From the NCBI GenBank assembly GCA_029237825.1, contig JAQZBQ010000009.1, forward strand, positions 62,001-126,000: a stretch of DNA of 64,000 nucleotides, written 5' to 3'. This DNA comes from Bacteroidota bacterium (lineage in GTDB: Bacteria > Bacteroidota > Bacteroidia > B-17B0 > Aurantibacillaceae). The position numbers and the translations under genes are program-made. Below the pieces are notes generated by a model. That model searched no databases, was not told the origin of the DNA, and worked only from the letters and a program-made list of their open reading frames with translations. Of this stretch, positions 1 to 64,000 are shown in pieces (positions within the stretch are counted from its first letter, which is position 1; each line of letters opens with the position of its first letter).

Positions 1-1
1 G

Positions 2-745
2 GGGTTTTGGGTTTCTCTTATGTACGTTTCCTATGCATATAGTGGTTGGAACGCGGCCTCTTATTTAGCAGGGGACATGTACGAACCTCAGAAGAATTTG
101 CCAAAGGCTTTACTATTGGGCACCCTCATTGTGACTGTATTTTATGTTCTACTTAATTTCGTTTTTTTATATAGCGCGCCGGTTTCAGAACTTACCGGTG
201 TTTTAGAGATAGGGCATGTGAGTGCAGCCCATATTTTTGGCGATTTTTTTGGAAGTATGATGAGTCTGGTTATCGCCTTTTTATTGCTCTCCTCAATTAG
301 CGCGATGATTATGGCTGGTCCCCGCATTATTAAATCAATGGGTGAAGATCTTCCAATGTTAAAGATACTGGCTAAGACGAATACGAACAATGTCCCCTAT
401 ATGGCTGTAATCATGCAATCAATGATTACGGTAATTCTGATTGTAACGGCTCAGTTTGAATCCGTATTAACATTTGTGGGATTTAGTTTAAGTATTTTTA
501 CTTTCCTTACCGTTAGTAGTGTTTTCATATTAAGACACCGTAACCTGGGTTCATTCACTTATAAAACGTGGGCTTACCCGATAACGCCGCTACTGTTTTT
601 AGCTTTAAATGGTTTTACGATTTATAAAGTTTTAGAGATGAAGCCGGTAGAATCCCTTTTGGGATTACTGAATGTGGCTATTGGGGGCACTATTTATTTG
701 ATTGGAAAATTAATATCAGACAAAAAACACAGAAAATATGTTTAA
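2..745 (+). CDS. APC-family amino acid permease, C-terminal part
   Basis: The reading frame is open from base 2, so the gene begins before the window and only about 247 residues are present. These are mostly hydrophobic, with roughly six membrane spans. The visible start reads GFWVSLMYVSYAYSGWNAAS, which resembles the mid-protein segment of APC-superfamily permeases, and an NLPKALLLGT segment follows. Such proteins import amino acids across the inner membrane by symport. The ATG at base 20 is internal and should not be taken as the start. The stop overlaps the next gene by 8 bases, so the two are probably co-transcribed. Substrate cannot be told. Confidence 0.75.
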   Translation, partial: GFWVSLMYVSYAYSGWNAASYLAGDMYEPQKNLPKALLLGTLIVTVFYVLLNFVFLYSAPVSELTGVLEIGHVSAAHIFGDFFGSMMSLVIAFLLLSSISAMIMAGPRIIKSMGEDLPMLKILAKTNTNNVPYMAVIMQSMITVILIVTAQFESVLTFVGFSLSIFTFLTVSSVFILRHRNLGSFTYKTWAYPITPLLFLALNGFTIYKVLEMKPVESLLGLLNVAIGGTIYLIGKLISDKKHRKYV

Positions 746-1955
746 AGAATTACACATCGTTTGTATCCTTGGATTAATGATTTCGGCCTGCTCGCCGACT
801 GCGACTGAAAAGACGGGTGAATTGACCACAGACACTACGCGCCCTGAGGTAGTGATAGAAAAGGAACGGAACGATTCTATTGAAACTGATCAGTTGAGGG
901 ATGTAGCGACCAATGATACACTGAATGCGCTTGCGAATGTAATCGCCGGAATTTCTGATACGGGTTTAATTTATCAATACATTCAAAATTCTACTGATTT
1001 TCGGGCTTTCAGTAAGAATTTTAATAAGCGATGGAATACCTTTGATTCAACAAGGCTCATGAATTTAAGAAAATTCAGAGGGGATGAAATCGCCAAGATC
1101 GTGGAGAAGCAGTCCACATTGTTTTACCCGTTTTCGGGACCGGATATTCTTCATGCTCAGGCATTTTTTCCTGATGCCGATCGGTATGTGTTAATTGGAC
1201 TGGAGCCCGTAGGAAGTTTGCCAGATTTTAAAAAGGACGGGTCGGATTCACTTGAGAACTATTTCGAAAAAGTAAATACGTCATTAAATGCTATTTTAAA
1301 ATTCAGTTTCTTCCGAACTCAGAGTATGAAAAATGATTTGAAAAATGAAGAAGTTGATGGCACTTTGCATCTGTTGGTTTTGTTTTTAAAGAGAACTGGT
1401 AATCAGTTGGTTTCAGTCAAACCCGTAACTGTTGACAGTCTTGGCGAACTAAAGTATGTGAATTCATTTCCCGAATTGAAGAAATTAAAAAGCAATACAC
1501 GTGGTGTTGAAATTAAATTTATTGATAACGGTATAAAGCTTAAAACCCTTTGTTATTTCTCTGTGAATGCCGCTGACGCGGGATTAAGGTCCAATAAAGG
1601 TTTTGTTAGTTATTTAAATAAAATGGGTACCATAAATACGTATTTAAAAGGTGCTTCTTACTTAATGCATAAAAATTATTTCTCAACTATTCGGAATGTG
1701 ATTTTAGATCAGAGCAATCATGTGATTCAGGACGATAGCGGAATAGCCCTTCACTATTTTCTTGAAGATGATCATCAATGGCAATACGCATTTTTTGGGC
1801 AGTATTTAAAACCAATCCCAATGTTTGCTGCCTTTTATCAAAAAGATCTGGATTCTTTGTACAAACATCAGGGATCGAAGCCAATCGGATTTGGAATTGG
1901 TTACAATTTTAAAGACAGGAACAGCAATTTTATGATTGCAACAAAGGTACGCTGA
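738..1955 (+). CDS. hypothetical lipoprotein
   Basis: A 405-residue protein with a lipoprotein signal: a short basic start, a hydrophobic stretch and the lipobox LMISAC with Cys18 as the lipidation site. After the lipid anchor comes a Thr/Asp/Glu-rich linker and then a mixed alpha/beta body I do not recognise. It should be anchored in the inner or outer membrane facing the periplasm. The start overlaps the permease stop (ATGTTTAA), which suggests translational coupling. The stop lies directly against the stop of the convergent DUF983 gene with no spacer. No function is assigned. Confidence 0.7.
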   Translation: MFKELHIVCILGLMISACSPTATEKTGELTTDTTRPEVVIEKERNDSIETDQLRDVATNDTLNALANVIAGISDTGLIYQYIQNSTDFRAFSKNFNKRWNTFDSTRLMNLRKFRGDEIAKIVEKQSTLFYPFSGPDILHAQAFFPDADRYVLIGLEPVGSLPDFKKDGSDSLENYFEKVNTSLNAILKFSFFRTQSMKNDLKNEEVDGTLHLLVLFLKRTGNQLVSVKPVTVDSLGELKYVNSFPELKKLKSNTRGVEIKFIDNGIKLKTLCYFSVNAADAGLRSNKGFVSYLNKMGTINTYLKGASYLMHKNYFSTIRNVILDQSNHVIQDDSGIALHYFLEDDHQWQYAFFGQYLKPIPMFAAFYQKDLDSLYKHQGSKPIGFGIGYNFKDRNSNFMIATKVR

Positions 1956-2378
1956 TCATTTTTTAGGCGGGTTGTAGTTTACAAAAAAGTTAATCCAGAT
2001 TGCCCTTGAACTTCTGAACACCAAAGGAAAAGAAATAATTAATATCGTTAGCAAAGAAATTAGGTTTGGCGCAATAGCACAGCCATAAAAGTAAAAAACT
2101 GTTGCGTGTACGATTACAGCGATTACAGTAGTTGTTGCGTGACTAATCATCATGGCGCCATAATAAAACCCCGTTTCACGGTAAAAATCTTCACTACATA
2201 CCGGACAATTTTTCGGCATTTTATCGAGGTCTTTCAGGCGGTACGGATTTTTATTCAGGAACAAGTCACCTTCGTGGCACCTCGGGCACTTCAGGAGCAG
2301 GATACTGTACAATTTCCTGCCTTTTTGAAAAGGATTCACCGGCTTTTTATTTTGGTTACTTATTTTTGTTTCAGCCAT
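1956..2378 (-). CDS. DUF983 family membrane protein
   Basis: A 140-residue protein with two CxxC pairs (Cys31/Cys34 and Cys58/Cys61) forming a probable zinc ribbon, then two membrane spans (about 77-100 and 105-125). This order, together with the KCPRCHEGDLF and TGFYYGAMM segments, fits the DUF983 family, common in Bacteroidota and Alphaproteobacteria. The family's role is not established. The gene overlaps the end of the upstream methyltransferase gene by 19 bases, so both are likely read from one transcript. Confidence 0.75.
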   Translation of the reverse strand: MAETKISNQNKKPVNPFQKGRKLYSILLLKCPRCHEGDLFLNKNPYRLKDLDKMPKNCPVCSEDFYRETGFYYGAMMISHATTTVIAVIVHATVFYFYGCAIAPNLISLLTILIISFPLVFRSSRAIWINFFVNYNPPKK

Positions 2379-2962
2379 AATTTTAACGTTCCGTTAAAAG
2401 CTTCCCTTATTTTCTCATAAGAATCAGGTACTTCAAAATTATTACCATGATACGTTACCAGGCGTGTACCTTTTCGCAGACTATCTAGTTGTTTTTCTGT
2501 ATAGTTTAAATAAAGTTGGTATAAGTCGGGGTATAAACTTACTTCATCATTCAATCGTTTTACATATTCTAAATTTTCGTAAAAAGGGTTGAAAAGATAA
2601 AAGGCATCAAAATCAGAAAAGGTACAATCGATAATGTTTTTATGCGTTAACGAAACATTGGTTAAGCCAAAGTGGTTGGCAATCTGACTTCCTATCGAAA
2701 CTAAACTTTCCCGGTGTTCCATTCCATAAAAATGCGCGCGCGTATAAGACGCTCCCGCGATGCAGAATTTTCCGACACCTGCACCAATATCCAGTATTTT
2801 TTCTGAATCATCTTCGGAGAGCCATTCAGCGGCGGTTTTAGCTACTTCTATCGGTGTGAAAAACAACCGAGATGCGGTGCGCAGCTTCGCAGGAAGTAAA
2901 CTCTCAAAGCTTTTTTCCGTTAAACTGGCAGTGGAAATTTCTGTATGTGAATTTTTGCTCAA
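2360..2962 (-). CDS. class I SAM-dependent methyltransferase
   Basis: A 200-residue protein. Residues 56-66 (ILDIGAGVGKF) form the glycine-rich SAM-binding motif I of Rossmann-fold methyltransferases. An LFNPFYENL segment about 50 residues later sits where motif IV (N/D-P-P-Y/F) is expected. There is no signal or membrane span, so it acts in the cytoplasm. The substrate is unknown; the NPF motif would allow an amino-group target on a nucleic acid or protein. It is the first gene of a two-gene unit with the DUF983 gene. Confidence 0.7.
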   Translation of the reverse strand: MSKNSHTEISTASLTEKSFESLLPAKLRTASRLFFTPIEVAKTAAEWLSEDDSEKILDIGAGVGKFCIAGASYTRAHFYGMEHRESLVSIGSQIANHFGLTNVSLTHKNIIDCTFSDFDAFYLFNPFYENLEYVKRLNDEVSLYPDLYQLYLNYTEKQLDSLRKGTRLVTYHGNNFEVPDSYEKIREAFNGTLKLWLKQK

Positions 2963-3101
2963 TGATCAACGAAGGTACAAAAGTATGAATTTGTAAAACC
3001 AACTGGGTTGTTAAATTTAAACCATGTTGTACGTTTTTGTGAGTGGATCAAAAAGGGTTGATAATCCCTATATTTGACATTATCAATAAATGTCTCAGGT
3101 C

Positions 3102-4313
3102 ATGAAAGGTTTCATAAAGCAGCTTAGATTAATTTTCCTGTTTCTTAGCCTGATCGGTTGTTTCAAAAACGGTACCAGTCAGTCTAAATTAGTGTTTGAT
3201 TCAATTTTGAACGCTAAACCTATATTAAAACTGGTAAAAAATGATCTAAAAAAATACCGGCTGCAAATTATCTATACACAAATAACGCGCGACAAGGATG
3301 GAAAGCCCGCGTTTAATGACTTCATGTACAATGTAGATTCTTCTAATTATTTTTATTGTGCTAGTCTGGTGAAATTGCCTTGTTCGATTCTTGCATTTGA
3401 AAAAACCAAGCGCTTACACCTTTATAGTAATACCATTATGTTTACGGATAGCTCAAGTCAATGCCATCACACGGTTAAGAAAGACCCCACATCTATTAAC
3501 GGGTTTCCTAGTGTTGCACAATATGTTAAACGCATGGCAGTAGTGAGTGATAATGCAGCATACGACCGAATTTTTGAGTTTCTTGGTGTGGATGAAATAC
3601 ATACCCGATTAAATGAAATGGGATATAAAAACATGCGTATTGTTCATCGATTCGGTGGAAATTGTTACGGACCGGAACAGACTTTAACCAACCCAATTAC
3701 TTTTCTGAAAAACGATTTAACTCCCATTACATCCTTACCACAACAAGAAGCTTCCAGTGATTACCGTCATCCTTTAGGGGATGTAAAAATTGGAAAGGCA
3801 CATTTAAATTCGGAAAATAGAAAAGTCGACGGTCCAAAAGATTTTTCGAAGATGAATTATATGTCGCTGGAGAACACCCATTCAATGCTCAGGAGATTGA
3901 TTTTTAATAATGAAATGCCTGAAAGTATGCGATTTAAAATGATGGAAGACGACCGCTTATTTTTAATTGAACAATTGACAATCTTTCCCTCCGAAAGCAT
4001 CAATCCATCCTACAACAAATCATATCATGATAGCTATAAGAAGTACTTCATTTATGGTGATAGCCGAAAAAATATAACGAACCGCGATCTCAAAATCACA
4101 AATATTGTAGGTCAATCGTATGGGTTTATGATTGACTGTGCCTACATTCATAATGAAATAGAGAAGGTTGAGTTTATGCTAAGTGCTGTAATTTACACAA
4201 ATGAAGATGAAATTATTAATGACGGGAAATACGAATATAAAACGGTTGGCTTACCGTTTCTTGCGGAGCTGGGACGGCAAATGTACGCTTATGAACTCGA
4301 AAGAAAAAAATAG
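3102..4313 (+). CDS. serine hydrolase with beta-lactamase / D,D-peptidase fold, lipoprotein
   Basis: The protein has the Ser-x-x-Lys tetrad (SLVK, in CASLVKLP) and an SDN motif (VVSDNAAYDRIFEFLG) at the spacing of class A beta-lactamases and related penicillin-recognising enzymes. A canonical KTG triad is not obvious; KTVG near the C-terminus may fill that place. The N-terminus has a signal with lipobox LSLIGC, so it is probably a periplasm-facing lipoprotein. A likely role is peptidoglycan peptide hydrolysis rather than drug resistance. The ATG at 3102 is preferred over 3090, because a TATATTTG promoter box at 3069-3076 sits very close upstream and the shorter form is a better signal peptide. 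Confidence 0.65.
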   Translation: MKGFIKQLRLIFLFLSLIGCFKNGTSQSKLVFDSILNAKPILKLVKNDLKKYRLQIIYTQITRDKDGKPAFNDFMYNVDSSNYFYCASLVKLPCSILAFEKTKRLHLYSNTIMFTDSSSQCHHTVKKDPTSINGFPSVAQYVKRMAVVSDNAAYDRIFEFLGVDEIHTRLNEMGYKNMRIVHRFGGNCYGPEQTLTNPITFLKNDLTPITSLPQQEASSDYRHPLGDVKIGKAHLNSENRKVDGPKDFSKMNYMSLENTHSMLRRLIFNNEMPESMRFKMMEDDRLFLIEQLTIFPSESINPSYNKSYHDSYKKYFIYGDSRKNITNRDLKITNIVGQSYGFMIDCAYIHNEIEKVEFMLSAVIYTNEDEIINDGKYEYKTVGLPFLAELGRQMYAYELERKK

Positions 4314-4350
4314 CGAATTCCTGGCGGTGAGTACGTAATGCTATCCCGTC

Positions 4351-6300
4351 TTGATGAAACATATGGAAAGAAGTATAGAAAGAATTAAGAAATTAAAAGA
4401 ACTTCTGCTTATTGAAAGGGAGGAGGATTTTGCACAGTATAGGGAACAATTTTTACGAGCTGGAATTGAACAGAGAAAAAAGAACGGCGTAACGTGGTAT
4501 CCCATTCAAATATTGTCTGAGGAGTTGGGTTATGCGGATTTTATACATATAGAAATCGAACGAACCAACAACCTCGATATGCCTCATCAGTTCAGTTCAG
4601 GAAAGAATGTAACCCTGTTTTCAAATAAAAATCCCGATGAACTGCAGGAAATTTCCGGAACAATTAAGCAATCTGGCAAAAATAAAATGAAGATCATCCT
4701 CCATACGGATGAGTTACCGGAATGGTGTTACGAAGGGAAATTAGGTGTAAACATTCAATTTGACGACAACAGCTACATAGAAATGCAGAAAGCATTGGAC
4801 GAAGTTGTATCTGCGAAACATAATCGGGTAGCAGAGTTGAGAGAAATGATTGATGGTAATGAAAAACCATCATTTGATACCGTTAATGAAAGCATTGTTA
4901 TTCCACAATTGAATTTGTCTCAAAACAGGGCAGTACGGCATATTTTAGCTGCTAACGATATCGCGGTTGTTCATGGCCCTCCGGGAACGGGAAAAACCAC
5001 AACTATAGTTCAGGCGATTCGTCTTGTATTACAAACCGAAAAGCAAATCCTGGTTTGCGCGCCTACGAATACAGCAGTTGATCTTTTAACTGAAAAACTG
5101 ATGGAGCAGGGCGTAAGCGTATTACGTGTTGGGCATCCTGCAAGGGTTTCAGAAGAACTCCAACGAACTACGGTTGACGGTCAAATACAATCTCATACAA
5201 ATTACAAGGAAATTAAGAACCTTAGAAGAAATGCAGAAGAGTATTTCAAGATGGCTTCTAAATTTAAGCGTGTGTTTGGTAAGGACGATGCCAGACAGCG
5301 CGCACTGTATTATACGGAAGCGCGCAATTGTATAAAGGAATCACGGTTGCTGGAAGATTTTATTGTTGATTCCTTGTTTGAGCAAGCTCAGGTTATTTGT
5401 TGTACACCCGTTACTTCTACAAATAGAGCCTTAGCAAAGAAAAAGTTCAATACACTCTTTTTCGACGAAGCCTCTCAGGCGCTTGAGGCAATGTCATGGA
5501 TTCCATTATTGAAATGTAACCGGGTTATTTTAAGTGGTGATCATTTTCAATTGCCTCCTGTTGTAAAAAGTATAAAAGCAAAACAGGAAGGATTGGACAA
5601 AACTATGCTCGACCGGTGTATTCAACATGAATCCATATCATCCTTGTTAACGCACCAGTATCGCATGCACCATCAGATCATGGCTTTCAGTAATGCGTAT
5701 TTTTACAACAATCAACTTGAAGCAGATGCTACTGTTAAGGATTCAGTGTTATCGCGTAATGAAGAGATTGAAATTTTAAATTTACCAATTGAATTAATAG
5801 ATACCGCGGGTTGTAGTTTTGATGAAATTCAGAATCCGGAATCCTTAAGTCTGTCGAACAAAGGCGAGGCTGATTTGCTGTTTAAACATTTAGAGTTATT
5901 ACTACAGCAATATATTAGCTCGGGTGAAACATTCAGGATGAGTATTGGCATAATTTCACCATACAAAGAGCAAATTGAATTGTTAAAAGAAAAGTTGTCA
6001 GAATTTGACTATGCTCCTTATCCGGTAAAGGACCTCGCGGTGAAAACAATTGATGGCTTCCAGGGTGAAGAGCGGGATGTTATTTATATTTCATTAGTGC
6101 GTAGCAACACGGATTCAGAAATCGGATTTTTATCTGACATTCGAAGAATGAACGTGGCCTTAACCAGGGCAAAGAAAAAATTAGTGGTGATTATGGATAC
6201 AGCAACTGTTGGTAACCACCCTTTTTATAAATCATTTATAGAATATTGTGAAGCAAATGGGTTTTACAAATCAGCCTGGGAATACAACTATGAAGTGTAA
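4351..6300 (+). CDS. SF1B (UPF1/IGHMBP2-like) helicase
   Basis: A 649-residue protein carrying the full superfamily 1 motif set: Walker A GPPGTGKTT near residue 208, Walker B FFDEASQA near 371, motif III GDHFQLPP, motif IV HQYRMH, motif V DGFQGEERDVI and motif VI NVALTRAKKKL. The N-terminal 190 residues form a beta-rich segment like the nucleic-acid-clamping domain of the UPF1/SMUBP2 group. It unwinds RNA or DNA using ATP; the natural substrate in Bacteroidota is not known. Alternative starts lie at 4354 and 4363. Confidence 0.85.
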   Translation: MMKHMERSIERIKKLKELLLIEREEDFAQYREQFLRAGIEQRKKNGVTWYPIQILSEELGYADFIHIEIERTNNLDMPHQFSSGKNVTLFSNKNPDELQEISGTIKQSGKNKMKIILHTDELPEWCYEGKLGVNIQFDDNSYIEMQKALDEVVSAKHNRVAELREMIDGNEKPSFDTVNESIVIPQLNLSQNRAVRHILAANDIAVVHGPPGTGKTTTIVQAIRLVLQTEKQILVCAPTNTAVDLLTEKLMEQGVSVLRVGHPARVSEELQRTTVDGQIQSHTNYKEIKNLRRNAEEYFKMASKFKRVFGKDDARQRALYYTEARNCIKESRLLEDFIVDSLFEQAQVICCTPVTSTNRALAKKKFNTLFFDEASQALEAMSWIPLLKCNRVILSGDHFQLPPVVKSIKAKQEGLDKTMLDRCIQHESISSLLTHQYRMHHQIMAFSNAYFYNNQLEADATVKDSVLSRNEEIEILNLPIELIDTAGCSFDEIQNPESLSLSNKGEADLLFKHLELLLQQYISSGETFRMSIGIISPYKEQIELLKEKLSEFDYAPYPVKDLAVKTIDGFQGEERDVIYISLVRSNTDSEIGFLSDIRRMNVALTRAKKKLVVIMDTATVGNHPFYKSFIEYCEANGFYKSAWEYNYEV

Positions 6301-6302
6301 TC

Positions 6303-6332
6303 AAAAAAAACTCCGGTGGTTAACATCGGAGT
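6303..6332 (-). terminator. Rho-independent terminator of the DUF4139 gene
   Basis: A stem ACTCCGGTG / CATCGGAGT with a five-base loop is followed, in the minus direction, by a run of eight T. It lies 20 bases after the stop of the gene ending at 6352, and just after the stop of the convergent helicase gene, so it may serve both. Confidence 0.6.
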
Positions 6333-6351
6333 CTTCCTTGAGATGTTTACT

Positions 6352-8031
6352 TTAATTGCTGGCTATTGGCATATGCTTGGGTGCTTTGATCTGATAGGTT
6401 AAAGTAAGTTTTTTACTATCTTTTGGTTGTATAGATGAACGCCATTTTAAAATTCCTGTAACTTCATCATACCGCGCGCCGGATAATTCTTTACGTTCAA
6501 TGGTAACGGTTTTGTCTTGCGCCAGTGGTAACTGATCCAGTACTTCAATTTCAATTTTGGAAGCACGTGAATTTTTCATTGTAATTTCAAAGGTATATTG
6601 ATGTAAAATATCATTATCAAGCATTTTTTGTGAACACTTGTCTTTTATTTTTTGGCGGTTGATGGCGATATTTTTATCGATACCAAGTGAGAGTTGAATT
6701 GTATCTTCCGTTCCACCAGGTGTCAGGTTGGTTTCCCCAACAAATGAGCCATCAAAATAAATAGACGCTTCCCCGGCCATTGTAATGGCATCTTCCCAGT
6801 CAGGGAGAACAGCAGTTAGGTAGACGTTATTATTTATTTTTGGAATGGCTTTATAACGGTAGCTGGTCTTAAGGTCTTTAACAAGGATGGCTGCAAAATG
6901 ATGTTTTCCATCGCTCGGAATGCTATAGTTAAGTTTAATTTCATATTCGGTTTCTATCACGTTTTCGCTAACGGATGTATAATCATAGGCACTTTTTGCC
7001 AGGTTTAGTTCTTCTTGATCTACGGACGAATATCCTGCTTTACTATCAACCATTTTTTCGCTCATAGCCGTACTTGCCGGACTCGCTTCTGAAAACTGTT
7101 TTTTATTCTTGTACACAGGATAGTTATATCCAAGGTACCATGGCGACAATTCTGGCAAATTGTATGAACGGTTCGGGTTAGCTGTGGAGAGAACTAACTT
7201 TACATTTCCCCAATCATTTCCTGAATTTTGGTGAATCTGTGCCTTGTATGTTAGTTTAATATTCTGTTCATTTGACACGGCTCTCAGATCATACAGAGGC
7301 GTCCAGCCTGCGTTTGTGATGTAATAGTTTATATTGATTGTTGCTTGCGTGGCCTGATCAGCAATTACATGAACTAAAATTCTGTAATCTACTTTTTCAA
7401 CGTCACCGCCGTTATTCTGGTTTGCTAATTCATTGCTCACAGATATCAAACGTTCATTTAAAGCTATTTTTTTTGCTTCCAGTTTTTCGCGTTCGCGTTT
7501 TAATTTTAGTAGTTCTGCGTTGATGTTAAATAGTTTTTCACGTAGATAATTTAATCCGTCTTTCAATGATGCAATGCTGTCTCTTTTGGATTGTCCCTTA
7601 TATAAACTGTAATTCAGTAACACATTTTTCTCTGTTGAAAGCGCTTCTGTTTTCGCTGATATTTCTTCTAACAAATAATTGATTGCCTGTAAACTGTCGT
7701 TCACATGCTTTAATAATTTTTTATATCGTACATCGCCATTTAATTTAGCCTTATCTAATTCAGGATAGCGCACTTCATGCTGAATTTCTGCAATGATAAA
7801 ATTTCCATTTCCTGAAGCCTGAATTGCTGATGTGTTAATGCAGTTTTCAAGTCCTGAAAAAATAAGTGTGTTCTGGCCGGCAACTAAATTTAGCGAGGAA
7901 GTTCGGTGAACCTGTGCACCCTGCATATACACTATTATTTTTTCGGGTTTAGATTTAATAACCTTTTCATTGTCGGCTGAATATGCTTTATAGAAGATAA
8001 AACATGCAAGAAATAAAATAAGCGTTTTCAT
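6352..8031 (-). CDS. DUF4139 / MuiA-type secreted protein
   Basis: A 559-residue protein with a signal peptide (cleavage about residue 19, AYSA). Then come a beta domain starting KPEKIIVYMQGAQVHR, a long charged coiled coil (about 95-195) and a C-terminal beta-rich half typical of DUF4139 (YYITNAGWTPLYDLRA; NTYxLP-like segment NRSYNLPELSPW). The architecture matches the so-called mucoidy inhibitor A family. It should be exported to the periplasm or surface. Function in Bacteroidota is not known. It is a single gene with its own terminator. Confidence 0.75.
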   Translation of the reverse strand: MKTLILFLACFIFYKAYSADNEKVIKSKPEKIIVYMQGAQVHRTSSLNLVAGQNTLIFSGLENCINTSAIQASGNGNFIIAEIQHEVRYPELDKAKLNGDVRYKKLLKHVNDSLQAINYLLEEISAKTEALSTEKNVLLNYSLYKGQSKRDSIASLKDGLNYLREKLFNINAELLKLKREREKLEAKKIALNERLISVSNELANQNNGGDVEKVDYRILVHVIADQATQATININYYITNAGWTPLYDLRAVSNEQNIKLTYKAQIHQNSGNDWGNVKLVLSTANPNRSYNLPELSPWYLGYNYPVYKNKKQFSEASPASTAMSEKMVDSKAGYSSVDQEELNLAKSAYDYTSVSENVIETEYEIKLNYSIPSDGKHHFAAILVKDLKTSYRYKAIPKINNNVYLTAVLPDWEDAITMAGEASIYFDGSFVGETNLTPGGTEDTIQLSLGIDKNIAINRQKIKDKCSQKMLDNDILHQYTFEITMKNSRASKIEIEVLDQLPLAQDKTVTIERKELSGARYDEVTGILKWRSSIQPKDSKKLTLTYQIKAPKHMPIASN

Positions 8032-8359
8032 AATATGGAGTTTTAGGATTTCTATTTGGATGAAGAGTTCTGCAAGATTCCATAAATCATTTTAAATTAT
8101 TTTTTTTGGGGGCACGGTCGTGCTGGAAAAGGCAAGGTTAGGTTATCGCTTCAACCTTTTTGCAGAAGAACGGCAAAAGGATTTATACTCTATCCTTCAC
8201 GCACTTTTCATTAGGATTTTTAATTTCCTTAGTTGATTTTATACTGCGTAATTCTGATAATTACCGGCGAAGTATTTTTTTGCAAGGTATTGAACAAAAG
8301 TTTATAATAGGAAGCCTTGTCTCGCTGTGGCGTGAAAAACCCAACATATACAATTTGAA
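8032..8359. other. intergenic region without a supported gene
   Basis: Between the DUF4139 start and the recR stop lie 328 bases. A plus-strand reading frame crosses it, but it runs on antisense through recR and has no family-like sequence. On the minus strand, reading is interrupted by stops. I see only the upstream region of the DUF4139 gene here. Confidence 0.5.
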
Positions 8360-8977
8360 TTATCTGTTTAAACTGCTGTTAAATGGAATTCGATTCACAA
8401 TAGAACGCCCCAATGTAACTTCATCGGTATATTCCAGTTCATCACCAACAGCAATACCTCGGGCAATTGCTGATAATGTGAGATCAAAAGCAGCTAATTT
8501 TTTAAATATGAAAAAGCTCGTGGTCTCACCTTCCATGGTTGCATTGAGTGCTAATATAATTTCTTTCACTTCCTGCCTTGACACTTTTTCGATCAGCGAA
8601 TCAACGGTGAGGTTACCAGGACCAATTCCTTCCATAGGTGAAATTAAGCCGCCTAGTACATGGTAAACGCCTTTATACAATCCTGTATTTTCAATGGCCA
8701 TCACGTCCCGGTAATCCTGAACAACACATACGAGTTGCTGATTCCGAACGGGATTGGCGCAAACTTCACAAACATCATGATCCGAAATGGTGTGGCAGTT
8801 CTTACAGAATTTCAAATCATGTTTTAATGCCCGGATGATTTCGGAAAAATTGGTAACATCCTGCTCGTCCTGTTTAATGATATGAAGCACATACCGTAAA
8901 GCCGATTTTTTTCCTACACCGGGCAAGCTTGCAAAATGGCCGACAGCCTGTTCAATTAATTTTGATGTAAATTCCAC
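8360..8977 (-). CDS. recR: recombination mediator protein RecR
   Basis: 205 residues, the usual RecR length. In order: a helix-hairpin-helix (LPGVGKKSALRYVL), a four-cysteine zinc finger (CKNCHTISDHDVCEVC, about 57-72), a Toprim domain (VCVVQDYRDVMAIENTG) and a C-terminal Walker-like segment with TLGRSI. RecR, with RecO and RecF, loads RecA on gapped DNA in the cytoplasm. It lies 19 bases downstream of the preceding leftward gene's expected transcript end and is probably transcribed separately from it. Confidence 0.93.
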   Translation of the reverse strand: MEFTSKLIEQAVGHFASLPGVGKKSALRYVLHIIKQDEQDVTNFSEIIRALKHDLKFCKNCHTISDHDVCEVCANPVRNQQLVCVVQDYRDVMAIENTGLYKGVYHVLGGLISPMEGIGPGNLTVDSLIEKVSRQEVKEIILALNATMEGETTSFFIFKKLAAFDLTLSAIARGIAVGDELEYTDEVTLGRSIVNRIPFNSSLNR

Positions 8978-8996
8978 TGAGTACTTAATTTAGAAC

Positions 8997-10559
8997 TTAC
9001 TTGGTTAATTCAATATTCATGTTTATTTCGGCCTGGTAAGAGACTTTATCCAGTACTTCAATGTTTTTATTTACGGTTTTAAAACCTGGTGCATCAATGT
9101 TCATTTGGTATTTTCCTGGAGGAAGAATAACAACGAATCTTCCTGATGACGGATTTGGCAAATAATTCCCCACCAGTTCTTTGGTAATATTGTCATTTAC
9201 AGAAATAAATACATCCCCGTAATTGATGGCTTCATTATTTTTTGTTGTGAACTCACCAATAACAACAGAATAATCATTTGCTACCTCATTAAAAGTTACA
9301 CGGTAAATATCAAAATCTCCCTGACCTCCGTTTTTTGCCGAGGCAATATATCCGTATTTCCCATTTTTTGAAATTCGAAAATTCATGTCGTCATCTGTAG
9401 TATTGATGGGGTAACCGATATTTTTCGGGCTGGTAAAAGTTGAATTTGCTTCATCATAGGAAGACTGAAAAATATCATAGCCGCCCATACTGGTGTGTCC
9501 TTTGGATGAAAAATACAGGATTTTACCATCGGGTGAAATATTTGGGAAATCTTCGTCGTGCGGCGTATTAATTTCAGGACCAGCGTTCTTTGGATCAGAC
9601 CATTTATTTCCCACTTTTTTACAGATATAAATGTCGGTACCTCCTAAGCCGCCCTTTCTGCTGCTTGCAAAAAAAAGAGTATTGCCGTCGGATGATACAG
9701 ACGCTGCAATTTCATCACCGCCACTATTTATTTTTGCATCAAGTTTCTCAGGCTTGGAATAGTTTCCCTGAGCATCCAGTTTACTCATATAAATATTACC
9801 TTTTCCTGAACCTTCAGGCTGATAAAGTAAAATGATGTTGCCACTTTCGCTTAAACCAATCACTTCCATGCCACCATTTCCGGCATTTAAAGGGGCACCA
9901 ATCGGACTGGCTTTCATATATTCACCATTCACAACCCTGGAAATATATATCGAGTTATAATAAGTTCCATTATCAAGTCGTTCCGCGTTTTTTTCTGGAC
10001 GTTTGGTATTATATAAAATAAATGATTCGTTAGCGGTTACAAAGGGATAATAATCGCTGTATTCCGAATTAATGTTTGATCCCAGATTTTTGAAAACCAC
10101 ATCCACCGGGAACTTCATCAACTCTTTAGCATTGATACAGTGCTGTATTTGCAGGTCGGCATCCGTAAGGTTAAAGGCTGAACCTTTACCCTCCTGCTTG
10201 AATTTTTTAAAAATTGCCATGGCATCATCAAATCTGCTCGCATACTGATACGCACGTCCTAAAAGGTATTCGGCGTTTGGATCATGCTTATCCTTGCGCG
10301 TTACTATTTCAAGGTAAGGTACCGCTTTACTTTTGTTCGTGTTATTATTCAGGTAACACACCCCGATATTATAATTATAGGATTCATTTCTCGGATCTTC
10401 ATTCAATAGTTGCAGATAATCTACAAGTGCATCTTCATAATTTCCCATCTTCATTTTATTAGCTGCCACTTCAGGAGTAACTTTTGTAACTCCTTCGTCT
10501 TGCGCCTGATGCACTAATGTTAAACAGGAGAGCGCAAATAATAAAATTGATTTTTTCAT
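8997..10559 (-). CDS. TPR and PD40 beta-propeller protein, exported
   Basis: 520 residues with a signal peptide (ending near HQAQD), TPR helices (about 25-140), then PD40/WD40-like propeller repeats marked by segments such as SSDGNTLFFASSRKGGLGG and SPDGKILYFSSKGHTSMGG. The end is a carboxypeptidase-regulatory-like beta-sandwich (GRFVVILPPGKYQMNIDAPG). Bacteroidota proteins of this layout usually continue into an OmpA peptidoglycan-binding domain; here it is absent, so this is a short variant. It is probably periplasmic or cell-surface associated and may belong to the envelope machinery, by analogy with the PorE-type proteins of type IX secretion; that link is inference. Confidence 0.75.
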   Translation of the reverse strand: MKKSILLFALSCLTLVHQAQDEGVTKVTPEVAANKMKMGNYEDALVDYLQLLNEDPRNESYNYNIGVCYLNNNTNKSKAVPYLEIVTRKDKHDPNAEYLLGRAYQYASRFDDAMAIFKKFKQEGKGSAFNLTDADLQIQHCINAKELMKFPVDVVFKNLGSNINSEYSDYYPFVTANESFILYNTKRPEKNAERLDNGTYYNSIYISRVVNGEYMKASPIGAPLNAGNGGMEVIGLSESGNIILLYQPEGSGKGNIYMSKLDAQGNYSKPEKLDAKINSGGDEIAASVSSDGNTLFFASSRKGGLGGTDIYICKKVGNKWSDPKNAGPEINTPHDEDFPNISPDGKILYFSSKGHTSMGGYDIFQSSYDEANSTFTSPKNIGYPINTTDDDMNFRISKNGKYGYIASAKNGGQGDFDIYRVTFNEVANDYSVVIGEFTTKNNEAINYGDVFISVNDNITKELVGNYLPNPSSGRFVVILPPGKYQMNIDAPGFKTVNKNIEVLDKVSYQAEINMNIELTK

Positions 10560-10702
10560 TTTTGAAATTTTTAAAATATAAGCATACTAATTTATACAAT
10601 TTACGAGAATTGACACCTTAATGTGAAAAACTGTTGAAATACTTTGGAAATTGAAAATTCAATTTGTTTAATATTATATTCAAGCATTCTAAACATTTAA
10701 CT

Positions 10703-12358
10703 ATGACTACTTTCCACTATTTCAGATCAGTTATACTGTGCCTATCGTTTGTGGTATTTGTCACCTGTTCCGATTCGAGCGATGAAAAAGACTCGCGCAC
10801 TGTTTTTAATTACAATGAAATGGCAGGTATCAGTAGTCTGGATCCGGCTTCGGCTAACAATACAGAGGATATCTGGGGGGTAAACCAGGTATATAACGGA
10901 CTTGTTCAGTTAAACGACTCGTTAATAGTGCAACCTTGCATCGCAAAAAAATGGTTCATTAGCGATGATGGATTAACCTACACTTTCACGTTGCGGGACG
11001 ATGTGTACTTTCATGATAACCAGTGTTTTGAAGATGGCAAAGGTCGGAAAGTTACGGCGAGGGATTTTGTGATTTCATTTAACCGTTTATATGATGCTCG
11101 CGTAAGTAGTGCGGTTTCGTTACTGGCAAATATTGATCGAACAGAAAAAACAGGGTACAAGGGATTTTCCGCATTAAACGATTCTACGTTTGTTGTTTAC
11201 CTGAAAGAGCCTTTCAGTGCGTTTCTTAGTGTGCTTACCATGAAATATTTTTCTGTAATACCCTATGAAGCTGCTGATTTTTATGGCCAGGATTTCAGAA
11301 GGAATCCGGTAGGTACAGGTCCTTTTAAGTTTAAGTTGTGGGAAGAAGGAACGAAACTGGTACTTCTTAAAAATGAAAATTATTTCGAGTTTGACGGCGC
11401 GCACCGATTGCCATACCTGGATGCAGTGACCATTTCATTTGTGAAGGACCGTGAGACCGCTTTTATGGAGTTATTGAATGGTAAGTATGACATGCTCAGT
11501 GGGGCCGACGCCTTTAATATAAACGAAGTGTTAGACAAAAATGGAAATTTGCAGCCAGTTTATGCCGAGAAGTTTAACATGCAAAAACAAACTTTTCTTA
11601 AAACAGATTACCTTGGGATACTGGTAGATGAAAATATTGATATCGTTAAAAAATCACCATTGCGGATTAAAGCCTTACGTAAGGCCATCAATTATGGATT
11701 TGACCGGGTAAAAATGGTGAAATTTTTCAGAAACAATATCGGGTATCCGGCAACAGCGGGCTTTATACCGAACGGCCTGCCTTCTTTTAATGAGAAAATT
11801 GTTAAAGGATATACCTATGATCCTGAGAAAGTAAGGCAGTTGCTGATTGAAGCTGGTTTTCCGGATGGGAAGGGCTTGCCGGAAATTACTCTGCACACTA
11901 CGGATAACTATTCAGAGCAAACTGAATTTGTTCAATCTCAGTTGGCGGATAACAATATCAAAGTCAACATCAGTGTTGATAAGCCAGTAGTTTTAAGACA
12001 GGCGGTAGCGAGTTGTGAGTATAATTTATTTAAAAAATCATGGGTAGGCGATTACGCGGATGAGGAAAATTTTATGAGCCTATTTTACAGCAAAAATTTT
12101 GCTCCTGTAGGATCTAATTATACCCACTATAAAAATCCTGAATTTGATGTGTTGTTTGAAAAAGTGATAAAAGAACAGAACCGCGAGGTGAAAAACGCGC
12201 TTTATCAGCAAATGGACCAGATGTTGATAGATGACGCTCCAATTGTGCCACTTTACTATGACCAGGTAATCAGGCTTGTAAATAAAAACATAAAAGATTT
12301 TACCACAAATCCAATGAATTTGCTCAATCTTAAACGGGTTAAAAAAGCCGGACATTAA
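10703..12358 (+). CDS. peptide/solute ABC transporter substrate-binding lipoprotein (SBP family 5)
   Basis: A family 5 extracellular binding protein. The start at 10703 (MTTFHYFRSV) is chosen over 10664, because it gives a compact lipoprotein signal with lipobox FVVFVTC. Family hallmarks are visible: GLDPASANNTEDIWGVNQVYN-like beginning, TYTFTLRDDVYFHD, NPVGTGPFKFKLW and the late IVPLYYDQVIRLV segment. It would capture oligopeptides or similar solutes in the periplasm for import. No permease or ATPase genes are adjacent, so partner subunits must be encoded elsewhere. Confidence 0.8.
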   Translation: MTTFHYFRSVILCLSFVVFVTCSDSSDEKDSRTVFNYNEMAGISSLDPASANNTEDIWGVNQVYNGLVQLNDSLIVQPCIAKKWFISDDGLTYTFTLRDDVYFHDNQCFEDGKGRKVTARDFVISFNRLYDARVSSAVSLLANIDRTEKTGYKGFSALNDSTFVVYLKEPFSAFLSVLTMKYFSVIPYEAADFYGQDFRRNPVGTGPFKFKLWEEGTKLVLLKNENYFEFDGAHRLPYLDAVTISFVKDRETAFMELLNGKYDMLSGADAFNINEVLDKNGNLQPVYAEKFNMQKQTFLKTDYLGILVDENIDIVKKSPLRIKALRKAINYGFDRVKMVKFFRNNIGYPATAGFIPNGLPSFNEKIVKGYTYDPEKVRQLLIEAGFPDGKGLPEITLHTTDNYSEQTEFVQSQLADNNIKVNISVDKPVVLRQAVASCEYNLFKKSWVGDYADEENFMSLFYSKNFAPVGSNYTHYKNPEFDVLFEKVIKEQNREVKNALYQQMDQMLIDDAPIVPLYYDQVIRLVNKNIKDFTTNPMNLLNLKRVKKAGH

Positions 12359-12479
12359 GGTTTTGACTTAGGAAAGCTTTCACAAAACTCGCATTTTTAT
12401 AATATATACCCCGGGCGGTGTTATTGTAAAAGATTTTTTTTATATATTTTCATTTATCGTTATTTTTAGCCTCTTGAGG

Positions 12480-12510
12480 GCGAAGCTAACGGAAGTGTTA
12501 GAATCTTCGC
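12480..12510 (+). promoter_or_regulatory. stem-loop in the leader of the RND exporter gene
   Basis: Two stacked perfect stems, GCGAAG/CTTCGC and CTAAC/GTTAG, with a six-base loop and a three-base bulge on the 3' side, end 21 bases before the ATG at 12532. There is no T run after it, so it is not a standard terminator. It could modulate translation or be a binding site; no known riboswitch is recognised. Confidence 0.35.
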
Positions 12511-12531
12511 GAACTTTAAAATCCGGTAACT

Positions 12532-14886
12532 ATGTGGAAATATTTTTCGAGAGTCTTATTAAGAAATAAAATTGCTTTTACAACTGTTGTACTTTTGATT
12601 ACAGCCTTCATGGGCTATAAAACATCGAAAGTAGAGCTGTCGTATGATTTTGCACAGATTCTTCCTGACACTGACAGCACATTTATCGAATATCAAAATT
12701 TTAAAAAACTATTTGGTGAGGATGGAAATGTGATGGTGATGGGTTTTGCCGACAAAAACCTGTTCGAGTATGAGAAGTTTAAAGACTGGCATGACCTGAG
12801 TCAAAAGATAAAAGGTATTCAAGGCATTAAAGATCTTATGTCGGTGCCAACAGTTTTTAAATTTATTAAAAACGACAGCCTTGAAAAATTTGATTTTGTG
12901 CCTCTGATATCCAAACCTATCAGAAACCAACAGGATGTTGATAGTATTAAATCCGATTTCATGGCGCTTCCGTTTTATGAAGGCATCATTTACAATAAGG
13001 AGACAGGTGCAAACGTAATGGCCATCACCTTTACAAAAAAAGACCTTAATTCTAAACGGAGGTTAGAAATTGTAGCGGAAATTAAGGATCTTGCTGATGA
13101 ATTCGCTCAAAAGCATCATGTTGAAATGCATTATTCTGGGATGCCATTCATCCGGTCGCAGGTGATGACTAAAGTTTCTCATGAAATGACTTTGTTCCTT
13201 ATTTTAGCAATACTCGTTACGGCTTTAATTTTGTGGGCATTCTTTCGTTCCGTAAATGTGGTGTTCTTTTCGCTGATTATAACCGGTATCGGCGTTTTAT
13301 GGTCGATGGGAATAATGCAGTTATTTAGCTACAAAATTACCATCCTCTCAGGTTTAATACCACCATTAATTATGGTAATTGGTCTGCCAAACTGTATATT
13401 TCTTATTAATAAATACCAAAGTGAGTTTGTATTACATGGTAATAAAATTAAAGCTATTACACGGAGTATTCAAACCATTGGTGTTTCGCTTTTTCTTGCT
13501 AATATAACAACAGCCATTGGATTTGGTGTTTTGTATTTTACAAAGAGTTTAATGCTGGTAGAATTTGGAATTGTCGCTTCCATCAGTGTTATGGCAACGT
13601 ACTTTATCACCTTGATCTTGGTTCCTGTGATATTAAATTTGCTTCCAACACCTAAAGCAAAACATACAAAACATCAGGAGGGAAAAACAATCAACAAAGC
13701 TTTAAATATTGTTGACTACCTGGTGCAAAAGCAGCGAATGGCTATTTATATTACTTCTGCAGTTTTAACGGCTATCTGTTTCTGGGGGATGACTTTTATT
13801 GATATGAATGGCTATGTAGTGGATGATCTTCCAAAAAAAGATCCGATTTATACAGACCTTCATTTTTTTGAGGAAAATTTCAACGGCGTGTTACCATTTG
13901 AGATAGCGGTTGATACGAAGAAGGAAAATGGTTTATTTGAAAATAACGCGAAAGCTTTATATAAAATCAAGGCGATGCAAAAAGTTTTTGAAGGATATCC
14001 AATATTTTCAAAACCATTATCAGTTGTTGAAGCGATAAAATTTTCCTACCAGGCATATAATGAAGGAAACCCTAAATATTACCGTTTTCCAGGCGTTACG
14101 GATTTAAAAACCTTGTCAGAATATTCGGGTTCTTTGAAAGGGCAGAATAACAAGTTGTCTAAATTTATTGATAGCACAAAACAAACGACCCGTGTAAGTT
14201 ACCAGGTTGCCGATATTGGTTCTAAAAAAATGAAAGAACTAATGGCTGTACTAAGACCCAAAATTGATTCAATTTTTAGTCCATCAGAATATAAGGTCAG
14301 CATGACGGGACATAGTCTTGTATTCTTAAAAAACAACGACTACCTTTTATCCAATCTGTTAGAAAGCCTGGTTATTGAAATCATCCTGATCGCAATCGTT
14401 GGTATCGCATTGTTCCGTTCTGTCCGGATCATTATTTTATCAAAACTGCCGTGTCTGATTCCACTTGTAATTACTGCGGGTATAATGGGTTTTTTAGACA
14501 TTCGTTTTAAACCCTCCACCATTTTAATTTTCAGTATAGCGTTCGGGATATCGTCCGACGGCACCATTTATTTCTTAACCAAATATAGACAGGAATTAAA
14601 AAAGAAAAATACAGGGGCCGCTGAGGCTATTTCTGCAGCCATTAAGGATACGGGCCTCAGTATGGTTTATACTTCCATTATTTTATTTTCAGGATTTTCT
14701 ATTTTTGCAGCGTCCAGTTTTGGAGGCACTGTAGCGTTGGGGGTTTTGGTTTCCATTACACTATTAATTTCGATGTTCACCAATATCATTTTGTTGCCGG
14801 CGATTTTGCTATCTATTCACCGAAAATCAATTAAAAAAGAAATTATCGAAGAGCCGCTGATTGATATAGAAGACAGCCTGGATTAA
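12532..14886 (+). CDS. RND/MMPL-family exporter with SSD-like membrane domains
   Basis: 784 residues with two halves, each a span followed by a large periplasmic loop and then a block of about five to six spans (blocks near 220-375 and 605-770). This is the duplicated layout of the RND superfamily. Membrane-block segments such as GIGVLWSMGIMQLF and AFGISSDGTIYFLTKYR carry the conserved Gly/Asp positions of the proton path. The length is short of the 1000-residue AcrB type and fits the MMPL/hopanoid-exporter group. It probably exports lipids or lipid-like compounds across the inner membrane. Confidence 0.8.
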   Translation: MWKYFSRVLLRNKIAFTTVVLLITAFMGYKTSKVELSYDFAQILPDTDSTFIEYQNFKKLFGEDGNVMVMGFADKNLFEYEKFKDWHDLSQKIKGIQGIKDLMSVPTVFKFIKNDSLEKFDFVPLISKPIRNQQDVDSIKSDFMALPFYEGIIYNKETGANVMAITFTKKDLNSKRRLEIVAEIKDLADEFAQKHHVEMHYSGMPFIRSQVMTKVSHEMTLFLILAILVTALILWAFFRSVNVVFFSLIITGIGVLWSMGIMQLFSYKITILSGLIPPLIMVIGLPNCIFLINKYQSEFVLHGNKIKAITRSIQTIGVSLFLANITTAIGFGVLYFTKSLMLVEFGIVASISVMATYFITLILVPVILNLLPTPKAKHTKHQEGKTINKALNIVDYLVQKQRMAIYITSAVLTAICFWGMTFIDMNGYVVDDLPKKDPIYTDLHFFEENFNGVLPFEIAVDTKKENGLFENNAKALYKIKAMQKVFEGYPIFSKPLSVVEAIKFSYQAYNEGNPKYYRFPGVTDLKTLSEYSGSLKGQNNKLSKFIDSTKQTTRVSYQVADIGSKKMKELMAVLRPKIDSIFSPSEYKVSMTGHSLVFLKNNDYLLSNLLESLVIEIILIAIVGIALFRSVRIIILSKLPCLIPLVITAGIMGFLDIRFKPSTILIFSIAFGISSDGTIYFLTKYRQELKKKNTGAAEAISAAIKDTGLSMVYTSIILFSGFSIFAASSFGGTVALGVLVSITLLISMFTNIILLPAILLSIHRKSIKKEIIEEPLIDIEDSLD

Positions 14887-14903
14887 ATAAATTTTTAGGG
14901 AAT

Positions 14904-14933
14904 AAAAAAAGCGGGTTTTTACCCGCTTTTTTT
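14904..14933. terminator. bidirectional Rho-independent terminator
   Basis: A stem AAAAGCGGG / CCCGCTTTT with a six-base loop has A runs on one side and T runs on the other. It lies between the stops of the convergent exporter and KGG-protein genes and can serve both strands. Confidence 0.8.
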
Positions 14934-14944
14934 ATTTCAAATTA

Positions 14945-15766
14945 TTACCGTCTTGGTGAGCGGGAATCACCGTTTCTACCGGAGCCGCCGTTTTTTGACC
15001 TTCGCGTGGAAGTTCCATTTTTGGCATGGGCTCTTCCGCCCATACTTGCAATGCGTTGAACATCTTCTTTGCTCATTGACGCAAACCCTCGTTTGTTTTG
15101 CCCCTGATGATTCGACCCCGAAGAAGCTCTTTGTTCGCGTGTAGATGGTTGCCTTGAGTGCGTTAATTTTCGGGTTTCACTTTTACTTCCGCGTTGTTCT
15201 CGTCCTTCTTTTGTACTAAAATCCCTTCCTCCGTACCGACTTGGACGATTTTCACGAGATTCATTTTCGTTACGAGTATACCGTTCCTCTTCCCTGTGAT
15301 TTTCGCTTCCTCTCCGCCTATTAAAGCGGTTCCTGTGCTCCTCCTGGTCTTTAGATTCAAATTCCCTCTCATTATTTCTTTCTGCATGATTTCGACGGTG
15401 TTCATCTGCCTCATAATATTCATCGTCCCTGTGCCCGTGCGAAAAGCGTCCGCCAAATTTTGAAGGTTTATAGTATTCTTCCCTTACGGTTTCATCGTAA
15501 CTTTTATGGTTATCGTTATGATGCTCCCGATCTTCGAAATCAAAATCATCCCGGTGTTGGGAAGGATTGTTCAGATCGTCGTCATGAAAACGGCTTCTTT
15601 TTTTAGTAGTGTAATCTTCATCGTCATGACGGTGCCTATAGTTATGACCATCATTGTTGGTGAAGCGAGGCTGCTTATTACGTCCGTGGTACCCGTCGTT
15701 TGAGTGACCTCTGGAATCTCTTCCTCCATGACGAGAATTGCTGTTGCCGGAATCTGAATTTCTCAT
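14945..15766 (-). CDS. Arg/His/Asp-rich low-complexity protein with C-terminal KGG stress motif
   Basis: 273 residues. The first about 220 are almost entirely Arg, His, Asp, Glu, Asn, Ser, Gly and Tyr, with no predicted fold. Near the end, KRGFASMSKEDVQRIASMGG matches the KGG repeat of general-stress proteins (usual form GFASMDxExxREIASxGGxA, as in GsiB/YciG-type proteins). The fusion of one KGG motif to a long charged disordered arm is unusual, since these proteins are usually short or made of KGG repeats only. An osmotic or desiccation role, or nucleic-acid binding, is inference. It is a single gene ending at the shared terminator. Confidence 0.6.
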   Translation of the reverse strand: MRNSDSGNSNSRHGGRDSRGHSNDGYHGRNKQPRFTNNDGHNYRHRHDDEDYTTKKRSRFHDDDLNNPSQHRDDFDFEDREHHNDNHKSYDETVREEYYKPSKFGGRFSHGHRDDEYYEADEHRRNHAERNNEREFESKDQEEHRNRFNRRRGSENHREEERYTRNENESRENRPSRYGGRDFSTKEGREQRGSKSETRKLTHSRQPSTREQRASSGSNHQGQNKRGFASMSKEDVQRIASMGGRAHAKNGTSTRRSKNGGSGRNGDSRSPRR

Positions 15767-15880
15767 ATTTTAAAGTTTTATTTTGTGATACAAAGATCGA
15801 TTGCCAGGCATTGGAACATATTATGTTCTTTATCAAAAAAGTTAAACATTTTACATGATGTAAATCCGGAAGATTCAGGC

Positions 15881-16537
15881 TTAGTCTGGTTTGCGTTTGG
15901 GATCAACAATTTTATAAAACACTTCAAAAGCAGATTTTCGCGTGCCGGCAATGATTTTTGAATGCGAACAGCATATATTTTGCAATGAATCGTCAGGATT
16001 CTGCGTGAATCCAGCTTTAGGATAGGCACAGAAAAGGCATAAGGATTCAGTTTGGCAAAAGCGACTCCAAAGGTGTTCCAGTTGCACCGTTGCTCCATTG
16101 TGACCTTGCTCCCATAATAGCGCTACCATTTCGCCAAATGCCCTTACCTGCCGACTACGTGCTTTTGCTTTACTGATGATACTGTTAACCGTTGCCATGA
16201 AAAGTGTTTCATCTGGCCAGCCATTTTTCATAAAGGTGGATAACGTTTCAGCGGCGTCTAACGGTATATATTGGTGATCTGAAATGAGCGTGCCCAGGTT
16301 GCACCCGTTTTTTTTCAATCGTTTATTTAGGGCTTTAAGGTGTTCAGTAGTGGCAATGATGACTACACAGTCACCGGCTCTGAATCCATCAAGTACATAT
16401 CCCTCTAATAAATCGAGGAACGCTGCTTTACTTTCGTAAATTTGAACAAGATGATCATAGGGAGCAATTTCGCCCCAAAATACTTGTGTGGTGCAACTCA
16501 TCCATTCCCCACTTTCTTTGTTTTTTCCGGATTTCAT
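15881..16537 (-). CDS. MEDS-domain (DcmR-type sensory) protein
   Basis: 218 residues. The segment HLVQIYESKAAFLDLLEGYV, then GFRAGDCVVIIATTEHLKAL and the later VRAFGEMVALLWEQG, match the MEDS domain, a RecA-like sensory domain found in methanogens, methylotrophs and many soil bacteria. A Cys-rich tail (CLFCAYPK, ICCSHS) follows. No histidine kinase or DNA-binding domain is attached, so it is a stand-alone sensor-type protein. The ligand is unknown. It has no co-directional neighbour within 100 bases. Confidence 0.7.
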   Translation of the reverse strand: MKSGKNKESGEWMSCTTQVFWGEIAPYDHLVQIYESKAAFLDLLEGYVLDGFRAGDCVVIIATTEHLKALNKRLKKNGCNLGTLISDHQYIPLDAAETLSTFMKNGWPDETLFMATVNSIISKAKARSRQVRAFGEMVALLWEQGHNGATVQLEHLWSRFCQTESLCLFCAYPKAGFTQNPDDSLQNICCSHSKIIAGTRKSAFEVFYKIVDPKRKPD

Positions 16538-16796
16538 TTGCGTTTGTTTTAGAATATAAAGTTACTTCATTTAACCAGAGCTGGCCTTATACGATTCAGG
16601 CGAAGACCTATCATAAAATGAAGTGTTTACACGCATGACATACGTTAAAAAGTGAAATAGAAATATTGAAATTTACTTTCTGTAATAACGTATTATAAGT
16701 TATTAGGTATATTCTCTTAAAGTAGCGTAACAGATCCCAAGTACAAGTGCGATTGGTGGAGTACACAAAGAAAAAAGGATATTTTTAAGAGATTTA
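16538..16796. other. intergenic region upstream of tRNA promoter
   Basis: The 349 bases between the MEDS gene start and the tRNA hold the leader of the MEDS gene on the left and the tRNA promoter (16797-16827) on the right. No open frame with family-like sequence is seen in between. Confidence 0.5.
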
Positions 16797-16827
16797 TTTG
16801 TGAGTTAAGAAATTAAACATATCTTTG
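16797..16827 (+). promoter_or_regulatory. Bacteroidota-type promoter of tRNA-fMet
   Basis: TTTG at 16797-16800, a 19-base spacer, then TATCTTTG at 16820-16827. This is exactly the -33/-7 consensus (TTTG, TAnnTTTG) of the Bacteroidota primary sigma factor. It lies 59 bases before the mature tRNA 5' end, leaving a leader of about 50 bases. Confidence 0.8.
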
Positions 16828-16886
16828 CACCTCGAAAATAACATTGTTGTTTTTAAAAGTTAGAAAGTTCTTTTATTATTACATAT

Positions 16887-16958
<72 letters not shown>

Positions 16959-16968
16959 CTTATTAAAT

Positions 16969-17005
16969 AAAAAGCCTTGATTAGCAACACTTTCAAGGCT
17001 TTTTT
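16969..17005 (+). terminator. terminator downstream of tRNA-fMet (prophage side)
   Basis: A perfect stem AAAAAGCCTTGA / TCAAGGCTTTTT with a twelve-base loop and a following T run. It lies 10 bases after the tRNA. It is part of the incoming element and replaces the host terminator now displaced to 38107-38137. Confidence 0.8.
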
Positions 17006-17012
17006 ATTGAAA

Positions 17013-17031
17013 TTGATACTGTTTTGATACC
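17013..17031 (+). repeat. putative left integrase arm sites
   Basis: Two copies of TTGATAC, 11 bases apart (TTGATACT and TTGATACC), lie between the tRNA and integrase gene. The same TGATACC core occurs twice at the right end (37969-37992). Paired short repeats near both ends are typical arm-type binding sites of tyrosine integrases; binding itself is inference. Confidence 0.45.
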
Positions 17032-17065
17032 ATCGTTTTAGGGGTTTTGGGGAAAACCCAAAAAC

Positions 17066-18199
17066 ATGGAAAACTATCAACTAGCAAAAATTGTGGATCG
17101 CGGCGGCGACTTAACCGCCCGCTGGTTCGTAGAATACAAGTATAAACACCCTGAAACGGGCAAATTTGTTAAGTTTCGGGAGTGGATCAGTGCAAAAATA
17201 ACTACCCGTTCCGGTAGATACCAGAAAGCCACAGCCCTCAAAGCATCCATTAACTTAAAATTAAAAAGTGGTTTTTCACCATTTGAGGCTGTAGAGCGAC
17301 AAAGAACCCTAAAAGACTGTATTACCTCAGTTTTGGAATTAAAAGCCGTTACATGCGGTAAACGTGCCAAAATTACCTACAAAAGTATAGGCGGGTTGTT
17401 CCTTAATTGGATTGAAAAAAACAATCTTTCTACGGTTAAGCCAGAAGAGATTAACAAAGCACTTGCGCAAAGGTTTTTGGATTATCTGTTAATTGACAAG
17501 AAAGTCAGTAACCGAACCTATAATAATTACCTGGTTTGTTTACGAACCATTTTTGAAGTTTTACTGGAACGCGAGGCCATAGATTTTAACGTATGGAAAA
17601 AATTAAAAAAGCTTAAGGTTAAAGAAGCTGATATAACGGCATTTACAGCAGCTGAATGTAAAAGGGTTGCCGAAATAGTACCGGTAGTGAATTACCAGCT
17701 ATATGCGGCTGCAATGCTTATTTACTATTGTTATTTAAGACCGGCAGAAATTGTGCGCCTAAAAATTCAGGATTTGGATTTAGTAAAAGGACAAATATTA
17801 GTGAAAGCCAGCCAAAGTAAAAATGGCTGTAATCAGGTTGTTATCATGCATCAGGAATTAATAAAGATCATTGAAAAAATGAACTTGAACGCATTTCCGT
17901 CGGATTACTATGTGTTTGGCACATCCAAACTTTTAAAGCCGGGACCTCGCGAAATAGCGCCTACCCGTATTGCTGATGCTTGGCGCGAACAATTCAAAAA
18001 ACCATATGGCTTTACAAAGAACATTTACGATCTTAAACCTACCGGTAATGGCGCGGCACTGGATAGCGGCATTGATACTCGCGATATTCAATTGCAAAAC
18101 CGACATCATTCCCTTGACCAAACGCAGCGTTACTTGAATAAGTTTCGAAACAAGCCCGGGAATGTTTTTCGTGAAAAAATGCCGGTATTTAATCAATAA
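17066..18199 (+). CDS. int: tyrosine site-specific integrase
   Basis: 377 residues: an N-terminal arm-binding region, a SAM-like core-binding domain (about 100-190, with NRTYNNYLVCLRTIFEVLL) and a C-terminal catalytic domain. Catalytic residues visible are Arg in YLRPAEIVRL, Lys in ASQSKNG, His in RHHSLDQTQ and the nucleophile Tyr in QRYLNKF. Relatives in Bacteroidota usually read K-H-T-G at the box II position; here it is LKPTGN, so the His is replaced by Pro. It recombines the element with the 3' end of tRNA-fMet. It is read away from the tRNA and is monocistronic or co-transcribed with the PEGA gene. Confidence 0.9.
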   Translation: MENYQLAKIVDRGGDLTARWFVEYKYKHPETGKFVKFREWISAKITTRSGRYQKATALKASINLKLKSGFSPFEAVERQRTLKDCITSVLELKAVTCGKRAKITYKSIGGLFLNWIEKNNLSTVKPEEINKALAQRFLDYLLIDKKVSNRTYNNYLVCLRTIFEVLLEREAIDFNVWKKLKKLKVKEADITAFTAAECKRVAEIVPVVNYQLYAAAMLIYYCYLRPAEIVRLKIQDLDLVKGQILVKASQSKNGCNQVVIMHQELIKIIEKMNLNAFPSDYYVFGTSKLLKPGPREIAPTRIADAWREQFKKPYGFTKNIYDLKPTGNGAALDSGIDTRDIQLQNRHHSLDQTQRYLNKFRNKPGNVFREKMPVFNQ

Positions 18200-18234
18200 A
18201 AAAATAATTTTACTTTTACTTAAAATCAGAAACT

Positions 18235-18897
18235 ATGAAACAATTTATTTTAACCTTATTAATGGCGCTGTCAATAACAATTCACGCCAAAGACAAAGAA
18301 TTTACAGTAACTGCGAGCCAACCACAAGCAAAGATTTATGTCAATGGCCGCGAAGTGGGGCAGGGTAGCGCAAAAATTAAAGTGCCAGCTTACGGTTCAG
18401 TAAAAGTGGAGGTTAAAATGGAGGGTTTTCGCAAAAGAGAGGTTACCTATTATAATGATTCGGAACACCCGAAATTAGATAAGTTCTACACTATAGAGTT
18501 ATTTCCTGATGAGGCGTATGAGAACTCTATACCAGGCGCCAATGTAGCAAATGAAAATATCACTATAAATACTGAGAAAGCAGAGGATAAGGCTTGGAAA
18601 GTGATTAGCGAAGTCGTTACTAATCATTTCGATATTTTAGAGGTAAGTGATAAATCAACAGGGTATATTAGAACATCTTGGAATGTTCAAAACATTGGGG
18701 GAAAAACTATAAGAACGCGCGTTATAATTAAGGGCGCAAGCAGTGATAGTAAGGCAAGTTATAAAGTGAAACTGGTTTCTGAGTATTCAGATGGCGAAGA
18801 TATCAACGTGAAAAATGATGAATCATTTAAACCCTGGGATAGAATTTTAAAGAAGTACAAGGATATTGTACCTGAATTGCAAGATCGATTAAAATAA
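18235..18897 (+). CDS. exported PEGA-domain protein, candidate lysogenic-conversion gene
   Basis: 220 residues with a signal peptide (cleavage near residue 18). Residues about 23-75 form a PEGA-type beta domain (AKIYVNGREVGQGSAKIKVP). The C-terminal half (KAWKVISEVVTNHFDILEVS to the end) resembles the domain of BamC-like outer-membrane lipoproteins in its general pattern only. It would be periplasmic. It sits next to integrase, pointing away from the lytic genes, the usual place of genes expressed in the lysogen. Roles such as envelope modification or superinfection exclusion are inference. Confidence 0.6.
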   Translation: MKQFILTLLMALSITIHAKDKEFTVTASQPQAKIYVNGREVGQGSAKIKVPAYGSVKVEVKMEGFRKREVTYYNDSEHPKLDKFYTIELFPDEAYENSIPGANVANENITINTEKAEDKAWKVISEVVTNHFDILEVSDKSTGYIRTSWNVQNIGGKTIRTRVIIKGASSDSKASYKVKLVSEYSDGEDINVKNDESFKPWDRILKKYKDIVPELQDRLK

Positions 18898-18911
18898 TCG
18901 GTAGTGAATAA

Positions 18912-18942
18912 TTTTATCTACCTCGGACGTGGTAGATAAAAG
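18912..18942. repeat. perfect inverted repeat after the PEGA gene
   Basis: Arms TTTTATCTACC / GGTAGATAAAA with an eight-base loop. It lacks a U tract and lies 15 bases after the stop codon of the PEGA gene. It may stabilise the mRNA 3' end or be a protein site. Confidence 0.45.
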
Positions 18943-18995
18943 CAGCCACCCTGCAGTATATTCAAATTTAACTACGCTGGATCTGAAAAATCAAA

Positions 18996-19021
18996 AAAGC
19001 CAACCTTACGGGGTTGGCTTT
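18996..19021. terminator. bidirectional terminator between PEGA gene and late operon
   Basis: Stem AAAGCCAACC / GGTTGGCTTT with a short loop; T run follows on the plus strand and A run precedes. It sits between the convergent PEGA gene and the last gene of the leftward late operon and can end both transcripts. Confidence 0.8.
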
Positions 19022-19025
19022 CTTT

Positions 19026-19817
19026 TTATAGGCTACTTCGCAAAACAGAAACTATTTTTTTGTCGTAGCCCTTTTTCAAGATTTTTGATTTAGGGTAGTA
19101 TATGCCCTCGGTGTATGTTCGAGGAAAAAAAGCGTTGTATGCTGGTGCGTGCGCATGCACGTAGTGTGTAATAGCTGCCTCAAACAAACGGGCAAATACT
19201 TCAATATTGCTTTTCAGGTAAGGTGTGCGCAGGTGTTTTGTGTAGCTTTCATCACTTTTAACCTCAATAACCGGCGCAGAAAAGCCGGTAGTAATTTGGT
19301 TTTTCCAGTCCGGGTTTTTGTTTTCGCTGGCAAAATTGTGCATTAATGTTTTGTCTTTCATCCGGCCCTGATAGAAGTCTATAAAGTGGCCGTACTCATG
19401 CACAAAAGAGTTTTCACCTTTCATAAAGTCGCTGTAATCATCTTTGCGGCCTCGCGATAAATTAATGATGTTTTCGCGCGGACTAAAATGCGCTAACACA
19501 TTACCACCTATACCGTGCGCACCAATCGATAAAATAAGTATGCCTGCGCCGATATCATTGCTGCCTTTTAGCTTTGCAAGGCATTCTATCTGCTTAAAGG
19601 TTTTAAAACAGTAAAAGTACCTTTCTTCTTGGCTCATATAATTACCAAAAACAACACCTTTGAGGTGGTATTTTTTAATGAGTGCCTCAAGATCAATTTG
19701 TTTAATTTCGGTTTCCTTAAATTTTTTACGCAGAAATTTTTCAAAACGTGGACTTAAATCCAGTTCCCTTTCTGCGCGACCTTTGGAAACGGTTGTATCA
19801 ACTAGCTTTTGAATCAT
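19026..19817 (-). CDS. LPD1-like putative zinc metallopeptidase
   Basis: About 263 residues. A centre segment AHFSPRENIINLSRGRKD followed by SFVHEYGHFIDF carries the HExxH zinc motif in the setting of the LPD1 domain, a module of phage polyvalent proteins that travel with viral DNA. Here it is stand-alone and lies last in the late operon. No signal peptide is seen. The start MIQKLVD at 19817 is preferred over 19871, because the longer form overlaps the whole end of a hidden membrane-protein gene. Possible roles are virion-borne protease during entry or processing of a host protein; both are inference. Confidence 0.6.
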   Translation of the reverse strand: MIQKLVDTTVSKGRAERELDLSPRFEKFLRKKFKETEIKQIDLEALIKKYHLKGVVFGNYMSQEERYFYCFKTFKQIECLAKLKGSNDIGAGILILSIGAHGIGGNVLAHFSPRENIINLSRGRKDDYSDFMKGENSFVHEYGHFIDFYQGRMKDKTLMHNFASENKNPDWKNQITTGFSAPVIEVKSDESYTKHLRTPYLKSNIEVFARLFEAAITHYVHAHAPAYNAFFPRTYTEGIYYPKSKILKKGYDKKIVSVLRSSL

Positions 19818-19941
19818 CCTTTGAAGTGAAATAGAGGTAAAGGGATAAACCGATAATTGCCACTGCGACAATTAACGGCATAATAAAATTGCTTTCCGAC
19901 TCAGAATAGTGAGCAATAATGTTTGGGATCGGTGGTTTCAT
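19798..19941 (-). CDS. single-span small membrane protein (47 aa)
   Basis: Encodes a 47-residue protein starting MKPPIPNIIAHYSESES and continuing into one membrane span (IMPLIVAVAIIGLSLYLYF) and a short charged tail. It overlaps the spanin-like gene by 4 bases (ATGA) and the LPD1-type gene by 20, as in tightly packed viral operons. It fits the run of small membrane proteins of this virus. Exact role unknown. Confidence 0.6.
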   Translation of the reverse strand: MKPPIPNIIAHYSESESNFIMPLIVAVAIIGLSLYLYFTSKDDSKAS

Positions 19942-20471
19942 GGTTTAAGCCATTTAAGAATAATAACTACAGTCATTTCCAGTAAAAGAATTGCGGATAT
20001 GCCAGCCCAAAACATTACCCAGTTGTATTTTGTGGTAACGTTAAATTTTTGGTATTGTACCGGCACAGTTACTTTATATTTTTTTGGGGGTTGGTGCAGC
20101 TGGTAATAGAAAACTCCTTTATGTTGCCAAAACTTACAAAAGCCCCCATTGTTTAAAGCTACTTTAAACGTGTCCTGCAAGCAGTTTCTATCCAGTATGT
20201 ATGTTTTTATTTCGCTGGTTAATTTAACGCGCCTAATGCTGTCTAAAAAATCCTTATAGGTATCTATTAACTCAGTAAGGCCGCTAACATTGTTTGAAGC
20301 TTTAAAAGAAGTATCTAATGTATAGCCAGGTGCGCTAACAATTTTTGAACTGTAGATTGTATCGGTTTTGGCTAATTCGGGATGGTTTTTAATTAACCGG
20401 TTAAGCCGCTTTTGCGGGTTGCAAGCGGTTAACAGGAATATAATAAAGAAGAAAAAAAATAGTCTAAGCAT
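19938..20471 (-). CDS. candidate unimolecular spanin (lipoprotein with C-terminal span)
   Basis: 177 residues: an N-terminal lipoprotein signal with lipobox LLTAC (Cys17), a periplasmic stretch with helical character, and one C-terminal membrane span (about 150-172, MFWAGISAILLLEMTVVII). A lipid anchor in the outer membrane plus a span in the inner membrane is the topology of u-spanins such as T1 gp11, which fuse the two membranes in the last step of lysis. It follows the holin gene with 8 bases of overlap, which supports this reading. Sequence similarity to known spanins cannot be claimed. Confidence 0.6.
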   Translation of the reverse strand: MLRLFFFFFIIFLLTACNPQKRLNRLIKNHPELAKTDTIYSSKIVSAPGYTLDTSFKASNNVSGLTELIDTYKDFLDSIRRVKLTSEIKTYILDRNCLQDTFKVALNNGGFCKFWQHKGVFYYQLHQPPKKYKVTVPVQYQKFNVTTKYNWVMFWAGISAILLLEMTVVIILKWLKP

Positions 20472-20862
20472 CTTTGCGATACATTTTGTTTTTAAGAAAC
20501 TCCCAAATTGGCATGCCTAAAATTTCGCCCATGTTTTCTGCAACGCTTTTAAACTCGGTAACAGCCAAAAAGCCCGCAGCCAATTGTGTAATTTTTACCG
20601 GTAAAAAATCCACGTTTAAAAACTGCGTATCTAAAATATGGCTGCAAATAACCAGTAAGAAGTATAGCAGCGTTTTTGTGGCCGTTTGGCTCATTGCGCG
20701 GCTTGTTATTGGCTTGCTTGTTTTGCGGGCTTTAATGATCCCGGTAACGAGATCACAGGCAATAAAAACACCTAACCATAATAATGTTGAAAGTATAGGC
20801 GTAAATACAACAGTTATATATAAGAACAGCTTTGCGCTGTATTTGTAAAGGAATGATTTCAT
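20464..20862 (-). CDS. phage holin (holin_4-like)
   Basis: 132 residues with three hydrophobic stretches. The FIACDLVTGIIKARKTSKPITS segment and the end AVTEFKSVAENMGEILGMP match the general pattern of the phage_holin_4 family (D-x-x-T-G-x-x-x-A near the first span; E-x-x-S-x-x-E-N near the end). It makes holes in the inner membrane to time lysis. The start at 20862 is chosen over 20898, because it gives a TAATG stop-start overlap with the upstream gene. Confidence 0.8.
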   Translation of the reverse strand: MKSFLYKYSAKLFLYITVVFTPILSTLLWLGVFIACDLVTGIIKARKTSKPITSRAMSQTATKTLLYFLLVICSHILDTQFLNVDFLPVKITQLAAGFLAVTEFKSVAENMGEILGMPIWEFLKNKMYRKDA

Positions 20863-21818
20863 TAGCGAACGATTTTTAAATATCCTAACGAATCCCAAAC
20901 CGCGCCCACAACGGCTGGCTTTGTCGTAGCTATTGTTGAAATTTTTAACCGTCCTTCTACTAAATCCAAGTATTCACCACCGCCCGTTACTATATTAATG
21001 CCATAACTACCACTCTCCCAAATTCTACTAAAACCGCTCGCATGAAAAAGAATTTGTCCGACACCAATAGAGGGTGCCCATAATCCTGCCGCGTAAATTT
21101 CACCGGGATATGTTCGGGAGTCTCCCGTTAAATTTATGCTGGTATTAGTAAATACACTGCCTCTAATATCAACACGCCTATCATCCCTAATAGTTAAAAT
21201 ATCCTGTCCTAAACTATCTTGGAATTTTGCCGCATATGTTGCGCTTGTTGTACCGCTACCAACAACGTTTAATTTCGCGCTTGGCGAGATTGTGCCTATT
21301 CCAACGCGCGCGGTTGTGTGTGCTACAAATAAAGCATCTATATTATTACTCATTAAACGATAATCACTATTATTGTAAGGAGCGGAATTGAATAACCTTA
21401 TAGTATGATTGCTATACATGTCATTGTATGTGCTTCCGAAAGCGCCACAAGACATTTGCTGTTTTAAGGAACCTTGATAATTTAAATTAAACGTAGGTGC
21501 GTCACCATTTAAAGCAAACGTGGCAGAAGTTGTTGTGTTTGTGCCGACTGTAAAAACAGGATTATTTGCCGATGTATTAAATAAAAGCGGTGAACTTCCT
21601 AAACTAGAACCACTAACAGCATACGGAATATAATTAGGAGTTAACGAACCAGATAAACCCGATGTAACGTTTGCCCAACTTAACTTTGAACCGTTAGTTT
21701 TTAAATACTGCCCGGCCTTACCGCTTTGTGATGGGAGTTTTACAGGCTGGCTTGTTTGTGCGAAATTAACGGAAACGCAAAAAAGCGACATCGCTAAAAG
21801 TGAGTATATTTTTTTCAT
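20862..21818 (-). CDS. fibre/spike-like protein with Sec signal peptide
   Basis: 318 residues. The N-terminus is a clear signal peptide (cleavage after NFAQ). The body is Ser/Thr/Asn/Gly-rich and repetitive, with GQYLKTNGSKLSWANV, VGIGTISPSAKLNVVG and ILTIRDDRRVDIRG, as in phage tail fibres and other trimeric adhesins. It has no T9SS sorting tail. A signal peptide on a virion fibre is unusual; it could be a surface protein of the lysogen, or a spike assembled outside the cytoplasm. It lies between a structural-type gene and the holin. Confidence 0.6.
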   Translation of the reverse strand: MKKIYSLLAMSLFCVSVNFAQTSQPVKLPSQSGKAGQYLKTNGSKLSWANVTSGLSGSLTPNYIPYAVSGSSLGSSPLLFNTSANNPVFTVGTNTTTSATFALNGDAPTFNLNYQGSLKQQMSCGAFGSTYNDMYSNHTIRLFNSAPYNNSDYRLMSNNIDALFVAHTTARVGIGTISPSAKLNVVGSGTTSATYAAKFQDSLGQDILTIRDDRRVDIRGSVFTNTSINLTGDSRTYPGEIYAAGLWAPSIGVGQILFHASGFSRIWESGSYGINIVTGGGEYLDLVEGRLKISTIATTKPAVVGAVWDSLGYLKIVR

Positions 21819-21828
21819 TGGTTTTTGT

Positions 21829-22188
21829 TTAAGCGCGTTTTATGTATGTAACAGTTAGCTCAGTGGCAAGGTTTGTAGCACTAAATTTTATATAAGAAAA
21901 AAAATTGATTGAACCGCCAAAAGGTAAATTATCATCAACATCAATTACCTGGCGGTTTGCAGGATTATCTAAAAGATCATGTGTAAAATATCCCGGCTCT
22001 GTACCACTGTTTGAAACGCAAAAAGAAAGAACATCAGTGAGTTCAAGTTCGCCATCGTTTACCGTGGTTTTATAAGCCTTTGTGTCAACACCTCCAACAC
22101 CAATACCCTGCCCGGGTGTTATGCTGGTGAGTGCTGCAATAAGATCAGTTACCATCTGCCTGATATCTTCGCTTTTGTAAGGTCCCAT
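21829..22188 (-). CDS. hypothetical structural-type protein (119 aa)
   Basis: Not recognised. It has no signal peptide or span and is rich in beta-forming residues in the second half (GGSINFFSYIKFSATNLATELTVTYIK), with a Gly-rich turn (GQGIGVGGVD). Position between the endolysin and the fibre-like gene suggests a virion part, for instance a vertex or fibre-base protein; that is inference. It is 10 bases upstream of the fibre gene. Confidence 0.5.
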   Translation of the reverse strand: MGPYKSEDIRQMVTDLIAALTSITPGQGIGVGGVDTKAYKTTVNDGELELTDVLSFCVSNSGTEPGYFTHDLLDNPANRQVIDVDDNLPFGGSINFFSYIKFSATNLATELTVTYIKRA

Positions 22189-22194
22189 TGTTGC

Positions 22195-22263
22195 TTATTT
22201 ATCTTTGTAAAACTGTGTGTAAATTGTTCCTACTAATACGATTAGCAGTAACAGGATAAACAC
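22195..22263 (-). CDS. transmembrane mini-ORF in the -1 frame of the endolysin (possible slippage extension)
   Basis: Immediately after the endolysin's poly-A run (eleven T on the plus strand at 22272-22282), the -1 frame reads IKVVFILLLLIVLVGTIYTQ and five more residues to a stop at 22195. It can be made alone from a GTG at 22263 (22 residues) or fused to the endolysin by slippage on the A11 tract, giving it a C-terminal membrane anchor. No ATG is present in this frame. The membrane-span character in just this frame makes chance less likely. Confidence 0.45.
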   Translation of the reverse strand: MFILLLLIVLVGTIYTQFYKDK

Positions 22264-22751
22264 TACTTTAATTTTTTTTTTTGCTCTGCCTTTACATCAA
22301 AGGCTTCTAAATTGTAAGTTTTAACCATGTTAATTAACTTACTGCTGTAGCTGGGATCGGTGGCATACCCGTACTGTTTTAGCTCGTTAGCCCAGTTCAC
22401 ATAATTGGTATCATTAAACAAGCCCGCATAACGTTTGTTCTTAATTAAAAACAATGCGTGATCATTAAAGCTGCCTTGTGGCGTTTTGTACTTCCGGAAC
22501 GGTTGAGGCAGTGAATAGTATGCGCTGCCATTCCATTCTTTAGTATAAGCAGTGTAATTTTCTGCATGCCATTCATCGTTTGGATGATCTTTAATGCCGA
22601 AAAAATTAAAAGCGTTTTTTGTTAAGCTGCTTTCGCCCCATCCACTTTCTAAAGCGGCCTGCGCTAAAGTTATAGATGCTGGTACACCATATTTCACATG
22701 GGTATCAATAGCATAAGGTGCGTACTTTGCAAAAAACTCTTGTTGCTTCAT
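22263..22751 (-). CDS. glucosaminidase endolysin (FlgJ/LytG-like, GH73)
   Basis: 162 residues, one domain. Segments VPASITLAQAALESGWGESS (catalytic Glu in ALESGWG), NAFNFFGIK and FRKYKTPQGSFNDHALFL are hallmarks of the GH73 N-acetylglucosaminidase family, which cuts the glycan strand of peptidoglycan. There is no signal peptide, so release depends on the holin, or on a membrane anchor gained by slippage at its 3' end. The start overlaps the preceding stop as TAATG. The last codons are CAA AAA AAA AAA TTA, an A11 slippery run. Confidence 0.85.
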   Translation of the reverse strand: MKQQEFFAKYAPYAIDTHVKYGVPASITLAQAALESGWGESSLTKNAFNFFGIKDHPNDEWHAENYTAYTKEWNGSAYYSLPQPFRKYKTPQGSFNDHALFLIKNKRYAGLFNDTNYVNWANELKQYGYATDPSYSSKLINMVKTYNLEAFDVKAEQKKKLK

Positions 22752-23359
22752 TACTTTTTTATGTATTTGTGATAAGCAACTACACCACCAATAAACAGAA
22801 CCGCAGTAACAACAATAAGCGTAACAATTTGAACGCTTTTTTGTGTGAACAACTTACCTTTTACAGTTTCGGTTTCTAAAGCTGCTTTTTGTGTTGCAGC
22901 CTGCGATTGAGAGTTGATACTTGCAACCTCTGCATTTGAATTTGCAATTGATACCTGGGCTGCGGCTGTAGCCTCTGCAATTTTAGCGGCCAATAAATCT
23001 TGCTCTACTGTGCTTAACTTGCTTTTTTCAGTTGTTAAAGCTGTTTTGGCGGCTTCATACGCTGCGCGTGCTGCGTTTAATTCATTGGCTGCAATTTGAG
23101 TAGCAGGCCTTACCGTGTTTCTAAGTAAGTCGCTTAACTTATCAGCGTTGTAAGCATCGCCATCGTTAATTTTTTCCATGCGTTGGCGGTCTATCTCCGC
23201 TTCATACGCAACCGCTGCATTAAATTTTTGTTCCTTTAAAACTACTGCAGCATAGGTGCGCGTAACTGCATCGGATAAGGTAGATATGCTTGCGGTTAAA
23301 CTAACAACAAGCGCATCCAGTGCGCTTGAACTTGTTGTGGTTGTAGTATTGTCTGCCAT
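22751..23359 (-). CDS. coiled-coil protein with C-terminal membrane span
   Basis: 202 residues: a Thr/Ser-rich start, a long Ala-rich coiled coil (about 20-170) and one C-terminal span (about 175-195, VQIVTLIVVTAVLFIGGVV) followed by a basic tail. Not recognised as a known family. In this operon it would be a virion membrane protein with a rod-like domain on one side, possibly linking capsid and membrane; this is inference. Confidence 0.6.
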   Translation of the reverse strand: MADNTTTTTSSSALDALVVSLTASISTLSDAVTRTYAAVVLKEQKFNAAVAYEAEIDRQRMEKINDGDAYNADKLSDLLRNTVRPATQIAANELNAARAAYEAAKTALTTEKSKLSTVEQDLLAAKIAEATAAAQVSIANSNAEVASINSQSQAATQKAALETETVKGKLFTQKSVQIVTLIVVTAVLFIGGVVAYHKYIKK

Positions 23360-23364
23360 TGTGT

Positions 23365-23517
23365 TTAGCTGAATTTTTTAAAAAAAAGAGTGGTGAAAAT
23401 GATGATGGTGATAACAGCGAGCGAGAGGCCAATAATGGTTTCTGTACTAATACCTACCTCTGCTTTAACGCTTTCGTTACCGCTTAATACATCAAATAAT
23501 GTAGATTTAGTTTCCAT
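23365..23517 (-). CDS. single-span small membrane protein (50 aa)
   Basis: A 50-residue protein starting METKSTLFDVLSGNESV, with one span (TIIGLSLAVITIIIFTTLFF) and a short basic end KKFS. It lies 5 bases upstream of the coiled-coil membrane gene and 6 after the previous one, in the same direction. Spacing and composition match the neighbouring genes. Confidence 0.6.
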   Translation of the reverse strand: METKSTLFDVLSGNESVKAEVGISTETIIGLSLAVITIIIFTTLFFKKFS

Positions 23518-23523
23518 TGCTGT

Positions 23524-23763
23524 TTACTCTGCTACTGCGCCGCCTAATCCTACAATTGCGCTTGGCTCCTCTTCAACAAGTGTTGTTTCAGGGCTTGAAA
23601 CCACTGTGTTTGTTACTGCGCCTGCAAGTAATGCGGCCTCTTTTAAACGTTTTTCCTCTGCTTTTTTATCCATTTTTGGTTTTAGATAAAAGAAGTAGAA
23701 CCCGCCGCCACCTATTAGGATTGCGGCTGAAACTGATAGTAAAATGATGGTTTTGGTTTTCAT
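23524..23763 (-). CDS. single-span membrane protein (79 aa)
   Basis: 79 residues: MKTKTIILLSVSAAILIGGG begins one N-terminal span, followed by a basic stretch (KPKMDKKAEEKRLKE) and an acidic, Ala/Val-rich tail. Not cleaved by an obvious signal peptidase site. One of a series of N-terminally anchored small proteins in this operon. Confidence 0.65.
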   Translation of the reverse strand: MKTKTIILLSVSAAILIGGGGFYFFYLKPKMDKKAEEKRLKEAALLAGAVTNTVVSSPETTLVEEEPSAIVGLGGAVAE

Positions 23764-23777
23764 GGTGTTGATTTAGA

Positions 23778-23981
23778 TTATTCGATAATTTCAGCTGCAA
23801 CCATATCCACTTTTTGCATGGCTTGTTTTACGGTTTCCAGTACTGGTTTTGATAAAATTGGTGTTGGTGCTGGTAAAGTTGTTTTTACTGATTTTTTACC
23901 AACGCTGCGGCCAAAAAAGAAAGCGCCTGCGATTGCTGATAATACCACAATTCCTAAGATTATTTTTGTTGAAGTTTTCAT
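23778..23981 (-). CDS. single-span membrane protein (67 aa)
   Basis: 67 residues: one N-terminal span (TKIILGIVVLSAIAGAFFFG) and a basic-then-amphipathic tail. Same layout as the gene at 23524-23763, although the sequences after the span differ. Probable virion membrane protein. Confidence 0.65.
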   Translation of the reverse strand: MKTSTKIILGIVVLSAIAGAFFFGRSVGKKSVKTTLPAPTPILSKPVLETVKQAMQKVDMVAAEIIE

Positions 23982-23991
23982 TGGTTTGTTT

Positions 23992-24417
23992 TTATATAGT
24001 TGTAAAAGTTGGCGCGCTGGTTAATACAGGCACAAAAGTTGAGTTTTGAATAATTGTTGTAAATCCGGTTTCTGTTACCGGGTAATAGGCAGTTCCCATC
24101 AATGCCAAAAGCATGGATTTTGTTTTTTCGCCAAAACTGTTATCAACTACCAACGGTAAAATTTTGTTACCGGCTTTTTCGTTGATCTTGTTTAAAGCAA
24201 TTTGCAGGGTTTTTACATTTTCGCCACGACTACCAACCTTTAATGGTAAAGTATCGTTTGCAACCGGTGCTGCATCCTGTATATTAAAAAACTCATCCGC
24301 TGTTTTGTCTGTAGACTGGCTGGCAGGCTTACTGGTAAATTTCCAAACAAGGAAAAGAACCAAGGCTATTGCGGCCATGATGAGAATATTTTTTTTAGCT
24401 TTTGGTGTGAGTTTCAT
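23992..24417 (-). CDS. membrane-anchored peptidoglycan-binding protein
   Basis: 141 residues. One N-terminal span (about 10-28, NILIMAAIALVLFLVWKF), a linker, then a PG_binding_1-like domain (LKVGSRGENVKTLQIALN, VVDNSFGEKTKSML), the three-helix module that holds cell-wall hydrolases on peptidoglycan. There is no catalytic domain. In a virion membrane it could help the genome-delivery tube to cross the cell wall; the glucosaminidase is encoded two kilobases away. Confident about the domain, not the role. Confidence 0.7.
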   Translation of the reverse strand: MKLTPKAKKNILIMAAIALVLFLVWKFTSKPASQSTDKTADEFFNIQDAAPVANDTLPLKVGSRGENVKTLQIALNKINEKAGNKILPLVVDNSFGEKTKSMLLALMGTAYYPVTETGFTTIIQNSTFVPVLTSAPTFTTI

Positions 24418-24418
24418 T

Positions 24419-24913
24419 TTAAAATTTGTAATCGATTGAACGTGCTTTTAACTGATCGTTGATATACTCATCCCTTTCGGCTGGGTTAGGCATATCGGCT
24501 GTAATCCACTGCACAAGGTTGAACGGCTTAATGTTCCACATGAATAGTTTATCATCGGTATAGTCGCGGACGCCAAACGATTTAATGAGTTGCAATACAT
24601 CTGCTTTATTCTGCATGTATTTAAACACATCGCTTACGCTATCCTCATCCGTACCTTGGCCACTCATTGCCTGTTCCAGTGTATCTGCAAACGCGGCAAA
24701 CTGGTTAGGCGTGTAAGTAGTTACCACACCCGATTGCGCCAATTGGTTTAATTCTCCCTGGGCGGTATTTACCGTGTTAACGTTTGAATCCTTTTTTGCC
24801 AATAAACCTGAAATAGCATTGTAAATAAGATACAGCAACACACATCCTAAAAGGATCAGTAAAATTTTACCAATTGGCGGTGCATCGTTGTATATTTTAA
24901 CCAGTGTTTTCAA
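24419..24913 (-). CDS. membrane protein with annexin-like GxGTDE segment
   Basis: 164 residues if it starts at the TTG at 24913, which lies 4 bases after the stop of the upstream gene; the longer ATG frame would overlap that gene by 101 bases. After MKTLVKIYNDAPPIGK comes one span (ILLILLGCVLLYLIYNAI). The later segment LEQAMSGQGTDEDSVSDVF resembles the first half of an annexin repeat (A-M-x-G-x-G-T-D-E), the type II calcium-binding loop. Known annexins bind acidic lipid through calcium. A lipid-binding role in a membrane-containing virion is attractive but is inference from a short motif. Confidence 0.6.
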   Translation of the reverse strand: MKTLVKIYNDAPPIGKILLILLGCVLLYLIYNAISGLLAKKDSNVNTVNTAQGELNQLAQSGVVTTYTPNQFAAFADTLEQAMSGQGTDEDSVSDVFKYMQNKADVLQLIKSFGVRDYTDDKLFMWNIKPFNLVQWITADMPNPAERDEYINDQLKARSIDYKF

Positions 24914-24917
24914 TTGC

Positions 24918-25178
24918 TTAGTTTCTTGGTGATAGGTTTGCTGTTGTAGTTGGTTCGCTAACAGAGGCAGATGATGAACCGCCGCCACTAACTTTACCGA
25001 ATAAAGCACCAAACGCATCGGTGTTAAATAAGGCCGCTAATCCAAAATTGCTACTGTTAGTTGTGGTAACATTTGCGTTTGGTGTTGCAGAGCCACCGCC
25101 ACCGCCTTTTGTAAAGAAGTAGAGTGCAGCTAAACCGCCGCCGATTAAAAGAATTATTACTATTGGGTTTAGTTTCAT
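24918..25178 (-). CDS. single-span Gly-rich membrane protein (86 aa)
   Basis: 86 residues. An N-terminal span (NPIVIILLIGGGLAALYFFT) is followed by a five-Gly run and a Ser/Thr/Asn-rich, low-complexity tail ending LSPRN. Probable virion membrane protein; no recognised domain. Confidence 0.6.
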   Translation of the reverse strand: MKLNPIVIILLIGGGLAALYFFTKGGGGGSATPNANVTTTNSSNFGLAALFNTDAFGALFGKVSGGGSSSASVSEPTTTANLSPRN

Positions 25179-25190
25179 TGCGTTAAAATT

Positions 25191-25514
25191 TTAGTTGATA
25201 TAACCGAAAGCTTTTGAGTACATAACCGCCGCGTGTACAAGTTCTTGCTCGGGTGTTGTACCGTTCATTTTAGCGGCCTGCATAACTTGTTGGCGCAAAT
25301 TGGTTTCGCTTAAAATGTGTTCTACACCATCTTTAATGATCTTGTATACAGCCGGGTTTTTATCTGTATCGTATTTTGCAGCCTCTTCATTGATATAGTC
25401 TTTTATATCCTGTTGGTTGAACTGGAAAAAAGTTGTATAAGTGAAGTATGCCGCGGCAGATAAAACCAGCACTATAGCTGAAATGATTAAAAGTGTTTTT
25501 ATAAATGGTTTCAT
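25191..25514 (-). CDS. single-span membrane protein with helical domain (107 aa)
   Basis: 107 residues: one N-terminal span (about 6-28) and an all-helical soluble domain (QQDIKDYINEEAAKYD and onward). It is not recognised. Same orientation and spacing as its neighbours. Confidence 0.6.
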   Translation of the reverse strand: MKPFIKTLLIISAIVLVLSAAAYFTYTTFFQFNQQDIKDYINEEAAKYDTDKNPAVYKIIKDGVEHILSETNLRQQVMQAAKMNGTTPEQELVHAAVMYSKAFGYIN

Positions 25515-25520
25515 TGGATT

Positions 25521-25706
25521 TTATTTTTTTGGCCACAGCAATACCGCTGCTATTAATGTTATTACTGCTAACCCAGCGAAAAGCATGGTGTTGTTTTTTG
25601 CTGGTGTGGTTGTGGTTGTGCTGGTGTTTGTACCTCCAATAATTGGATTTAAAAACCCTGCTATACCGCTTCCTATTTGGCTTGCGCCCGCTGCAAAATC
25701 GTTCAT
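25521..25706 (-). CDS. single-span membrane protein (61 aa)
   Basis: 61 residues: a Gly/Ala-rich start (GASQIGSGIAGFLNPIIGG), a Thr-rich linker and a C-terminal span (MLFAGLAVITLIAAVLLW) ending in two Lys. Opposite polarity to most others in the row, which have the span at the N-terminus. Confidence 0.6.
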   Translation of the reverse strand: MNDFAAGASQIGSGIAGFLNPIIGGTNTSTTTTTPAKNNTMLFAGLAVITLIAAVLLWPKK

Positions 25707-25709
25707 TGG

Positions 25710-26039
25710 TTATTGAATTGATTTGATTGCTTTAATAAGCTTTGGGCTTAGCCCGGCAGGATTTAAAGCAAATGAGTTAAGAATGGTTTGGATTTCTTCG
25801 AGGTTGTTACGCTCTAAAATAATTTGGCAGATGCGCTGTATCTTTTTTGGATCAGGTGACCAGCCGAGTTCGTGAGAGTAACCAAGTTTGTGGCGCAAAA
25901 TGTGGTTCATCGATCCGGGATTGTTCGCAATAAGAAAAGCGAAAAAGGCCGCACGATCATTTGTAATTAAGTATGCGAACTCATCCGGCGTTACTGGTTG
26001 TTTTGCTTGTACCCGCGCTGCGATTTCTTTTAAATTCAT
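25710..26039 (-). CDS. hypothetical soluble helical protein (109 aa)
   Basis: 109 residues, all-helical, no span. Helices such as TPDEFAYLITNDRAAFFAFL are visible but no family is recognised. It is the first gene after the capsid-gene terminator and the only soluble product before a row of membrane proteins. A scaffold or a minor virion protein is possible. Confidence 0.5.
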   Translation of the reverse strand: MNLKEIAARVQAKQPVTPDEFAYLITNDRAAFFAFLIANNPGSMNHILRHKLGYSHELGWSPDPKKIQRICQIILERNNLEEIQTILNSFALNPAGLSPKLIKAIKSIQ

Positions 26040-26053
26040 CGGATTAATGTTTT

Positions 26054-26089
26054 AAAAAAACGCTTGCCTGACTACAAGCAAGCGTTTTT
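26054..26089 (-). terminator. strong terminator directly after the candidate capsid gene
   Basis: A perfect stem AAAAACGCTTGC / GCAAGCGTTTTT with a ten-base loop, 24 bases past the stop at 26113. On the minus strand it ends in T residues. A terminator between the candidate capsid gene and the membrane-protein row would make the capsid mRNA the most abundant, with the rest by read-through. Confidence 0.75.
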
Positions 26090-26112
26090 ATAATGTGATT
26101 TTTATGGATTGA

Positions 26113-26715
26113 TTAAGCCCAGCTGATGTTAGCTGTTACTGTGAACCCTGCAGGCACTACCCAAGACAATTGAGTTACACCGTTTACCCAGAAATCTACA
26201 GCGATGGTTAAAACACCTTGTTGAACCTGTGTGTTACGGATAGCTTCTGAAAGGTCTAATACTTCCGGTAATTCACGCCCACCAGTTGCAGAGTAAGAAA
26301 GAATTGCAAATTCTAAACCCTCTAAAGCTGATAAAGACTGATTACCATCAGCATCTACCGCAGTAAATGTGATTGATTTTCCACGCAAACCACGGCCTGC
26401 GTTGGCAATGTTCACATACTTATTGATGTTTTTGCCTCCAAATCCATCATTAAAAGTTGGAACTAAACCGGTGGAAACGTTAAAGTCTGCCGTGTTGAAA
26501 GCATAAACTGTGTTTTCTGCATTCGCATCATTAGCAGCATTACGACCACGGGAAGTAATTAACGTGCTTTTAGGTTTACCAAATTTTTCAATTGTTGCGT
26601 CTTGTGGGTATTGGTATACACCTGACTTGTTATTGATAGCATCAGCTACAGAAACAGAAATTTTTTCGATGCTTTGTGCTGGTAAGTTACTTAAGTTGCG
26701 AGTAGTTGTGATCAT
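26113..26715 (-). CDS. candidate major capsid protein (200 aa, beta-rich)
   Basis: 200 residues from the ATG at 26715 (the frame is open to 26802, but the extra residues are not protein-like and cover the repeat block). It has no span or Cys, and consists of Ser/Thr/Ala/Val-rich beta strands such as GKSITFTAVDADG, LEFAILSYSATGG and QLSWVVPAGFTVTANISWA. It is flanked by terminators on both sides, has its own upstream repeat block, and sits two genes from the packaging-type ATPase. A product of this size would suit a single jelly roll. The capsid call is by position, composition and exclusion, not by recognised homology. Confidence 0.5.
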   Translation of the reverse strand: MITTTRNLSNLPAQSIEKISVSVADAINNKSGVYQYPQDATIEKFGKPKSTLITSRGRNAANDANAENTVYAFNTADFNVSTGLVPTFNDGFGGKNINKYVNIANAGRGLRGKSITFTAVDADGNQSLSALEGLEFAILSYSATGGRELPEVLDLSEAIRNTQVQQGVLTIAVDFWVNGVTQLSWVVPAGFTVTANISWA

Positions 26716-26763
26716 GGGTTTTTTTGTTTTATGAGTACAAAATTGCAGCAACACAAAACCGCG

Positions 26764-26814
26764 CTTTAACGCTTCTTTACAGTGCTTAACGCTACTTAAC
26801 ACTATTAAACACTA
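26764..26814. repeat. tandem 10-bp repeats upstream of the capsid gene
   Basis: Three consecutive 10-mers at 26785-26814 read CTTAACGCTA, CTTAACACTA and TTAAACACTA, and a fourth related copy CTTTAACGCT lies at 26764. They fill the space between the small HTH gene's terminator and the capsid ATG. Ten-base spacing places copies on one face of the helix, as for an activator or repressor site. Confidence 0.6.
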
Positions 26815-26834
26815 TTGTAATTTTGATAAAAAAA

Positions 26835-26858
26835 AGGAGCGTTTTTTATGGCGCTCCT
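26835..26858 (-). terminator. terminator overlapping the end of the small HTH gene
   Basis: Stem AGGAGCG / CGCTCCT with a ten-base loop and, on the minus strand, a run of eight T. It includes the stop codon at 26846-26848 and ends the packaging operon just before the capsid promoter region. Confidence 0.7.
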
Positions 26859-27028
26859 AAGTGTTCAACTATATATTCTAATTCTTTTGGACTGTAAACC
26901 TTTGCAAACTTCCTTACCTTTCCGGATGTTACTAGTGTTTTAAGGTTAGCCCACCATGTAGTGCGGCTTATTTCGTAGAGTAGCCGCAATTCCTTTGCGC
27001 TATTTGGCGGTTTAAAGTTATCCTGCAT
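26846..27028 (-). CDS. small HTH DNA-binding protein (60 aa)
   Basis: 60 residues with a helix-turn-helix pattern (SAKELRLLYEISRTTWWANL then VRKFAKVYSPKELEYI), similar in form to small winged-helix/AlpA-like regulators of Bacteroidota. Its start overlaps the ATPase stop as TAATG. Because it is encoded right before the capsid gene's repeat block, it could be the late regulator that binds there; this is inference. Confidence 0.55.
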   Translation of the reverse strand: MQDNFKPPNSAKELRLLYEISRTTWWANLKTLVTSGKVRKFAKVYSPKELEYIVEHLGAP

Positions 27029-27639
27029 TAGCGTATTTCGTCAATGGTTGATATGGTTATGTGTTTAAATCGGTCGGTGCTAGCCTGTAGCGTGTTGAAT
27101 GCTTTCATTACTTTATCAAAGCAGGCGCTTAAACTTTCCTTTCGTACAAGCGGTGTATCGAGTGTTTTACAAAGTTCGATGTAATCAATTTTTCGATACA
27201 GGTCCAGCGGTGTTTCACCAAAGGAGTGGTACATAAAGCAGATATCAATGTTTTGTTGCTTACTGTTACCCATTAAACGGTTCAACTCTTTGCAGATGCT
27301 TTTTTCACTATGTTTACGTGCATCCTCGAAAATTAGAAATGTGTTCCAGTGGTTGTTACTATCTGTAAACCAGCGGCAGAAACTATTTATATCCTCCGGA
27401 TCAATCAGGATGCGGGCTACACCAGTTTTAAAGTTTTTAAAGCTTTCCATTGTAAGGATAGGAACGTCCCTGTACGCCGGGTGATCATCAGTATCTACAA
27501 TTAAAACCTTAATGCCTTTTTTTAGGTAAATGTCAATAAGGCCACGAAGTTTTAATTTTGCGTCGCCTTTTACAATCGTGGTTTTGCCTGTACCGCGCGC
27601 GCCAATGATGGTAAAAATTTTATTAAACCGTTCTATCAT
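27028..27639 (-). CDS. P-loop ATPase, putative genome-packaging type
   Basis: 203 residues: Walker A GARGTGKTT at 13-21, Walker B FLIFEDA at 101-107, and a following FMYHSF strand where sensor residues are expected. Size and placement beside the candidate capsid gene fit the small packaging ATPases (FtsK-HerA fold) of membrane-containing jelly-roll viruses. It has no C-terminal span, unlike Zot proteins of filamentous phages, and no nuclease domain, unlike terminases. The fold name is inference from motifs. Confidence 0.65.
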   Translation of the reverse strand: MIERFNKIFTIIGARGTGKTTIVKGDAKLKLRGLIDIYLKKGIKVLIVDTDDHPAYRDVPILTMESFKNFKTGVARILIDPEDINSFCRWFTDSNNHWNTFLIFEDARKHSEKSICKELNRLMGNSKQQNIDICFMYHSFGETPLDLYRKIDYIELCKTLDTPLVRKESLSACFDKVMKAFNTLQASTDRFKHITISTIDEIR

Positions 27640-27642
27640 CGC

Positions 27643-28269
27643 TTATACTTCTAAAAATATTGCCTCGGCTTTGCCGCCGATATCTTCAATTAGAGCCATT
27701 ATCAGCATCCAACCTGGACCAATTTCAGTATTTGTGGCCTCAAAATATTTGGTAAGGATTTTTGCACGGCGTGCCTCCGATTGTTCATCGGAAGAGGCTT
27801 CGAGTTTTTCAAATTTGCGGCGCTGTGATTTCATAGTGCGCTCCCAAAAGTTTTTTAACTTCAAATGTTCCTCACTTAAATCGCTATCCTTACGGTCTAA
27901 AATATCCGTTGTATCAATGATTTCGCGCTGTTCCTCTGTAAACTTATATTTGGTTTGAAGTTTTAAGCCAAGGGTGAACAAAAAGTTCGTCATTGTGTCG
28001 AGGCTGGCAGCTGCCGTTTCTCCTGATAACTGAAAGTCCTCTTTAGTGAGTTTTTTTGCACCTGGCTTTGTTGTTTCCGGTGTGTTTTCGGGCGTGGTAG
28101 GTTTGGGATCCACGGTAGCTTTTGGCGTTTCCTCTTCAGTACCAAAATTAAACTTAGGCAGTACCTCGCTAGATGCTGATTTTGTTTCGGTGGTTTTTTC
28201 GAGTTCCGAAAACAATTCTGTACCGCTTGTATTAGCGGTGTTTTCGTTGTTATTGTTGTTTTGTTGCAT
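27643..28269 (-). CDS. hypothetical protein with disordered N-terminus (208 aa)
   Basis: Residues 1-75 are disordered and rich in Asn, Thr, Glu and Pro; the rest is helical (TKEDFQLSGETAAASLDTM, LKNFWERTMKSQRRKFEKL) and ends in a short hydrophobic helix (GWMLIMALIED). It carries the linker PENTPETTKPGA, shared with the gene at 28945. It directly precedes the ATPase gene (3-base gap), so it may be a packaging partner; that is inference. Confidence 0.5.
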   Translation of the reverse strand: MQQNNNNNENTANTSGTELFSELEKTTETKSASSEVLPKFNFGTEEETPKATVDPKPTTPENTPETTKPGAKKLTKEDFQLSGETAAASLDTMTNFLFTLGLKLQTKYKFTEEQREIIDTTDILDRKDSDLSEEHLKLKNFWERTMKSQRRKFEKLEASSDEQSEARRAKILTKYFEATNTEIGPGWMLIMALIEDIGGKAEAIFLEV

Positions 28270-28591
28270 AGCTTTCGAGTATTGGTGCTAGTTTTTTAAT
28301 GGCTGAGAAACGACTGAAAAACTCATCCCGGCGATCATCGTTTAAAAGGATCATTGGCAGAGAGGACATTTTGATGCCCATGATTTTTAGAATATCGGAA
28401 AATCCTAAATCTTCTTTTTTTAACTCTGCTTTGAAGCTACCAGTGGCAGGATCGATAAAACCTAAATTAGTTGCAAGCTCTGTAAACACTTCTTTAATGC
28501 GGTTTTCCTTGGCTTGGTAATCTTCAATTAAAATAATTAACTCGCTGTTTTCGAGTTCTGTCAGTGTCTTGTTTTCGTTGGTTTCGCTCAT
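28250..28591 (-). CDS. hypothetical helical protein (113 aa)
   Basis: 113 residues, helical and acidic (ELENSELIILIEDYQAKENR), no span and no recognised domain. It overlaps the next gene's start by 20 bases and its own start overlaps the preceding small basic gene's stop (ATGA). Confidence 0.5.
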   Translation of the reverse strand: MSETNENKTLTELENSELIILIEDYQAKENRIKEVFTELATNLGFIDPATGSFKAELKKEDLGFSDILKIMGIKMSSLPMILLNDDRRDEFFSRFSAIKKLAPILESYATKQQ

Positions 28592-28737
28592 TTTCTTTTC
28601 TTTTTTTTACGTGCAATGTTTTTTGCTTTTTGGTGTGGGTTTTGGTCAAGTATCCATGTTTTCCAGCTACCAAACTTGCCACCAAGTCCAGTTTGGAAAT
28701 ATGTTTTTTCGTGATTAGTATTTTGCCCTTTTTTCAT
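28588..28737 (-). CDS. small basic protein (49 aa)
   Basis: A 49-residue protein starting MKKGQNTNHEKTYFQTGLGG and ending in a run of Lys and Arg. The basic C-terminus suggests nucleic-acid binding. It overlaps the upstream zinc-ribbon gene by 23 bases and the downstream gene by 4 (ATGA), which supports translation. Confidence 0.55.
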   Translation of the reverse strand: MKKGQNTNHEKTYFQTGLGGKFGSWKTWILDQNPHQKAKNIARKKKKRK

Positions 28738-28942
28738 TCTTATATTTTTTTGGTTCGCTTGTTAAATGGAAAAGGTCGCATTCAGGGCAGCGGTAGGTGC
28801 GTTTAGGCCGTTTATCTTTTTTGCCTATTAATTTATTTCTGCGGGTGTTGCTGTATTTATCCTGTATTCGGTATGTTTTCACAGAATTTAAAACCTCCCG
28901 GGCTTCGCGTTCACTTGTATATCCGCGTTTGTAGCAACTCAT
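28715..28942 (-). CDS. small zinc-ribbon-like basic protein (75 aa)
   Basis: 75 residues, strongly basic, with CPECDLFHLTS giving a CxxC-x3-H pattern near residue 52. Small proteins of this sort occur in phages as nucleic-acid-binding proteins. One Cys pair only is present, so metal binding is uncertain. Confidence 0.5.
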   Translation of the reverse strand: MSCYKRGYTSEREAREVLNSVKTYRIQDKYSNTRRNKLIGKKDKRPKRTYRCPECDLFHLTSEPKKYKNEKRAKY

Positions 28943-28944
28943 TT

Positions 28945-29370
28945 CTAAATTAAATGGCTGTATTTTTTTTCAATGTATGTTTTCAATGAGTGTTCCATAA
29001 ACTGTTGAATAAAATCAGTTTCGGTACACTCTTTAGGCCATTCACCCTTTGACTTAAGAAAACGGCGAAGTTTAGTAAGCAATAGCAGTAATTCGGGCTG
29101 CAATTCAATCACAAATTGATTTGGTTCTAAAACAGGTACGCTTGCTGGCGGCACGTTTTCGGCCTGTAACAAGCGCCTTACTACCTCACTAAACCCGGCA
29201 GCAAACGAGGGGAACTGTTTAATAATATCGGTAACTACAGCCTTATCGATTGGGAAAACACGGCCTGAAAACTGAACGGTTGCACCTGGCTTTGTGTTTT
29301 CGGGTGTGGTTTCGGTATCGGGGTTAACCGGCTGGCTTTGGTTTTCGGTTAAATCGTTGTTTTCAATCAT
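28945..29370 (-). CDS. hypothetical protein with disordered N-terminus (141 aa)
   Basis: Residues 1-35 are disordered (TETTPENTKPGATVQFSG); residues 40-141 are helical with a Leu-rich core (ELQPELLLLLTKLRRFLKSK). The TPENTKPGA linker resembles that of the protein at 27643-28269. No family recognised. Confidence 0.5.
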   Translation of the reverse strand: MIENNDLTENQSQPVNPDTETTPENTKPGATVQFSGRVFPIDKAVVTDIIKQFPSFAAGFSEVVRRLLQAENVPPASVPVLEPNQFVIELQPELLLLLTKLRRFLKSKGEWPKECTETDFIQQFMEHSLKTYIEKKYSHLI

Positions 29371-29486
29371 TTTTTACGCTTACGTTTTTTGTTGTAGCTA
29401 GGCTGCATGCGTGGGTTGTGAACTCTCAGGTAATTGTTTACAGTGAGTTTTTCGAGTAACTCACTGTAAAGCATTGGTGTTAACAT
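29367..29486 (-). CDS. small basic-tailed protein (39 aa)
   Basis: A frame extends upstream to 29636, but it would overlap the histone-like gene, so the start MLTPMLYSELLEKL at 29486 is chosen. The 39-residue product ends in KKRKRKK. The stop overlaps the next start (ATGA). Function unknown; the tail suggests nucleic-acid contact. Confidence 0.4.
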   Translation of the reverse strand: MLTPMLYSELLEKLTVNNYLRVHNPRMQPSYNKKRKRKK

Positions 29487-29505
29487 GGGGAAAACACTAC
29501 AGATT

Positions 29506-29811
29506 TTAGAACCTGTGTTTGTAGCTGGTGCGAACACGCCCACCGCAAGTTGCTGTGCCATCATCTTTGTAATTAACAGTAAGTTTCTTTTTCTTTTCAG
29601 GCTCATTGCGGTTGTAAGCAACAAGTAAGGCATCATGCGCTTGTTGTTTTCGCTTTTTAGTCCACTTGAATGCTGTGTTTTCGGTTTCAGCTTTTTTTAC
29701 AGCTTCTTTTTTAGGTGCTGGCTTTTTAGCTTCGCCGGTAGTAGCTGTTTTCTTAGTAGCTGCTTTCTTTGGTGCGGTTTTCTTAGCTGCCGCTTTAGTG
29801 GTTTCTGCCAT
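29506..29811 (-). CDS. histone H1-like Lys/Ala-rich DNA-binding protein
   Basis: 101 residues. The first half is a Lys/Ala/Pro/Thr repeat (KKTAPKKAATKKTATTGEAK), the composition of histone H1 C-terminal tails and bacterial HU-tail/AlgP-type proteins. The second half is a small basic domain (WTKKRKQQAHDALLVAYNRN) with one Cys. It is the first gene of the late operon. Condensing viral DNA before packaging is the natural guess. Confidence 0.6.
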   Translation of the reverse strand: MAETTKAAAKKTAPKKAATKKTATTGEAKKPAPKKEAVKKAETENTAFKWTKKRKQQAHDALLVAYNRNEPEKKKKLTVNYKDDGTATCGGRVRTSYKHRF

Positions 29812-29873
29812 TGGATGTTGTTTTCATTTGTGCAAACGTCTGAAAACAATAAGCAGAGGCGAAATTTTATGAA

Positions 29874-29903
29874 TTGCAAAATGCGATTAGTTGCAAAATG
29901 CGA
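29874..29903. repeat. direct repeat upstream of the late operon
   Basis: Two exact copies of TTGCAAAATGCGA (29874-29886 and 29891-29903), 17 bases start to start, lie 63 bases upstream of the first late gene. They are a plausible regulator site for late transcription. Confidence 0.5.
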
Positions 29904-29954
29904 AAACGGATAGTGAAAACACGAAAACCATACACCCAAAAGTTTGGCGGTTTT

Positions 29955-30175
29955 AAGTAGTGAAGTAGTTAATTATTTCGCTATGCCTTTACAGTACTGC
30001 CTTACAGCTTAACTACATGTTTTACTGTGATCCTGTTATTAAGTAGTGAATGGGTGTTAAAGTAGTTAAGTTTAACAGGTTCACTACTTGTTAACTACTT
30101 TGCTATTTTAGAAGTAGTTAACCCGCATTGTAGTAATAGTGTGCCTTATAGCTTACTTAACTACTTTAACTACTT
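29955..30175. repeat. iteron-like region, candidate replication origin
   Basis: About ten copies of AAGTAGTTAA or its complement TTAACTACTT (some one or two bases off) lie at 29955, 29963, 30009, 30041, 30060, 30080, 30091, 30112, 30157 and 30166, in both orientations. The 480-base non-coding stretch 29812-30294 is the longest in the element. Repeats of this density are typical of iteron-type origins. No Rep initiator is recognised nearby, so a regulatory role is the alternative. Confidence 0.55.
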
Positions 30176-30263
30176 ATTTTAGAAACATTTAATAATTATA
30201 TAAAAACAGGGTGTAAAAGGTGCATTTTTGCGAAAAACCGCGCAAAAGCCTTTGGTTGGCTGC

Positions 30264-30292
30264 AAAAAAAAGCCCCGGCGGTGATCCGGGGC
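30264..30292 (-). terminator. terminator of the gene ending at 30295
   Basis: Stem GCCCCGG / CCGGGGC with a seven-base loop and eight T on the minus strand, directly beyond the stop codon. It closes the early block before the origin-like region. Confidence 0.8.
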
Positions 30293-30294
30293 GT

Positions 30295-30720
30295 TTAAGG
30301 TGCTACATACCTGAATAGTTTGGCGCTGGCTTCAATAATTAAAACGCTGCGTATGGGGAAAAAGAAAGGCGTGGTGGTGTCTTCTACATTTACAAGGGTA
30401 GGAGTGCCGTTTTTATCGTAAAGCATCCCAAAATTGATTGTTTTATGTTTTGCGGCTTCTTTTACCCATTTTAAAAAGGCATCGCGGTTATACAACACAT
30501 TGTTATAGCTGTAGATATACAGCATGCCGCTAACGAGTAATTTAATATTTAAATCCTGCGCCATTTCAATTTGCATATCAATGGGCGATGTTACGTGTAT
30601 TAAATTTTTATGGGTGCTGCCTGCAATTAATTGCGCCTCGTAATTATGTACCACGCCTAAAAACGGTGGTTTTTTATCGGGTAGGACATGAAAGAGTGTG
30701 CAAGTAATTACCATACCCAA
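30295..30720 (-). CDS. hypothetical protein (141 aa)
   Basis: 141 residues, mixed alpha/beta, no span. Segments such as YEAQLIAGSTHKNLIHVTSP and INFGMLYDKNGTP are visible but no family is recognised. A second possible start (MVITC) lies at 30714. It is transcribed alone: a terminator precedes it and another follows, and an inverted repeat sits just upstream. Confidence 0.5.
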   Translation of the reverse strand: MGMVITCTLFHVLPDKKPPFLGVVHNYEAQLIAGSTHKNLIHVTSPIDMQIEMAQDLNIKLLVSGMLYIYSYNNVLYNRDAFLKWVKEAAKHKTINFGMLYDKNGTPTLVNVEDTTTPFFFPIRSVLIIEASAKLFRYVAP

Positions 30721-30746
30721 ATTTACATAAGTAGAAAGTGGGGTAG

Positions 30747-30763
30747 TGCTATGAATTATAGCA
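30747..30763. promoter_or_regulatory. inverted repeat, candidate operator
   Basis: TGCTAT-gaatt-ATAGCA, a perfect palindrome with a five-base centre, 27 bases upstream of the start at 30720. It is placed to control that gene. Confidence 0.4.
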
Positions 30764-30767
30764 TTAA

Positions 30768-30795
30768 CAAAAAAGCCCCGGCAGTGTGCCTGGGC
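30768..30795 (-). terminator. terminator after the DNA methylase gene
   Basis: Stem GCCCCGGCA / TGCCTGGGC (one mismatch) with a three-base loop and a T run on the minus strand. It lies 95 bases beyond the methylase stop, leaving a long 3' untranslated end with no gene. Confidence 0.7.
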
Positions 30796-30890
30796 TTTTA
30801 AAGATATATGGTAATTTGGTTTGACTACAGATGATCAGTACTTTGTAGCCACAAAAAGCTTCGGTACCAAGGTAGCGAAGTGTTCCACAT

Positions 30891-31571
30891 CTACCCCAGC
30901 TGCTCAATAATAGTTTCTAATACGTGCTGGCGTTCGTGCGGTGGCATTTTCTTAAGCATTTTAACCCAACGGTCTGCTTTGCGCTTTATACGCTGCCTAT
31001 CGGTTTTATTTTTACCGGTGTAGGTAGTTTCGTGTAGCTTTACTGCAGGCGGGTAATTCATATACAGGCATTCTGTTACTATTTTTCCGTGGTAGGATAC
31101 TTGCATATCTATCCGGTACCAGTCGTGTAAAATTTCATCGTACAAGCAGCTGCGGTAGTGGGATATGGCTACGTGAGATCTGCACTCCTTTAATTTATTT
31201 AATAACTGGCGGTGCTGATCATCTGTTAATTCATATTCATAAAGCGCCTTTTTGCCCAAACGATCATTAATGATATACGGCGGGTCCAGGTAGATCAAAG
31301 TATCTTTACTGCAGTGTTTAAAATCATCCAGCAGCGATATCATACAGTCGTTAACAACTACTACGCCGGACGGGTAGTTGTTTTTATCAGCCCCGGCCAA
31401 GGTAGATGAAAGTTCAACTGCAATATTCAGTTTTGCCGGTTTTTTCTTACGGCCAATTTGGTAAGATCCGGCGAAGCCCTCAATGTATACCTTGTGTGGC
31501 GGGAATGTATTTATAATTTTAGGAAACAGGCCGGTCGGGCTTTTGTTTCCTGTGTAGCCTTTAGTTTTCAT
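30891..31571 (-). CDS. D12-class DNA adenine methylase
   Basis: 226 residues. DPPY at 96-99 (LIYLDPPYI) is catalytic motif IV, and YIEGFAGSY at 29-37 is the SAM-binding motif I in the F-x-G-S form of the D12 (Dam-like) class. A basic tail follows. It methylates adenine N6 in DNA, probably to protect viral DNA from host restriction. No matching endonuclease is beside it, so it is an orphan. The start overlaps the upstream small gene by 4 bases. Confidence 0.85.
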   Translation of the reverse strand: MKTKGYTGNKSPTGLFPKIINTFPPHKVYIEGFAGSYQIGRKKKPAKLNIAVELSSTLAGADKNNYPSGVVVVNDCMISLLDDFKHCSKDTLIYLDPPYIINDRLGKKALYEYELTDDQHRQLLNKLKECRSHVAISHYRSCLYDEILHDWYRIDMQVSYHGKIVTECLYMNYPPAVKLHETTYTGKNKTDRQRIKRKADRWVKMLKKMPPHERQHVLETIIEQLG

Positions 31572-31732
31572 TTATAATATTGATGGTAAAAATTTTCTTT
31601 TCCCCTTTCGGCTTCCCATAGGTAAATAATACGATCCCAATAAAAATGCAAGCCGGCGGCCATTAAAGCTAAAATAACGAGCGCAAATAAATTTTCTCTG
31701 ATCCAGCGGATTATAAAGTAGAAATCTATCAT
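31568..31732 (-). CDS. single-span small membrane protein (54 aa)
   Basis: A 54-residue protein beginning MIDFYFIIRWIRENLFALVI, with one span and a charged end (EAERGKENFYHQYYK). Its stop overlaps the methylase start (ATGA) and it starts 3 bases after the PP-loop gene's stop. Role unknown. Confidence 0.6.
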   Translation of the reverse strand: MIDFYFIIRWIRENLFALVILALMAAGLHFYWDRIIYLWEAERGKENFYHQYYK

Positions 31733-31735
31733 GTA

Positions 31736-32473
31736 TTAAAATTTACAGTAATTACAAGTGTTTTCTTGGCCTAAATCTCGACCAAAAGTTGTGTAGAATG
31801 TTGCCTCATCTCTTCCCCAATAGCGAGTAAGCTCTGAACTTAATTTCATCGCAAGCATAAAATATTTAGGATAATATTTTTTCACAGCTAGAATATCTTC
31901 AGGATCCATATTCTTGCAGGGCAAACAATTATTGTGTTTAAACACACGATTACCATTTTCATCAAGTATTTTATAAATCTCAGGAAACCAGCCTATAAGT
32001 CTTTCTACAATTTGAAAACACCACTCATCGTTAAATTCTCCAATAGGATAAAGTTTTTGGAGCGAAAAAAGATCGACTGATATATTTTTTTTTTGCCGTT
32101 CCGACCGTCTCTTAAGTTCGTGCCTTACATATCCTACCAAATCTATTTTAATATCATTTTCAAAAGCATAAGCGTTGATTTCATCAATCTTGAGCCTTTT
32201 AGTACATGGTGAATTTGCAGGATGGGGAATTATCTTTTCTTTTCTGAAAAAGTCTAGTATGCTGTTTTTGGTAATTCTGACTTTTACAACTTCAAAATGT
32301 TTCCTGGCAAACCTAATTCCATCTGCTACAAATTGGAACGTGTCAGGCGAATGCTCTTTAAAATGAGCGTAGAATAAATGAACTTCTTTTGGCTTAACTG
32401 GCTGTTCTGAAAGCCAACACAAAACAGCCATACTGTTAATTCCACCCGAAAGCCCTATTAGTACTCTATCCAT
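31736..32473 (-). CDS. PP-loop ATPase of the PAPS-reductase / DndC-like type
   Basis: 245 residues. The PP-loop reads SGGINS (residues 9-14) where the family norm is SGGxDS, so the Asp is replaced by Asn. Cysteine pairs near the C-terminus (CLPCKN and CNYC) and CTKRLK resemble iron-sulfur or zinc ligands of sulfur-transfer enzymes such as TtcA and DndC. It probably activates a substrate by adenylation for sulfur transfer, on tRNA or viral DNA. Phages often carry such PAPS-reductase-like genes of unproven role. The Asn change may be tolerated or may alter activity. Confidence 0.7.
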   Translation of the reverse strand: MDRVLIGLSGGINSMAVLCWLSEQPVKPKEVHLFYAHFKEHSPDTFQFVADGIRFARKHFEVVKVRITKNSILDFFRKEKIIPHPANSPCTKRLKIDEINAYAFENDIKIDLVGYVRHELKRRSERQKKNISVDLFSLQKLYPIGEFNDEWCFQIVERLIGWFPEIYKILDENGNRVFKHNNCLPCKNMDPEDILAVKKYYPKYFMLAMKLSSELTRYWGRDEATFYTTFGRDLGQENTCNYCKF

Positions 32474-32477
32474 AATG

Positions 32478-32966
32478 CTAATACTTTAAATTTGTCCAGT
32501 GAATTAATGTGCCAAGCCAATCGGTGTTGAAGTACTCGAAAAACTCGCCGCGGTTGGCAAAACCATCATTTACAGCGAGTGTATCAATTTCAGTACTGGT
32601 AAGTTCGCGGCCATCGATGTAAACAGCGGGAACATCAAATAATTCGGTTGCTGAATTGTACCAATAATGAACTTTCATGCGCTGTGTAGTTACACAAGGT
32701 TTATTTGGTATAAACTGACAGCGGCGGCTAGTACGGTTATGAATAACGGCCTGTATATTCATACCAGCGCGCCAGCGCGCGGCTTTATCCTCTCGGGCTG
32801 TGTGTATTTTTGGGCTGCACTCGCTGTAAACATCCCAATTGAATGAGTAAGCGGCTTTAATCGCTAAATCAGCAACTGCCGGTGTAAATCCTGCAATGCC
32901 TTTACTTATTTTCTCAACAAAATAGCTTGGCTTTTTATTGATTACCTGTGAAAATCCTAATATCAT
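32478..32966 (-). CDS. phage protein with ASCH/PUA-like segment (162 aa)
   Basis: 162 residues. The pattern KIHTAREDKAARWRAGMNIQ, then NRTSRRCQFIP and VTTQRMKV, is like the ASCH fold (K-I-H-T-x-R start, W-x-x-G, late Q-x-I strand), a beta-barrel that binds RNA or modified nucleotides. It sits 4 bases upstream of the PP-loop gene, so the two may act on the same nucleic acid. The fold call is by eye. Confidence 0.55.
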   Translation of the reverse strand: MILGFSQVINKKPSYFVEKISKGIAGFTPAVADLAIKAAYSFNWDVYSECSPKIHTAREDKAARWRAGMNIQAVIHNRTSRRCQFIPNKPCVTTQRMKVHYWYNSATELFDVPAVYIDGRELTSTEIDTLAVNDGFANRGEFFEYFNTDWLGTLIHWTNLKY

Positions 32967-32982
32967 TGTTGCTTTATTTTGA

Positions 32983-33240
32983 TTATGGATTACTAATAAT
33001 TTCTTTAAGTGATCTTGTTATCATTCGCTGTAAGTTAATTGCATCCTGTATGTTCATTCTTAGAATGAAATCATCGTTAAAATATACAGTTACATAATCG
33101 ATGCCGTTATTCTCTTTTGAATAGCCGCCGCACATTTCTTTTATTGGGGTTTCGACTTCTTTTAGTTGAACACTCGGATTATTAATATCCTTTTGAATAA
33201 TTACTGTGTCCTGTGGTTTCTTAGTTGATGGGTTTGTCAT
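32983..33240 (-). CDS. hypothetical protein (85 aa)
   Basis: 85 residues with a compact beta-beta-alpha end (GIDYVTVYFNDDFILRMNIQ then an amphipathic helix). No family recognised. It lies in the leftward early block, 13 bases after the small basic gene. Confidence 0.45.
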   Translation of the reverse strand: MTNPSTKKPQDTVIIQKDINNPSVQLKEVETPIKEMCGGYSKENNGIDYVTVYFNDDFILRMNIQDAINLQRMITRSLKEIISNP

Positions 33241-33252
33241 ACAATTTTGGGT

Positions 33253-33396
33253 TTAAAATTTTTTAAGTAGTTTGTGCTTTGGCCATGTTTGCCAGTGCGT
33301 TTTATCCGTAACTAAATACCGGTTAAGCACTGCATCGTATATTAACCGCAAGCGCCCGGCTTTGGCTTTTTTGTATTGTTCGCAAAAGGTCTTCAT
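33253..33396 (-). CDS. small basic protein (47 aa)
   Basis: A 47-residue protein starting MKTFCEQYKKAKAGRLRLIY, strongly basic (KHKLLKKF at the end). Its start overlaps the helicase stop (ATGA), which supports translational coupling to the replication gene. A nucleic-acid-binding helper is possible. Confidence 0.55.
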   Translation of the reverse strand: MKTFCEQYKKAKAGRLRLIYDAVLNRYLVTDKTHWQTWPKHKLLKKF

Positions 33397-34706
33397 AATG
33401 TTGCTGCTACTTGGTTACTATCTGCATTCTGCGCGTTTATTTCGGCGGTTTCTTTTTCGTACACCGTCCAACCCCAGGTAATTTTGCCTTCTATCATTTT
33501 CTGCTTTTTATGAAAACCAGCTTTTGTTAGTGCTTCGCCCAATTTTTTAGCGCTTAACCTTAACTTGCTTTGCAGTTCGAGTTTTGATAAAATAATTGAG
33601 GTTGGTAAAAATTTGAGCCCGGTAACGCTGCCTGCGGGTGCAGAGGTGCTGAAATAGTATTGTAACAACTCCTCTTCCTGGCTTAACATTGCAAATTCAC
33701 TATTGCGCGCGTTCAGTTCGTCTATCTCTGCATCTTCAAACCAATAACGGAAACGCTGTTTAAATAAATGGTAAGCCTGCGCCCATACCAATTCCATATT
33801 TAAAGCCTGCGCCGCTTTTATATCGATGCTTTCAACCTCGAAAGGAAGAAAACGGCGGCTACCGGTTGGGTCATTTAAAAACTCATTACCGTTAACCGAT
33901 CCTGCAAAGTTTGCCGTGTGCGGGTATTCGGTAATAATAGGATCATAGGGCCTGCGATACTTTACGCTGTTAATGGTGATCAGGTTTTTCAATTCGTTTT
34001 CATCCTTTTTATGCAGCTGCTTTAACTGATCATCAATATTGATAATAAAGTATTCAGCTATCAGGGTTAAGCAATCTTTACTTTCAAGATTTAGTTTTCC
34101 GGTGTACAGGTAACTGGTTAATGTTTTCGGACAAAGGTTTTCGATCCAGGTTGTTTTAAATTTTCCCTGCCCACCGGTTAATACAAGCATGGTGTGGTTT
34201 GCGCATTTTTCATCAATGAAAACATTTGCAACACAAGCAATAAGCCACTTTTTTAAATACGTTTGCCAGTGATCAGCGTTTTTACATTTAACGGTGGCGC
34301 ACAGTTCGGCGATGTGATCTGTTACCTCATCCCACGGAAAAATATTTTTAAAATAGTCCTTAATTGGATTTATCGCCGGGGAAAACGAAGAGCAAAGTAT
34401 ATCCATTAAGCCATCCTTTGAAATAATTAATCCTGCGCCATCCAACGCACGTTTCATACTTAGGAGGGTGTATTTATCCATTGGTAAATAAGCGGCATCC
34501 TTAACGCCTTTTTGTCTGTATTCGGGCTTTTGCTTTATGGTGTTGTAGCGAAAATCATAAACGGCGTTAAGCCATTTTTCTACATCCTGGCTTTTGCTTC
34601 GCCTGCCTGTATCATCCGGGCGTGTATCAGGATTATCTAACAGTTCGCCGTTGGTGCTGAAATTATCAGGATTATTGGTTTCTTTTTTAGTTTTAGTTTT
34701 CGCCAT
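33393..34706 (-). CDS. VirE/VapE-type replication helicase (P-loop)
   Basis: 437 residues. Walker A GGQGKFKTT at 178-186 and a Walker B-type strand EYFIINIDDQL near 226, followed by NSVKYRRPYDPIITEYPHTA and NEFLNDPTGSRRFLPFE, define the virulence-associated E family, found in phages and islands as a replicative helicase, often fused to a primase. The N-terminus lacks a primase, so this is the helicase half only. It probably unwinds the element's origin. The C-terminal 90 residues look like a winged helix. Confidence 0.85.
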   Translation of the reverse strand: MAKTKTKKETNNPDNFSTNGELLDNPDTRPDDTGRRSKSQDVEKWLNAVYDFRYNTIKQKPEYRQKGVKDAAYLPMDKYTLLSMKRALDGAGLIISKDGLMDILCSSFSPAINPIKDYFKNIFPWDEVTDHIAELCATVKCKNADHWQTYLKKWLIACVANVFIDEKCANHTMLVLTGGQGKFKTTWIENLCPKTLTSYLYTGKLNLESKDCLTLIAEYFIINIDDQLKQLHKKDENELKNLITINSVKYRRPYDPIITEYPHTANFAGSVNGNEFLNDPTGSRRFLPFEVESIDIKAAQALNMELVWAQAYHLFKQRFRYWFEDAEIDELNARNSEFAMLSQEEELLQYYFSTSAPAGSVTGLKFLPTSIILSKLELQSKLRLSAKKLGEALTKAGFHKKQKMIEGKITWGWTVYEKETAEINAQNADSNQVAATL

Positions 34707-35172
34707 GTGAGTTCGATGTTCTTTTTATTAAATCATTATATGGTAGTATCTCTAATCTTTCTTGCGGTGTAGAATGGGGTTTAATTTCAAATGGTGTTTG
34801 CCGCCAGTTTTCATTAAATGCCTGCTGTACTAACTTTATCAATGCCGCTGTTTTCATTCGCATATAATAAGGCAGATTGCTAATACCATGAATTAAGCAT
34901 ACACCCTCCAGTTTAAATTTTTCATCTGCCAGGATCGCATTTTCTTTTTGTTGCTGTTGGATTAATATATCGGTGTTGTCTTTAAATTCGTAGAAGCTTT
35001 CGAGTATGTGAGCAAAAATTTTTATTTGTTGCTCTTTAAAAAAAGCCACTTTTGCGTTTGCTTTCGGGTTTTGGCGGTAATAATCCAAATCATTCTTTAA
35101 CGAATCGATCTGCTTTTGCATATCACTTAAGCTATCGTTTAGCTTCCTGCTTTCGTTTGAGTAGTTGAGCAT
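34693..35172 (-). CDS. coiled-coil protein upstream of the helicase (159 aa)
   Basis: 159 residues. Residues 5-85 form a coiled coil (LNDSLSDMQKQIDSLKNDLD), then a helical end. It overlaps the helicase start by 14 bases. It may be a helicase loader or partner; no family recognised. Confidence 0.5.
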   Translation of the reverse strand: MLNYSNESRKLNDSLSDMQKQIDSLKNDLDYYRQNPKANAKVAFFKEQQIKIFAHILESFYEFKDNTDILIQQQQKENAILADEKFKLEGVCLIHGISNLPYYMRMKTAALIKLVQQAFNENWRQTPFEIKPHSTPQERLEILPYNDLIKRTSNSHGEN

Positions 35173-35174
35173 TG

Positions 35175-35357
35175 TTACTTAAGTAAATACCATTTTTCAT
35201 TACTAAAACCATTTTCAAAACTCTTAGGTGTGTATTTGCAATACATTGCAGTAAGCGGCTCTTTATAATCATCTACAAGGTGCTTTCTATATGCTTTCAT
35301 TTCCTTAATTGTTTTGTGAACAGTTGGAAAACAATTATCAATTACTAAAAAAAACAT
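35175..35357 (-). CDS. hypothetical small protein (60 aa)
   Basis: 60 residues, basic, no span (KEMKAYRKHLVDDYKEPLTA). It fits tightly between neighbours with 2-base gaps on both sides, which is the best support for it being real. Confidence 0.45.
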   Translation of the reverse strand: MFFLVIDNCFPTVHKTIKEMKAYRKHLVDDYKEPLTAMYCKYTPKSFENGFSNEKWYLLK

Positions 35358-35359
35358 GT

Positions 35360-35674
35360 TTATAGATTATATTTTTGTTTGATTATTTCAGCTTCATTGA
35401 TTAAAGCATCCAGTATGTAAACCTGTGTTTGATAGCTGGCATTTGTGGGATCAGGAAGCACGGCATGCAGCAACTCTTTATTTTTTGTGATCAAAACAGC
35501 CAGCTGCCCGATGCTGAATTTTGCACCTTTGCGTAGAACCATTGCAAACGCATCGTTAACCTTAATCATCGCAGCTTTACGCCACGGGAGTTTGTACCAG
35601 TTGCTTTTATAGGATAAAACAATTTTGTGATTTACCCAGTTGATAGATTTGGCTTTAAACTCCAACTCATTCAT
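35360..35674 (-). CDS. hypothetical protein (104 aa)
   Basis: 104 residues. It begins with a beta region (SINWVNHKIVLSYKSNWYKL) and ends helical. No family recognised. The start overlaps the preceding stop by 4 bases. Confidence 0.5.
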   Translation of the reverse strand: MNELEFKAKSINWVNHKIVLSYKSNWYKLPWRKAAMIKVNDAFAMVLRKGAKFSIGQLAVLITKNKELLHAVLPDPTNASYQTQVYILDALINEAEIIKQKYNL

Positions 35675-35874
35675 GTTTTTTGATTAAGCGTGTTAAGGGT
35701 TTGAAGTAGTGCTTTTTGCGCGGCCTCTATATCCTCCGGATAAAGGCCAATAAGCGCGGCTTTTATTTTTTCAATGGGATCGGCATTGCTGTGTTCTAAA
35801 ATGTGCAGTGCGGCTTTAATGCTATTGGAGCGATGGCCGGGCGGGCGCGTCTCCTGATCGGTTTGGTTTACCAT
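35671..35874 (-). CDS. hypothetical small protein (67 aa)
   Basis: 67 residues, helical (SNSIKAALHILEHSNADPIE). With this start it overlaps the previous gene by 53 bases, which is long for this operon, but no later ATG exists in frame. Part of the early block. Confidence 0.45.
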   Translation of the reverse strand: MVNQTDQETRPPGHRSNSIKAALHILEHSNADPIEKIKAALIGLYPEDIEAAQKALLQTLNTLNQKT

Positions 35875-36064
35875 GTGTAAGGTTTAATTGAGTTTCTTTA
35901 ATGAGTGCATCAATGCGGGGAACGCTATCTGCATAGTATTTTTTTAGCGTTTCATCATTAGTCATATTTTTACAGCGCTGGTATTTTTCCTTAAGCAGTT
36001 TAAGGCCGTGCAATATCATTGCCTGATCTTCGCAGTAGTCTTGTATTTTCTCTTTGTTATTCAT
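35822..36064 (-). CDS. hypothetical small helical protein (80 aa)
   Basis: 80 residues, helical (KIQDYCEDQAMILHGLKLLK). Starts with an ATGA overlap at the stop of the HTH gene. No family recognised. Confidence 0.45.
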   Translation of the reverse strand: MNNKEKIQDYCEDQAMILHGLKLLKEKYQRCKNMTNDETLKKYYADSVPRIDALIKETQLNLTHGKPNRSGDAPARPSLQ

Positions 36065-36270
36065 GCCGTGCGGTATAAGTCGTTAATGTCTAAGCCTGTT
36101 TTTTCTGCAAATTTTTCCTTAATTAGCTTTGGTGGCTCTTTAGATAGGTGGCGGTAAAATGTGCTATCATCAATGCCGCATTCGTTACAGATTGTTTCTT
36201 TAAACTTTGTGCGGGCTACTGATGTTAAACGGTTGTACCATAGTTTTAATGCGGTAAGTGTGTTACTCAT
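36061..36270 (-). CDS. small HTH protein (69 aa)
   Basis: 69 residues from the ATG at 36270; the longer frame to 36315 starts with a non-protein-like segment. ICNECGIDDSTFYRHLSKEP is a helix-turn-helix pattern (recognition helix around DSTFYRHL), similar to the Cro-like gene at 37028. Probable early regulator. Confidence 0.5.
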   Translation of the reverse strand: MSNTLTALKLWYNRLTSVARTKFKETICNECGIDDSTFYRHLSKEPPKLIKEKFAEKTGLDINDLYRTA

Positions 36271-36322
36271 AAAAAAGGTATAATTAAACCCGGCAGGCAA
36301 GAACCCGCCGGGCAAGGGTTAA

Positions 36323-36835
36323 TTAACTTAGGTTAAGCAGTAAGGAAAGCGGGCTATTTTTGAGATTTGGTTTCGCGTTGTAAATCAACTTTTCAGCTAC
36401 ATCTAGTGCGAACCCATCTGTACAAGCGCCGGTTAGGATAAATTTTTTTTCCGTTGGGTTTTTAATGCCAATCGTTACGTCTATACCGGCTTTTTTGCAC
36501 GCCAAAACAAGCGCATCAGCGTCTTTTAAAAGGTTTTCATGAAGCTTCGTTTGCTGTGTCGGTTCAACTTTTTCTCTTAAACACTCTTTGGTAAAGGTTT
36601 CCTCTAAATCATCTGAGGTTGAAATCTCAGCCATTTTTATAAGGGAACGCAGGTTGTTTAGCGAGCCATGGCCACTGCCACCGTGTGATTCTATTACATC
36701 TAAAGTTGCTAAAGCGTGTTGCTTTATCATGTTTTTATCAAAGGATGTTTTTTGATTTTCCGGTAAATGGCTTGTAGCCGCTTTAACGTGTGCGCCAATT
36801 ATTTCGGCTGCTTTGTGTGTGATTGTGTTTTTCAT
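36323..36835 (-). CDS. hypothetical protein (170 aa)
   Basis: 170 residues from the ATG at 36835 (MKNTITHKAAEIIGAHVKAA). Helical first part, with LVLACKKAGIDVTIGIKNPT as an alpha/beta piece near the end. No span and no recognised family. It is followed closely by the HTH gene. Confidence 0.5.
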   Translation of the reverse strand: MKNTITHKAAEIIGAHVKAATSHLPENQKTSFDKNMIKQHALATLDVIESHGGSGHGSLNNLRSLIKMAEISTSDDLEETFTKECLREKVEPTQQTKLHENLLKDADALVLACKKAGIDVTIGIKNPTEKKFILTGACTDGFALDVAEKLIYNAKPNLKNSPLSLLLNLS

Positions 36836-36857
36836 GTTTATATAGGGGTTTTGGGGT

Positions 36858-37025
36858 TTAATGATTTGGGTAAATATTATCATCCTGTTCGCGCTCTGCT
36901 TTTTCTGCCTCATCAAGTGTTTTAAATAAAAAGCGCGCTGTTACATAAATAGCTATAGCCGCGCCCCCAAAAGCCAAAAGGGCGCGCCAATTATCGGTGA
37001 TGAATTGAAAGTTTGTGAACACCAT
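36858..37025 (-). CDS. single-span small membrane protein (55 aa)
   Basis: A 55-residue protein starting MVFTNFQFITDNWRALLAFG, with one span and an acidic tail ending YPNH. It begins 2 bases downstream of the Cro-like gene's stop. Early expression of a membrane peptide is unusual and may mean a role in host takeover or exclusion; role unknown. Confidence 0.6.
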   Translation of the reverse strand: MVFTNFQFITDNWRALLAFGGAAIAIYVTARFLFKTLDEAEKAEREQDDNIYPNH

Positions 37026-37027
37026 GG

Positions 37028-37258
37028 TTATTTTTTAGTTTCCGGGTTTATGTTTAGGATTTCGCAGATGATTAAAACATCCCTTTGCTTAGGAACAAAG
37101 CCGCTTGCTTTCCAGCGGTAAAAAGTGTTTAAAGAGATTTCGCACTTATCAAGGATGATGGCGATTTTTGCGTTTACCTCTCCTTTTTTGCAGTTATTAA
37201 AAGCAGCTTGCAACCAGTTTTCACGTTTTTTGGCTTTTGGCTTAATAGTTTGGCTCAT
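37028..37258 (-). CDS. Cro-like HTH regulator
   Basis: 76 residues with a helix-turn-helix (AKIAIILDKCEISLNTFYRW then FVPKQRDVLIICEIL). It is the first gene of the leftward early operon and faces the CI-like gene across about 110 bases holding paired palindromes, the arrangement of a lytic-lysogenic switch. It probably represses the CI-like gene or tunes the early operon. Confidence 0.65.
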   Translation of the reverse strand: MSQTIKPKAKKRENWLQAAFNNCKKGEVNAKIAIILDKCEISLNTFYRWKASGFVPKQRDVLIICEILNINPETKK

Positions 37259-37307
37259 AATTTATTCTTTAAATGAGAAAAAAGTATTAATTTGATAATG
37301 CAATTGT

Positions 37308-37342
37308 CGGAATTATCCGTTACACTTTATCGGAAAAATCCG
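37308..37342. promoter_or_regulatory. paired operators of the CI/Cro switch
   Basis: Two related palindromes: CGGAATTATCCG at 37308-37319 and CGGAAAAATCCG at 37331-37342, 23 bases centre to centre. The whole block is also an inverted repeat (outer arms TTGTCGGA / TCCGACAA). They sit between the divergent HTH genes and are likely the repressor binding sites. Confidence 0.6.
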
Positions 37343-37368
37343 ACAAGTTATTAACAGTGCGCTGTTTT

Positions 37369-37773
37369 ATGGCTTCAATTTCATATAAAATAAACGAGTT
37401 AAGAGAGGCTAAAAAGCTTACTAAGACAGCGTTTGCAGAACTTATAGGGGTAAATCGCGACACTGTTTATAATTTGTCGGATGAAAGCATCAAAGTTTCG
37501 ACCTTATTAAAAATATCGGAAAAACTCGACGTTCCTGTTTCGTTCTTTTTTTCGAGCGCTGAGGCTACGAAAACGAAGAATTTTGCCAACGAACCCGAAG
37601 TAAAATACGGTGATGGGGATTGTGCAGAATTGCGCCATACAGTTGCCATTTTAAGAGAACAAAATTTGAATAATCAGGAAACCATAAAGGCACTGAATCA
37701 CGCTATTAATACATTAAACCAACAATTGGAAAAACAAATTCCTTTACCCACAACAAAAAAGACAAAAGCTTAA
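37369..37773 (+). CDS. CI-like XRE repressor with coiled coil
   Basis: 134 residues from the ATG at 37369 (the frame starts 12 bases earlier). Residues 5-60 are an XRE helix-turn-helix (NELREAKKLTKTAFAELIGV, RDTVYNLSDESIKVSTLLKI), then a linker and a C-terminal coiled coil (LNNQETIKALNHAINTLNQQ) that could dimerise it. It has no LexA-type autocleavage domain, so induction must differ from lambda. It faces the Cro-like gene and should hold the lytic genes silent. Confidence 0.75.
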   Translation: MASISYKINELREAKKLTKTAFAELIGVNRDTVYNLSDESIKVSTLLKISEKLDVPVSFFFSSAEATKTKNFANEPEVKYGDGDCAELRHTVAILREQNLNNQETIKALNHAINTLNQQLEKQIPLPTTKKTKA

Positions 37774-37783
37774 GCTTTCTTTT

Positions 37784-37972
37784 ATGAAATGTAATATGGA
37801 CTGCTATTTAATGAAACTAGCGCAACAAACATCAAAGAACCAGGCACAAACGATACAGGCACAGCAAAAGGTAATTGATTTACTCACATTAATAATAAAA
37901 AGAAGTAGCATAGACATGACGCACAGTGCAGAGGCACTGAAAACATTAACAAAAAACATCGGTTTAAACTGA
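37784..37972 (+). CDS. hypothetical small protein downstream of the repressor (62 aa)
   Basis: 62 residues with helical character (KVIDLLTLIIKRSSIDMTHS). It lies 10 bases after the repressor gene in the same direction and is likely co-transcribed in the lysogen. Its stop codon lies inside the first right arm-site copy. Confidence 0.5.
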   Translation: MKCNMDCYLMKLAQQTSKNQAQTIQAQQKVIDLLTLIIKRSSIDMTHSAEALKTLTKNIGLN

Positions 37973-37992
37973 TACCAAAACTGATACCAAAA
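37969..37992 (+). repeat. putative right integrase arm sites
   Basis: Two tandem exact copies of the 12-mer CTGATACCAAAA. The TGATACC core is shared with the left-end repeats at 17013-17031, supporting a role as integrase arm sites at the right end. Confidence 0.45.
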
Positions 37993-38083
37993 CCGCTAAT
38001 CGGTTGAATTATCAAGACGTTCACTGAAATAAGAAGACCTTAATAATCAAGGCTTTAACACAATAATAAATGGGATAGGTGTT

Positions 38084-38098
38084 TCACTCTCCCGCTAC
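38084..38098 (+). repeat. attR core, 15-bp direct repeat
   Basis: TCACTCTCCCGCTAC, identical to 16945-16959. This is the displaced original 3' end of tRNA-fMet. Excision between the two copies would restore one tRNA and release a 21,139-bp circle. Confidence 0.85.
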
Positions 38099-38106
38099 CA
38101 AAGGAG

Positions 38107-38137
38107 ACAGCCATGAATTATTTTCATGGCTGTTTTC
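38107..38137 (+). terminator. displaced host terminator of tRNA-fMet
   Basis: Perfect stem ACAGCCATGAA / TTCATGGCTGT with a five-base loop, followed by T residues, 8 bases after attR. It was probably the original tRNA terminator before insertion. Confidence 0.65.
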
Positions 38138-38202
38138 GTTTCCACCCTCTGCAAGCCTTTGCAAATGGGGAATCAAGCTAAAAACAGTGTTTACTTTTTT
38201 GG

Positions 38203-39540
38203 TTAGCGAGATTTATCCAGTTTTTCCGAAATGTCATTAATTTTTATCTCTATTTCAGTTTTAAACTCTTGATACAGTTCCAAATCTAAATCATCAAATG
38301 CATATTTACGTTGCAACTTTTTTAAGTCATTTACTAGTCTTTCATGCTCTTTTTCTAACATTGGTTGTTCACTTTGTTTTTCATTCTCCAAGCATTCGTA
38401 GGTCAGTTTTAATTGGTTTAAAAAAGGGGTAAGGTATATTGAAGGTAATTCGTAGCATTTAAGAAAATCAGTGAATATTTGATGAGCACCTATTCCTTTT
38501 GAGCTCTTAGTTGTTTCGGCATTAATTGTTTTGTCCTTGCACTTCTGGCATTTATAGTAGTGTAAATTTTTTTTGTTAACTTCATATCCGGTCATTTTGC
38601 CTCCACATTCATCACAAAGAATAAATCCCATTAAAGGACGATCTGAATTTGATAATTCATTTTTATATCCATATCGATTGGATCTTAATAGATTTTGTAC
38701 ACTGAAAAATTCTTTGTCACTTACTATAGGCTCCCAATTTCCTTTTACTATTTTATCTCCCAATAGCGAGTTCACATTCACCCCGCAGTAAAACGGGTTA
38801 CGCCACATTTTACTCAGTTGTTGTTTGGTGACTTTTAAGCCAATTTTATCTAGATTAATTACTATTAAATTATCAGATACACCTTTTAATTTGTATTCCC
38901 ATGCTTTTCTTACCAATGGTGCATCAGGACTTTTTTCAATTCTTTGAGTGGGACTGTAAAAGCGATGATCCTTTACTCTTGGACCATAATGAACATATCC
39001 TACGGGTGTCCTTCCCAACGCATGACCATTCTCTAACATCTTAACCATACCAGGAATAGTTATCTTTAATCTATCTAAATTATCTCTTCTGGATTGAATC
39101 AGGCCTGTATAGATTTCAAGTTTACCTTCTTCGGTCATCGTATTTTTAGCTGATGATACTTCAATGATATGTACTCCTAGTTTCTCGACAAGCTCATGAG
39201 CTAATGTAATACCTCCGCCACCACTTCGTGAAAATCGTGAAATTGTATTTATGAGTATTGCAAATGGTTTTTTCCTTGCGCTTCGCACCTCATTAATCAA
39301 TTTCATAAACTCTTTTCTAGTGAAGTCACCACTAGCACTCTCATATGTTGACCCGAATGTCATTCCTAAAGTATATCCATTTTCATGCGCATATTTGTGT
39401 GCAGCGTCTTTTTGACTTTCAAGACTTCTGTTTAATTCCTGGTCTTTACTTGAAACTCTAGTGTATAGCCACAAAACTGGATTGAAAACCTCAACCTTTT
39501 TTACTTTCTTCGTAAACGATGCAAATTTATTTAAATTCAT
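38203..39540 (-). CDS. large serine recombinase (resolvase/invertase type)
   Basis: 445 residues. The N-terminal resolvase domain has LYTRVSSKDQ with the catalytic Ser30, and a later NTISRFSRSGGGG segment. Next are the Recombinase domain (GRTPVGYVHYGP, LSKMWRNPFYCGVN) and a zinc ribbon (CDECGGKMTGY, YKCQKCKD), then a coiled coil. It is a site-specific recombinase of a second element directly next to the prophage's attR. Its target sites cannot be located by eye. No transposase partner is visible. Confidence 0.85.
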   Translation of the reverse strand: MNLNKFASFTKKVKKVEVFNPVLWLYTRVSSKDQELNRSLESQKDAAHKYAHENGYTLGMTFGSTYESASGDFTRKEFMKLINEVRSARKKPFAILINTISRFSRSGGGGITLAHELVEKLGVHIIEVSSAKNTMTEEGKLEIYTGLIQSRRDNLDRLKITIPGMVKMLENGHALGRTPVGYVHYGPRVKDHRFYSPTQRIEKSPDAPLVRKAWEYKLKGVSDNLIVINLDKIGLKVTKQQLSKMWRNPFYCGVNVNSLLGDKIVKGNWEPIVSDKEFFSVQNLLRSNRYGYKNELSNSDRPLMGFILCDECGGKMTGYEVNKKNLHYYKCQKCKDKTINAETTKSSKGIGAHQIFTDFLKCYELPSIYLTPFLNQLKLTYECLENEKQSEQPMLEKEHERLVNDLKKLQRKYAFDDLDLELYQEFKTEIEIKINDISEKLDKSR

Positions 39541-39557
39541 ACAGGATATTTTTTTAT

Positions 39558-39893
39558 TTATTTAACATTTGATTCTTCTTCAATTACTAAAAAGCATTTT
39601 TCATTTTTATAGATATTAAAACTTAAGATTGACAGCTGATATAATGATTCTATGATTTCAGAAGCTTGTTTATCAGGAACTTCATTAAAACCATCGCAAG
39701 AACGAAGTTGTTCAACTGAAATTTTCCTTACTAATCCAAATTGATCCCAATTTTCGATGCTATTCAAATCAGTTTTTTTTTCTTTGGAAATTTTCTGTTT
39801 CAGTGAAAAAGAACCCATATAACAAAAAAGCAATAATAAAATAGCTAAAATGTCGTCTTTATACTTATTTGCACAATCATAAGATGTATTCAT
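39558..39893 (-). CDS. hypothetical protein upstream of the serine recombinase (111 aa)
   Basis: 111 residues. The N-terminal half has one weak hydrophobic helix (DILAILLLLFCYMGSFSL). The middle (NWDQFGLVRKISVEQLRSCD) and the end look alpha/beta. No family is recognised. It lies 17 bases upstream of the recombinase gene in the same direction and is probably co-transcribed with it. Confidence 0.5.
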   Translation of the reverse strand: MNTSYDCANKYKDDILAILLLLFCYMGSFSLKQKISKEKKTDLNSIENWDQFGLVRKISVEQLRSCDGFNEVPDKQASEIIESLYQLSILSFNIYKNEKCFLVIEEESNVK

Positions 39894-40003
39894 ATTTTTC
39901 TGAGTTTAATATAAAGAAATAAACCTTTTTTATAGGCCTTTAATACCAAGGCTTCCAGAGCTACTAACTCTTTATAAAAACAAAGGTAAGAAATTTACCA
40001 CAA

Positions 40004-40023
40004 AGTAACCTTAAATGGTTACT
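40004..40023. promoter_or_regulatory. palindrome upstream of the XRE gene, candidate operator
   Basis: AGTAACC-ttaaat-GGTTACT, seven-base perfect arms. It lies 39 bases before the ATG at 40063 and just upstream of a TAACTTTG -7-like box, where an autoregulating XRE protein would bind. Confidence 0.5.
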
Positions 40024-40062
40024 ATTTTTTAAATAAATTGTTAACTTTGTGCTGACAACTAT

Positions 40063-40278
40063 ATGGAAAAGAAAACTTTCACAAAAAAGCTAGGCAATCA
40101 CATTGTTATGCTTAGAGAAGAAAAAAAAATAACCCAGGTAGAATTGGCTAAACTATGCAAAAAGCCAAAGCAAAATATTAATCGATTGGAGGCAGGAAGC
40201 ATAAATCCAACAGCTTTCCTTTTGTATGAAATTTCAAATGCCTTAGAAATTCCTCTTACAGAAATGTTGGCATTTTGA
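40063..40278 (+). CDS. XRE-family HTH regulator (71 aa)
   Basis: 71 residues, a single XRE helix-turn-helix (LREEKKITQVELAKLCKKPK, NINRLEAGSINPTAFLLYEI). It is divergent from the recombinase unit and has a palindrome in its promoter region. A likely regulator of the second element. Confidence 0.75.
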   Translation: MEKKTFTKKLGNHIVMLREEKKITQVELAKLCKKPKQNINRLEAGSINPTAFLLYEISNALEIPLTEMLAF

Positions 40279-40911
40279 TATTTAGTATATCTGAGTTTTT
40301 TTTAATCTCTACTTCAATATAGTCTCAGGCGGAGGGTTAAAATGTCGAAGTCGCCTGTGCAAAGATATGCTAAAAATCGCTCGGCTAAAAGCGATATTTT
40401 GACGGATAAAACCGTCCTGACAACTAATTTACTCGCTTTCTAAGCTCACCTTTCGGTACGTTCTTTCCCTTTTATCCGATAACTCTTTCTATGAGGTCAA
40501 TTTTAGTCCCTATTACAAAGCCTCTATCAATTCTCTCTTCGATCATAATTCCAACCAAAATGTAATTAAAGGTTCCGGGCTTTTTCCCCTCCACAGACAG
40601 CCAAATTCCTCCACCGCTTAGTCCTTTTAAATCTTTATATCAGAAACTTGATAGATCATCATTGAAATTACCTTGTTTTCTTGAATGACTGAGTAACATT
40701 GAGTAACTTATTAACTAATCACAGTTAGTTTTGCATTTTAAGCCGGGAAAAATACGTCGCTTCGAGACATTTATGACATGTTTTTGTCGAAATAAAAATG
40801 CTTTCATGTTAGAGGTTGTCTTTTCTCTTAACAAAATTATTGTCTAAGGATTGTTATTTAGTGTATTTAAGTTCAAACAAACATATATGTCTAGTCAAAA
40901 GAGACTTATAT
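40279..40911. other. intergenic region with stem-loops and a gene remnant
   Basis: Between the XRE gene and the T9SS gene. At 40325-40425 there are three neighbouring inverted repeats: CAGGCG/CGCCTG, AATCGCT/AGCGATA-type, and GACGG/CCGTC. On the minus strand, TTTT-N19-TATCTTTG (near 40370-40400) resembles a promoter. A protease-like remnant is at 40472-40639. The rest shows nothing. Confidence 0.4.
40472..40639 (-). pseudogene. remnant of a trypsin-like serine protease gene
   Basis: An open stretch of 55 codons without a start, bounded by an in-frame TGA and TAA. It reads KGLSGGGIWLSVEG, then FNYILVGIMIEERIDRGFVI. The GxSGGG-x-W segment is the catalytic-serine region of trypsin-like proteases, and the following ILVGI strand fits it. 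Upstream parts of the enzyme are missing. Confidence 0.5.
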
Positions 40912-42363
40912 TTAATTCACTATTACTTTTTGAATCATCCTTTTATCATCAACAAATAGTTCCACTAAATATGTGCCCTTTGAGAATCTAGATAAATCTA
41001 TTTCTTTTGAAAAAACACCAATGGCGGTTTCTTTTCCGCTTTGGAAAACAACCAGTCCTTTTGAATCTATAACGCATACTTCTATTATGGATCGCTTATC
41101 AGTCGTATAACTGATTTGAATTTTACTTTGTGTAGGATTAGGATAAAGAACAAAACTGTGTGTTTCCTTTTTATTTACTTTCACCGAAGTTGCGTTTCCC
41201 AATGAATACTTATAAATATTTAGTGAAACCTTGTCATAAGTTTGTTCACCTGTTACAATAAGATCCATGTTTTTATCAAACATCATGCGACCCTTCCTAA
41301 GTTTGCAACTGGGAGCCAATGGGTTAATAAGTGGTATTAGATGTGAACTAACAAGAATTCCGTTAGCCGAATTATAGGTGTTCAGGTAATTTTCAACGGA
41401 ATCCTCGCCTGTGGTTAATGCTTCCACACTACAGTAAACATTTTGAGTTAAATTTGGATAAATATATCCGAGGGGCAAATAAGATACGTGTGAGTTATTC
41501 CAAAGCAATTGGCCTTGCGAATTGATTTTATATGTGAATGAACCGGCAGGAGTTTCACCCGTTATATAAGTGTTACCAGCTTTATCTACTGTCATTCCGA
41601 ATATAGAAGTTCCTGTAATTGGTATGGACCAAAGTAACGAATCATTACTACTATATTTATTCAATGTCTTAGTTTCAGTAGGCTTTCCGATTTGTACATA
41701 GAAATTGTTTAGACTATCAATACCACTAAAGAAAGCTCCTTTTGAACCTACATGAATTACTTTTTGGCAAATACCTGTTGAATTGAATTTAGCAACGAAC
41801 CCACCAGTTGGTACATTAATGTCATCAATTTGGGTTGGTTCTCCAGCGTGTCCCGCTATATAAACGATATTACCATTATTAACTAAAGATATAGTTCTTG
41901 GGACTGCGCGATATAGGGCTTGTGTCCAACTAATATCTCCCGCAGGATTAAATTTTACAAAGTACCCGTTGCTCCCATTTGAAGCGTATGTAAGTAAACT
42001 ATCGGCTACTTTAAAATTAACATAACATTCTCCACCTATATAGGTATTGCCCGCTTTATCGCCATTAAAACTTGTATTAAATAACCAACTATTAAATTTT
42101 GTCGTATCAGACCAGATCACATTTCCACTTTGATCTATTTTTGCTCGATAAAACCCGCTATGTACACTGCCAGTATAATCTGAGATATGAGAACCCCCAA
42201 CATAAATATTATTAAGCGTGTCACAAATTACGCCTCCTGATAAAGTTTTTTTATTTAGAGAAAGTTGATTGCTCCATTGTAAATTTTGACCGAAACCCGT
42301 TGAGTAAGTTAGCAGAGCTAAAGCGAAAATTGCTAAACGTTTGTGGAGGTATGTGTTCTTCAT
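40912..42363 (-). CDS. secreted beta-propeller protein with T9SS type A sorting domain
   Basis: 483 residues: a signal peptide (ending TGFGQ), then SBBP/propeller-type repeats with segments such as GNTYIGGECYV and AGNTYITGETPAG. The last 80 residues form a type A T9SS sorting domain (SFVLYPNPTQSKIQISY, GLVVFQSG, FSKGTYLVELFVDDKRMIQK). It should cross the outer membrane through the type IX system and be attached to or released from the surface. Ligand unknown. Confidence 0.75.
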   Translation of the reverse strand: MKNTYLHKRLAIFALALLTYSTGFGQNLQWSNQLSLNKKTLSGGVICDTLNNIYVGGSHISDYTGSVHSGFYRAKIDQSGNVIWSDTTKFNSWLFNTSFNGDKAGNTYIGGECYVNFKVADSLLTYASNGSNGYFVKFNPAGDISWTQALYRAVPRTISLVNNGNIVYIAGHAGEPTQIDDINVPTGGFVAKFNSTGICQKVIHVGSKGAFFSGIDSLNNFYVQIGKPTETKTLNKYSSNDSLLWSIPITGTSIFGMTVDKAGNTYITGETPAGSFTYKINSQGQLLWNNSHVSYLPLGYIYPNLTQNVYCSVEALTTGEDSVENYLNTYNSANGILVSSHLIPLINPLAPSCKLRKGRMMFDKNMDLIVTGEQTYDKVSLNIYKYSLGNATSVKVNKKETHSFVLYPNPTQSKIQISYTTDKRSIIEVCVIDSKGLVVFQSGKETAIGVFSKEIDLSRFSKGTYLVELFVDDKRMIQKVIVN

Positions 42364-42575
42364 TGGTTAGATTATTTAAAATACTGTATACTAATTTAAT
42401 TCCGAGTGAGGGTTAATTCCAACATATTAGGTGAAAGAAGGTTTTTAAAGGCTATTCGAGTGGTTTAGCAATTTCTTGTTATGTTTTTTGCACTTCAATT
42501 AGAGATTAGTAAATGAATTTGGGCAAATATTTCCCGATTTCTGAATTAGCGATTTGTTAAAATATCGATGAATAC

Positions 42576-42606
42576 TTTGCTTTTGTCGCCATTAGTTATA
42601 GATTTG
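42576..42606 (+). promoter_or_regulatory. Bacteroidota-type promoter of the large T9SS gene
   Basis: TTTG at 42576-42579, exactly 19 bases, then TAGATTTG at 42599-42606. This matches the -33/-7 consensus and lies 20 bases before the ATG at 42627. Confidence 0.75.
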
Positions 42607-42626
42607 GCTAAACCAAAACTTAAACA

Positions 42627-45600
42627 ATGAAGAAAATCTTAACTCTCTGTTGTCTATGGACAACCATCGCATGGAGTCAGGTGCCTATAAGTAGCACTTT
42701 CTATGGAGGAAGCATCTGGTATGCAGATTATTCCGCTCGTCCTAATTACGATCTTATTAACTCCTCACAATGGACGCGACTCAAAGCAACTGGCATGACA
42801 ATGATGCGATTTGGAGGGACAAATTTTAATATTGGTAGTGAGAAGCCAATCGATCCGGTTTATTATGTAGATGCTGTAGACCACATTCGAGAGCAAGGGA
42901 TGGAACCCATGATTACTGTTCCGTTAGACGGTTTTAGCGGTGCAAGTAGTGATTTACAAATTATGGATAAGATTCACGAGTATGCCGCTAAAGCCGCAGA
43001 AATTGTACGCCTTGTGAATCAATCTAACAAAAGGAATGTAAAATATTGGATCATTGCTAATGAACCGGGAGGTAATTACAACATGTATGATGGTAGTGGT
43101 GATCCGGCTATACCTTATGATGCTTCAGTAATATCCCGTTATGTGAAAGAGTTCAGTATTGCAATGAAACGGATTGATCCGTCAATTAAAATTATTGCTC
43201 CAGAATTGGAGTGGTCGAACTCAACACTACTTGCAATTTTATTTGGTTCTGGTCCAGATAACATTAAGGGAACTATTCCGGGTGTGTATAATAATGAAAC
43301 CACAAGTCCGGCTGCTGGTCTTCAATATCTTGACTACATTTCAGTCCATACTTACAGTGGATTCAGTCCGGTATTAACTTCACGTTCAGCATTTATTACA
43401 GAAGGTGCTTCAGTTCAGAATTCATATACGAGTTTTTACACCACCTATCTTTCTGGAACACCTATAAAATTAATGGTGGATGAGTTTAGTGTTGACCATA
43501 CTACAACAGTATCAAGCTCTCAAATATCAAACTTAACTCATATTCAAGATGTTTCAAAAGGTAACGCTAACAGCTTTATCAGCGGCCAATTACTTGCAGA
43601 AAAAATGACTGGTATGATGGCTGCAACCGATGGATCAGGAAACCCCCTCGTTACAACTTGTAATGTTTGGGCTACTGAAGAAGGTATGCGTGCATTTGGT
43701 ATATTGCATAGTGCCACAGCCTATCCAAAATCAACCTATTGGCATTACTGGATGCTGGCAAAGCATTTTCAGGGAACTTTTTTTAACAATACCAATGCCA
43801 CACCATCTGGTGTAAGAGCTTATGCATGTAAAACAGCAAATTACACAGCTGTAATGGTGGTGAATTATAATGATCCAGGCACAAGCCAAAATATGACTTT
43901 TAATTTTAGCGGAACTCCTCAAACAACATCTGGTGCTGCTAATTTCGCATTTAACATGAGTGGTGGAGGAAATGCATCCGGCACAGGTCTTCCTACTTCT
44001 ATTACAGAGAAATCAACCTATCTATTATTTTTCAGTTGTTCGGGTGTATATTTAGGACATTATGAATATAGCGAGGCCGATCAAATTGATTGGACAGATG
44101 CAGCGGGTACTAACCAACTCTCAAACTACCATTTACGGTTAACACCTCGTTCCTTTGGTTCAATTCCTACTAATAATTTAACTGTTAGTTTAACTAACAA
44201 TGGCAAATGCACAAGCGACAACACTTCTGCGACAGCAACTGGAAATTTAGTTTCATCAACCGCATATAGTTGGTCTAAACTTCCGAGCAATGTGCCATTA
44301 AGCGGTACATCAAACGTGCAAAGCTCTGGATTATTAGCAGGGCAATATGAAGTTAAGTTTACAGGCTCAGGTTCTTGCGGAGTTTCAACTACTGCGTTTT
44401 CTATTCATCAGAAAGCACCATTAGTAAATGCAGGGCCAGATAAAACCTTCTGCCCAAGTACTGCAATAACTGTTGGGGATGCTACTCTTCCAGATGCAAC
44501 CACTTATGGGATCACTTATTCTTGGAATCCAAGCGATGTTACCAGTTCTACAAGTTTTGCTGATGGTACTGTAAATCCTTCAGCAAGTGTTTATCAAATG
44601 GAAGCAACTGATGGGACTTGTGTAGCAGAAGATTTTGCGACTTTCACTCAACCTGTTAGTACTTCAGCTGATGTATTTATTAGAGATTCTAAGGAGGACA
44701 TTGGTGCTGAACCAAACTTTCAAACAAGTTCAACCCTTGGTATGTTTTGGTTGAGTAATGATGTTTGGAATCGCCAGACAGGGGATAATTTATTGTTTCA
44801 CCAAAATCCAGAGTTTAAAAATTCATGCGCGGCTGGATCACCGCCTACCGGAGCAACTAATACCATGTATGTAAGATTAACTAATAGAAGTTGTGTAAGT
44901 GTAACTGGTAATCTTGATGTATATTGGTCAAAAGCTGGAACAGGCTTACAATGGCCAGCGGATTGGATTGCTGGTGGAAGTTGTAGTGCCTATGTTTCAG
45001 GTTGTACGGCTCAGTGTTCAGATCATTTATTCGCCACCTCCTCTACATCTGAAACAAAAGCTAATATAACCGTAAACCCTAACTCAGAAATGATCGTTCC
45101 TGTTCCTTGGTGTCCTCCAAATCCAGCTAATTACAATTGTCCTCCAAATTTCCCTGCCGCAGATCAAGGACATTTTTGTGTGCTTGCTCATTGGAACGGA
45201 ACTTCTGCTGATGCGCTCCCAACCTTTGGTTCGCAGCCAGTATGGGCAACGTCATATTTGTACAACAATGTAGCATGGAAAAACATGCAGATTGTGAATG
45301 AAGATCTTATGAACATTCATCCGGGTCCTACAGGTGGTATTATAGTTCGTAATATAGATGAGAAGTCTAATTTTATCAAACTTAATTTTATTCCACGTAA
45401 AGATAATGTAGAAGAAACTATATTAGATTATTCACATATCTGTATTCATGTTTCTAAGGGATTAATGAAACGTTGGTATGAAGGGGGCAGACGTGGAGAA
45501 GGAATTGTCGCTTTAAATGATTCAGTTCTTGAAATAAAAAGTGAAAAAGCTTATATGGATAATATCTTTTTACGTTATAGAGAAGAAGAAGGATTGGCAA

Positions 45601-46910
45601 TTCAGTTGATTCCTTACAAGCAAATGGTACACACTGGTAATGAGTATTTTGATTTTGATGTAGTCCAGTATAACGCTCTTGATTATAGCGAAAAGTCTAT
45701 TCCTATGGGAGGCGAACGCTACCAGATCAAAAAGCATTATAATCCAATTAAGGAATGTTATACAACTTCAGCGGTTCTTAACGGAACAATTTCAGGTGTA
45801 AAGGAGTACAAAAAAGATTCATTGCTGATAACAGGAAATGTGGTAATCCCAGCAGGAGCAAAATTACAATTGACTGATTTAACCGTAATGATTGCTGAAA
45901 ATGCAACTATTAGAGTTTTAGCAGGAGGCTCATTAGCTTTAAACCACGCTAACCTGATATCTGCATGTAAAGGCAAGAAATGGGGTGGTATTTTTATTAA
46001 AGGAAATCCAAGTATTCAACTTCCAATAAGCATTATCAAATCCACAATAGCAGATGCAGGCAATCCGTTGTTTATTGAGAAAGCAAACAATGCTTTAATT
46101 GTTGGTACAGCATTTATTGGTGATGGAACTGGAATAGCTATATCGTTAGATAAGGCTAAAGATTTTGAAATCTATGAAAATACCTTTAATACCTTCGATA
46201 CAGGAATCCAGACTTATAAGTCAGACATGGCAAATGTTAAGTCGGTAATTGAGAAGAATATTTTTGAGAACGTAAGGGTAGCGTTATTCTTTGATGATGA
46301 CAAGCATCAAAAGCTTGATGTAAAATGTAATCGTTTCATTTATGCAGAATATGCAATATTAAGTGATAAAACTACCTTGAAAGATCAAGGAACACTTTAT
46401 GAAGGTGCTGGTAATGAATTTCAATCAGCTTCAGTTTTACCTAATAATAAATTGAAGCATACTAATGGAAATTCAGCGAAGTACTATTACGATCCTGCCA
46501 ATCCCATCACATCTGGAATGAATGTAACTATTCTTTCTTCAACTTTAGATAGGACGTGTTATGCATATACCTTTGATACCACTTCTACAGGTAATAGTGC
46601 AAGAATGATGAATCAAACAGAAGAAGCACAAACAATTACGGAAGCGATTTCTTCTAGTAAATTGAATATCTATGCAGTGCCTAATCCAAATTCCGGCTTC
46701 GCCGCAATTTATTTCAATTTGGGAGAGGGCAACCTGGGAGACTTAATTGTCACAGATATCTACGGTAAGGTAGTAGACCGCATCAGAATCAATTCAGGTT
46801 CTAATAAAGTTGATGTTGACTATAGCCAATATGCAAACGGTGTTTACTTGTTGTCTCTTACAAACTCAAATGGTGAAAATGTAAATAAGAAGATGATTAT
46901 TGCTAAATAA
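42627..46910 (+). CDS. secreted glycosidase-like protein with beta-helix and T9SS sorting domain
   Basis: 1427 residues with a signal peptide (ending AWSQ). Residues 20-400 look like a clan GH-A TIM barrel: RFGGTNF, WIIANEPGG with Glu146 as candidate acid/base, and KLMVDEFSVDH with a candidate nucleophile Glu near 287. Cys-containing beta domains follow (about 480-930). About 1040-1300 looks like a right-handed beta-helix (repeated short strands such as AIRVLAGGSL and LFIEKANNALIVG). The last 76 residues are a type A sorting domain. A surface carbohydrate-degrading or binding protein is likely; the exact GH family cannot be fixed by eye. Confidence 0.65.
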   Translation: MKKILTLCCLWTTIAWSQVPISSTFYGGSIWYADYSARPNYDLINSSQWTRLKATGMTMMRFGGTNFNIGSEKPIDPVYYVDAVDHIREQGMEPMITVPLDGFSGASSDLQIMDKIHEYAAKAAEIVRLVNQSNKRNVKYWIIANEPGGNYNMYDGSGDPAIPYDASVISRYVKEFSIAMKRIDPSIKIIAPELEWSNSTLLAILFGSGPDNIKGTIPGVYNNETTSPAAGLQYLDYISVHTYSGFSPVLTSRSAFITEGASVQNSYTSFYTTYLSGTPIKLMVDEFSVDHTTTVSSSQISNLTHIQDVSKGNANSFISGQLLAEKMTGMMAATDGSGNPLVTTCNVWATEEGMRAFGILHSATAYPKSTYWHYWMLAKHFQGTFFNNTNATPSGVRAYACKTANYTAVMVVNYNDPGTSQNMTFNFSGTPQTTSGAANFAFNMSGGGNASGTGLPTSITEKSTYLLFFSCSGVYLGHYEYSEADQIDWTDAAGTNQLSNYHLRLTPRSFGSIPTNNLTVSLTNNGKCTSDNTSATATGNLVSSTAYSWSKLPSNVPLSGTSNVQSSGLLAGQYEVKFTGSGSCGVSTTAFSIHQKAPLVNAGPDKTFCPSTAITVGDATLPDATTYGITYSWNPSDVTSSTSFADGTVNPSASVYQMEATDGTCVAEDFATFTQPVSTSADVFIRDSKEDIGAEPNFQTSSTLGMFWLSNDVWNRQTGDNLLFHQNPEFKNSCAAGSPPTGATNTMYVRLTNRSCVSVTGNLDVYWSKAGTGLQWPADWIAGGSCSAYVSGCTAQCSDHLFATSSTSETKANITVNPNSEMIVPVPWCPPNPANYNCPPNFPAADQGHFCVLAHWNGTSADALPTFGSQPVWATSYLYNNVAWKNMQIVNEDLMNIHPGPTGGIIVRNIDEKSNFIKLNFIPRKDNVEETILDYSHICIHVSKGLMKRWYEGGRRGEGIVALNDSVLEIKSEKAYMDNIFLRYREEEGLAIQLIPYKQMVHTGNEYFDFDVVQYNALDYSEKSIPMGGERYQIKKHYNPIKECYTTSAVLNGTISGVKEYKKDSLLITGNVVIPAGAKLQLTDLTVMIAENATIRVLAGGSLALNHANLISACKGKKWGGIFIKGNPSIQLPISIIKSTIADAGNPLFIEKANNALIVGTAFIGDGTGIAISLDKAKDFEIYENTFNTFDTGIQTYKSDMANVKSVIEKNIFENVRVALFFDDDKHQKLDVKCNRFIYAEYAILSDKTTLKDQGTLYEGAGNEFQSASVLPNNKLKHTNGNSAKYYYDPANPITSGMNVTILSSTLDRTCYAYTFDTTSTGNSARMMNQTEEAQTITEAISSSKLNIYAVPNPNSGFAAIYFNLGEGNLGDLIVTDIYGKVVDRIRINSGSNKVDVDYSQYANGVYLLSLTNSNGENVNKKMIIAK

Positions 46911-46930
46911 AAGTTGATATTTATTAGAAA

Positions 46931-46957
46931 GGGAGGATAAGCAGCCTCCCTTTTTTT
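46931..46957 (+). terminator. terminator of the large T9SS gene
   Basis: GGGAGG/CCTCCC stem with an eight-base loop and seven T, 21 bases after the stop. Confidence 0.8.
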
Positions 46958-47048
46958 ATGCAAGTTTACTGGCTAGAAAAAACGTCCTCCTACCGAAATT
47001 TAGAATACAGAGAATTTCTGCAAAGTAATTTTGGTAAAATTTACCCAA

Positions 47049-48653
47049 ATGAAACAAGTTTACCTTTTAATCTCTCTCCTATTAATATTCATTGAAGTCA
47101 AGTCTCAAAATTGGGAATGGGCTTTAAAAACTGAAAAATTTAATATTAAGGAAAGTGTTATTGCTGATGACGGAAGCATTTATATTATTGGAAATTTTCA
47201 GGATTCTTGTAAAATAAATAACCAGGTGTTTACTGGCACTGGTAGCCAAAACTCTTTATTATTAAAGCTATCAGGTTCCGGTACACCGCTTTGGTCAAAA
47301 CTATTCTTTGGTATAGTTAGCCTGAATGCCATGGCTACAGAAAATAACAATGTATTTATTGCCGGAGACTTTTGGGGTCGCATGACTGGTGCAATCATTG
47401 ATACAGCAATCAGTTCAGATATATTCATCATGTGCCTCACATCTTCTGGAAGTGTAGTTTATTACAAAAAGGAAGGTGGTACAGGATATGAAATCCTCGA
47501 AGATTTATCGGTAAAAAATGGTGAACTATTTATAACAGGGCGGTATCAACAAGGAGCAACCTTTTCAGGTAACAACTTAGCTTATGATCCGGTCATACAA
47601 ACATTTTGTGCCCGCTATTCATCTTCAGAAAATTTAATCCTTTTAAAGAGCATTAGAACAAATCAGGGTAACTCATATATAACAGGGATCAAAGCAGGCG
47701 CTACTGGCAATTTTTACATTTACGGAACGTTTATGGACACCGTTCAAATTGGTTACGTAGATACAATGGTCGTAATGTACAATACGCCTGGCTCTGAAAA
47801 TATTTTTGAATTTGATTCTAACGGCACGTTGGTTAATACTATTACTGGCCTTGGTAGCTACTACAGTAATTTATTAAATATTTCCTCTCATTACAATGGT
47901 AGTTATTTTATTGCATTGGTTACCCTCTATGGCTGCAATCACTGTGTTAATGGAATGCACATAAGAAAATTCGGCCCGTCGGGCTTTGCTCATTGGGCTT
48001 ACAGTTACGGGGCAGGAGGCTCTTACAGCAATCCTCCATCACCATCTATTACACCTATTGATCTTGCATCTACAGACAATTTTTCCTATGTAATTGGTAA
48101 TTATTCCGGCGGCTTTTTAATGGGATCTGATTCGCTGCAAAGTGCAGGTAAAATGTTTTTTTTGAAAATAGACCATCAGGGAAATTATCAATTTGTAAAT
48201 GGCATTGAGCATGAAATCTACCCGGAACATTTATCCAATATAATGGATAGTTCAGTTATCGTCACTGGGCATTATCAGGGCAACGCTTACCTTGATAATC
48301 ATCTCTTGTCAAATGGTGTATCATCATCCGGCTTTATAGCTAAATATAACGGCTCACCATTAGCTACCTCTCTTAATCCTTTAAGCAATAAATCTGCTAA
48401 TGCCATAGAACTATATACTGAGCCAAATCCAAATTCCGGCTTCGCCGCAATTTATTTCAATTTAGGAGAAGGCAACCAGGGAGATTTAATTGTCACAGAC
48501 AGCTATGGTAAAGTAGTGGATCGCATCAGGATCAATTCAGGTTCTAACAAAGTGGATGTAGACTATAGGCAATATGCAAACGGCGTTTACTTATTATCTC
48601 TGATCAATTCCAAAGGCCAGAGTGTAAATAAGAAAATGATTATTGCAAGGTAA
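47049..48653 (+). CDS. secreted propeller-type protein with T9SS sorting domain
   Basis: 534 residues from the ATG at 47049, which starts a good signal peptide (MKQVYLLISLLLIFIEVKSQ). A TTG 18 bases upstream is not needed. The body has repeated GNFxDS and IIGNFQDSC-type strands of a beta-propeller. The last 76 residues differ from those of the upstream T9SS protein at only eight positions, so the sorting domains are recent copies. Surface protein of unknown ligand. Confidence 0.75.
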   Translation: MKQVYLLISLLLIFIEVKSQNWEWALKTEKFNIKESVIADDGSIYIIGNFQDSCKINNQVFTGTGSQNSLLLKLSGSGTPLWSKLFFGIVSLNAMATENNNVFIAGDFWGRMTGAIIDTAISSDIFIMCLTSSGSVVYYKKEGGTGYEILEDLSVKNGELFITGRYQQGATFSGNNLAYDPVIQTFCARYSSSENLILLKSIRTNQGNSYITGIKAGATGNFYIYGTFMDTVQIGYVDTMVVMYNTPGSENIFEFDSNGTLVNTITGLGSYYSNLLNISSHYNGSYFIALVTLYGCNHCVNGMHIRKFGPSGFAHWAYSYGAGGSYSNPPSPSITPIDLASTDNFSYVIGNYSGGFLMGSDSLQSAGKMFFLKIDHQGNYQFVNGIEHEIYPEHLSNIMDSSVIVTGHYQGNAYLDNHLLSNGVSSSGFIAKYNGSPLATSLNPLSNKSANAIELYTEPNPNSGFAAIYFNLGEGNQGDLIVTDSYGKVVDRIRINSGSNKVDVDYRQYANGVYLLSLINSKGQSVNKKMIIAR

Positions 48654-48674
48654 TTATTAAGGTTGTTAAATAAA

Positions 48675-48701
48675 AAGGAGGTTAATCTGCCTCCCTTTTT
48701 T
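48675..48701 (+). terminator. terminator of the second T9SS gene
   Basis: GGAGG/CCTCC stem with an eight-base loop and a run of T, 20 bases past the stop. It resembles the terminator at 46931, which fits duplication of the gene end. Confidence 0.75.
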
Positions 48702-48721
48702 GTTTCAATGCGAACTCTATC

Positions 48722-49315
48722 TTAAAGATTAAAATTAAAATTTTTAAAAGTGTCTGCTTTCCGTTTATTGATATTGTTATTTTGCACTAAGTGTAGGTTG
48801 ACAAGTCGAAAAGACATCGCTAATTCGCTTACATTAAATTTTGATGCTAATTCTTTAAGTCCGTTCGGTTCATCATCTGACAAATCAAGGTTCATATTTT
48901 TAATTTCCTCTACAACAAACTTTTCAGGCATAAGAAGTGCAGCAGCAAAAGCGTTAGCCTGCTGTTCCAGGATATGAGTACCTGTTGAAGAGTTTTCATC
49001 CCTGAACAACGGGGCAAATGCATTATTGTCAACAAATACCTCGTTCGGATCATTAATACTATGTAGCATAAAATGCCCTAATTCATGTGCGATTGTAAAT
49101 CTTTGCCGTACTTTAGATTGGTTAACGTTGAAACCAATTGTTGGTACATTATCGTTAACCATAAATACACCTGATACGCCGTTTTTGTCATCGTCAAATT
49201 CTTTAACAACACATCCTTTATTATTCGCTATTATATGAACTGGCACTGGCCGTGTAGTAATCCCGAACTCTTGAATTAAGTCTTCGGCTACTTTTTCAAT
49301 GTCTTTTCTATTCAT
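48722..49315 (-). CDS. ImmA/IrrE-family metallopeptidase
   Basis: 197 residues. HELGHFMLHS (HExxH zinc site) with a preceding beta region GVFMVNDNVPTIGFNVNQSK and the later EQQANAFAAALLMPEKFV are typical of the ImmA/IrrE (COG2856) family. These proteases cleave and inactivate a partner XRE repressor in response to damage or infection. The XRE gene overlaps its start, so the two are a pair. It may control the adjacent ubiquitin-like operon. Confidence 0.85.
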   Translation of the reverse strand: MNRKDIEKVAEDLIQEFGITTRPVPVHIIANNKGCVVKEFDDDKNGVSGVFMVNDNVPTIGFNVNQSKVRQRFTIAHELGHFMLHSINDPNEVFVDNNAFAPLFRDENSSTGTHILEQQANAFAAALLMPEKFVVEEIKNMNLDLSDDEPNGLKELASKFNVSELAMSFRLVNLHLVQNNNINKRKADTFKNFNFNL

Positions 49316-49649
49316 GTGATTTAGGTTCTAATTGGCTAAAAATACTTTTTAAACTATCAGGTACGACATCGCTTCCGTTTAATTTTACATTTTTTTCCAA
49401 CTCAGATGTTGAAAAACTTGCACCAGGTAAAGGAAAAAGATTTTCCATTGGAACATTTAAGACAGACGCAATCTTCCATATTACATGAACAGGTGGCATT
49501 TGCTTACCTTTTTCAATATTTACAATGGAAACTCGGCTAATCCCAATTTTATCGCCTAAGGCAGCCTGATTGATTCCGTTTATCGATCTCTCACGTTTGA
49601 TCTTTTTACCCACCAATTCATAAAATTGTCGCTTATCCGATTCCTGCAT
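49308..49649 (-). CDS. XRE-family repressor paired with ImmA/IrrE protease
   Basis: 113 residues from the ATG at 49649 (MQESDKRQFYELVGKKIKRE). Residues about 13-70 are an XRE helix-turn-helix (NQAALGDKIGISRVSIVNIE). The tail (PDSLKSIFSQLEPKSHE) could be the protease-sensitive part. The gene is divergent from the UBL-E2-E1 gene with 145 bases between, so it is placed to repress that operon and itself. Confidence 0.8.
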   Translation of the reverse strand: MQESDKRQFYELVGKKIKRERSINGINQAALGDKIGISRVSIVNIEKGKQMPPVHVIWKIASVLNVPMENLFPLPGASFSTSELEKNVKLNGSDVVPDSLKSIFSQLEPKSHE

Positions 49650-49794
49650 TACACAAATGTATAAATATTTGTTGGATATACCAAACATAATGTTGGTTAT
49701 TCTTTACAAAGATATAAAATATATTTAACTTTTGACTTTACATATTTGTAATAATCACTACTTTTGACTCCATAAACTATTAAAATAATATAAA

Positions 49795-51792
49795 ATGAAA
49801 GAAAAAGAAAATGGCCCTGATAAAGAGAAGGGAAACGACAAAAAATTAAATATCTCCGTGATGATTGAAGGAGATAAAATTTTTACCGAAGAGTATAATG
49901 ATAATCAAAAATTAAACGTGATTGTCAACAAAACTTTGGCGAAATTACAAATTACCGCAGATGGTCGCGAATTAAAGAGAGAAGATGGAACTCCACTTCT
50001 TGATTTGAATCTAACCATTGCAGAAGTGGGACTTCGTGATGGTGAAGTACTTCGTTTTTTTAAGAAAGCTGTAAAGCCTGACAGGGACAAAGGATTTGCC
50101 CTGCAGGCTTCCGCAGGCTGGCATAAAGAAAAACCTTTGGAGAACCTATTTAGTACCGAGATCGGGATACTTGAAAGAGGTCTTGGCGGAGATTTTACCC
50201 TTACAAAAATAGTTGATCCTAAAGATAATAGCGGAAGATTAGGTGTCTTAGGAACATTAAAGTTTGCGGAAACCCAATCATCAGAAATCAAAATTATTTT
50301 CCCAACCCGTTATCCATATAGTTGCCCAAAAGTAATTCCTGTGCATGCACCTATGTCAGCACTGGCTTTTCAACAGCTTCCTCCGAAACTTTTTAATAAA
50401 GGCAATCAATATAATGATGGTGCAATGTGTCTTTTACGTGGTGACCAATGGAATCGAAATGAGCATAATATTGGTTGGTGCTTAAGGAGAGCTCAGGAAT
50501 GGCTAACATTTGCTAATAGCCCGGGCGGTTTCCCTAAAGATAAAGTAGTGCTGGAAAACCCAGCGCATCTTCCTCATACCGGTCAGGTAATTTTGCCAAA
50601 AGAATATATACCGCCTGATGCCAAAACTGGCGATTTGATTCTTACACAGTTTAAGCCGAATCATTATATTATGGAAGATAATGTAATTCCCAATCATGTT
50701 TTCACACTTAACCTTGGCAAAGAAACATTCAGATGGTACCGCTTCCCTAGTGGAACAACATTGCAATCAATTATTCCTGCAATTACAGGAAACACCTTTG
50801 TCGATGCGTTTAGAAGTCATTTTGGTATCAATATAGCTGATGGCACTCATAACCAGAATGTAGCACTTTATTTTCCTGATGATTCAAATCGTTGGTATTT
50901 TTTTAAATTACAGATTCAAAAACTAAGTAATAACACCGCTAATTTAAACATCGCATACTATATATCGCGAATTGTAGACAGAGATCTTTACCTACGGACA
51001 CATGATGTTTTCGATGATCAAATACTTAATGCAAAGAAAGTTACAATTATAGGATTAGGTGCTTTGGGTAGTGAAGTAGGCCGTTCGATAGCGCGTAATG
51101 GCGTAGGTACTTTTAATCTCTTTGATAATGATACTTTTGAAATTGGCAACTCTGTGCGTCATGCTGCTGATCTCTTTTATATTGGAGAAAGTAAAACGTC
51201 AGTTGTTAAGCAGCTTATAATACGGTCAAATCCCAATATTTTAGTTAATACTTATAATGTAAATGTTTTGGACGATGAAGGTTTATTGGAATCTTCTTTA
51301 TTTGAATCTGATCTTTGCATTGTTTTAACTGCTGAAGAGCAGGTTGATTATTTAATCAATGAATATTATGCAGCTAGAATTAAAATTCCTTTTGTATTTG
51401 CACGTGTATCGAGTGGTGGTTTATCAGGATCTATACAAATCGTTAATTTTAAAGATTCAGCATGTTTAAATTGTCTGAGACTTCATTCTGCTGATACCTT
51501 ACCACAACCAAAAACAAAAGCAGAATTTAAGGAGCTGCCACCGGAATATGGCAGTTGTTCTACGCCTGCATTCCCGGGTTCGGAAGTCGATACTAAAGAA
51601 ATTGCTTTGCAAGTTAGTAGAATATCTCTGCAACTTTTGCTTGCTAATTCAAAATCGAATTATGCAAAAATACAGGGGCAGCAGTTCTATTGGCATGGTC
51701 CTCATGGTTCCGCAAAACAAAAACCTTTTACTTGGGAAATTAAAAACATTGAAAAACATGGTGAATGTGAAATCTGTAATAACAGGAATTAA
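49795..51792 (+). CDS. UBL-E2-E1 triple-domain fusion protein
   Basis: 665 residues. About 17-91 has a beta-grasp ubiquitin-like pattern (LNVIVNKTLAKLQI, LTIAEVGLRDGEVLRFF). About 105-245 is a prokaryotic E2-like domain with candidate catalytic Cys212 in GAMCLLRGDQW. About 410-620 is a ThiF/E1 domain: GLGALGSE nucleotide loop, LFDNDTFEIGN, Arg in NSVRHA. Zinc-ligand pairs are Cys557/Cys560 and Cys658/Cys661, with Cys588 (YGSCSTPAF) as candidate transfer cysteine. Cap2 of CBASS has E2-E1 without the N-terminal UBL. Together with the next gene (JAB) it would conjugate and remove a ubiquitin-like modifier, probably in antiphage defence. No CD-NTase is near, and a free UBL is not seen. Confidence 0.8.
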   Translation: MKEKENGPDKEKGNDKKLNISVMIEGDKIFTEEYNDNQKLNVIVNKTLAKLQITADGRELKREDGTPLLDLNLTIAEVGLRDGEVLRFFKKAVKPDRDKGFALQASAGWHKEKPLENLFSTEIGILERGLGGDFTLTKIVDPKDNSGRLGVLGTLKFAETQSSEIKIIFPTRYPYSCPKVIPVHAPMSALAFQQLPPKLFNKGNQYNDGAMCLLRGDQWNRNEHNIGWCLRRAQEWLTFANSPGGFPKDKVVLENPAHLPHTGQVILPKEYIPPDAKTGDLILTQFKPNHYIMEDNVIPNHVFTLNLGKETFRWYRFPSGTTLQSIIPAITGNTFVDAFRSHFGINIADGTHNQNVALYFPDDSNRWYFFKLQIQKLSNNTANLNIAYYISRIVDRDLYLRTHDVFDDQILNAKKVTIIGLGALGSEVGRSIARNGVGTFNLFDNDTFEIGNSVRHAADLFYIGESKTSVVKQLIIRSNPNILVNTYNVNVLDDEGLLESSLFESDLCIVLTAEEQVDYLINEYYAARIKIPFVFARVSSGGLSGSIQIVNFKDSACLNCLRLHSADTLPQPKTKAEFKELPPEYGSCSTPAFPGSEVDTKEIALQVSRISLQLLLANSKSNYAKIQGQQFYWHGPHGSAKQKPFTWEIKNIEKHGECEICNNRN

Positions 51793-52237
51793 ATTTAGTG
51801 AGCAAGCCTTAGGCATTTTTGCGTCTGAAATAGAAAAATATGGTCGAATCGAAACCGGCGGTGTTTTAATTGGCAGAATTCAGGATGGCGTAGCAATAAT
51901 TGAAAAGGCTACCAATGGCGGCCCCAATGCTACTCATAAAGAATTTTTCTTTCAGGCTGATCCGAATTATGTCGATATGATAATTGACATGGAATTTGCA
52001 AATTCGGACGGCAAAAACGTGTATTTAGGAGAATGGCATACACACCCTCAAACTCATCCTCAACCCAGCCCGAAAGATCTTCGTTCTTTGGATGAGATTG
52101 CAGATACATCTGAGGAGTTTGCAATTTTACTTATTCTTGGAGCTATTGATTTTAATATTAAGAGGTTACCTAATCAATATTATTCAATTATAAAATATAA
52201 AGAGGAAGAGGATTTCTTTCACCTTATACTTACATAA
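51758..52237 (+). CDS. JAB/JAMM deconjugating metalloprotease
   Basis: 159 residues from the ATG at 51758 (MVNVKSVITGIKFSEQ), overlapping the E1 gene by 35 bases. The JAMM zinc motif is complete: Glu in RIETGGVLIGR, then HTHPQTHPQPSPKD with H-x-H-x10-D. It belongs with Cap3/BilC-type JAB proteins that cut ubiquitin-like conjugates or process the modifier. The overlap shows it is translated with the fusion protein. The upstream part of the longer open frame is not protein-like. Confidence 0.85.
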   Translation: MVNVKSVITGIKFSEQALGIFASEIEKYGRIETGGVLIGRIQDGVAIIEKATNGGPNATHKEFFFQADPNYVDMIIDMEFANSDGKNVYLGEWHTHPQTHPQPSPKDLRSLDEIADTSEEFAILLILGAIDFNIKRLPNQYYSIIKYKEEEDFFHLILT

Positions 52238-52251
52238 ATTACATAGGAAAA

Positions 52252-52533
52252 ATGACTGAAATTGAAACTAAATTTTATGCCCATTTAGGCTTGTTATCTA
52301 ATCAATTTGCTCGGATGGAGCAAATGATTATGCTCATGTGTTCAGGATTAATGGGTGGTAACCAATATTCTTCGCGATTAGTGATGGAAAAGAATATACT
52401 TACTAAAAATTTAAAGCTACTTAGCACCTTGAGTAAAGAAAATAAATTTGAAGAAGCAGAAATAGCTTCATTAATTAAAGAGATTCATCTTTTAAAGGCG
52501 GATAGAAACAGATTTATACATTCAGTATGGTAA
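52252..52533 (+). CDS. possibly truncated HEPN-like protein (93 aa)
   Basis: 93 residues, helical (FYAHLGLLSNQFARMEQMIM). It ends with DRNRFIHSVW, where R-x4-H is the pattern of HEPN ribonuclease domains, but the frame stops right after it, where related proteins usually continue for 50 or more residues. It lies 14 bases downstream of the JAB gene. It may be a shortened accessory or toxin protein, or a pseudogene. Confidence 0.4.
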   Translation: MTEIETKFYAHLGLLSNQFARMEQMIMLMCSGLMGGNQYSSRLVMEKNILTKNLKLLSTLSKENKFEEAEIASLIKEIHLLKADRNRFIHSVW

Positions 52534-53405
52534 TAGACAGTTAAATACGCAAGCATACGCTTTTTTGTAGTGTTAAAAAGGGTCTATGGAGTCAATAATA
52601 AAAATTACCAAGTAAATCTTCCATGAGAAAAAACGTCAGATTCATCGAATTATAATTTTTCACCTTTCATCAAAAGCTTAACTAAATACATAAATTAATT
52701 TGATGTTGACAGATACCTCCCCATTTAATTGTTAAAATCAGACTTAATTCTAACTAAAGTGGATTTTGACAATCTCTCATGAAGGCAACTGCAATTAAAT
52801 GGCTTTATTCATGAATTTGAAATTGTTTCGGAATATTCCGTTTAGAAAATCTGTCTTTAATATAGTCAATTGGCCCTGCTATAAAAAAAACTGGGATAAG
52901 AAGAATTATCGATAATAATTCGAAGGTAATTGAAAGAATTTTAAATCCAATTCCATCCTTGTCCTCTAAATAATTCACTATTGCAGAAAGAAATTCGAAT
53001 TTCGAAATTGAGTAACGAAATGTGGAATTAGGTGAAACTGAACGAAATTATTTAGGATGTTATAATCGGTATAAACCACTATTAATAGACATCTTGGGAC
53101 TATTTGGAACTATTTGGGACTGTATAACAGTTAGGAAATTATTCCAGGTGGGAGCACATTTACACCTCTCGGAAAGCCCTGATACTAAAGTCCGAAGATG
53201 GACTGATTGGATTCTCGAGCGAAGTTTCGATATTTGTTTTTATCGAACTGATATACAAAAGCTTAACAAGTTTGAGAAATCTTCGTTTAAACATAGTAAA
53301 AACAGATTTATTGTTAATAATATTTTCGACTACTATTAAATAAACAAAAGGGTAAAACCCATAATGGGGTTCTAGAAATGTACCTGTTATAAGTTAGCTA
53401 ATTTA
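52534..53405. other. 872-base stretch without a confident gene
   Basis: Between the HEPN-like and metzincin genes. It holds a minus-strand membrane-protein-like remnant (52805-53047) and a plus-strand frame at 53022-53339 that I do not trust. AT-rich, with no clear promoter found. The region may be decayed DNA. Confidence 0.4.
52805..53047 (-). pseudogene. remnant of a small membrane protein gene
   Basis: About 80 codons open with no ATG; a GTG would give 47 residues. It reads LEDKDGIGFKILSITFELLS, continuing into a membrane span and a basic end (KDRFSKRNIPKQ). The span and basic tail are natural-looking, but the lack of a start suggests a fragment. Confidence 0.3.
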
Positions 53406-53456
53406 ATGTATGTAACATATATAAATTTGAATAACTTTAATGAAAAATCTTTAGTC

Positions 53457-54299
53457 ATGTGTGGGATTTGTTGTACAATAGATAAAACGCCTAGAACAGC
53501 GTTAAATGAATTACTTAATAATGACCTAATTTCTCTAGAAGGATTAGACAAAATAAACGAAACAGAACTTGGTAGTAAATTAATACCTACAGAATGTTAT
53601 GAGGTAATTAAAACATATACGAAAGATAAAGATCAAAGCCGAATATTTGGTATGAACCCAGGCAATCTAAAAAAGCTTAATGAGCTAGCACTAATTAAGT
53701 CATCTATGTGGTTGGGATATACTGAATTGAAAGTACATATTTTGCCTCATACTTTTGATCCAAATATAGATAAAACAATTGAAGTTTTTTCAAATGAGTG
53801 GGTTCCTTATAGTGGAATTAAATTCGTTTTTGTAAATGCATTACCTGCAGATATTATAATTCAACTTAATGGGAATGGTATACACTCTTCTCAAATTGGA
53901 ACAGACTCAATCAATTTCTCTTCAAAAAATCAACCAACAATGAACTTAGGAATTGGTGGACAAACACTTCAAGAATTTATTAGACGGCCAATTATCCATG
54001 AATTTGGTCACGCATTGGGATGCATGCATGAGCATCAATCACCTGCAGGTAATATTCAATGGAATGAAGCTGTTGTAATCAGAACGCTCAAGCTCCAAGG
54101 CTGGGATGAAGATAAAGTAAGGCATAATATCCTTAATAAGCTTTCTAACACGACAATTACCAATTCAGCGTTTGATGCTAAATCAATTATGATTTATCCA
54201 ATTCCAGAAGATTTTACTACAAATAGATTTAGTGTGGGTTGGAATACTGAATTGTCCGACCAAGACAAAGCATTTATGAAACTTGCATATTCAGTTTAA
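53457..54299 (+). CDS. metzincin (astacin/M12-like) zinc protease without signal peptide
   Basis: 280 residues from 53457 (MCGICCTIDKT); an earlier ATG lies at 53406. The zinc motif HEFGHALGCMHEHQSP is the HExxHxxGxxH(E) site of metzincins, with the Met-turn at SIMIYP (S-x-M-x-Y), as in astacins. There is no signal peptide, so it may act in the cytoplasm, unusual for this family. It is 18 bases upstream of the DUF3800 gene and likely co-transcribed. In a defence-gene neighbourhood, an effector protease role is possible but is inference. Confidence 0.7.
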   Translation: MCGICCTIDKTPRTALNELLNNDLISLEGLDKINETELGSKLIPTECYEVIKTYTKDKDQSRIFGMNPGNLKKLNELALIKSSMWLGYTELKVHILPHTFDPNIDKTIEVFSNEWVPYSGIKFVFVNALPADIIIQLNGNGIHSSQIGTDSINFSSKNQPTMNLGIGGQTLQEFIRRPIIHEFGHALGCMHEHQSPAGNIQWNEAVVIRTLKLQGWDEDKVRHNILNKLSNTTITNSAFDAKSIMIYPIPEDFTTNRFSVGWNTELSDQDKAFMKLAYSV

Positions 54300-54317
54300 A
54301 TTGTTTTAATCACTTAT

Positions 54318-55349
54318 ATGGAAGATGAAGATTATAAAATATTTTGTGATGAGTCCGGTTACACAGGTGTTGGTTTATTAGAAGAAAAACAACCCTATTT
54401 TGTTTATTCTGGAGTTAGACTATCTGCTGAAACTACAAATGAAATATCACAATACATTAAAGCTAATTATCCTGTACAGAGTGAAATAAAGGGGAAACAT
54501 CTTGTGAAAAACGAGAAAGGCACAAAAGTATTACTACATATATTCGAAAAATATGGCCATTTGGCAAGAATTGTGTTTTTTGATAAAAAATTAGCTCTTG
54601 CGTCTAAGATATTTGAGTATGCTATTGAACCAAATTTGTTGAGTAATGGATTAATATATAAAACAAAGTTCAATATATACATCGCAGATAAGATGTATGA
54701 TTACTTCACAAAGACAAGCACAGAAGCGGAAACAATATTTACGACATTTCTTGAAGAGTTAAGAGGAATAAAGAAAAGAACTATTTTCAGTATTGATCAT
54801 TCAAATATTGAGAATGACGCTGTATCATGGATGTTTGATATTGTAAAATCAAACCCCGACAATTTTTATAAATCAATTTCAAAAGATGATGTAAGATGGC
54901 TGGGTTTTAGACTTAATATCAACCGCACTTTTAGTATATTGACAGATTGGAGCAAAACACATGGAAAGCTTGAAGTTGTTTGCGACGAATCTAACCTTTT
55001 AAAAAATGGAGATATACTTCTGCCCTTAAATAGCATGGGTTTATCTGGTAAAACGGCGGAGTTGTTAGATGATGTGATCGGGTTTGAACTAACAAAAGAA
55101 ATTTCTCTTGCTAAATCAAAAGAAGAACCTGGGTTAGAAATCGCAGACATTTTCGCTTCGACTGTAGGTTATGCTCTTAACAACAAAGCTGATGAATTCA
55201 GTAAAAAGATAATTAAGTATACTTTCGAAAAAACAATCTGCAATCCGTCATTTTGTATCTTTCCTTCTTCTAAGAATACATATTCAAAAGAGCAGATAGA
55301 TTTCTACAAAAGACTAATGAGAATAATTAATGAATATCCAAGAAAATAG
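54318..55349 (+). CDS. DUF3800 domain protein
   Basis: 343 residues. It starts IFCDESGYTG, the hallmark of DUF3800, and has the later acidic segment GLEIADIFASTVGYAL. DUF3800 is thought to have an RNase H-like fold with acidic catalytic residues and is often found in phage-defence and mobile-element settings. Nuclease function is not proven. It forms a pair with the metzincin gene and ends at a terminator. Confidence 0.8.
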   Translation: MEDEDYKIFCDESGYTGVGLLEEKQPYFVYSGVRLSAETTNEISQYIKANYPVQSEIKGKHLVKNEKGTKVLLHIFEKYGHLARIVFFDKKLALASKIFEYAIEPNLLSNGLIYKTKFNIYIADKMYDYFTKTSTEAETIFTTFLEELRGIKKRTIFSIDHSNIENDAVSWMFDIVKSNPDNFYKSISKDDVRWLGFRLNINRTFSILTDWSKTHGKLEVVCDESNLLKNGDILLPLNSMGLSGKTAELLDDVIGFELTKEISLAKSKEEPGLEIADIFASTVGYALNNKADEFSKKIIKYTFEKTICNPSFCIFPSSKNTYSKEQIDFYKRLMRIINEYPRK

Positions 55350-55384
55350 GTTTTATAGATAGTATTTTGTCTATAAAAAACCTT
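55348..55384 (+). terminator. terminator after the DUF3800 gene
   Basis: Stem AGGTTTTATAGA / TCTATAAAAAACCT with a small bulge and a ten-base loop, followed by TTTT. It overlaps the stop codon and separates this operon from the STAND gene. Confidence 0.6.
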
Positions 55385-55460
55385 TTAATAACTTCTAATT
55401 ACAGCAAGTCTGCTCTAGTATTAAATTTGTAATTTTAATCTAACAAGATACTAAATACCT

Positions 55461-58400
55461 TTGTTTCAGGAAATCCAAAATCGTGATGCGTGGAGTACAA
55501 TACGCGGATTTGTGTACCAAGTGGACACAACTATTTTACGTTGGATTCAACTTTCCGAGAATGAGATTTTAGAGCTTGAAAAGGGTGAAGATATTGATAT
55601 AATTACCACAGGTCTTGAGAGCGAAGAAATTTCAAGGCAACTGGAACAAGTAAAATATCGGGAAGACAGTATTTCTTTAAATCAGGAAAGTATTATAGAA
55701 ATACTACTTAATTTTTATATACACTGTAGCTCAAACCCATCAAAAAACATTCTCTTTAGGTTTGTTACTAATACAAATTATGTCACCGAAAGACCTTCTA
55801 TTATCCCTTCAGGCGAAAGTGCAATTGAAACATGGGTCAAATTGGCAAATCAGGAAACTGTAGATGAAAATGATTCCAATTTTCTTTTAATAAAAAAACA
55901 TCTGATCAAAAGAATAGATGGAAATATTGCGAAGCTATCCTCAAAAGAAAATGCAGAAGAAAATCCTGAATTACTAAAGTGGGAAGGATTCAAAGAGTAT
56001 ATTGAGGATAATAAAAAACTTGCTGATTTCATTAAAAAATTTGACTGGAGTTTACAGAATGAAGACCATAAAGAGCTGGGAGATTTAGTAAAGAGTAAAA
56101 TAGCCGAACTAAATATTTCCAGTAATGCTGAATCTACCTCACTCATATATTCTAAGCTCTTTCTTTATGTTTTCAAATCTTTGAGTAACAAAGGGGAAAA
56201 GAGTCTTACCCGGGAGAGTTTTATTACTCAGTCCAAAACAATCATTTCAGAACCAAATGATCTAAAATTAACATCAATCATTTCACAGATAACAGAGAGG
56301 GTTAATTCAATTGAAAGTAAAGTAAATTTACATTCAAGTCAAATAGCTAAATTAGTTAGTGAAGTAGGTTCAATTAAAGATACGGAAGCAGTTTTTAACT
56401 ATAGATTAGATAGCATTTCAGTAAATATCCCAGCTCCTATTAAAAATGGATCATTAAGAAAAGAAAAAGTTGAAACGATAATAGGATTGCTTTCAAAACA
56501 TTCTTGGGTAAATATTCAGGGAATTAATGGAACAGGCAAAACACAACTGACAGCACTTGTTAGCTCTCGATATTCAAAAGTTTGGTGGATAGATCTAAGA
56601 ACCTTTCACAACGAAAAAGATAAAATTGGAATCGTATTGGAAAAATTCTTATCTATTATTTGTGATTGCCCTATTACAAATAATAAAGCTCATTGGTTAT
56701 CTAATGCGTTGAAAAGACTTCCGGGAAATTCCCTTATCATAATCAATGACCTTCCAAAGGTTGAAAAAAACTCTGATCTATTTAATTTGCTGGCATTACT
56801 TGCAACAACAATATCAAATAGTTCAATAAAACTACTTAGCACATCCAACTTCAAAATATCTCCTGATCTATTCCAAAATATAGAGTCTGATCATTTTCTT
56901 GAATACTACGATCTAAATTTTACTGATGAGGAAATAATTGAAATATTAGTTAACCAGGGGGCAGAAAAAACAGTAATAGGCTATGTTAATCTAATTGCGG
57001 TAATTTCTGAACGAAACCCTCAATTAGTTGCAACTATTATTCATTATCTGAAATCAATAAATTGGGGTAAAAATTCAAGCGTTCTTTTTGATGCAATATT
57101 AAAGAAAGAATTTTCATCGGCTGTAATTTCAGATACTCAGTCGTTAATTAAAAATCATATAGCAGATATTGGAACAAAAGAACTATTATACCGCTTAAGC
57201 TTTCTAAATTGGAATTTTAGAATAAATGATGTAAAGATCATAAGCGAAGTCGAAGAAAAAATACAGCATCCTAATGAAAAGTTAGATGGTTTAATAAATA
57301 TATGGATTCAACAAAATAATGATACATATCAAATTTCACCATTAATAAATGGCATTGGAGAAAACAATCTTTCTAAAGACACCATAAAGAAAATTCATCT
57401 TGCAATTGGCAAATCAATCTTAGATGGTAAAGAGTTAGATTATATTAGCGCCTCAAGGGGTATTCTTTCTTTCATAAAAGGTGAAGACTTTAATAGTGCA
57501 GGTTTTATACTTTTAACTGTTTTTCAATCTGTCAAAACACCTGAAGAAGCTAAACAAATAGATAGTTGGGGTTATACCTCCTATTGGGATGAATTAGAAG
57601 GTATCCCAAAACAAATTGAAGTTACGCTCAGATCTTACATCACAGTAGAGCAAATGAAAGTATACAGATTGCTAAAAAAAGATGTTAGTAAAGCGGCAAA
57701 TCGTTTAACACTTTATCCACATGAAGATGGATTAACTGTCTCTCAAAAAGTATTAGCACATTGTTTCAGTGTATCTCACCTTTATATTGAAAACATCAGT
57801 GCTTATTGGGATAGTCTCAGATACATTCTATCAAACTGGAAAAATATTGATAAAATGTTTTATGAAGCATTTTCTCCACAGATGTTTATTGGATTAGTAT
57901 GGTTTCCTATTAGAAAAATTCAAACAAAGGAAGACGTATTGACCTGGATAGAAGTGATTGATCGGATTGAAACCGAATTTTCGATCAACTTATTTGATGA
58001 TAACGTGTATACGAGTTCTATTGCTGTTTTATCAGATGGTATTGTTAATTTGCAAAATCTAAAAGCTGAGAGTGAACGTAATTGGGATGAAGCTATTGAT
58101 ACACTTAAGATTTTAATAGAATATTTCAAAAAGAGAAATCTTGAAACACTTTCAGTAATTCCTTTAAAGGAAATAATCACAATTCATTTTAATGTTTTTT
58201 TAAATCAAAAAAACGCAGAGGAAATAGCAACAAAAGAACTTGCGCTTTGTAGTAATAATGAATCAAAATATCACTTAAATGAATTAATTGGTAAACTTTA
58301 CTCCCGGAGTGGACAAAAAGATAAAGCTGAAAAATACTTAATAAACGCAGTTGAATTAGGTAATGGCAAATATTTATATTATATCGACACACTCATTTAT

Positions 58401-59723
58401 GCAGCCGCAATTAATAGCGACAAAAATGCAGGTAAGGCAGTTGAATATTGTGAACGCGCTTTAGAACTTGCCAAAACAAGCAAAACATATACTGAGCTAG
58501 ACTATATACAAGTGTTAGGAGAATTGTCACTTGCTTATTGGAATAATGATCAAATTTCAGATTGCTATAAAGCTTTTGAAGATTTTGTTGAGAGACTACT
58601 TAGGGTAAAAGAAGAACTATTTGGTCCACATTGGATTAGACTTCATGCTTGGGCTGGTCATGCATATGGATACATAACATCAGCCGCTACAAAAGATAGA
58701 TTACCAACGCACACTTCCGATGGTGTAATTTACACAAAACCCTACGTAGGATTCTTTTCTTTTAACACAAAAGATCTTTCTGATTTGTATAAAGAAGAGA
58801 ATCTTCCCTTTCTTTTAGCAATAACGGCAACTCTTGCAGATGCTGCTGGAGAATCTTCAAAAGCTTACTATTGGACACTTAAAGCATTCGATTTAGCCAG
58901 GAAAAATGGAAATCAGAAAATATTTTTAATGGTATCCGGTCTCTGCGCACAATATTCAGTAATTGATTTTAAAGTAAAGGAAGCGCTTGAATCTTATTTA
59001 TTGTTCTCTGCTGCATCAACACATTTACAGGGAGAATCAGGTAATAGACATCAGGAGCTTGAAACGGTAAAAATTGAAGAATTAATTGCAAAAAAACCAT
59101 CAGAAAAATGGGATGCAGCAGAAGACATAACCATATCCTATGCCATTACACCACTTTTTGTTATCGTACTAAATTCTTTTATGGAAAATAAAGATAATAA
59201 ACTGGAACAAGCACAGGAGCTTTTGGGTTCCATTCGCGACTACTCGTATGAGGCTTCCAACAAATCTTTATGGGAAACAACTTATAATCTCATAGACGCA
59301 ATACTATTTGATAAAATAACTATGTCAGATCTTGTTCAAATGTCAAATAACTTCGCGGCTACCGATAAAAAAAGTCTTCAATTAATAGCAATTCTAGGAC
59401 TAATTAAGCAAAATCAGGAACGTGAAATTTCTTTAATTCAAATTATCAATATTTTCCCATATCTCACAAAGATATATCGTAATTCAAAAGGTATCATTAA
59501 ATTTGCTCTGGCTCCTTATATTAAAAACAGATGTATCGGCATTTTGAAAGAAAACTACATGGGTAATAAGGAAAACTTGAACAATATAATAAGTTATATT
59601 TCCTTACTAGATCTAAATGAAAAAAACATCCTTCAACTGATGATTCAACCTGTCGTCAAAGAGCTTGATAGTGAAATTCCCGAAGACAGAAAACTTTGGC
59701 TTTTTGACTTTAAAGAAATTTAA
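55461..59723 (+). CDS. nuclease-STAND NTPase-TPR protein, Avs-like defence candidate
   Basis: 1420 residues. The N-terminus has the DUF4297/Cap4-like nuclease pattern: RGFVYQ (Q20), GEDIDII (D44) and EQVKYRED (Q63-V-K65), a PD-(D/E)xK-type site. Then comes a STAND NTPase with Walker A GINGTGKTQ (K360) and a Walker B strand NSLIIINDLP. A helical repeat region (TPR-like, e.g. GKAVEYCERALELAKTSK) fills 700-1420 and would sense a viral protein. This order is that of Avs antiphage proteins. The start is a TTG at 55461: an in-frame stop lies 9 bases upstream, and the first ATG is hundreds of residues later. Confidence 0.75.
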   Translation: MFQEIQNRDAWSTIRGFVYQVDTTILRWIQLSENEILELEKGEDIDIITTGLESEEISRQLEQVKYREDSISLNQESIIEILLNFYIHCSSNPSKNILFRFVTNTNYVTERPSIIPSGESAIETWVKLANQETVDENDSNFLLIKKHLIKRIDGNIAKLSSKENAEENPELLKWEGFKEYIEDNKKLADFIKKFDWSLQNEDHKELGDLVKSKIAELNISSNAESTSLIYSKLFLYVFKSLSNKGEKSLTRESFITQSKTIISEPNDLKLTSIISQITERVNSIESKVNLHSSQIAKLVSEVGSIKDTEAVFNYRLDSISVNIPAPIKNGSLRKEKVETIIGLLSKHSWVNIQGINGTGKTQLTALVSSRYSKVWWIDLRTFHNEKDKIGIVLEKFLSIICDCPITNNKAHWLSNALKRLPGNSLIIINDLPKVEKNSDLFNLLALLATTISNSSIKLLSTSNFKISPDLFQNIESDHFLEYYDLNFTDEEIIEILVNQGAEKTVIGYVNLIAVISERNPQLVATIIHYLKSINWGKNSSVLFDAILKKEFSSAVISDTQSLIKNHIADIGTKELLYRLSFLNWNFRINDVKIISEVEEKIQHPNEKLDGLINIWIQQNNDTYQISPLINGIGENNLSKDTIKKIHLAIGKSILDGKELDYISASRGILSFIKGEDFNSAGFILLTVFQSVKTPEEAKQIDSWGYTSYWDELEGIPKQIEVTLRSYITVEQMKVYRLLKKDVSKAANRLTLYPHEDGLTVSQKVLAHCFSVSHLYIENISAYWDSLRYILSNWKNIDKMFYEAFSPQMFIGLVWFPIRKIQTKEDVLTWIEVIDRIETEFSINLFDDNVYTSSIAVLSDGIVNLQNLKAESERNWDEAIDTLKILIEYFKKRNLETLSVIPLKEIITIHFNVFLNQKNAEEIATKELALCSNNESKYHLNELIGKLYSRSGQKDKAEKYLINAVELGNGKYLYYIDTLIYAAAINSDKNAGKAVEYCERALELAKTSKTYTELDYIQVLGELSLAYWNNDQISDCYKAFEDFVERLLRVKEELFGPHWIRLHAWAGHAYGYITSAATKDRLPTHTSDGVIYTKPYVGFFSFNTKDLSDLYKEENLPFLLAITATLADAAGESSKAYYWTLKAFDLARKNGNQKIFLMVSGLCAQYSVIDFKVKEALESYLLFSAASTHLQGESGNRHQELETVKIEELIAKKPSEKWDAAEDITISYAITPLFVIVLNSFMENKDNKLEQAQELLGSIRDYSYEASNKSLWETTYNLIDAILFDKITMSDLVQMSNNFAATDKKSLQLIAILGLIKQNQEREISLIQIINIFPYLTKIYRNSKGIIKFALAPYIKNRCIGILKENYMGNKENLNNIISYISLLDLNEKNILQLMIQPVVKELDSEIPEDRKLWLFDFKEI

Positions 59724-60150
59724 CACGCTCCTGGCATGTCATTTATCCATTGTATGAAATGGTTGAAGAGTAATTCTGGTGTTTTTGGGTATTTATTATC
59801 TTAATTCACATTTATGGTCATTTGCATTAGCAATTAATCTTGCTGTAAAATCATCATCTACAAGCGGCCTTGTTCGGGAGTCGCTGTTCCTTTCTTCAAC
59901 CCATTTTGGTAATGTTTCCATAATCATGATTATTTAGTTTAAAGGTCATAAAAAGATAGGTAGACTATTCCTATCTTTTCTAGAATGTTCAAAAAGAAAT
60001 TAAAGTGAAAATGTTTAAAAATGTCAATTAGCTGTCTTTAAATGATAAAAATCCGGGAGTCTCTCAAAATTGATAGTCAGTAAGATAACCCATGCACTTT
60101 GTTCTTGATTTTCCTAATGATGACAAAGAACTATTCAACAAAATTATTAC
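59724..60150. other. intergenic region downstream of the STAND gene
   Basis: 427 bases. It holds the small minus-strand frame at 59796-59927 and otherwise nothing I can name. The end of the STAND gene and the end of the outer-membrane protein gene face each other. Confidence 0.4.
59796..59927 (-). CDS. possible small protein (43 aa)
   Basis: An ATG-initiated 43-codon frame starting MIMETLPKWVEERNSDSRTR and ending in a hydrophilic tail. Its composition is protein-like and it could start at either of two Met codons. It faces the STAND gene. No motif recognised; low confidence. Confidence 0.35.
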   Translation of the reverse strand: MIMETLPKWVEERNSDSRTRPLVDDDFTARLIANANDHKCELR

Positions 60151-61827
60151 CTATTTTAAGTGGTATGTATATCCCAATAAAATAGAATAGGATTTATAGA
60201 CATATTCCGCATTATTAGAAAAATTCGGCACAGCCCCTAAATTATTACTGATAACATTATCCTTCGGATCTGAAATGTTATTAAGCGCCTCGAATTGGTT
60301 GTTTGTTCCATAACTATAGAGAAAACCAATATGTAAGTCTGATTTTTGACGTTGAAATGTAAGTCCAAAGTTTAAGTGGTGAATGTCATTTTCAGAAAAG
60401 CTCATTCTTTGTCCTACTGTATAAGTCGTATCGCCATATCCATATTTATATACCCAAAAATCATTACTATTTTTCTTAAAGGAGGTTTTATCAGTTCTGT
60501 AGCTCAAACAAATGGTTATGCCTTCGAGATTCAAATTCTTTAATTTAATTGAATTTAAATACGAAATTACCGTGGAAGATAAGCTTTGCTCAATCGCAAA
60601 ACCATAATTGAAAACTGCTCTATTTGCTTCGATAATTTTCAAATATTTATTACTCTTTGCAGAATTAATAGTAGTCGGTGAAGAAGCTGAAGGCGCAATA
60701 TTACCAGAGCGGTAGAAATTATTGGAGTCAGGCGTTATAAAATTATAAGGATCAACCTTCCAAAAATATTCCCCTGAAAAAGCAAACGTTGTGTTCTTTA
60801 AACGATACTCTAATCCAAGTGCTAAAGAAGCAGGGCTCTTAAATGTAGTTTTAATAACTTCTTGTTTATCATTTAAGTTATACATGTACGCGTAAATGAC
60901 AGTATCCTTTGGCGGACCAAAAAAAGGTTGAATTGAAGAATAAGGATCCGCTAGTCCACCGTTATAAGTAATATCTCTGCTGATCAGTGCTTTCCCGCCA
61001 AGATTATAACTTGATGATGTAAAACTTGAGCCTATTTTTAAATTACCAAGATCAATGCTTAGTCCGAATTTACCCAAAAGTCTTATACTTGAGCTGGCAA
61101 TGTTTGATATATCGCTATATCCTTCTGATGTAACCTGTCCCTGCGCATAATTTGAATATTTGTCAAGCATCACACGAGAGACAAAAGACTTACTGTAATA
61201 TTGCGTTCGATATGCAACGAATGGCGTCAATCCTAATGAAAAATATTTATTTAGCTTATGAGAGTATCCAAAACCTATCCATGTTTCGTTCAACCCGGTT
61301 CGCATGTTAAAATCACCTATGTATCCAATCTTCGGGTTTTTTGAATAGTAATAACATTCATCATATGTCCCCAATATATCTTTGCTTAATGAATCGTCAA
61401 CCCGTTTTGAAAATACATTTGAAGTCTGATTTTTAGTAAAAACCATAATTCCGAGTGTCGATTTTGGAAAACGCTTTATCTTAAAGGTGCTACTGACTGA
61501 CACTAATGGAATTGTCTGAAATTGTTTGGATAAGTAATCAACTCCTGTTCCACCACCATTAATAACTTTTGCAGTCTCATATTGAAATGAATTTGCGGTG
61601 ATTGATATAGAAGAACTGTCTATGAAACTCAAGGCACCAGGATTATAAAAAATAGCACTATTATCCCTAACACCGCCAACAACTGCACCACCTAATAAAG
61701 CACTTCTCGAACCTGGCATTTGATTCCAGTAATTGTTATCCTGGGAAACTATTGTAAGTCCGGTTAGAACCATAGTTATTAAAGTACTGTATTTAACAAG
61801 AAATGAAACTCGATTTTTATCATTCAT
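60151..61827 (-). CDS. outer membrane beta-barrel protein of the OmpP1/FadL type
   Basis: 558 residues. After a hydrophobic signal (ending TIVSQD), RDNSAIFYNPGALSFIDSSS is the N-P-A/G-A-L signature of FadL/OmpP1/TodX porins. The rest alternates strands of a long barrel and ends with the aromatic pattern SILLGYTYHLK, a C-terminal barrel signal. FadL-type proteins import hydrophobic compounds; Bacteroidota homologues are numerous. It lies 35 bases downstream of the secreted protein gene. Confidence 0.7.
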   Translation of the reverse strand: MNDKNRVSFLVKYSTLITMVLTGLTIVSQDNNYWNQMPGSRSALLGGAVVGGVRDNSAIFYNPGALSFIDSSSISITANSFQYETAKVINGGGTGVDYLSKQFQTIPLVSVSSTFKIKRFPKSTLGIMVFTKNQTSNVFSKRVDDSLSKDILGTYDECYYYSKNPKIGYIGDFNMRTGLNETWIGFGYSHKLNKYFSLGLTPFVAYRTQYYSKSFVSRVMLDKYSNYAQGQVTSEGYSDISNIASSSIRLLGKFGLSIDLGNLKIGSSFTSSSYNLGGKALISRDITYNGGLADPYSSIQPFFGPPKDTVIYAYMYNLNDKQEVIKTTFKSPASLALGLEYRLKNTTFAFSGEYFWKVDPYNFITPDSNNFYRSGNIAPSASSPTTINSAKSNKYLKIIEANRAVFNYGFAIEQSLSSTVISYLNSIKLKNLNLEGITICLSYRTDKTSFKKNSNDFWVYKYGYGDTTYTVGQRMSFSENDIHHLNFGLTFQRQKSDLHIGFLYSYGTNNQFEALNNISDPKDNVISNNLGAVPNFSNNAEYVYKSYSILLGYTYHLK

Positions 61828-61862
61828 AGTCGATATATACGTAAATCAAATAAATGCTCGCA

Positions 61863-62459
61863 TTAGTTAAAATTTCCGTAAGCAACAACTTCAACAATCA
61901 CCTTTAAACCAACCATGGTGTTTAGGTTTTTGATACCAATCCACAAATTTTCCTGAGATATATTACATTCCCCAATGAAAGATCCAATTCCTATTTTGGT
62001 ATATGCTGAAAAAGATTTAAAATTATTATTACCTGTTTCAAGAAAAGACTCCCTATCACCTGAATGGCCTAAAATATAAAAGTCTATGGCTTCAGTCGTA
62101 GGAGAGTAGGTTTCAAAAAACTTATTATTGTTCAGTAAATAATAAAAAGTCTCATTATTTTGATACTTGTATTCTCTTTCTGCGTCGAGCACCGTTACTC
62201 TATAGTACCATTTTTTTGTACCAGCAGGTAAGTTTACTTTTACAACTCCTCTTGTTTTACCACCTGAAATCCTTGCGTTGGAAGATGAGTTTACGATTAA
62301 AGTTTGTGTAGTCACATCTTTAACAATTACCGGATTAGTTCCAGGGCTATTTCCTTCAGACTGTAGAGCAGTTAATATTTGTTTCAAAATTGTTTGTCCT
62401 TCACAAAAATTAGAAAAAGCTGATAAAAGAAAAGTTGCGATAATGATTGTAGTTTTCAT
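61863..62459 (-). CDS. secreted hypothetical protein (198 aa)
   Basis: 198 residues with a signal peptide (ending FCEGQ). The body is a mixed beta protein (LPAGTKKWYYRVTVLDAERE, IGIGSFIGECNISQENLWIG) that I do not recognise. It is upstream of and co-directional with the FadL-like gene, so the two are probably an operon. Confidence 0.6.
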   Translation of the reverse strand: MKTTIIIATFLLSAFSNFCEGQTILKQILTALQSEGNSPGTNPVIVKDVTTQTLIVNSSSNARISGGKTRGVVKVNLPAGTKKWYYRVTVLDAEREYKYQNNETFYYLLNNNKFFETYSPTTEAIDFYILGHSGDRESFLETGNNNFKSFSAYTKIGIGSFIGECNISQENLWIGIKNLNTMVGLKVIVEVVAYGNFN

Positions 62460-63334
62460 TTAGTTTAGGTTTTATTTGGTTTATAGAATTGAATTATAGG
62501 TTTATAATTGAAGAGAGCTAATGGTTAAAAACTTGCTAATTATAGCGCGATAGCAGAAACCATCTTTCCACTCTTTTTGTTTCAGGAACAAACAATGCTC
62601 AATAAAGATTTTTATAAAAAAGACAAAAGAAAATGATTCCACGTTAGTGATTTTTATACCACTATGTCCCAGAATGGCATTTATATAAAAAATCAGCGTG
62701 AGACAGTTGCAATTACTCGTAGCCGAGGGAGTCGAAGCCCTATACAACAAAGTAAAGCAACGCTCACGCTTTTCGTGAGCGTATGCTTAAACCTTCCCTG
62801 TTGTATATTGAATTTTCGACTTTTCAGCTACAGGTCGATTAGCAAACGCTAATATTAATTTATTATTTCAATTAGTTCATTGACATGTTTTATTTAATAC
62901 TAAAGTAGTCAATTTCTTTAAATACACGCAGAACGATTTTGGGCAATTTTTACTGCAACACTTACTTTTCTTACTTTTGCTCAAGATTAAAACGCACAGG
63001 CGTTATTAACCGGGGCTAGTATAATTAATCAGAAGACGGTATTTTCCCTGGAAATTGAAAAAAATTCAAATTTTGGGCGTGATCGAAAACGACTAAAGTT
63101 ACTCTGAAATGGTAAAAAAGAGTCAAATCCGTCATAATTCGAATTAAAACGAATTGACTCGTTTTAATACGCCTTAAGTCATTTTAATGCAATTCAACGC
63201 TAATTCAGTTGTTTTGAGTCGGTATTATTCGTCTATTTTTTTGTATTCTGAAAAAAATCGATAAAACTGAATTATTGGCGTCGATAATTGAGACCACCTT
63301 ATTGCGTGCATTTAGATCTCATGCCAGGACGAGT
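62460..63334. other. 875-base region rich in palindromes, no supported gene
   Basis: It contains the nested stem-loop at 62731-62820 and, at 63121-63235, several imperfect inverted or repeated GTTTTAA/GTCATTTTAAT-like words (e.g. ATTAAAACGA / CTCGTTTTAAT). An 82-residue frame on the minus strand covers part of the palindrome and is not convincing. Confidence 0.4.
62731..62820. repeat. nested palindromic element
   Basis: Four nested arms: GTCGAA (62731-62736) with TTCGAC (62815-62820); ATACAACA (62742-62749) with TGTTGTAT (62799-62806); AAGCA (62755-62759) with TGCTT (62784-62788); CGCTCACG (62761-62768) with CGTGAGCG (62774-62781) around a five-base loop. This could fold into one long hairpin as RNA or as single-stranded DNA. 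Confidence 0.55.
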
Positions 63335-63661
63335 TTATTCTTCAGTTTCCGGATTTTCTAAGATGGTCCGCTCATCCTCTGGCTCTTTATTGTACCAAAT
63401 GTAAACTCGCCAAACAATTAGGCCCACCAAAACAATGATCGCAACAATTAAAATAATATCGATCCAATCTTCGTTTCGCTTGTCAAAAGTTATGACTTCG
63501 GTCCCCATTGCATTCAGGCCATTTTCAGGAACCGGTGCTTTAGGAATAGGGACATGTATTTCTGCTGTCTGCAATATTTCTCCACTGATTGCGTAAAGTG
63601 ATCTTAATTCTTCATCGTTTAGACCAAAAAAATCAAAAAAATTCTCGTTTTCTATATTCAT
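63335..63661 (-). CDS. single-span hypothetical protein (108 aa)
   Basis: 108 residues: a soluble acidic N-terminal part (FFDFFGLNDEELRSLYAISG), one membrane span (about 68-92, DIILIVAIIVLVGLIVWRVY) and an acidic tail. No family recognised. It starts 3 bases after the upstream gene's stop, so the two form an operon. Confidence 0.5.
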   Translation of the reverse strand: MNIENENFFDFFGLNDEELRSLYAISGEILQTAEIHVPIPKAPVPENGLNAMGTEVITFDKRNEDWIDIILIVAIIVLVGLIVWRVYIWYNKEPEDERTILENPETEE

Positions 63662-63664
63662 GTT

Positions 63665-64000
63665 TTAAATTTTTACAAGGTTTAACATTCTATCTGAATC
63701 GGGCCAAAGGGCAATTTGCCCGTATAGAGCGACTTTTCGTCCATTCACCATACCACCCAAAGGCGAAACTGAAAAATCGAAGCCAGCCAATTTCAGGGCA
63801 GGATAATCCAGCTTTCGATATCCTCTTTGATACAGATCAACTATAATATCCGTATTTTTTTTGTTGATTTTTTTTCGCTGCAGGTATTGAAAATCTTCCT
63901 TAGCCATCAGATAATTATTATGAAGTGCTTTATGCTCATTAGAGCAATATGCAGCATCAATTCTTTTGCCACATAGACAATTGACGCAGCCAGGCAAACT
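63665..64000 (-). CDS. hypothetical protein with Cys-rich N-terminus, 5' end outside window
   Basis: The frame is open to the window edge, so its true start may lie outside; the only in-window start is a TTG at 63997. It begins PGCVNCLCGKRIDAAYCSNE, a zinc-ribbon-like cluster, followed by a helical part (LHNNYLMAKEDFQYLQRKKI) and a small beta end. Not recognised. Confidence 0.5.
   Translation of the reverse strand, partial: SLPGCVNCLCGKRIDAAYCSNEHKALHNNYLMAKEDFQYLQRKKINKKNTDIIVDLYQRGYRKLDYPALKLAGFDFSVSPLGGMVNGRKVALYGQIALWPDSDRMLNLVKI

Follow-up and report, generated by a model that had tools for sequence, protein, structure and literature searches.

We analyzed a window of 64,000 nucleotides (the whole stretch of DNA considered here) from a Bacteroidota genome and found that the gene at 26113–26715 probably encodes a capsid protein of a prophage. 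For the reading that its product is a major capsid protein with one barrel, our estimate is about three in four. The capsid role is probable and the single barrel is predicted; both draw support from the folds modelled for two divergent proteins, from synteny with known modules of ATPase and capsid genes, and from the affinity of the nearby ATPase to that of the virus P23-77. The first-pass annotation had proposed a candidate capsid protein with a single rather than a double jelly roll. This evidence supports the proposal in part. The gene and its surroundings are as follows.

26113–26715, minus strand: candidate single-jelly-roll major capsid protein, 200 aa (predicted barrel at residues ~46–200; residues 1–45 of low confidence)
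26055–26090 (approximate), minus strand: intrinsic terminator 3′ of the capsid gene (−21.9 kcal/mol, z −7.5)
26834–26859 (approximate), minus strand: upstream intrinsic terminator, after the ATPase/small-gene transcript (7-bp stem, then T8, z −3.0)
26766–26805, no strand assigned: pair of imperfect tandem 20-mers within the capsid-gene leader
26846–27028, minus strand: conserved small protein of 60 aa between the ATPase and capsid genes (homolog in locus L005, 5.6e-10)
27028–27639, minus strand: packaging-type P-loop ATPase, 203 aa
27643–28269, minus strand: conserved 208-aa protein just upstream of the ATPase (homologs in L005, L006 and L007)
25710–26039, minus strand: 109-aa protein after the capsid gene, without family match

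The open reading frame has 200 codons and a stop, as first described. An alternative GTG start lengthens it to 26802 (229 aa), and the similarity of its relatives is confined to the ATG version. It is a real gene, because relatives retain it at the same position. The protein contains no Cys and no membrane span (its top 19-residue hydropathy is 1.2), and hairpins lie on both sides of the gene; on these points the first-pass annotation was right. The repeats that it placed in the upstream region are present, although they are weak, only 75% identical, and may be due to chance. The ATPase gene, which it described as adjoining, is close by, but the 60-aa gene lies between them. Judged by eye, the 60-aa protein is possibly DNA-binding.

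The gene is part of a 21.1 kb prophage, whose ends are marked by a 15-bp att repeat from tRNA-Met. The other features of this element are listed below.

16945–16959, plus strand: attL, the 3′ end of tRNA-Met, TCACTCTCCCGCTAC
38084–38098, plus strand: attR, exactly the same 15 bp
17066–18199, plus strand: tyrosine integrase (PF00589, 3.2e-11)
33393–34706, minus strand: VapE-like helicase-primase (PF05272, 1.2e-38)
23365–25706, minus strand: cluster of small proteins, mostly with one membrane span each (25521–25706, 25191–25514, 24918–25178, 24419–25018, 23992–24417 with a peptidoglycan-binding-like part, 23778–23981, 23524–23763 and 23365–23517, all minus strand)
22751–23359, minus strand: 202-aa protein with a C-terminal membrane span, coiled-coil-like by eye
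22263–22751, minus strand: glucosaminidase lysin (Pfam PF01832, 8.5e-38)
21829–22188, minus strand: 119-aa protein without family match; it looks beta-rich by eye and is a candidate for the vertex protein or a second capsid protein
20862–21818, minus strand: spike or fibre-like protein (weak PHROG tail-fibre match, 1.9e-4)
20464–20898, minus strand: holin (phrog_199, 7.5e-11)

A repressor-like HTH gene is also carried. Among the 30 proteins of the element, we found no significant match to a terminase, portal, head (HK97-type capsid) or structural tail protein, and the element is thus set apart from the Caudoviricetes (HK97 capsid, portal, terminase, tail). The signals closest to tailed phages were an insignificant partial match of the ATPase to a terminase profile (E 0.042) and the weak tail-fibre-like match of the spike protein. 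The same 30 proteins gave no PHROG match to the Microviridae families (VP1-type capsid, small gene set). None of 20 congeneric genomes showed an att site that was both intact and empty; most of them have the tRNA with other flanks. Directly outside attR lies a serine recombinase gene (38203–39540), which is perhaps part of a second mobile element.

The candidate capsid protein had no match in Pfam, PHROGs, NCBIfam, PDB sequences, 50,697 phage records or viral contigs, and none of the known capsid proteins could be linked to it by sequence. Our whole-genome search returned three sequence relatives: a 216-aa protein in genome G184 (locus L002, the same gene as in L007), a 248-aa protein in G027 (locus L003), and, in G056, a truncated protein (locus L004; L005 has the same gene). 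Wider genome searches gave no further close relatives. A search with the ATPase recovered nine contigs from Bacteroidota and two from IMG/VR, the latter being the only members found in scans of 2.9 million IMG/VR contigs. The nine Bacteroidota contigs come from Bacteroidales, Paludibacteraceae, Chitinophagales, Lishizhenia, Flavobacteriia, Brumimicrobium aurantiacum and Bacteroidetes MAGs. L013 (NZ_QURB01000002.1) belongs to the cultured isolate Brumimicrobium aurantiacum N62, and its element reaches the contig end.

Eleven other loci also encode the conserved ATPase (blastp 1e-78 to 1e-11). In all nine loci that extend far enough, a non-membrane protein of 182–332 aa is encoded downstream of it (149 aa in the truncated L005). 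The order in contigs of sufficient length is a protein of ~180–220 aa, the ATPase, in most cases a gene of 57–76 aa, and the 182–332 aa protein. One or more extra genes stand between the ATPase and candidate capsid genes in L008, L009, L011, L012, L013 and L027. After the capsid-position gene come small membrane proteins and then, in most loci, a lysin. The contigs L006 and L010 stop just past the small gene, before the expected capsid gene, which may be chance or an assembly break.

The capsid-position proteins fall into two sets. The window protein forms one clade with those of L007, L003 and L005, joined by BLAST at 1e-11 to 1e-7, and the second set consists of seven positional counterparts (L008, L009, L011, L012, L013, L026 and L027). 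The two sets were colinear in hhalign, with an NTQ motif aligned to a QFQ motif, at a P value of 0.088. Because this profile match is not significant, the equivalence of the two sets rests on position and fold. In L005 (7720–8169), similarity is kept over about the first 119 codons only and then the sequence changes, which suggests a decayed or rearranged copy.

Replication genes differ among the members: VapE in the window and in L013 (3170–4357), a DUF5906 protein in L012 (3569–5857), a G2P-type rolling-circle Rep in L026 (4455–5594), and Rep_1 in L027 (5151–6839). Since the replication modules vary, what the members have in common is the structural module, a pattern to be expected of a virus lineage. 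Two other genes recur. A conserved protein of 280–312 aa, which contains an LPD1-like part and a zinc-peptidase-like motif (HEYGHF), is found in the window (19026–19871), L011 (861–1787) and L012 (2353–3291). PAPS-reductase-like genes occur in the window (31736–32473), in L026 (6072–6950) and as ORF 3 of P23-77 (L034, 1889–2656).

Common to the ATPase members are a Walker A containing RG-x-GKT, an acidic Walker B, and [DN]-[ST]-KQ-[KQ]-N-[IV]-D followed by H. Their profile gave 92% over 167 columns against the packaging ATPase of P23-77, 71% against that of PM2 and 14% against that of PRD1, and P-loop controls matched it at equal E-values through the P-loop alone. Because the P-loop alone can give such values, the class was judged by a P-loop-free test only. 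With the P-loop removed, P23-77 (0.0013, 113 columns), PM2 (0.021, 13 columns) and PRD1 (0.032, 59 columns) took ranks 1 to 3 of 20 P-loop proteins, and the other 17 scored 0.11 and worse. From its sequence, the ATPase is predicted to be of the FtsK-HerA packaging class, nearest to that of P23-77, and it would serve in packaging. One member matched Pox_A32 at 0.0005. The ATPase had no match among phages or plasmids, and a phylum-wide search gave, besides the window, only partial P-loop matches, mostly in longer proteins.

We predicted the fold of the window protein with AlphaFold from an alignment of both sequence sets. The 182-aa protein of L026 was predicted with the second set only, without window-type sequences, and L003 was left out of structure prediction. 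The window model (pLDDT 58, pTM 0.56; residues 1–45 of low confidence) has strands at 50–56, 67–73, (84–86), 110–120, 135–141, 151–153, 168–177, 181–187 and 192–199, and helices at 97–105, 128–132 and 155–161. The L026 model (pLDDT 69.5, pTM 0.67) shows the same order of elements, with strands at 2–10, 16–20, 98–107, 116–123, 126–134, 148–159, 163–169 and 173–181 and helices at 84–96 and 136–141. At low to middling confidence, both models read as a single B-to-I eight-stranded barrel with an FG-loop helix, in agreement with the beta-rich character first noted. Such a helix is a described feature of bamfordvirus capsid protein barrels (PMC9719478).

In the VIA comparison, the nearest structures to the window model were the C-terminal barrels of P3 from PR772/PRD1 (Z 7.6–7.0; at best 7.6, 3.1 Å, 109 residues), about level with the nucleoplasmin-like domains of plant HDT proteins (Z 7.2), and the first 23 rows for the L026 model were all virus capsid entries (comoviruses, STIV, PRD1, STMV, PBCV-1 and a nanovirus; Z 6.0–5.1); all these values are below 8, a range where unrelated barrels and common arrangements score too. 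A Foldseek search of the window model against PDB gave no match at E < 0.001, and a BFVD search returned only generic beta domains, which are uninformative. Among one-barrel dsDNA-virus capsids, SPV1 alone stood in the top VIA rows and SH1 in the Foldseek list for the window model; that no others appear there carries no weight as evidence. The Z values alone prove no relationship. The finding of one topology in two separate models of diverged proteins is the stronger point. In the fold comparison that the first-pass annotation called for, the nearest structures were mostly virus capsid barrels.

The near-equal score of nucleoplasmin-like pentamers could also be explained if the protein were a penton, spike base or other minor capsid protein and the true major capsid protein were an unrecognized gene; pentons are single barrels too (PRD1 P31, 126 aa). 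We consider this quite unlikely. In known modules the major capsid gene holds this position after the ATPase, and no second non-membrane candidate keeps a constant position within the module.

The protein might instead be a shortened double jelly roll of the PhiCjT23 kind (239 aa), and some counterparts do reach 236–271 aa. FLiP and PhiCjT23, which infect Flavobacterium, resemble our element in having Bacteroidota hosts, temperate forms and small genomes with membrane proteins. However, they have a double barrel and ssDNA of 7.6–9.2 kb, whereas the window element has 21 kb and a VapE primase, and FLiP is without an ATPase (PMC5894146). The traits of Finnlakeviridae (double barrel, small ssDNA genome, no packaging ATPase) likewise differ from the ATPase, 21.1 kb and VapE found here. 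The modelled domain has ~155 residues and one barrel of eight main strands. Members of 182–203 aa are below the smallest known double barrel of 239 aa (PMC9719478), so the size argument of the first-pass annotation was correct. A double barrel is highly improbable.

Among known viruses, P23-77 (Matsushitaviridae, Helvetiavirae, Singelaviria) is similar in its ATPase class, where it is the best full-length match, in its bacterial host, in the single-barrel capsid (here predicted), and in the order of ATPase, small ORFs, capsid, small structural proteins and lysis. P23-77, PM2 and PRD1 have in common the order of ATPase, small ORF(s), capsid gene(s) and small structural proteins. PRD1 (a tectivirus) and PM2 (a corticovirus) share this module order and the ATPase type, and the predicted barrel is nearest to the P3 C-terminal barrel of PRD1, but their capsid proteins are two-barrelled (269–395 aa). 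SPV1 of the Portogloboviridae resembles our element in its one-barrel capsid gene, with a VIA match at Z 5.5, also below 8. However, SPV1 is archaeal and lacks a packaging ATPase (PMC8812541), so the packaging-type ATPase and Bacteroidota host place our element outside that family.

P23-77 differs from the window element, which is integrated at a tRNA, in its host (Thermus rather than Bacteroidota) and in its capsid proteins, which have no sequence similarity to ours. It also has two adjacent single-barrel capsid genes, a Singelaviria trait, whereas in the window, as in L007, L026, L027 and others, a single candidate lies near the ATPase. The candidate could be one of two such proteins, as in P23-77 and haloarchaeal sphaerolipoviruses, with a partner such as 21829–22188. 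The affinity of the ATPase speaks for this, and near the spike gene several members encode a further protein of beta-rich appearance. We nevertheless regard it as unlikely. The P23-77 pair is adjacent, but here the next genes encode a different-looking 109-aa protein and membrane proteins. The 119-aa candidate is also smaller than VP16 (173 aa), and its counterparts in other members match no known family.

A major capsid protein with one barrel is the reading that we prefer. The gene would then serve a temperate, tailless, probably membrane-containing icosahedral phage residing at tRNA-Met. Its product would have a flexible N-terminal arm followed by a single upright jelly roll (~155 residues) with eight strands and an FG-loop helix. 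We infer that its copies would form six-fold capsomers on a virus-modified membrane vesicle, which the cluster of single-span proteins may hold; the many single-span proteins are consistent with an internal lipid membrane. A different protein would close the vertex, with 21829–22188 and 20862–21818 as candidates. The neighboring ATPase would pack the DNA, and the particles would be released by the holin and glucosaminidase. A separate transcription unit between the two terminators would permit high late expression.

The first-pass annotation held that a single-jelly-roll capsid would be notable because of the Gram-negative host. This does not hold, as P23-77 infects Thermus, which is a diderm, and the Microviridae have a single jelly roll in Gram-negative hosts. 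A microvirus with such a shell is known from Rhodobacter (PMC11980548). What would be new is the combination of one barrel gene, a packaging ATPase, a temperate lifestyle and a Bacteroidota host. Among bacteria, Thermus has so far been the only known source of single-barrel dsDNA viruses of this type. In a 2025 taxonomy, the bacteriophages listed under Singelaviria all infect Thermus (PMC12366298; the realm is given in PMC12714852). No description of such a group was found in the literature searched, most subscription papers falling outside that search.

The element most likely belongs to a group of tailless Bacteroidota prophages about which little is known. We give even odds that the group is a new lineage, at family level or higher, of temperate tailless Bacteroidota phages with one single-barrel shell gene, a packaging ATPase and swappable replication modules (VapE or rolling-circle Rep). 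Such a lineage would lie between SPV1-like viruses, with one barrel but no ATPase, and P23-77-like viruses, with two barrels as well as an ATPase. The group is testable, because a cultured host exists in strain N62, and the recovery of just two members from IMG/VR points to a blind spot. If this is true, Singelaviria would be widened to Bacteroidota, which is among the commonest phyla, and the group would bear directly on the unsettled origins of one-barrel, two-gene and double-barrel shells (PMC8812541).

What the first reader, a model, noticed from the sequence alone, without database searches (positions are those of the whole stretch)
49795..52237. A UBL-E2-E1 single-chain protein with its own JAB protease
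CBASS Cap2 joins E2 and E1, and the Bil systems use separate UBL, E2, E1 and JAB genes. Here a ubiquitin-like domain is fused at the N-terminus of an E2-E1 protein, and the JAB gene overlaps it. No CD-NTase and no separate UBL with a free Gly tail are seen. Either the N-terminal UBL is only a docking part and the modifier is elsewhere, or modification targets another protein. This differs from the common layouts.
Basis: partly seen in the sequence, partly recalled or inferred. Interest (0 to 1): 0.85.

Follow-up and report, generated by a model that had tools for sequence, protein, structure and literature searches.

The report
Ubiquitin-like modifier fused to its ligase
A bacterium carries a compact, probably anti-phage, ubiquitin-like tagging cassette in which the tag is made as one chain with the enzyme that attaches it, next to a protease gene that could cut it free; relatives make the tag as a separate small protein.

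Summary
Window 49795-51792 is one 665-aa reading frame: a predicted beta-grasp ubiquitin-like (UBL) domain, a Cap2-like E2-E1 protein with conserved catalytic cysteines, then a JAB/JAMM protease gene overlapping by 35 bp (start 51758, not 51548). Three relatives (Galbibacter, an Aliifodinibius MAG, another Bacteroidetes MAG) have the same cassette as three genes. There the UBL is a separate 90-91 aa protein ending ...KPDRDK[GR]FA-COOH, and the window keeps that tail (KPDRDKGFA) before a short linker. Cap2-type enzymes use substrates ending in Gly or Ala, and Cap3 (JAB) cuts a linear fusion after that tail (PMC10097602). The UBL is therefore most likely the modifier, made here as a precursor that the neighbouring JAB releases; cleavage is inferred, not shown. 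Three kinds of regulator seen beside immune operons (CapH/CapP, WYL/CapW-like, CapK/CapS-like) sit next to the four copies, pointing to stress-induced defence. The combination (true UBL, fused E2-E1, separate JAB, no CD-NTase) is absent from the 2006 survey of such operons and lies between type II CBASS and Bil. The fusion was seen once in four. New variant of a known kind.

The parts
49795..51792 (+). UBL-E2-E1 fusion protein, 665 aa
   Evidence: ORF; DUF2604, ThiF and PADLOC E1-E2 matches; 53-55% identical to UBL + E2-E1 gene pairs of three relatives
49837..50067 (+). beta-grasp UBL domain, about residues 15-91
   Evidence: AlphaFold2 model, Foldseek and VIA matches to ubiquitin, SUMO, ISG15 and BilA, DUF2604
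50074..50100 (+). conserved UBL tail KPDRDKGFA (residues 94-102); its last Ala is the C-terminus in the unfused relatives and the predicted JAB cut point here
   Evidence: 8 of 9 tail columns invariant in 4 sequences against 30 of 81 in the body, hypergeometric p 0.004
50101..50118 (+). fusion linker LQASAG, in place of the TAATG stop/start (TAACCATG in L006) of the relatives
   Evidence: DNA alignment; no ATG or GTG in any frame from 50061 to 50150
50119..50550 (+). E2-like domain, about residues 109-252; catalytic Cys212 at 50428-50430
   Evidence: Cys212 invariant in 4/4; orthologue hits UQ_con and Prok-E2_B weakly
51010..51789 (+). E1 (ThiF/Cap2-like) adenylation domain, about residues 406-665; predicted catalytic Cys588 (51556-51558); Zn cysteines 557, 560, 658, 661
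   Evidence: ThiF E 1.2e-22; hhalign to CBASS Cap2 E 9e-13 with matching cysteines; all invariant in 4/4
51758..52237 (+). JAB/JAMM isopeptidase (Cap3-like), 159 aa
   Evidence: Prok-JAB E 5.6e-12, NCBIfam Cap3 model below cut-off; JAMM residues invariant in 4/4
49308..49688 (-). CapH-like HTH repressor, divergent
   Evidence: HTH_3 E 1.4e-12; PADLOC capH E 4.7e-6, not the best hit
48722..49315 (-). CapP-like ImmA/IrrE metallopeptidase
   Evidence: Peptidase_M78 E 1.4e-23; PADLOC capP E 1.3e-30; solved CapP 7t5t E 0.0015
49704..49751 (.). imperfect inverted repeat in the 106-bp divergent promoter region, possible operator
   Evidence: 15-nt arms, 87% complementary; function not tested

Best explanation
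This is a self-contained ubiquitin-like conjugation cassette, probably for phage or DNA-damage defence: UBL modifier, Cap2-like E2-E1 ligase and JAB protease under a CapH/CapP-like switch. In this genome the modifier and ligase genes have fused, so the modifier is made as a precursor on the N-terminus of its own ligase. The neighbouring JAB cuts after Ala102 (KPDRDKGFA/LQASAG), giving a UBL with a C-terminal Ala and a mature E2-E1 enzyme. The E1 domain adenylates that C-terminus, passes it to E1 Cys588 and then E2 Cys212, and the UBL is joined to lysines of unknown target proteins; the JAB reverses the bond. Shown here: domains, conserved catalytic residues, the separate UBL gene and its tail in relatives, the regulators. 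Inferred: cleavage, conjugation, targets, defence role.
For: Three relatives encode the UBL separately with a conserved tail ending in Ala, directly before E2-E1 and JAB. The tail is more conserved than the UBL body and survives fusion. [quoted passage not shown] Cap3 restores an intact C-terminal Ala (PMC11153139). BilC processes the BilA precursor (PMC11354881). Catalytic residues of E1, E2 and JAB are invariant. CapH/CapP-like genes flank the window and L007 copies, a WYL regulator precedes L005, and a MarR-type winged-HTH gene (CapS-like) with its partner precedes L006; all three regulator types are described beside immune operons (PMC13373217). No SMODS CD-NTase in the genome and no second UBL of this family.
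Against: The fusion was seen in one genome only, so it could be recent and neutral. No cleavage, conjugation or phage data exist. The full-length fold prediction was too poor to judge whether the JAB could reach the junction (pLDDT 42). E2 recognition is below Pfam cut-offs. The Gly of the tail (third from its end) is Arg in L007, so only the final FA is strictly kept.
Confidence: 0.6

Rival explanations
1. The fusion is never cut. The UBL has become a permanent docking or regulatory domain on the enzyme, and the E2-E1 modifies something else (another carrier or substrate protein), with the JAB only removing it.
For: ThiS-ThiF fusions with a second solo ThiS are known (PMC1779556 Table 1 row 1). 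Only the window carries the fusion. In Giardia a ubiquitin-ribosomal protein fusion has lost processing (PMC11354881).
Against: No second UBL of this family in the genome, no neighbouring protein ending in Gly or Ala, no SMODS CD-NTase. The tail needed only for a free C-terminus is still intact.
Confidence: 0.22
2. Self-tagging in cis: the uncut or cut UBL stays associated with its own ligase and is mainly joined to the ligase itself, working as an on/off switch or sensor rather than tagging other proteins.
For: Cap2 carries several cGAS conjugation sites in E. coli (PMC10449767); fusion fixes a 1:1 ratio of UBL and enzyme.
Against: Relatives make the UBL separately, which would not need a 1:1 ratio; nothing here tests it.
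Confidence: 0.1
3. Broken or artefactual locus: a sequencing error or decayed operon whose stop codon was lost.
For: Single genome in 33 contigs, no independent reads available.
Against: A one-base error cannot explain it: the ancestral stop/start is gone in all frames and replaced by an 18-nt linker. All catalytic residues in E1, E2 and JAB are intact.
Confidence: 0.08

Closest known systems
Type II CBASS Cap2/Cap3 (operon type 6b)
   Same: Fused E2-E1 followed by an overlapping JAB gene, C-terminal Gly/Ala substrate rule, CapH/CapP-type regulators known beside it
   Different: Here the substrate is a true beta-grasp UBL; no CD-NTase found and no cyclic-nucleotide effector seen next door
Bil (BilABCD)
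   Same: Dedicated UBL (nearest solved bacterial UBL fold is BilA), E1, E2 and JAB; JAB processes a UBL precursor
   Different: Bil has separate E2 and E1 genes; here they are one chain, fused in addition to the UBL
6A-MBL (operon type 6a) and type 6c operons
   Same: E2-E1 multidomain proteins with JAB
   Different: 6a fuses JAB to the enzyme and adds a metallo-beta-lactamase gene; 6c is listed with a metal-binding protein; neither is listed with a UBL (PMC1779556 Table 1)
Bub operons (Gong 2025, Ye 2026)
   Same: Bacterial UBL conjugation cassettes, often under CapH/CapP, CapW or CapK/CapS
   Different: Primary papers not held here; layout could not be compared in detail
DUF2604 (PF10790)
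   Same: UBL domain matches above cut-off in the window, L005 and L007
   Different: Family has no assigned function; L006 scores below the cut-off

Membership tests
Type II CBASS | CD-NTase gene in the operon | tested here: not met
   Not in the window neighbourhood; PF18144 (SMODS) not found in the whole genome although controls rang
Type II CBASS | Cap2-like E2-E1 fusion | tested here: met
   PADLOC E1-E2 E 2.3e-28; hhalign E 9e-13 to a CBASS Cap2, over the E1 part only; E2 part by conserved Cys212 and weak orthologue hits
Type II CBASS | Cap3-like JAB isopeptidase | tested here: met
   PADLOC JAB E 3.8e-26; NCBIfam Cap3 model 59 bits, below its 200 cut-off; JAMM residues invariant
Type II CBASS | Cyclic-nucleotide effector gene | tested here: not met
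   No such Pfam or PADLOC match among the flanking genes tested
Bil | Beta-grasp UBL modifier | tested here: met
   Model and Foldseek match to BilA 8tyx
Bil | Separate E2 and E1 genes | tested here: not met
   One chain in the window, one E2-E1 gene in three relatives
Bil | JAB processing and removal of the UBL | not testable with these tools
   JAB present with intact motif; activity needs an assay
6A-MBL | E2-E1-JAB in one chain plus metallo-beta-lactamase gene | tested here: not met
   JAB is a separate gene; NF058523 far below cut-off (59 vs 320 bits); no MBL among the flanking genes tested
DUF2604 (PF10790) | Match above curated cut-off | tested here: met
   29 vs 25 bits in the window protein
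Bub | Operon layout and chemistry as defined by its authors | not tested
   Primary papers not held
CapH/CapP regulation | HTH repressor plus ImmA/IrrE-type peptidase beside the operon | tested here: met
   Divergent pair at 48722-49688; capP E 1.3e-30, capH E 4.7e-6; same type of pair in L007

The most novel reading that the evidence does not exclude
A bacterial ubiquitin-like modifier encoded as a precursor on the N-terminus of its own E2-E1 ligase and released by its partner JAB, in a Cap2-type system that uses a genuine beta-grasp UBL ending in Ala: an intermediate form between CBASS Cap2/Cap3 and Bil.
Probability: 0.55. Interest if true: 0.78.

Novelty: new variant of a known kind. Interest (0 to 1): 0.66.

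Why it matters
[quoted passage not shown] A Cap2-like enzyme paired with a real UBL gives the expected counterpart and suggests how CBASS could have swapped its modifier for a CD-NTase, or the reverse. It also offers a compact testable system in which modifier, E1 and E2 are one chain with a natural cut site, and predicts C-terminal Ala, not Gly, as the conjugating residue of a bacterial UBL.

Tried and rejected
Full-length AlphaFold2 of the 665-aa chain (4-row alignment) gave pLDDT 42, not used. PF14461 (Prok-E2_B) in the own genome found nothing, but its control did not ring either, so uninformative. The UBL had no tblastn match in plasmids and no relative in two viral contig scans. The E2-E1 matched plasmids at about 23-30% identity in other systems (CBASS, rhizobial type 6c), useful only for comparison. 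Two phage records matched only as MoeB. The fused layout was not found in any other of the 87 genomes of the same family, nor in phylum or class samples of 395 each or a further 198. The 84,980-species scan used two short peptide patterns and returned three relatives, so others may be missed. Considered and rejected: one-base frameshift artefact; CBASS whose CD-NTase lies elsewhere in the genome (SMODS family only). Papers by Ledvina, Chambers, Gong and Ye are not held, so the prior-art check is incomplete.

Full report
What is there. The window ORF 49795-51792 encodes 665 residues. Residues 14-92 match DUF2604 above its cut-off and 409-572 match ThiF; the E1-E2 models of PADLOC match strongly over the E1 part. 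A model of residues 1-108 built from four UBLs has a beta-beta-alpha-beta-beta fold with a confident core and a disordered tail. It aligns to ubiquitin, SUMO, ISG15 and the bacterial BilA (VIA Z 12-13.5). The JAB gene follows; alignment with relatives puts its start at 51758, so the overlap is 35 bp, not the 245 bp implied by the longest ORF.

Relatives change the reading. A phylum search found one genome in which the UBL and E2-E1 are separate genes. A scan of 84,980 species genomes found three relatives, one of them that same contig: Galbibacter orientalis L005, an Aliifodinibius MAG L006 and a Bacteroidetes MAG L007. All three have UBL (90-91 aa), E2-E1 (543-561 aa) and JAB (151-157 aa) as overlapping or nearly touching genes. 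The UBL ends KPDRDKGFA, KPDRDKGFA and KPDRDKRFA. Eight of the nine tail columns are invariant across four sequences, against 30 of 81 in the folded body (hypergeometric p 0.004; four sequences only). Such conservation of a flexible end suits a modifier tail. In the window the TAATG-type stop/start is replaced by an 18-nt linker (LQASAG); no ATG or GTG start exists in any frame nearby, so this is not a one-base sequencing slip.

Enzyme residues. E2 Cys212, E1 Cys588, the CxxC/CxxC zinc cysteines 557/560/658/661 and the JAMM residues are identical in all four. The E1 part aligns by hhalign with a CBASS Cap2, including the terminal cysteines, and the JAB with its Cap3. E2 assignment rests on the cysteine motif, on position and on weak below-cut-off hits in an orthologue, and is the softest domain call.

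Mechanism. Jenson et al. [quoted passage not shown]). A study of a Bacillus cereus CBASS found an intact C-terminal Ala after Cap3 cleavage (PMC11153139). In Bil the JAB protease matures the BilA precursor (PMC11354881). By analogy the JAB here should release UBL 1-102 from the fusion, after which the E1-E2 can use it. This step is inferred. An uncut UBL has no free carboxylate to adenylate, so without cutting it could only dock. Against the docking reading: no other UBL of this family in the genome, no SMODS CD-NTase and no neighbour ending in Gly or Ala.

Role. The window and L007 copies have a divergent HTH + ImmA/IrrE pair matching CapH and CapP. L005 has a WYL-domain regulator (CapW-like by domain). 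L006 has a gene ending in a MarR-type winged HTH, with only a weak hit to a 184-residue winged-HTH chain in the PDB (9z71, E 0.26), preceded by a gene without Pfam hits whose sequence by eye looks like a STAS-GHKL kinase; CapK/CapS is an inference there. [quoted passage not shown]). Four copies with three kinds of such switch, and with different genes downstream, suggest that UBL, E2-E1 and JAB form the whole functional unit and that it is a defence or stress cassette. It is absent from the other 86 genomes of the same family that were searched, consistent with horizontal spread.

Comparison. Iyer et al. 2006 list E2-E1-JAB with MBL (6a), E2-E1 + JAB + nucleotidyltransferase (6b), E2-E1 + JAB + metal-binding protein (6c), UBL with separate E1, E2 and JAB (6d) and polyUbl (6e) (PMC1779556). 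UBL + fused E2-E1 + JAB is not among them. It works like Cap2/Cap3 with a BilA-like modifier, but is neither CBASS (no CD-NTase) nor Bil (E2 and E1 not separate). The key Bub, Bil and first Cap2 papers were not held, so the layout may have been described there; novelty is rated with that reserve.

Verdict. Real, well supported as a new variant of bacterial ubiquitin-like conjugation; the fusion itself is a single case, and its processing is a clear, cheap experiment.

Noticed in passing
16887-38098: About 21-kb element inserted at a tRNA-Met: tyrosine integrase 17066-18199, 15-bp direct repeat TCACTCTCCCGCTAC at the tRNA 3' end and at 38084-38098, holin, glucosaminidase, a P-loop ATPase-like ORF, VapE-like protein; no tail genes recognised among the ten proteins scanned. 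Candidate provirus.
   Followed up: partly
38203-39540: Serine recombinase directly beside the right end of that element.
   Followed up: no
54318-59723: DUF3800 protein and a 1420-aa protein with a weak DUF4297 anti-phage match and TPR-like repeats downstream of the operon; possible defence island.
   Followed up: no
L015:1210-2688: Another Bacteroidota genome has a 181-aa protein with a C-terminal DUF2604 match, followed by a 158-aa and a JAB-like 157-aa protein; may be a Bil/6d-like operon.
   Followed up: no
L011:4183-4428: In the NGR234 type 6c operon an 81-aa ORF (putative) ending ...KHVG overlaps the start of the E2-E1 ORF by 4 bp; a possible non-beta-grasp modifier.
   Followed up: no
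L007:8261-8320 and window 50101-50130: LQAS occurs in the fusion linker and, after the WH motif, in the L007 E2; could be a trace of how the fusion arose, or chance.
   Followed up: no
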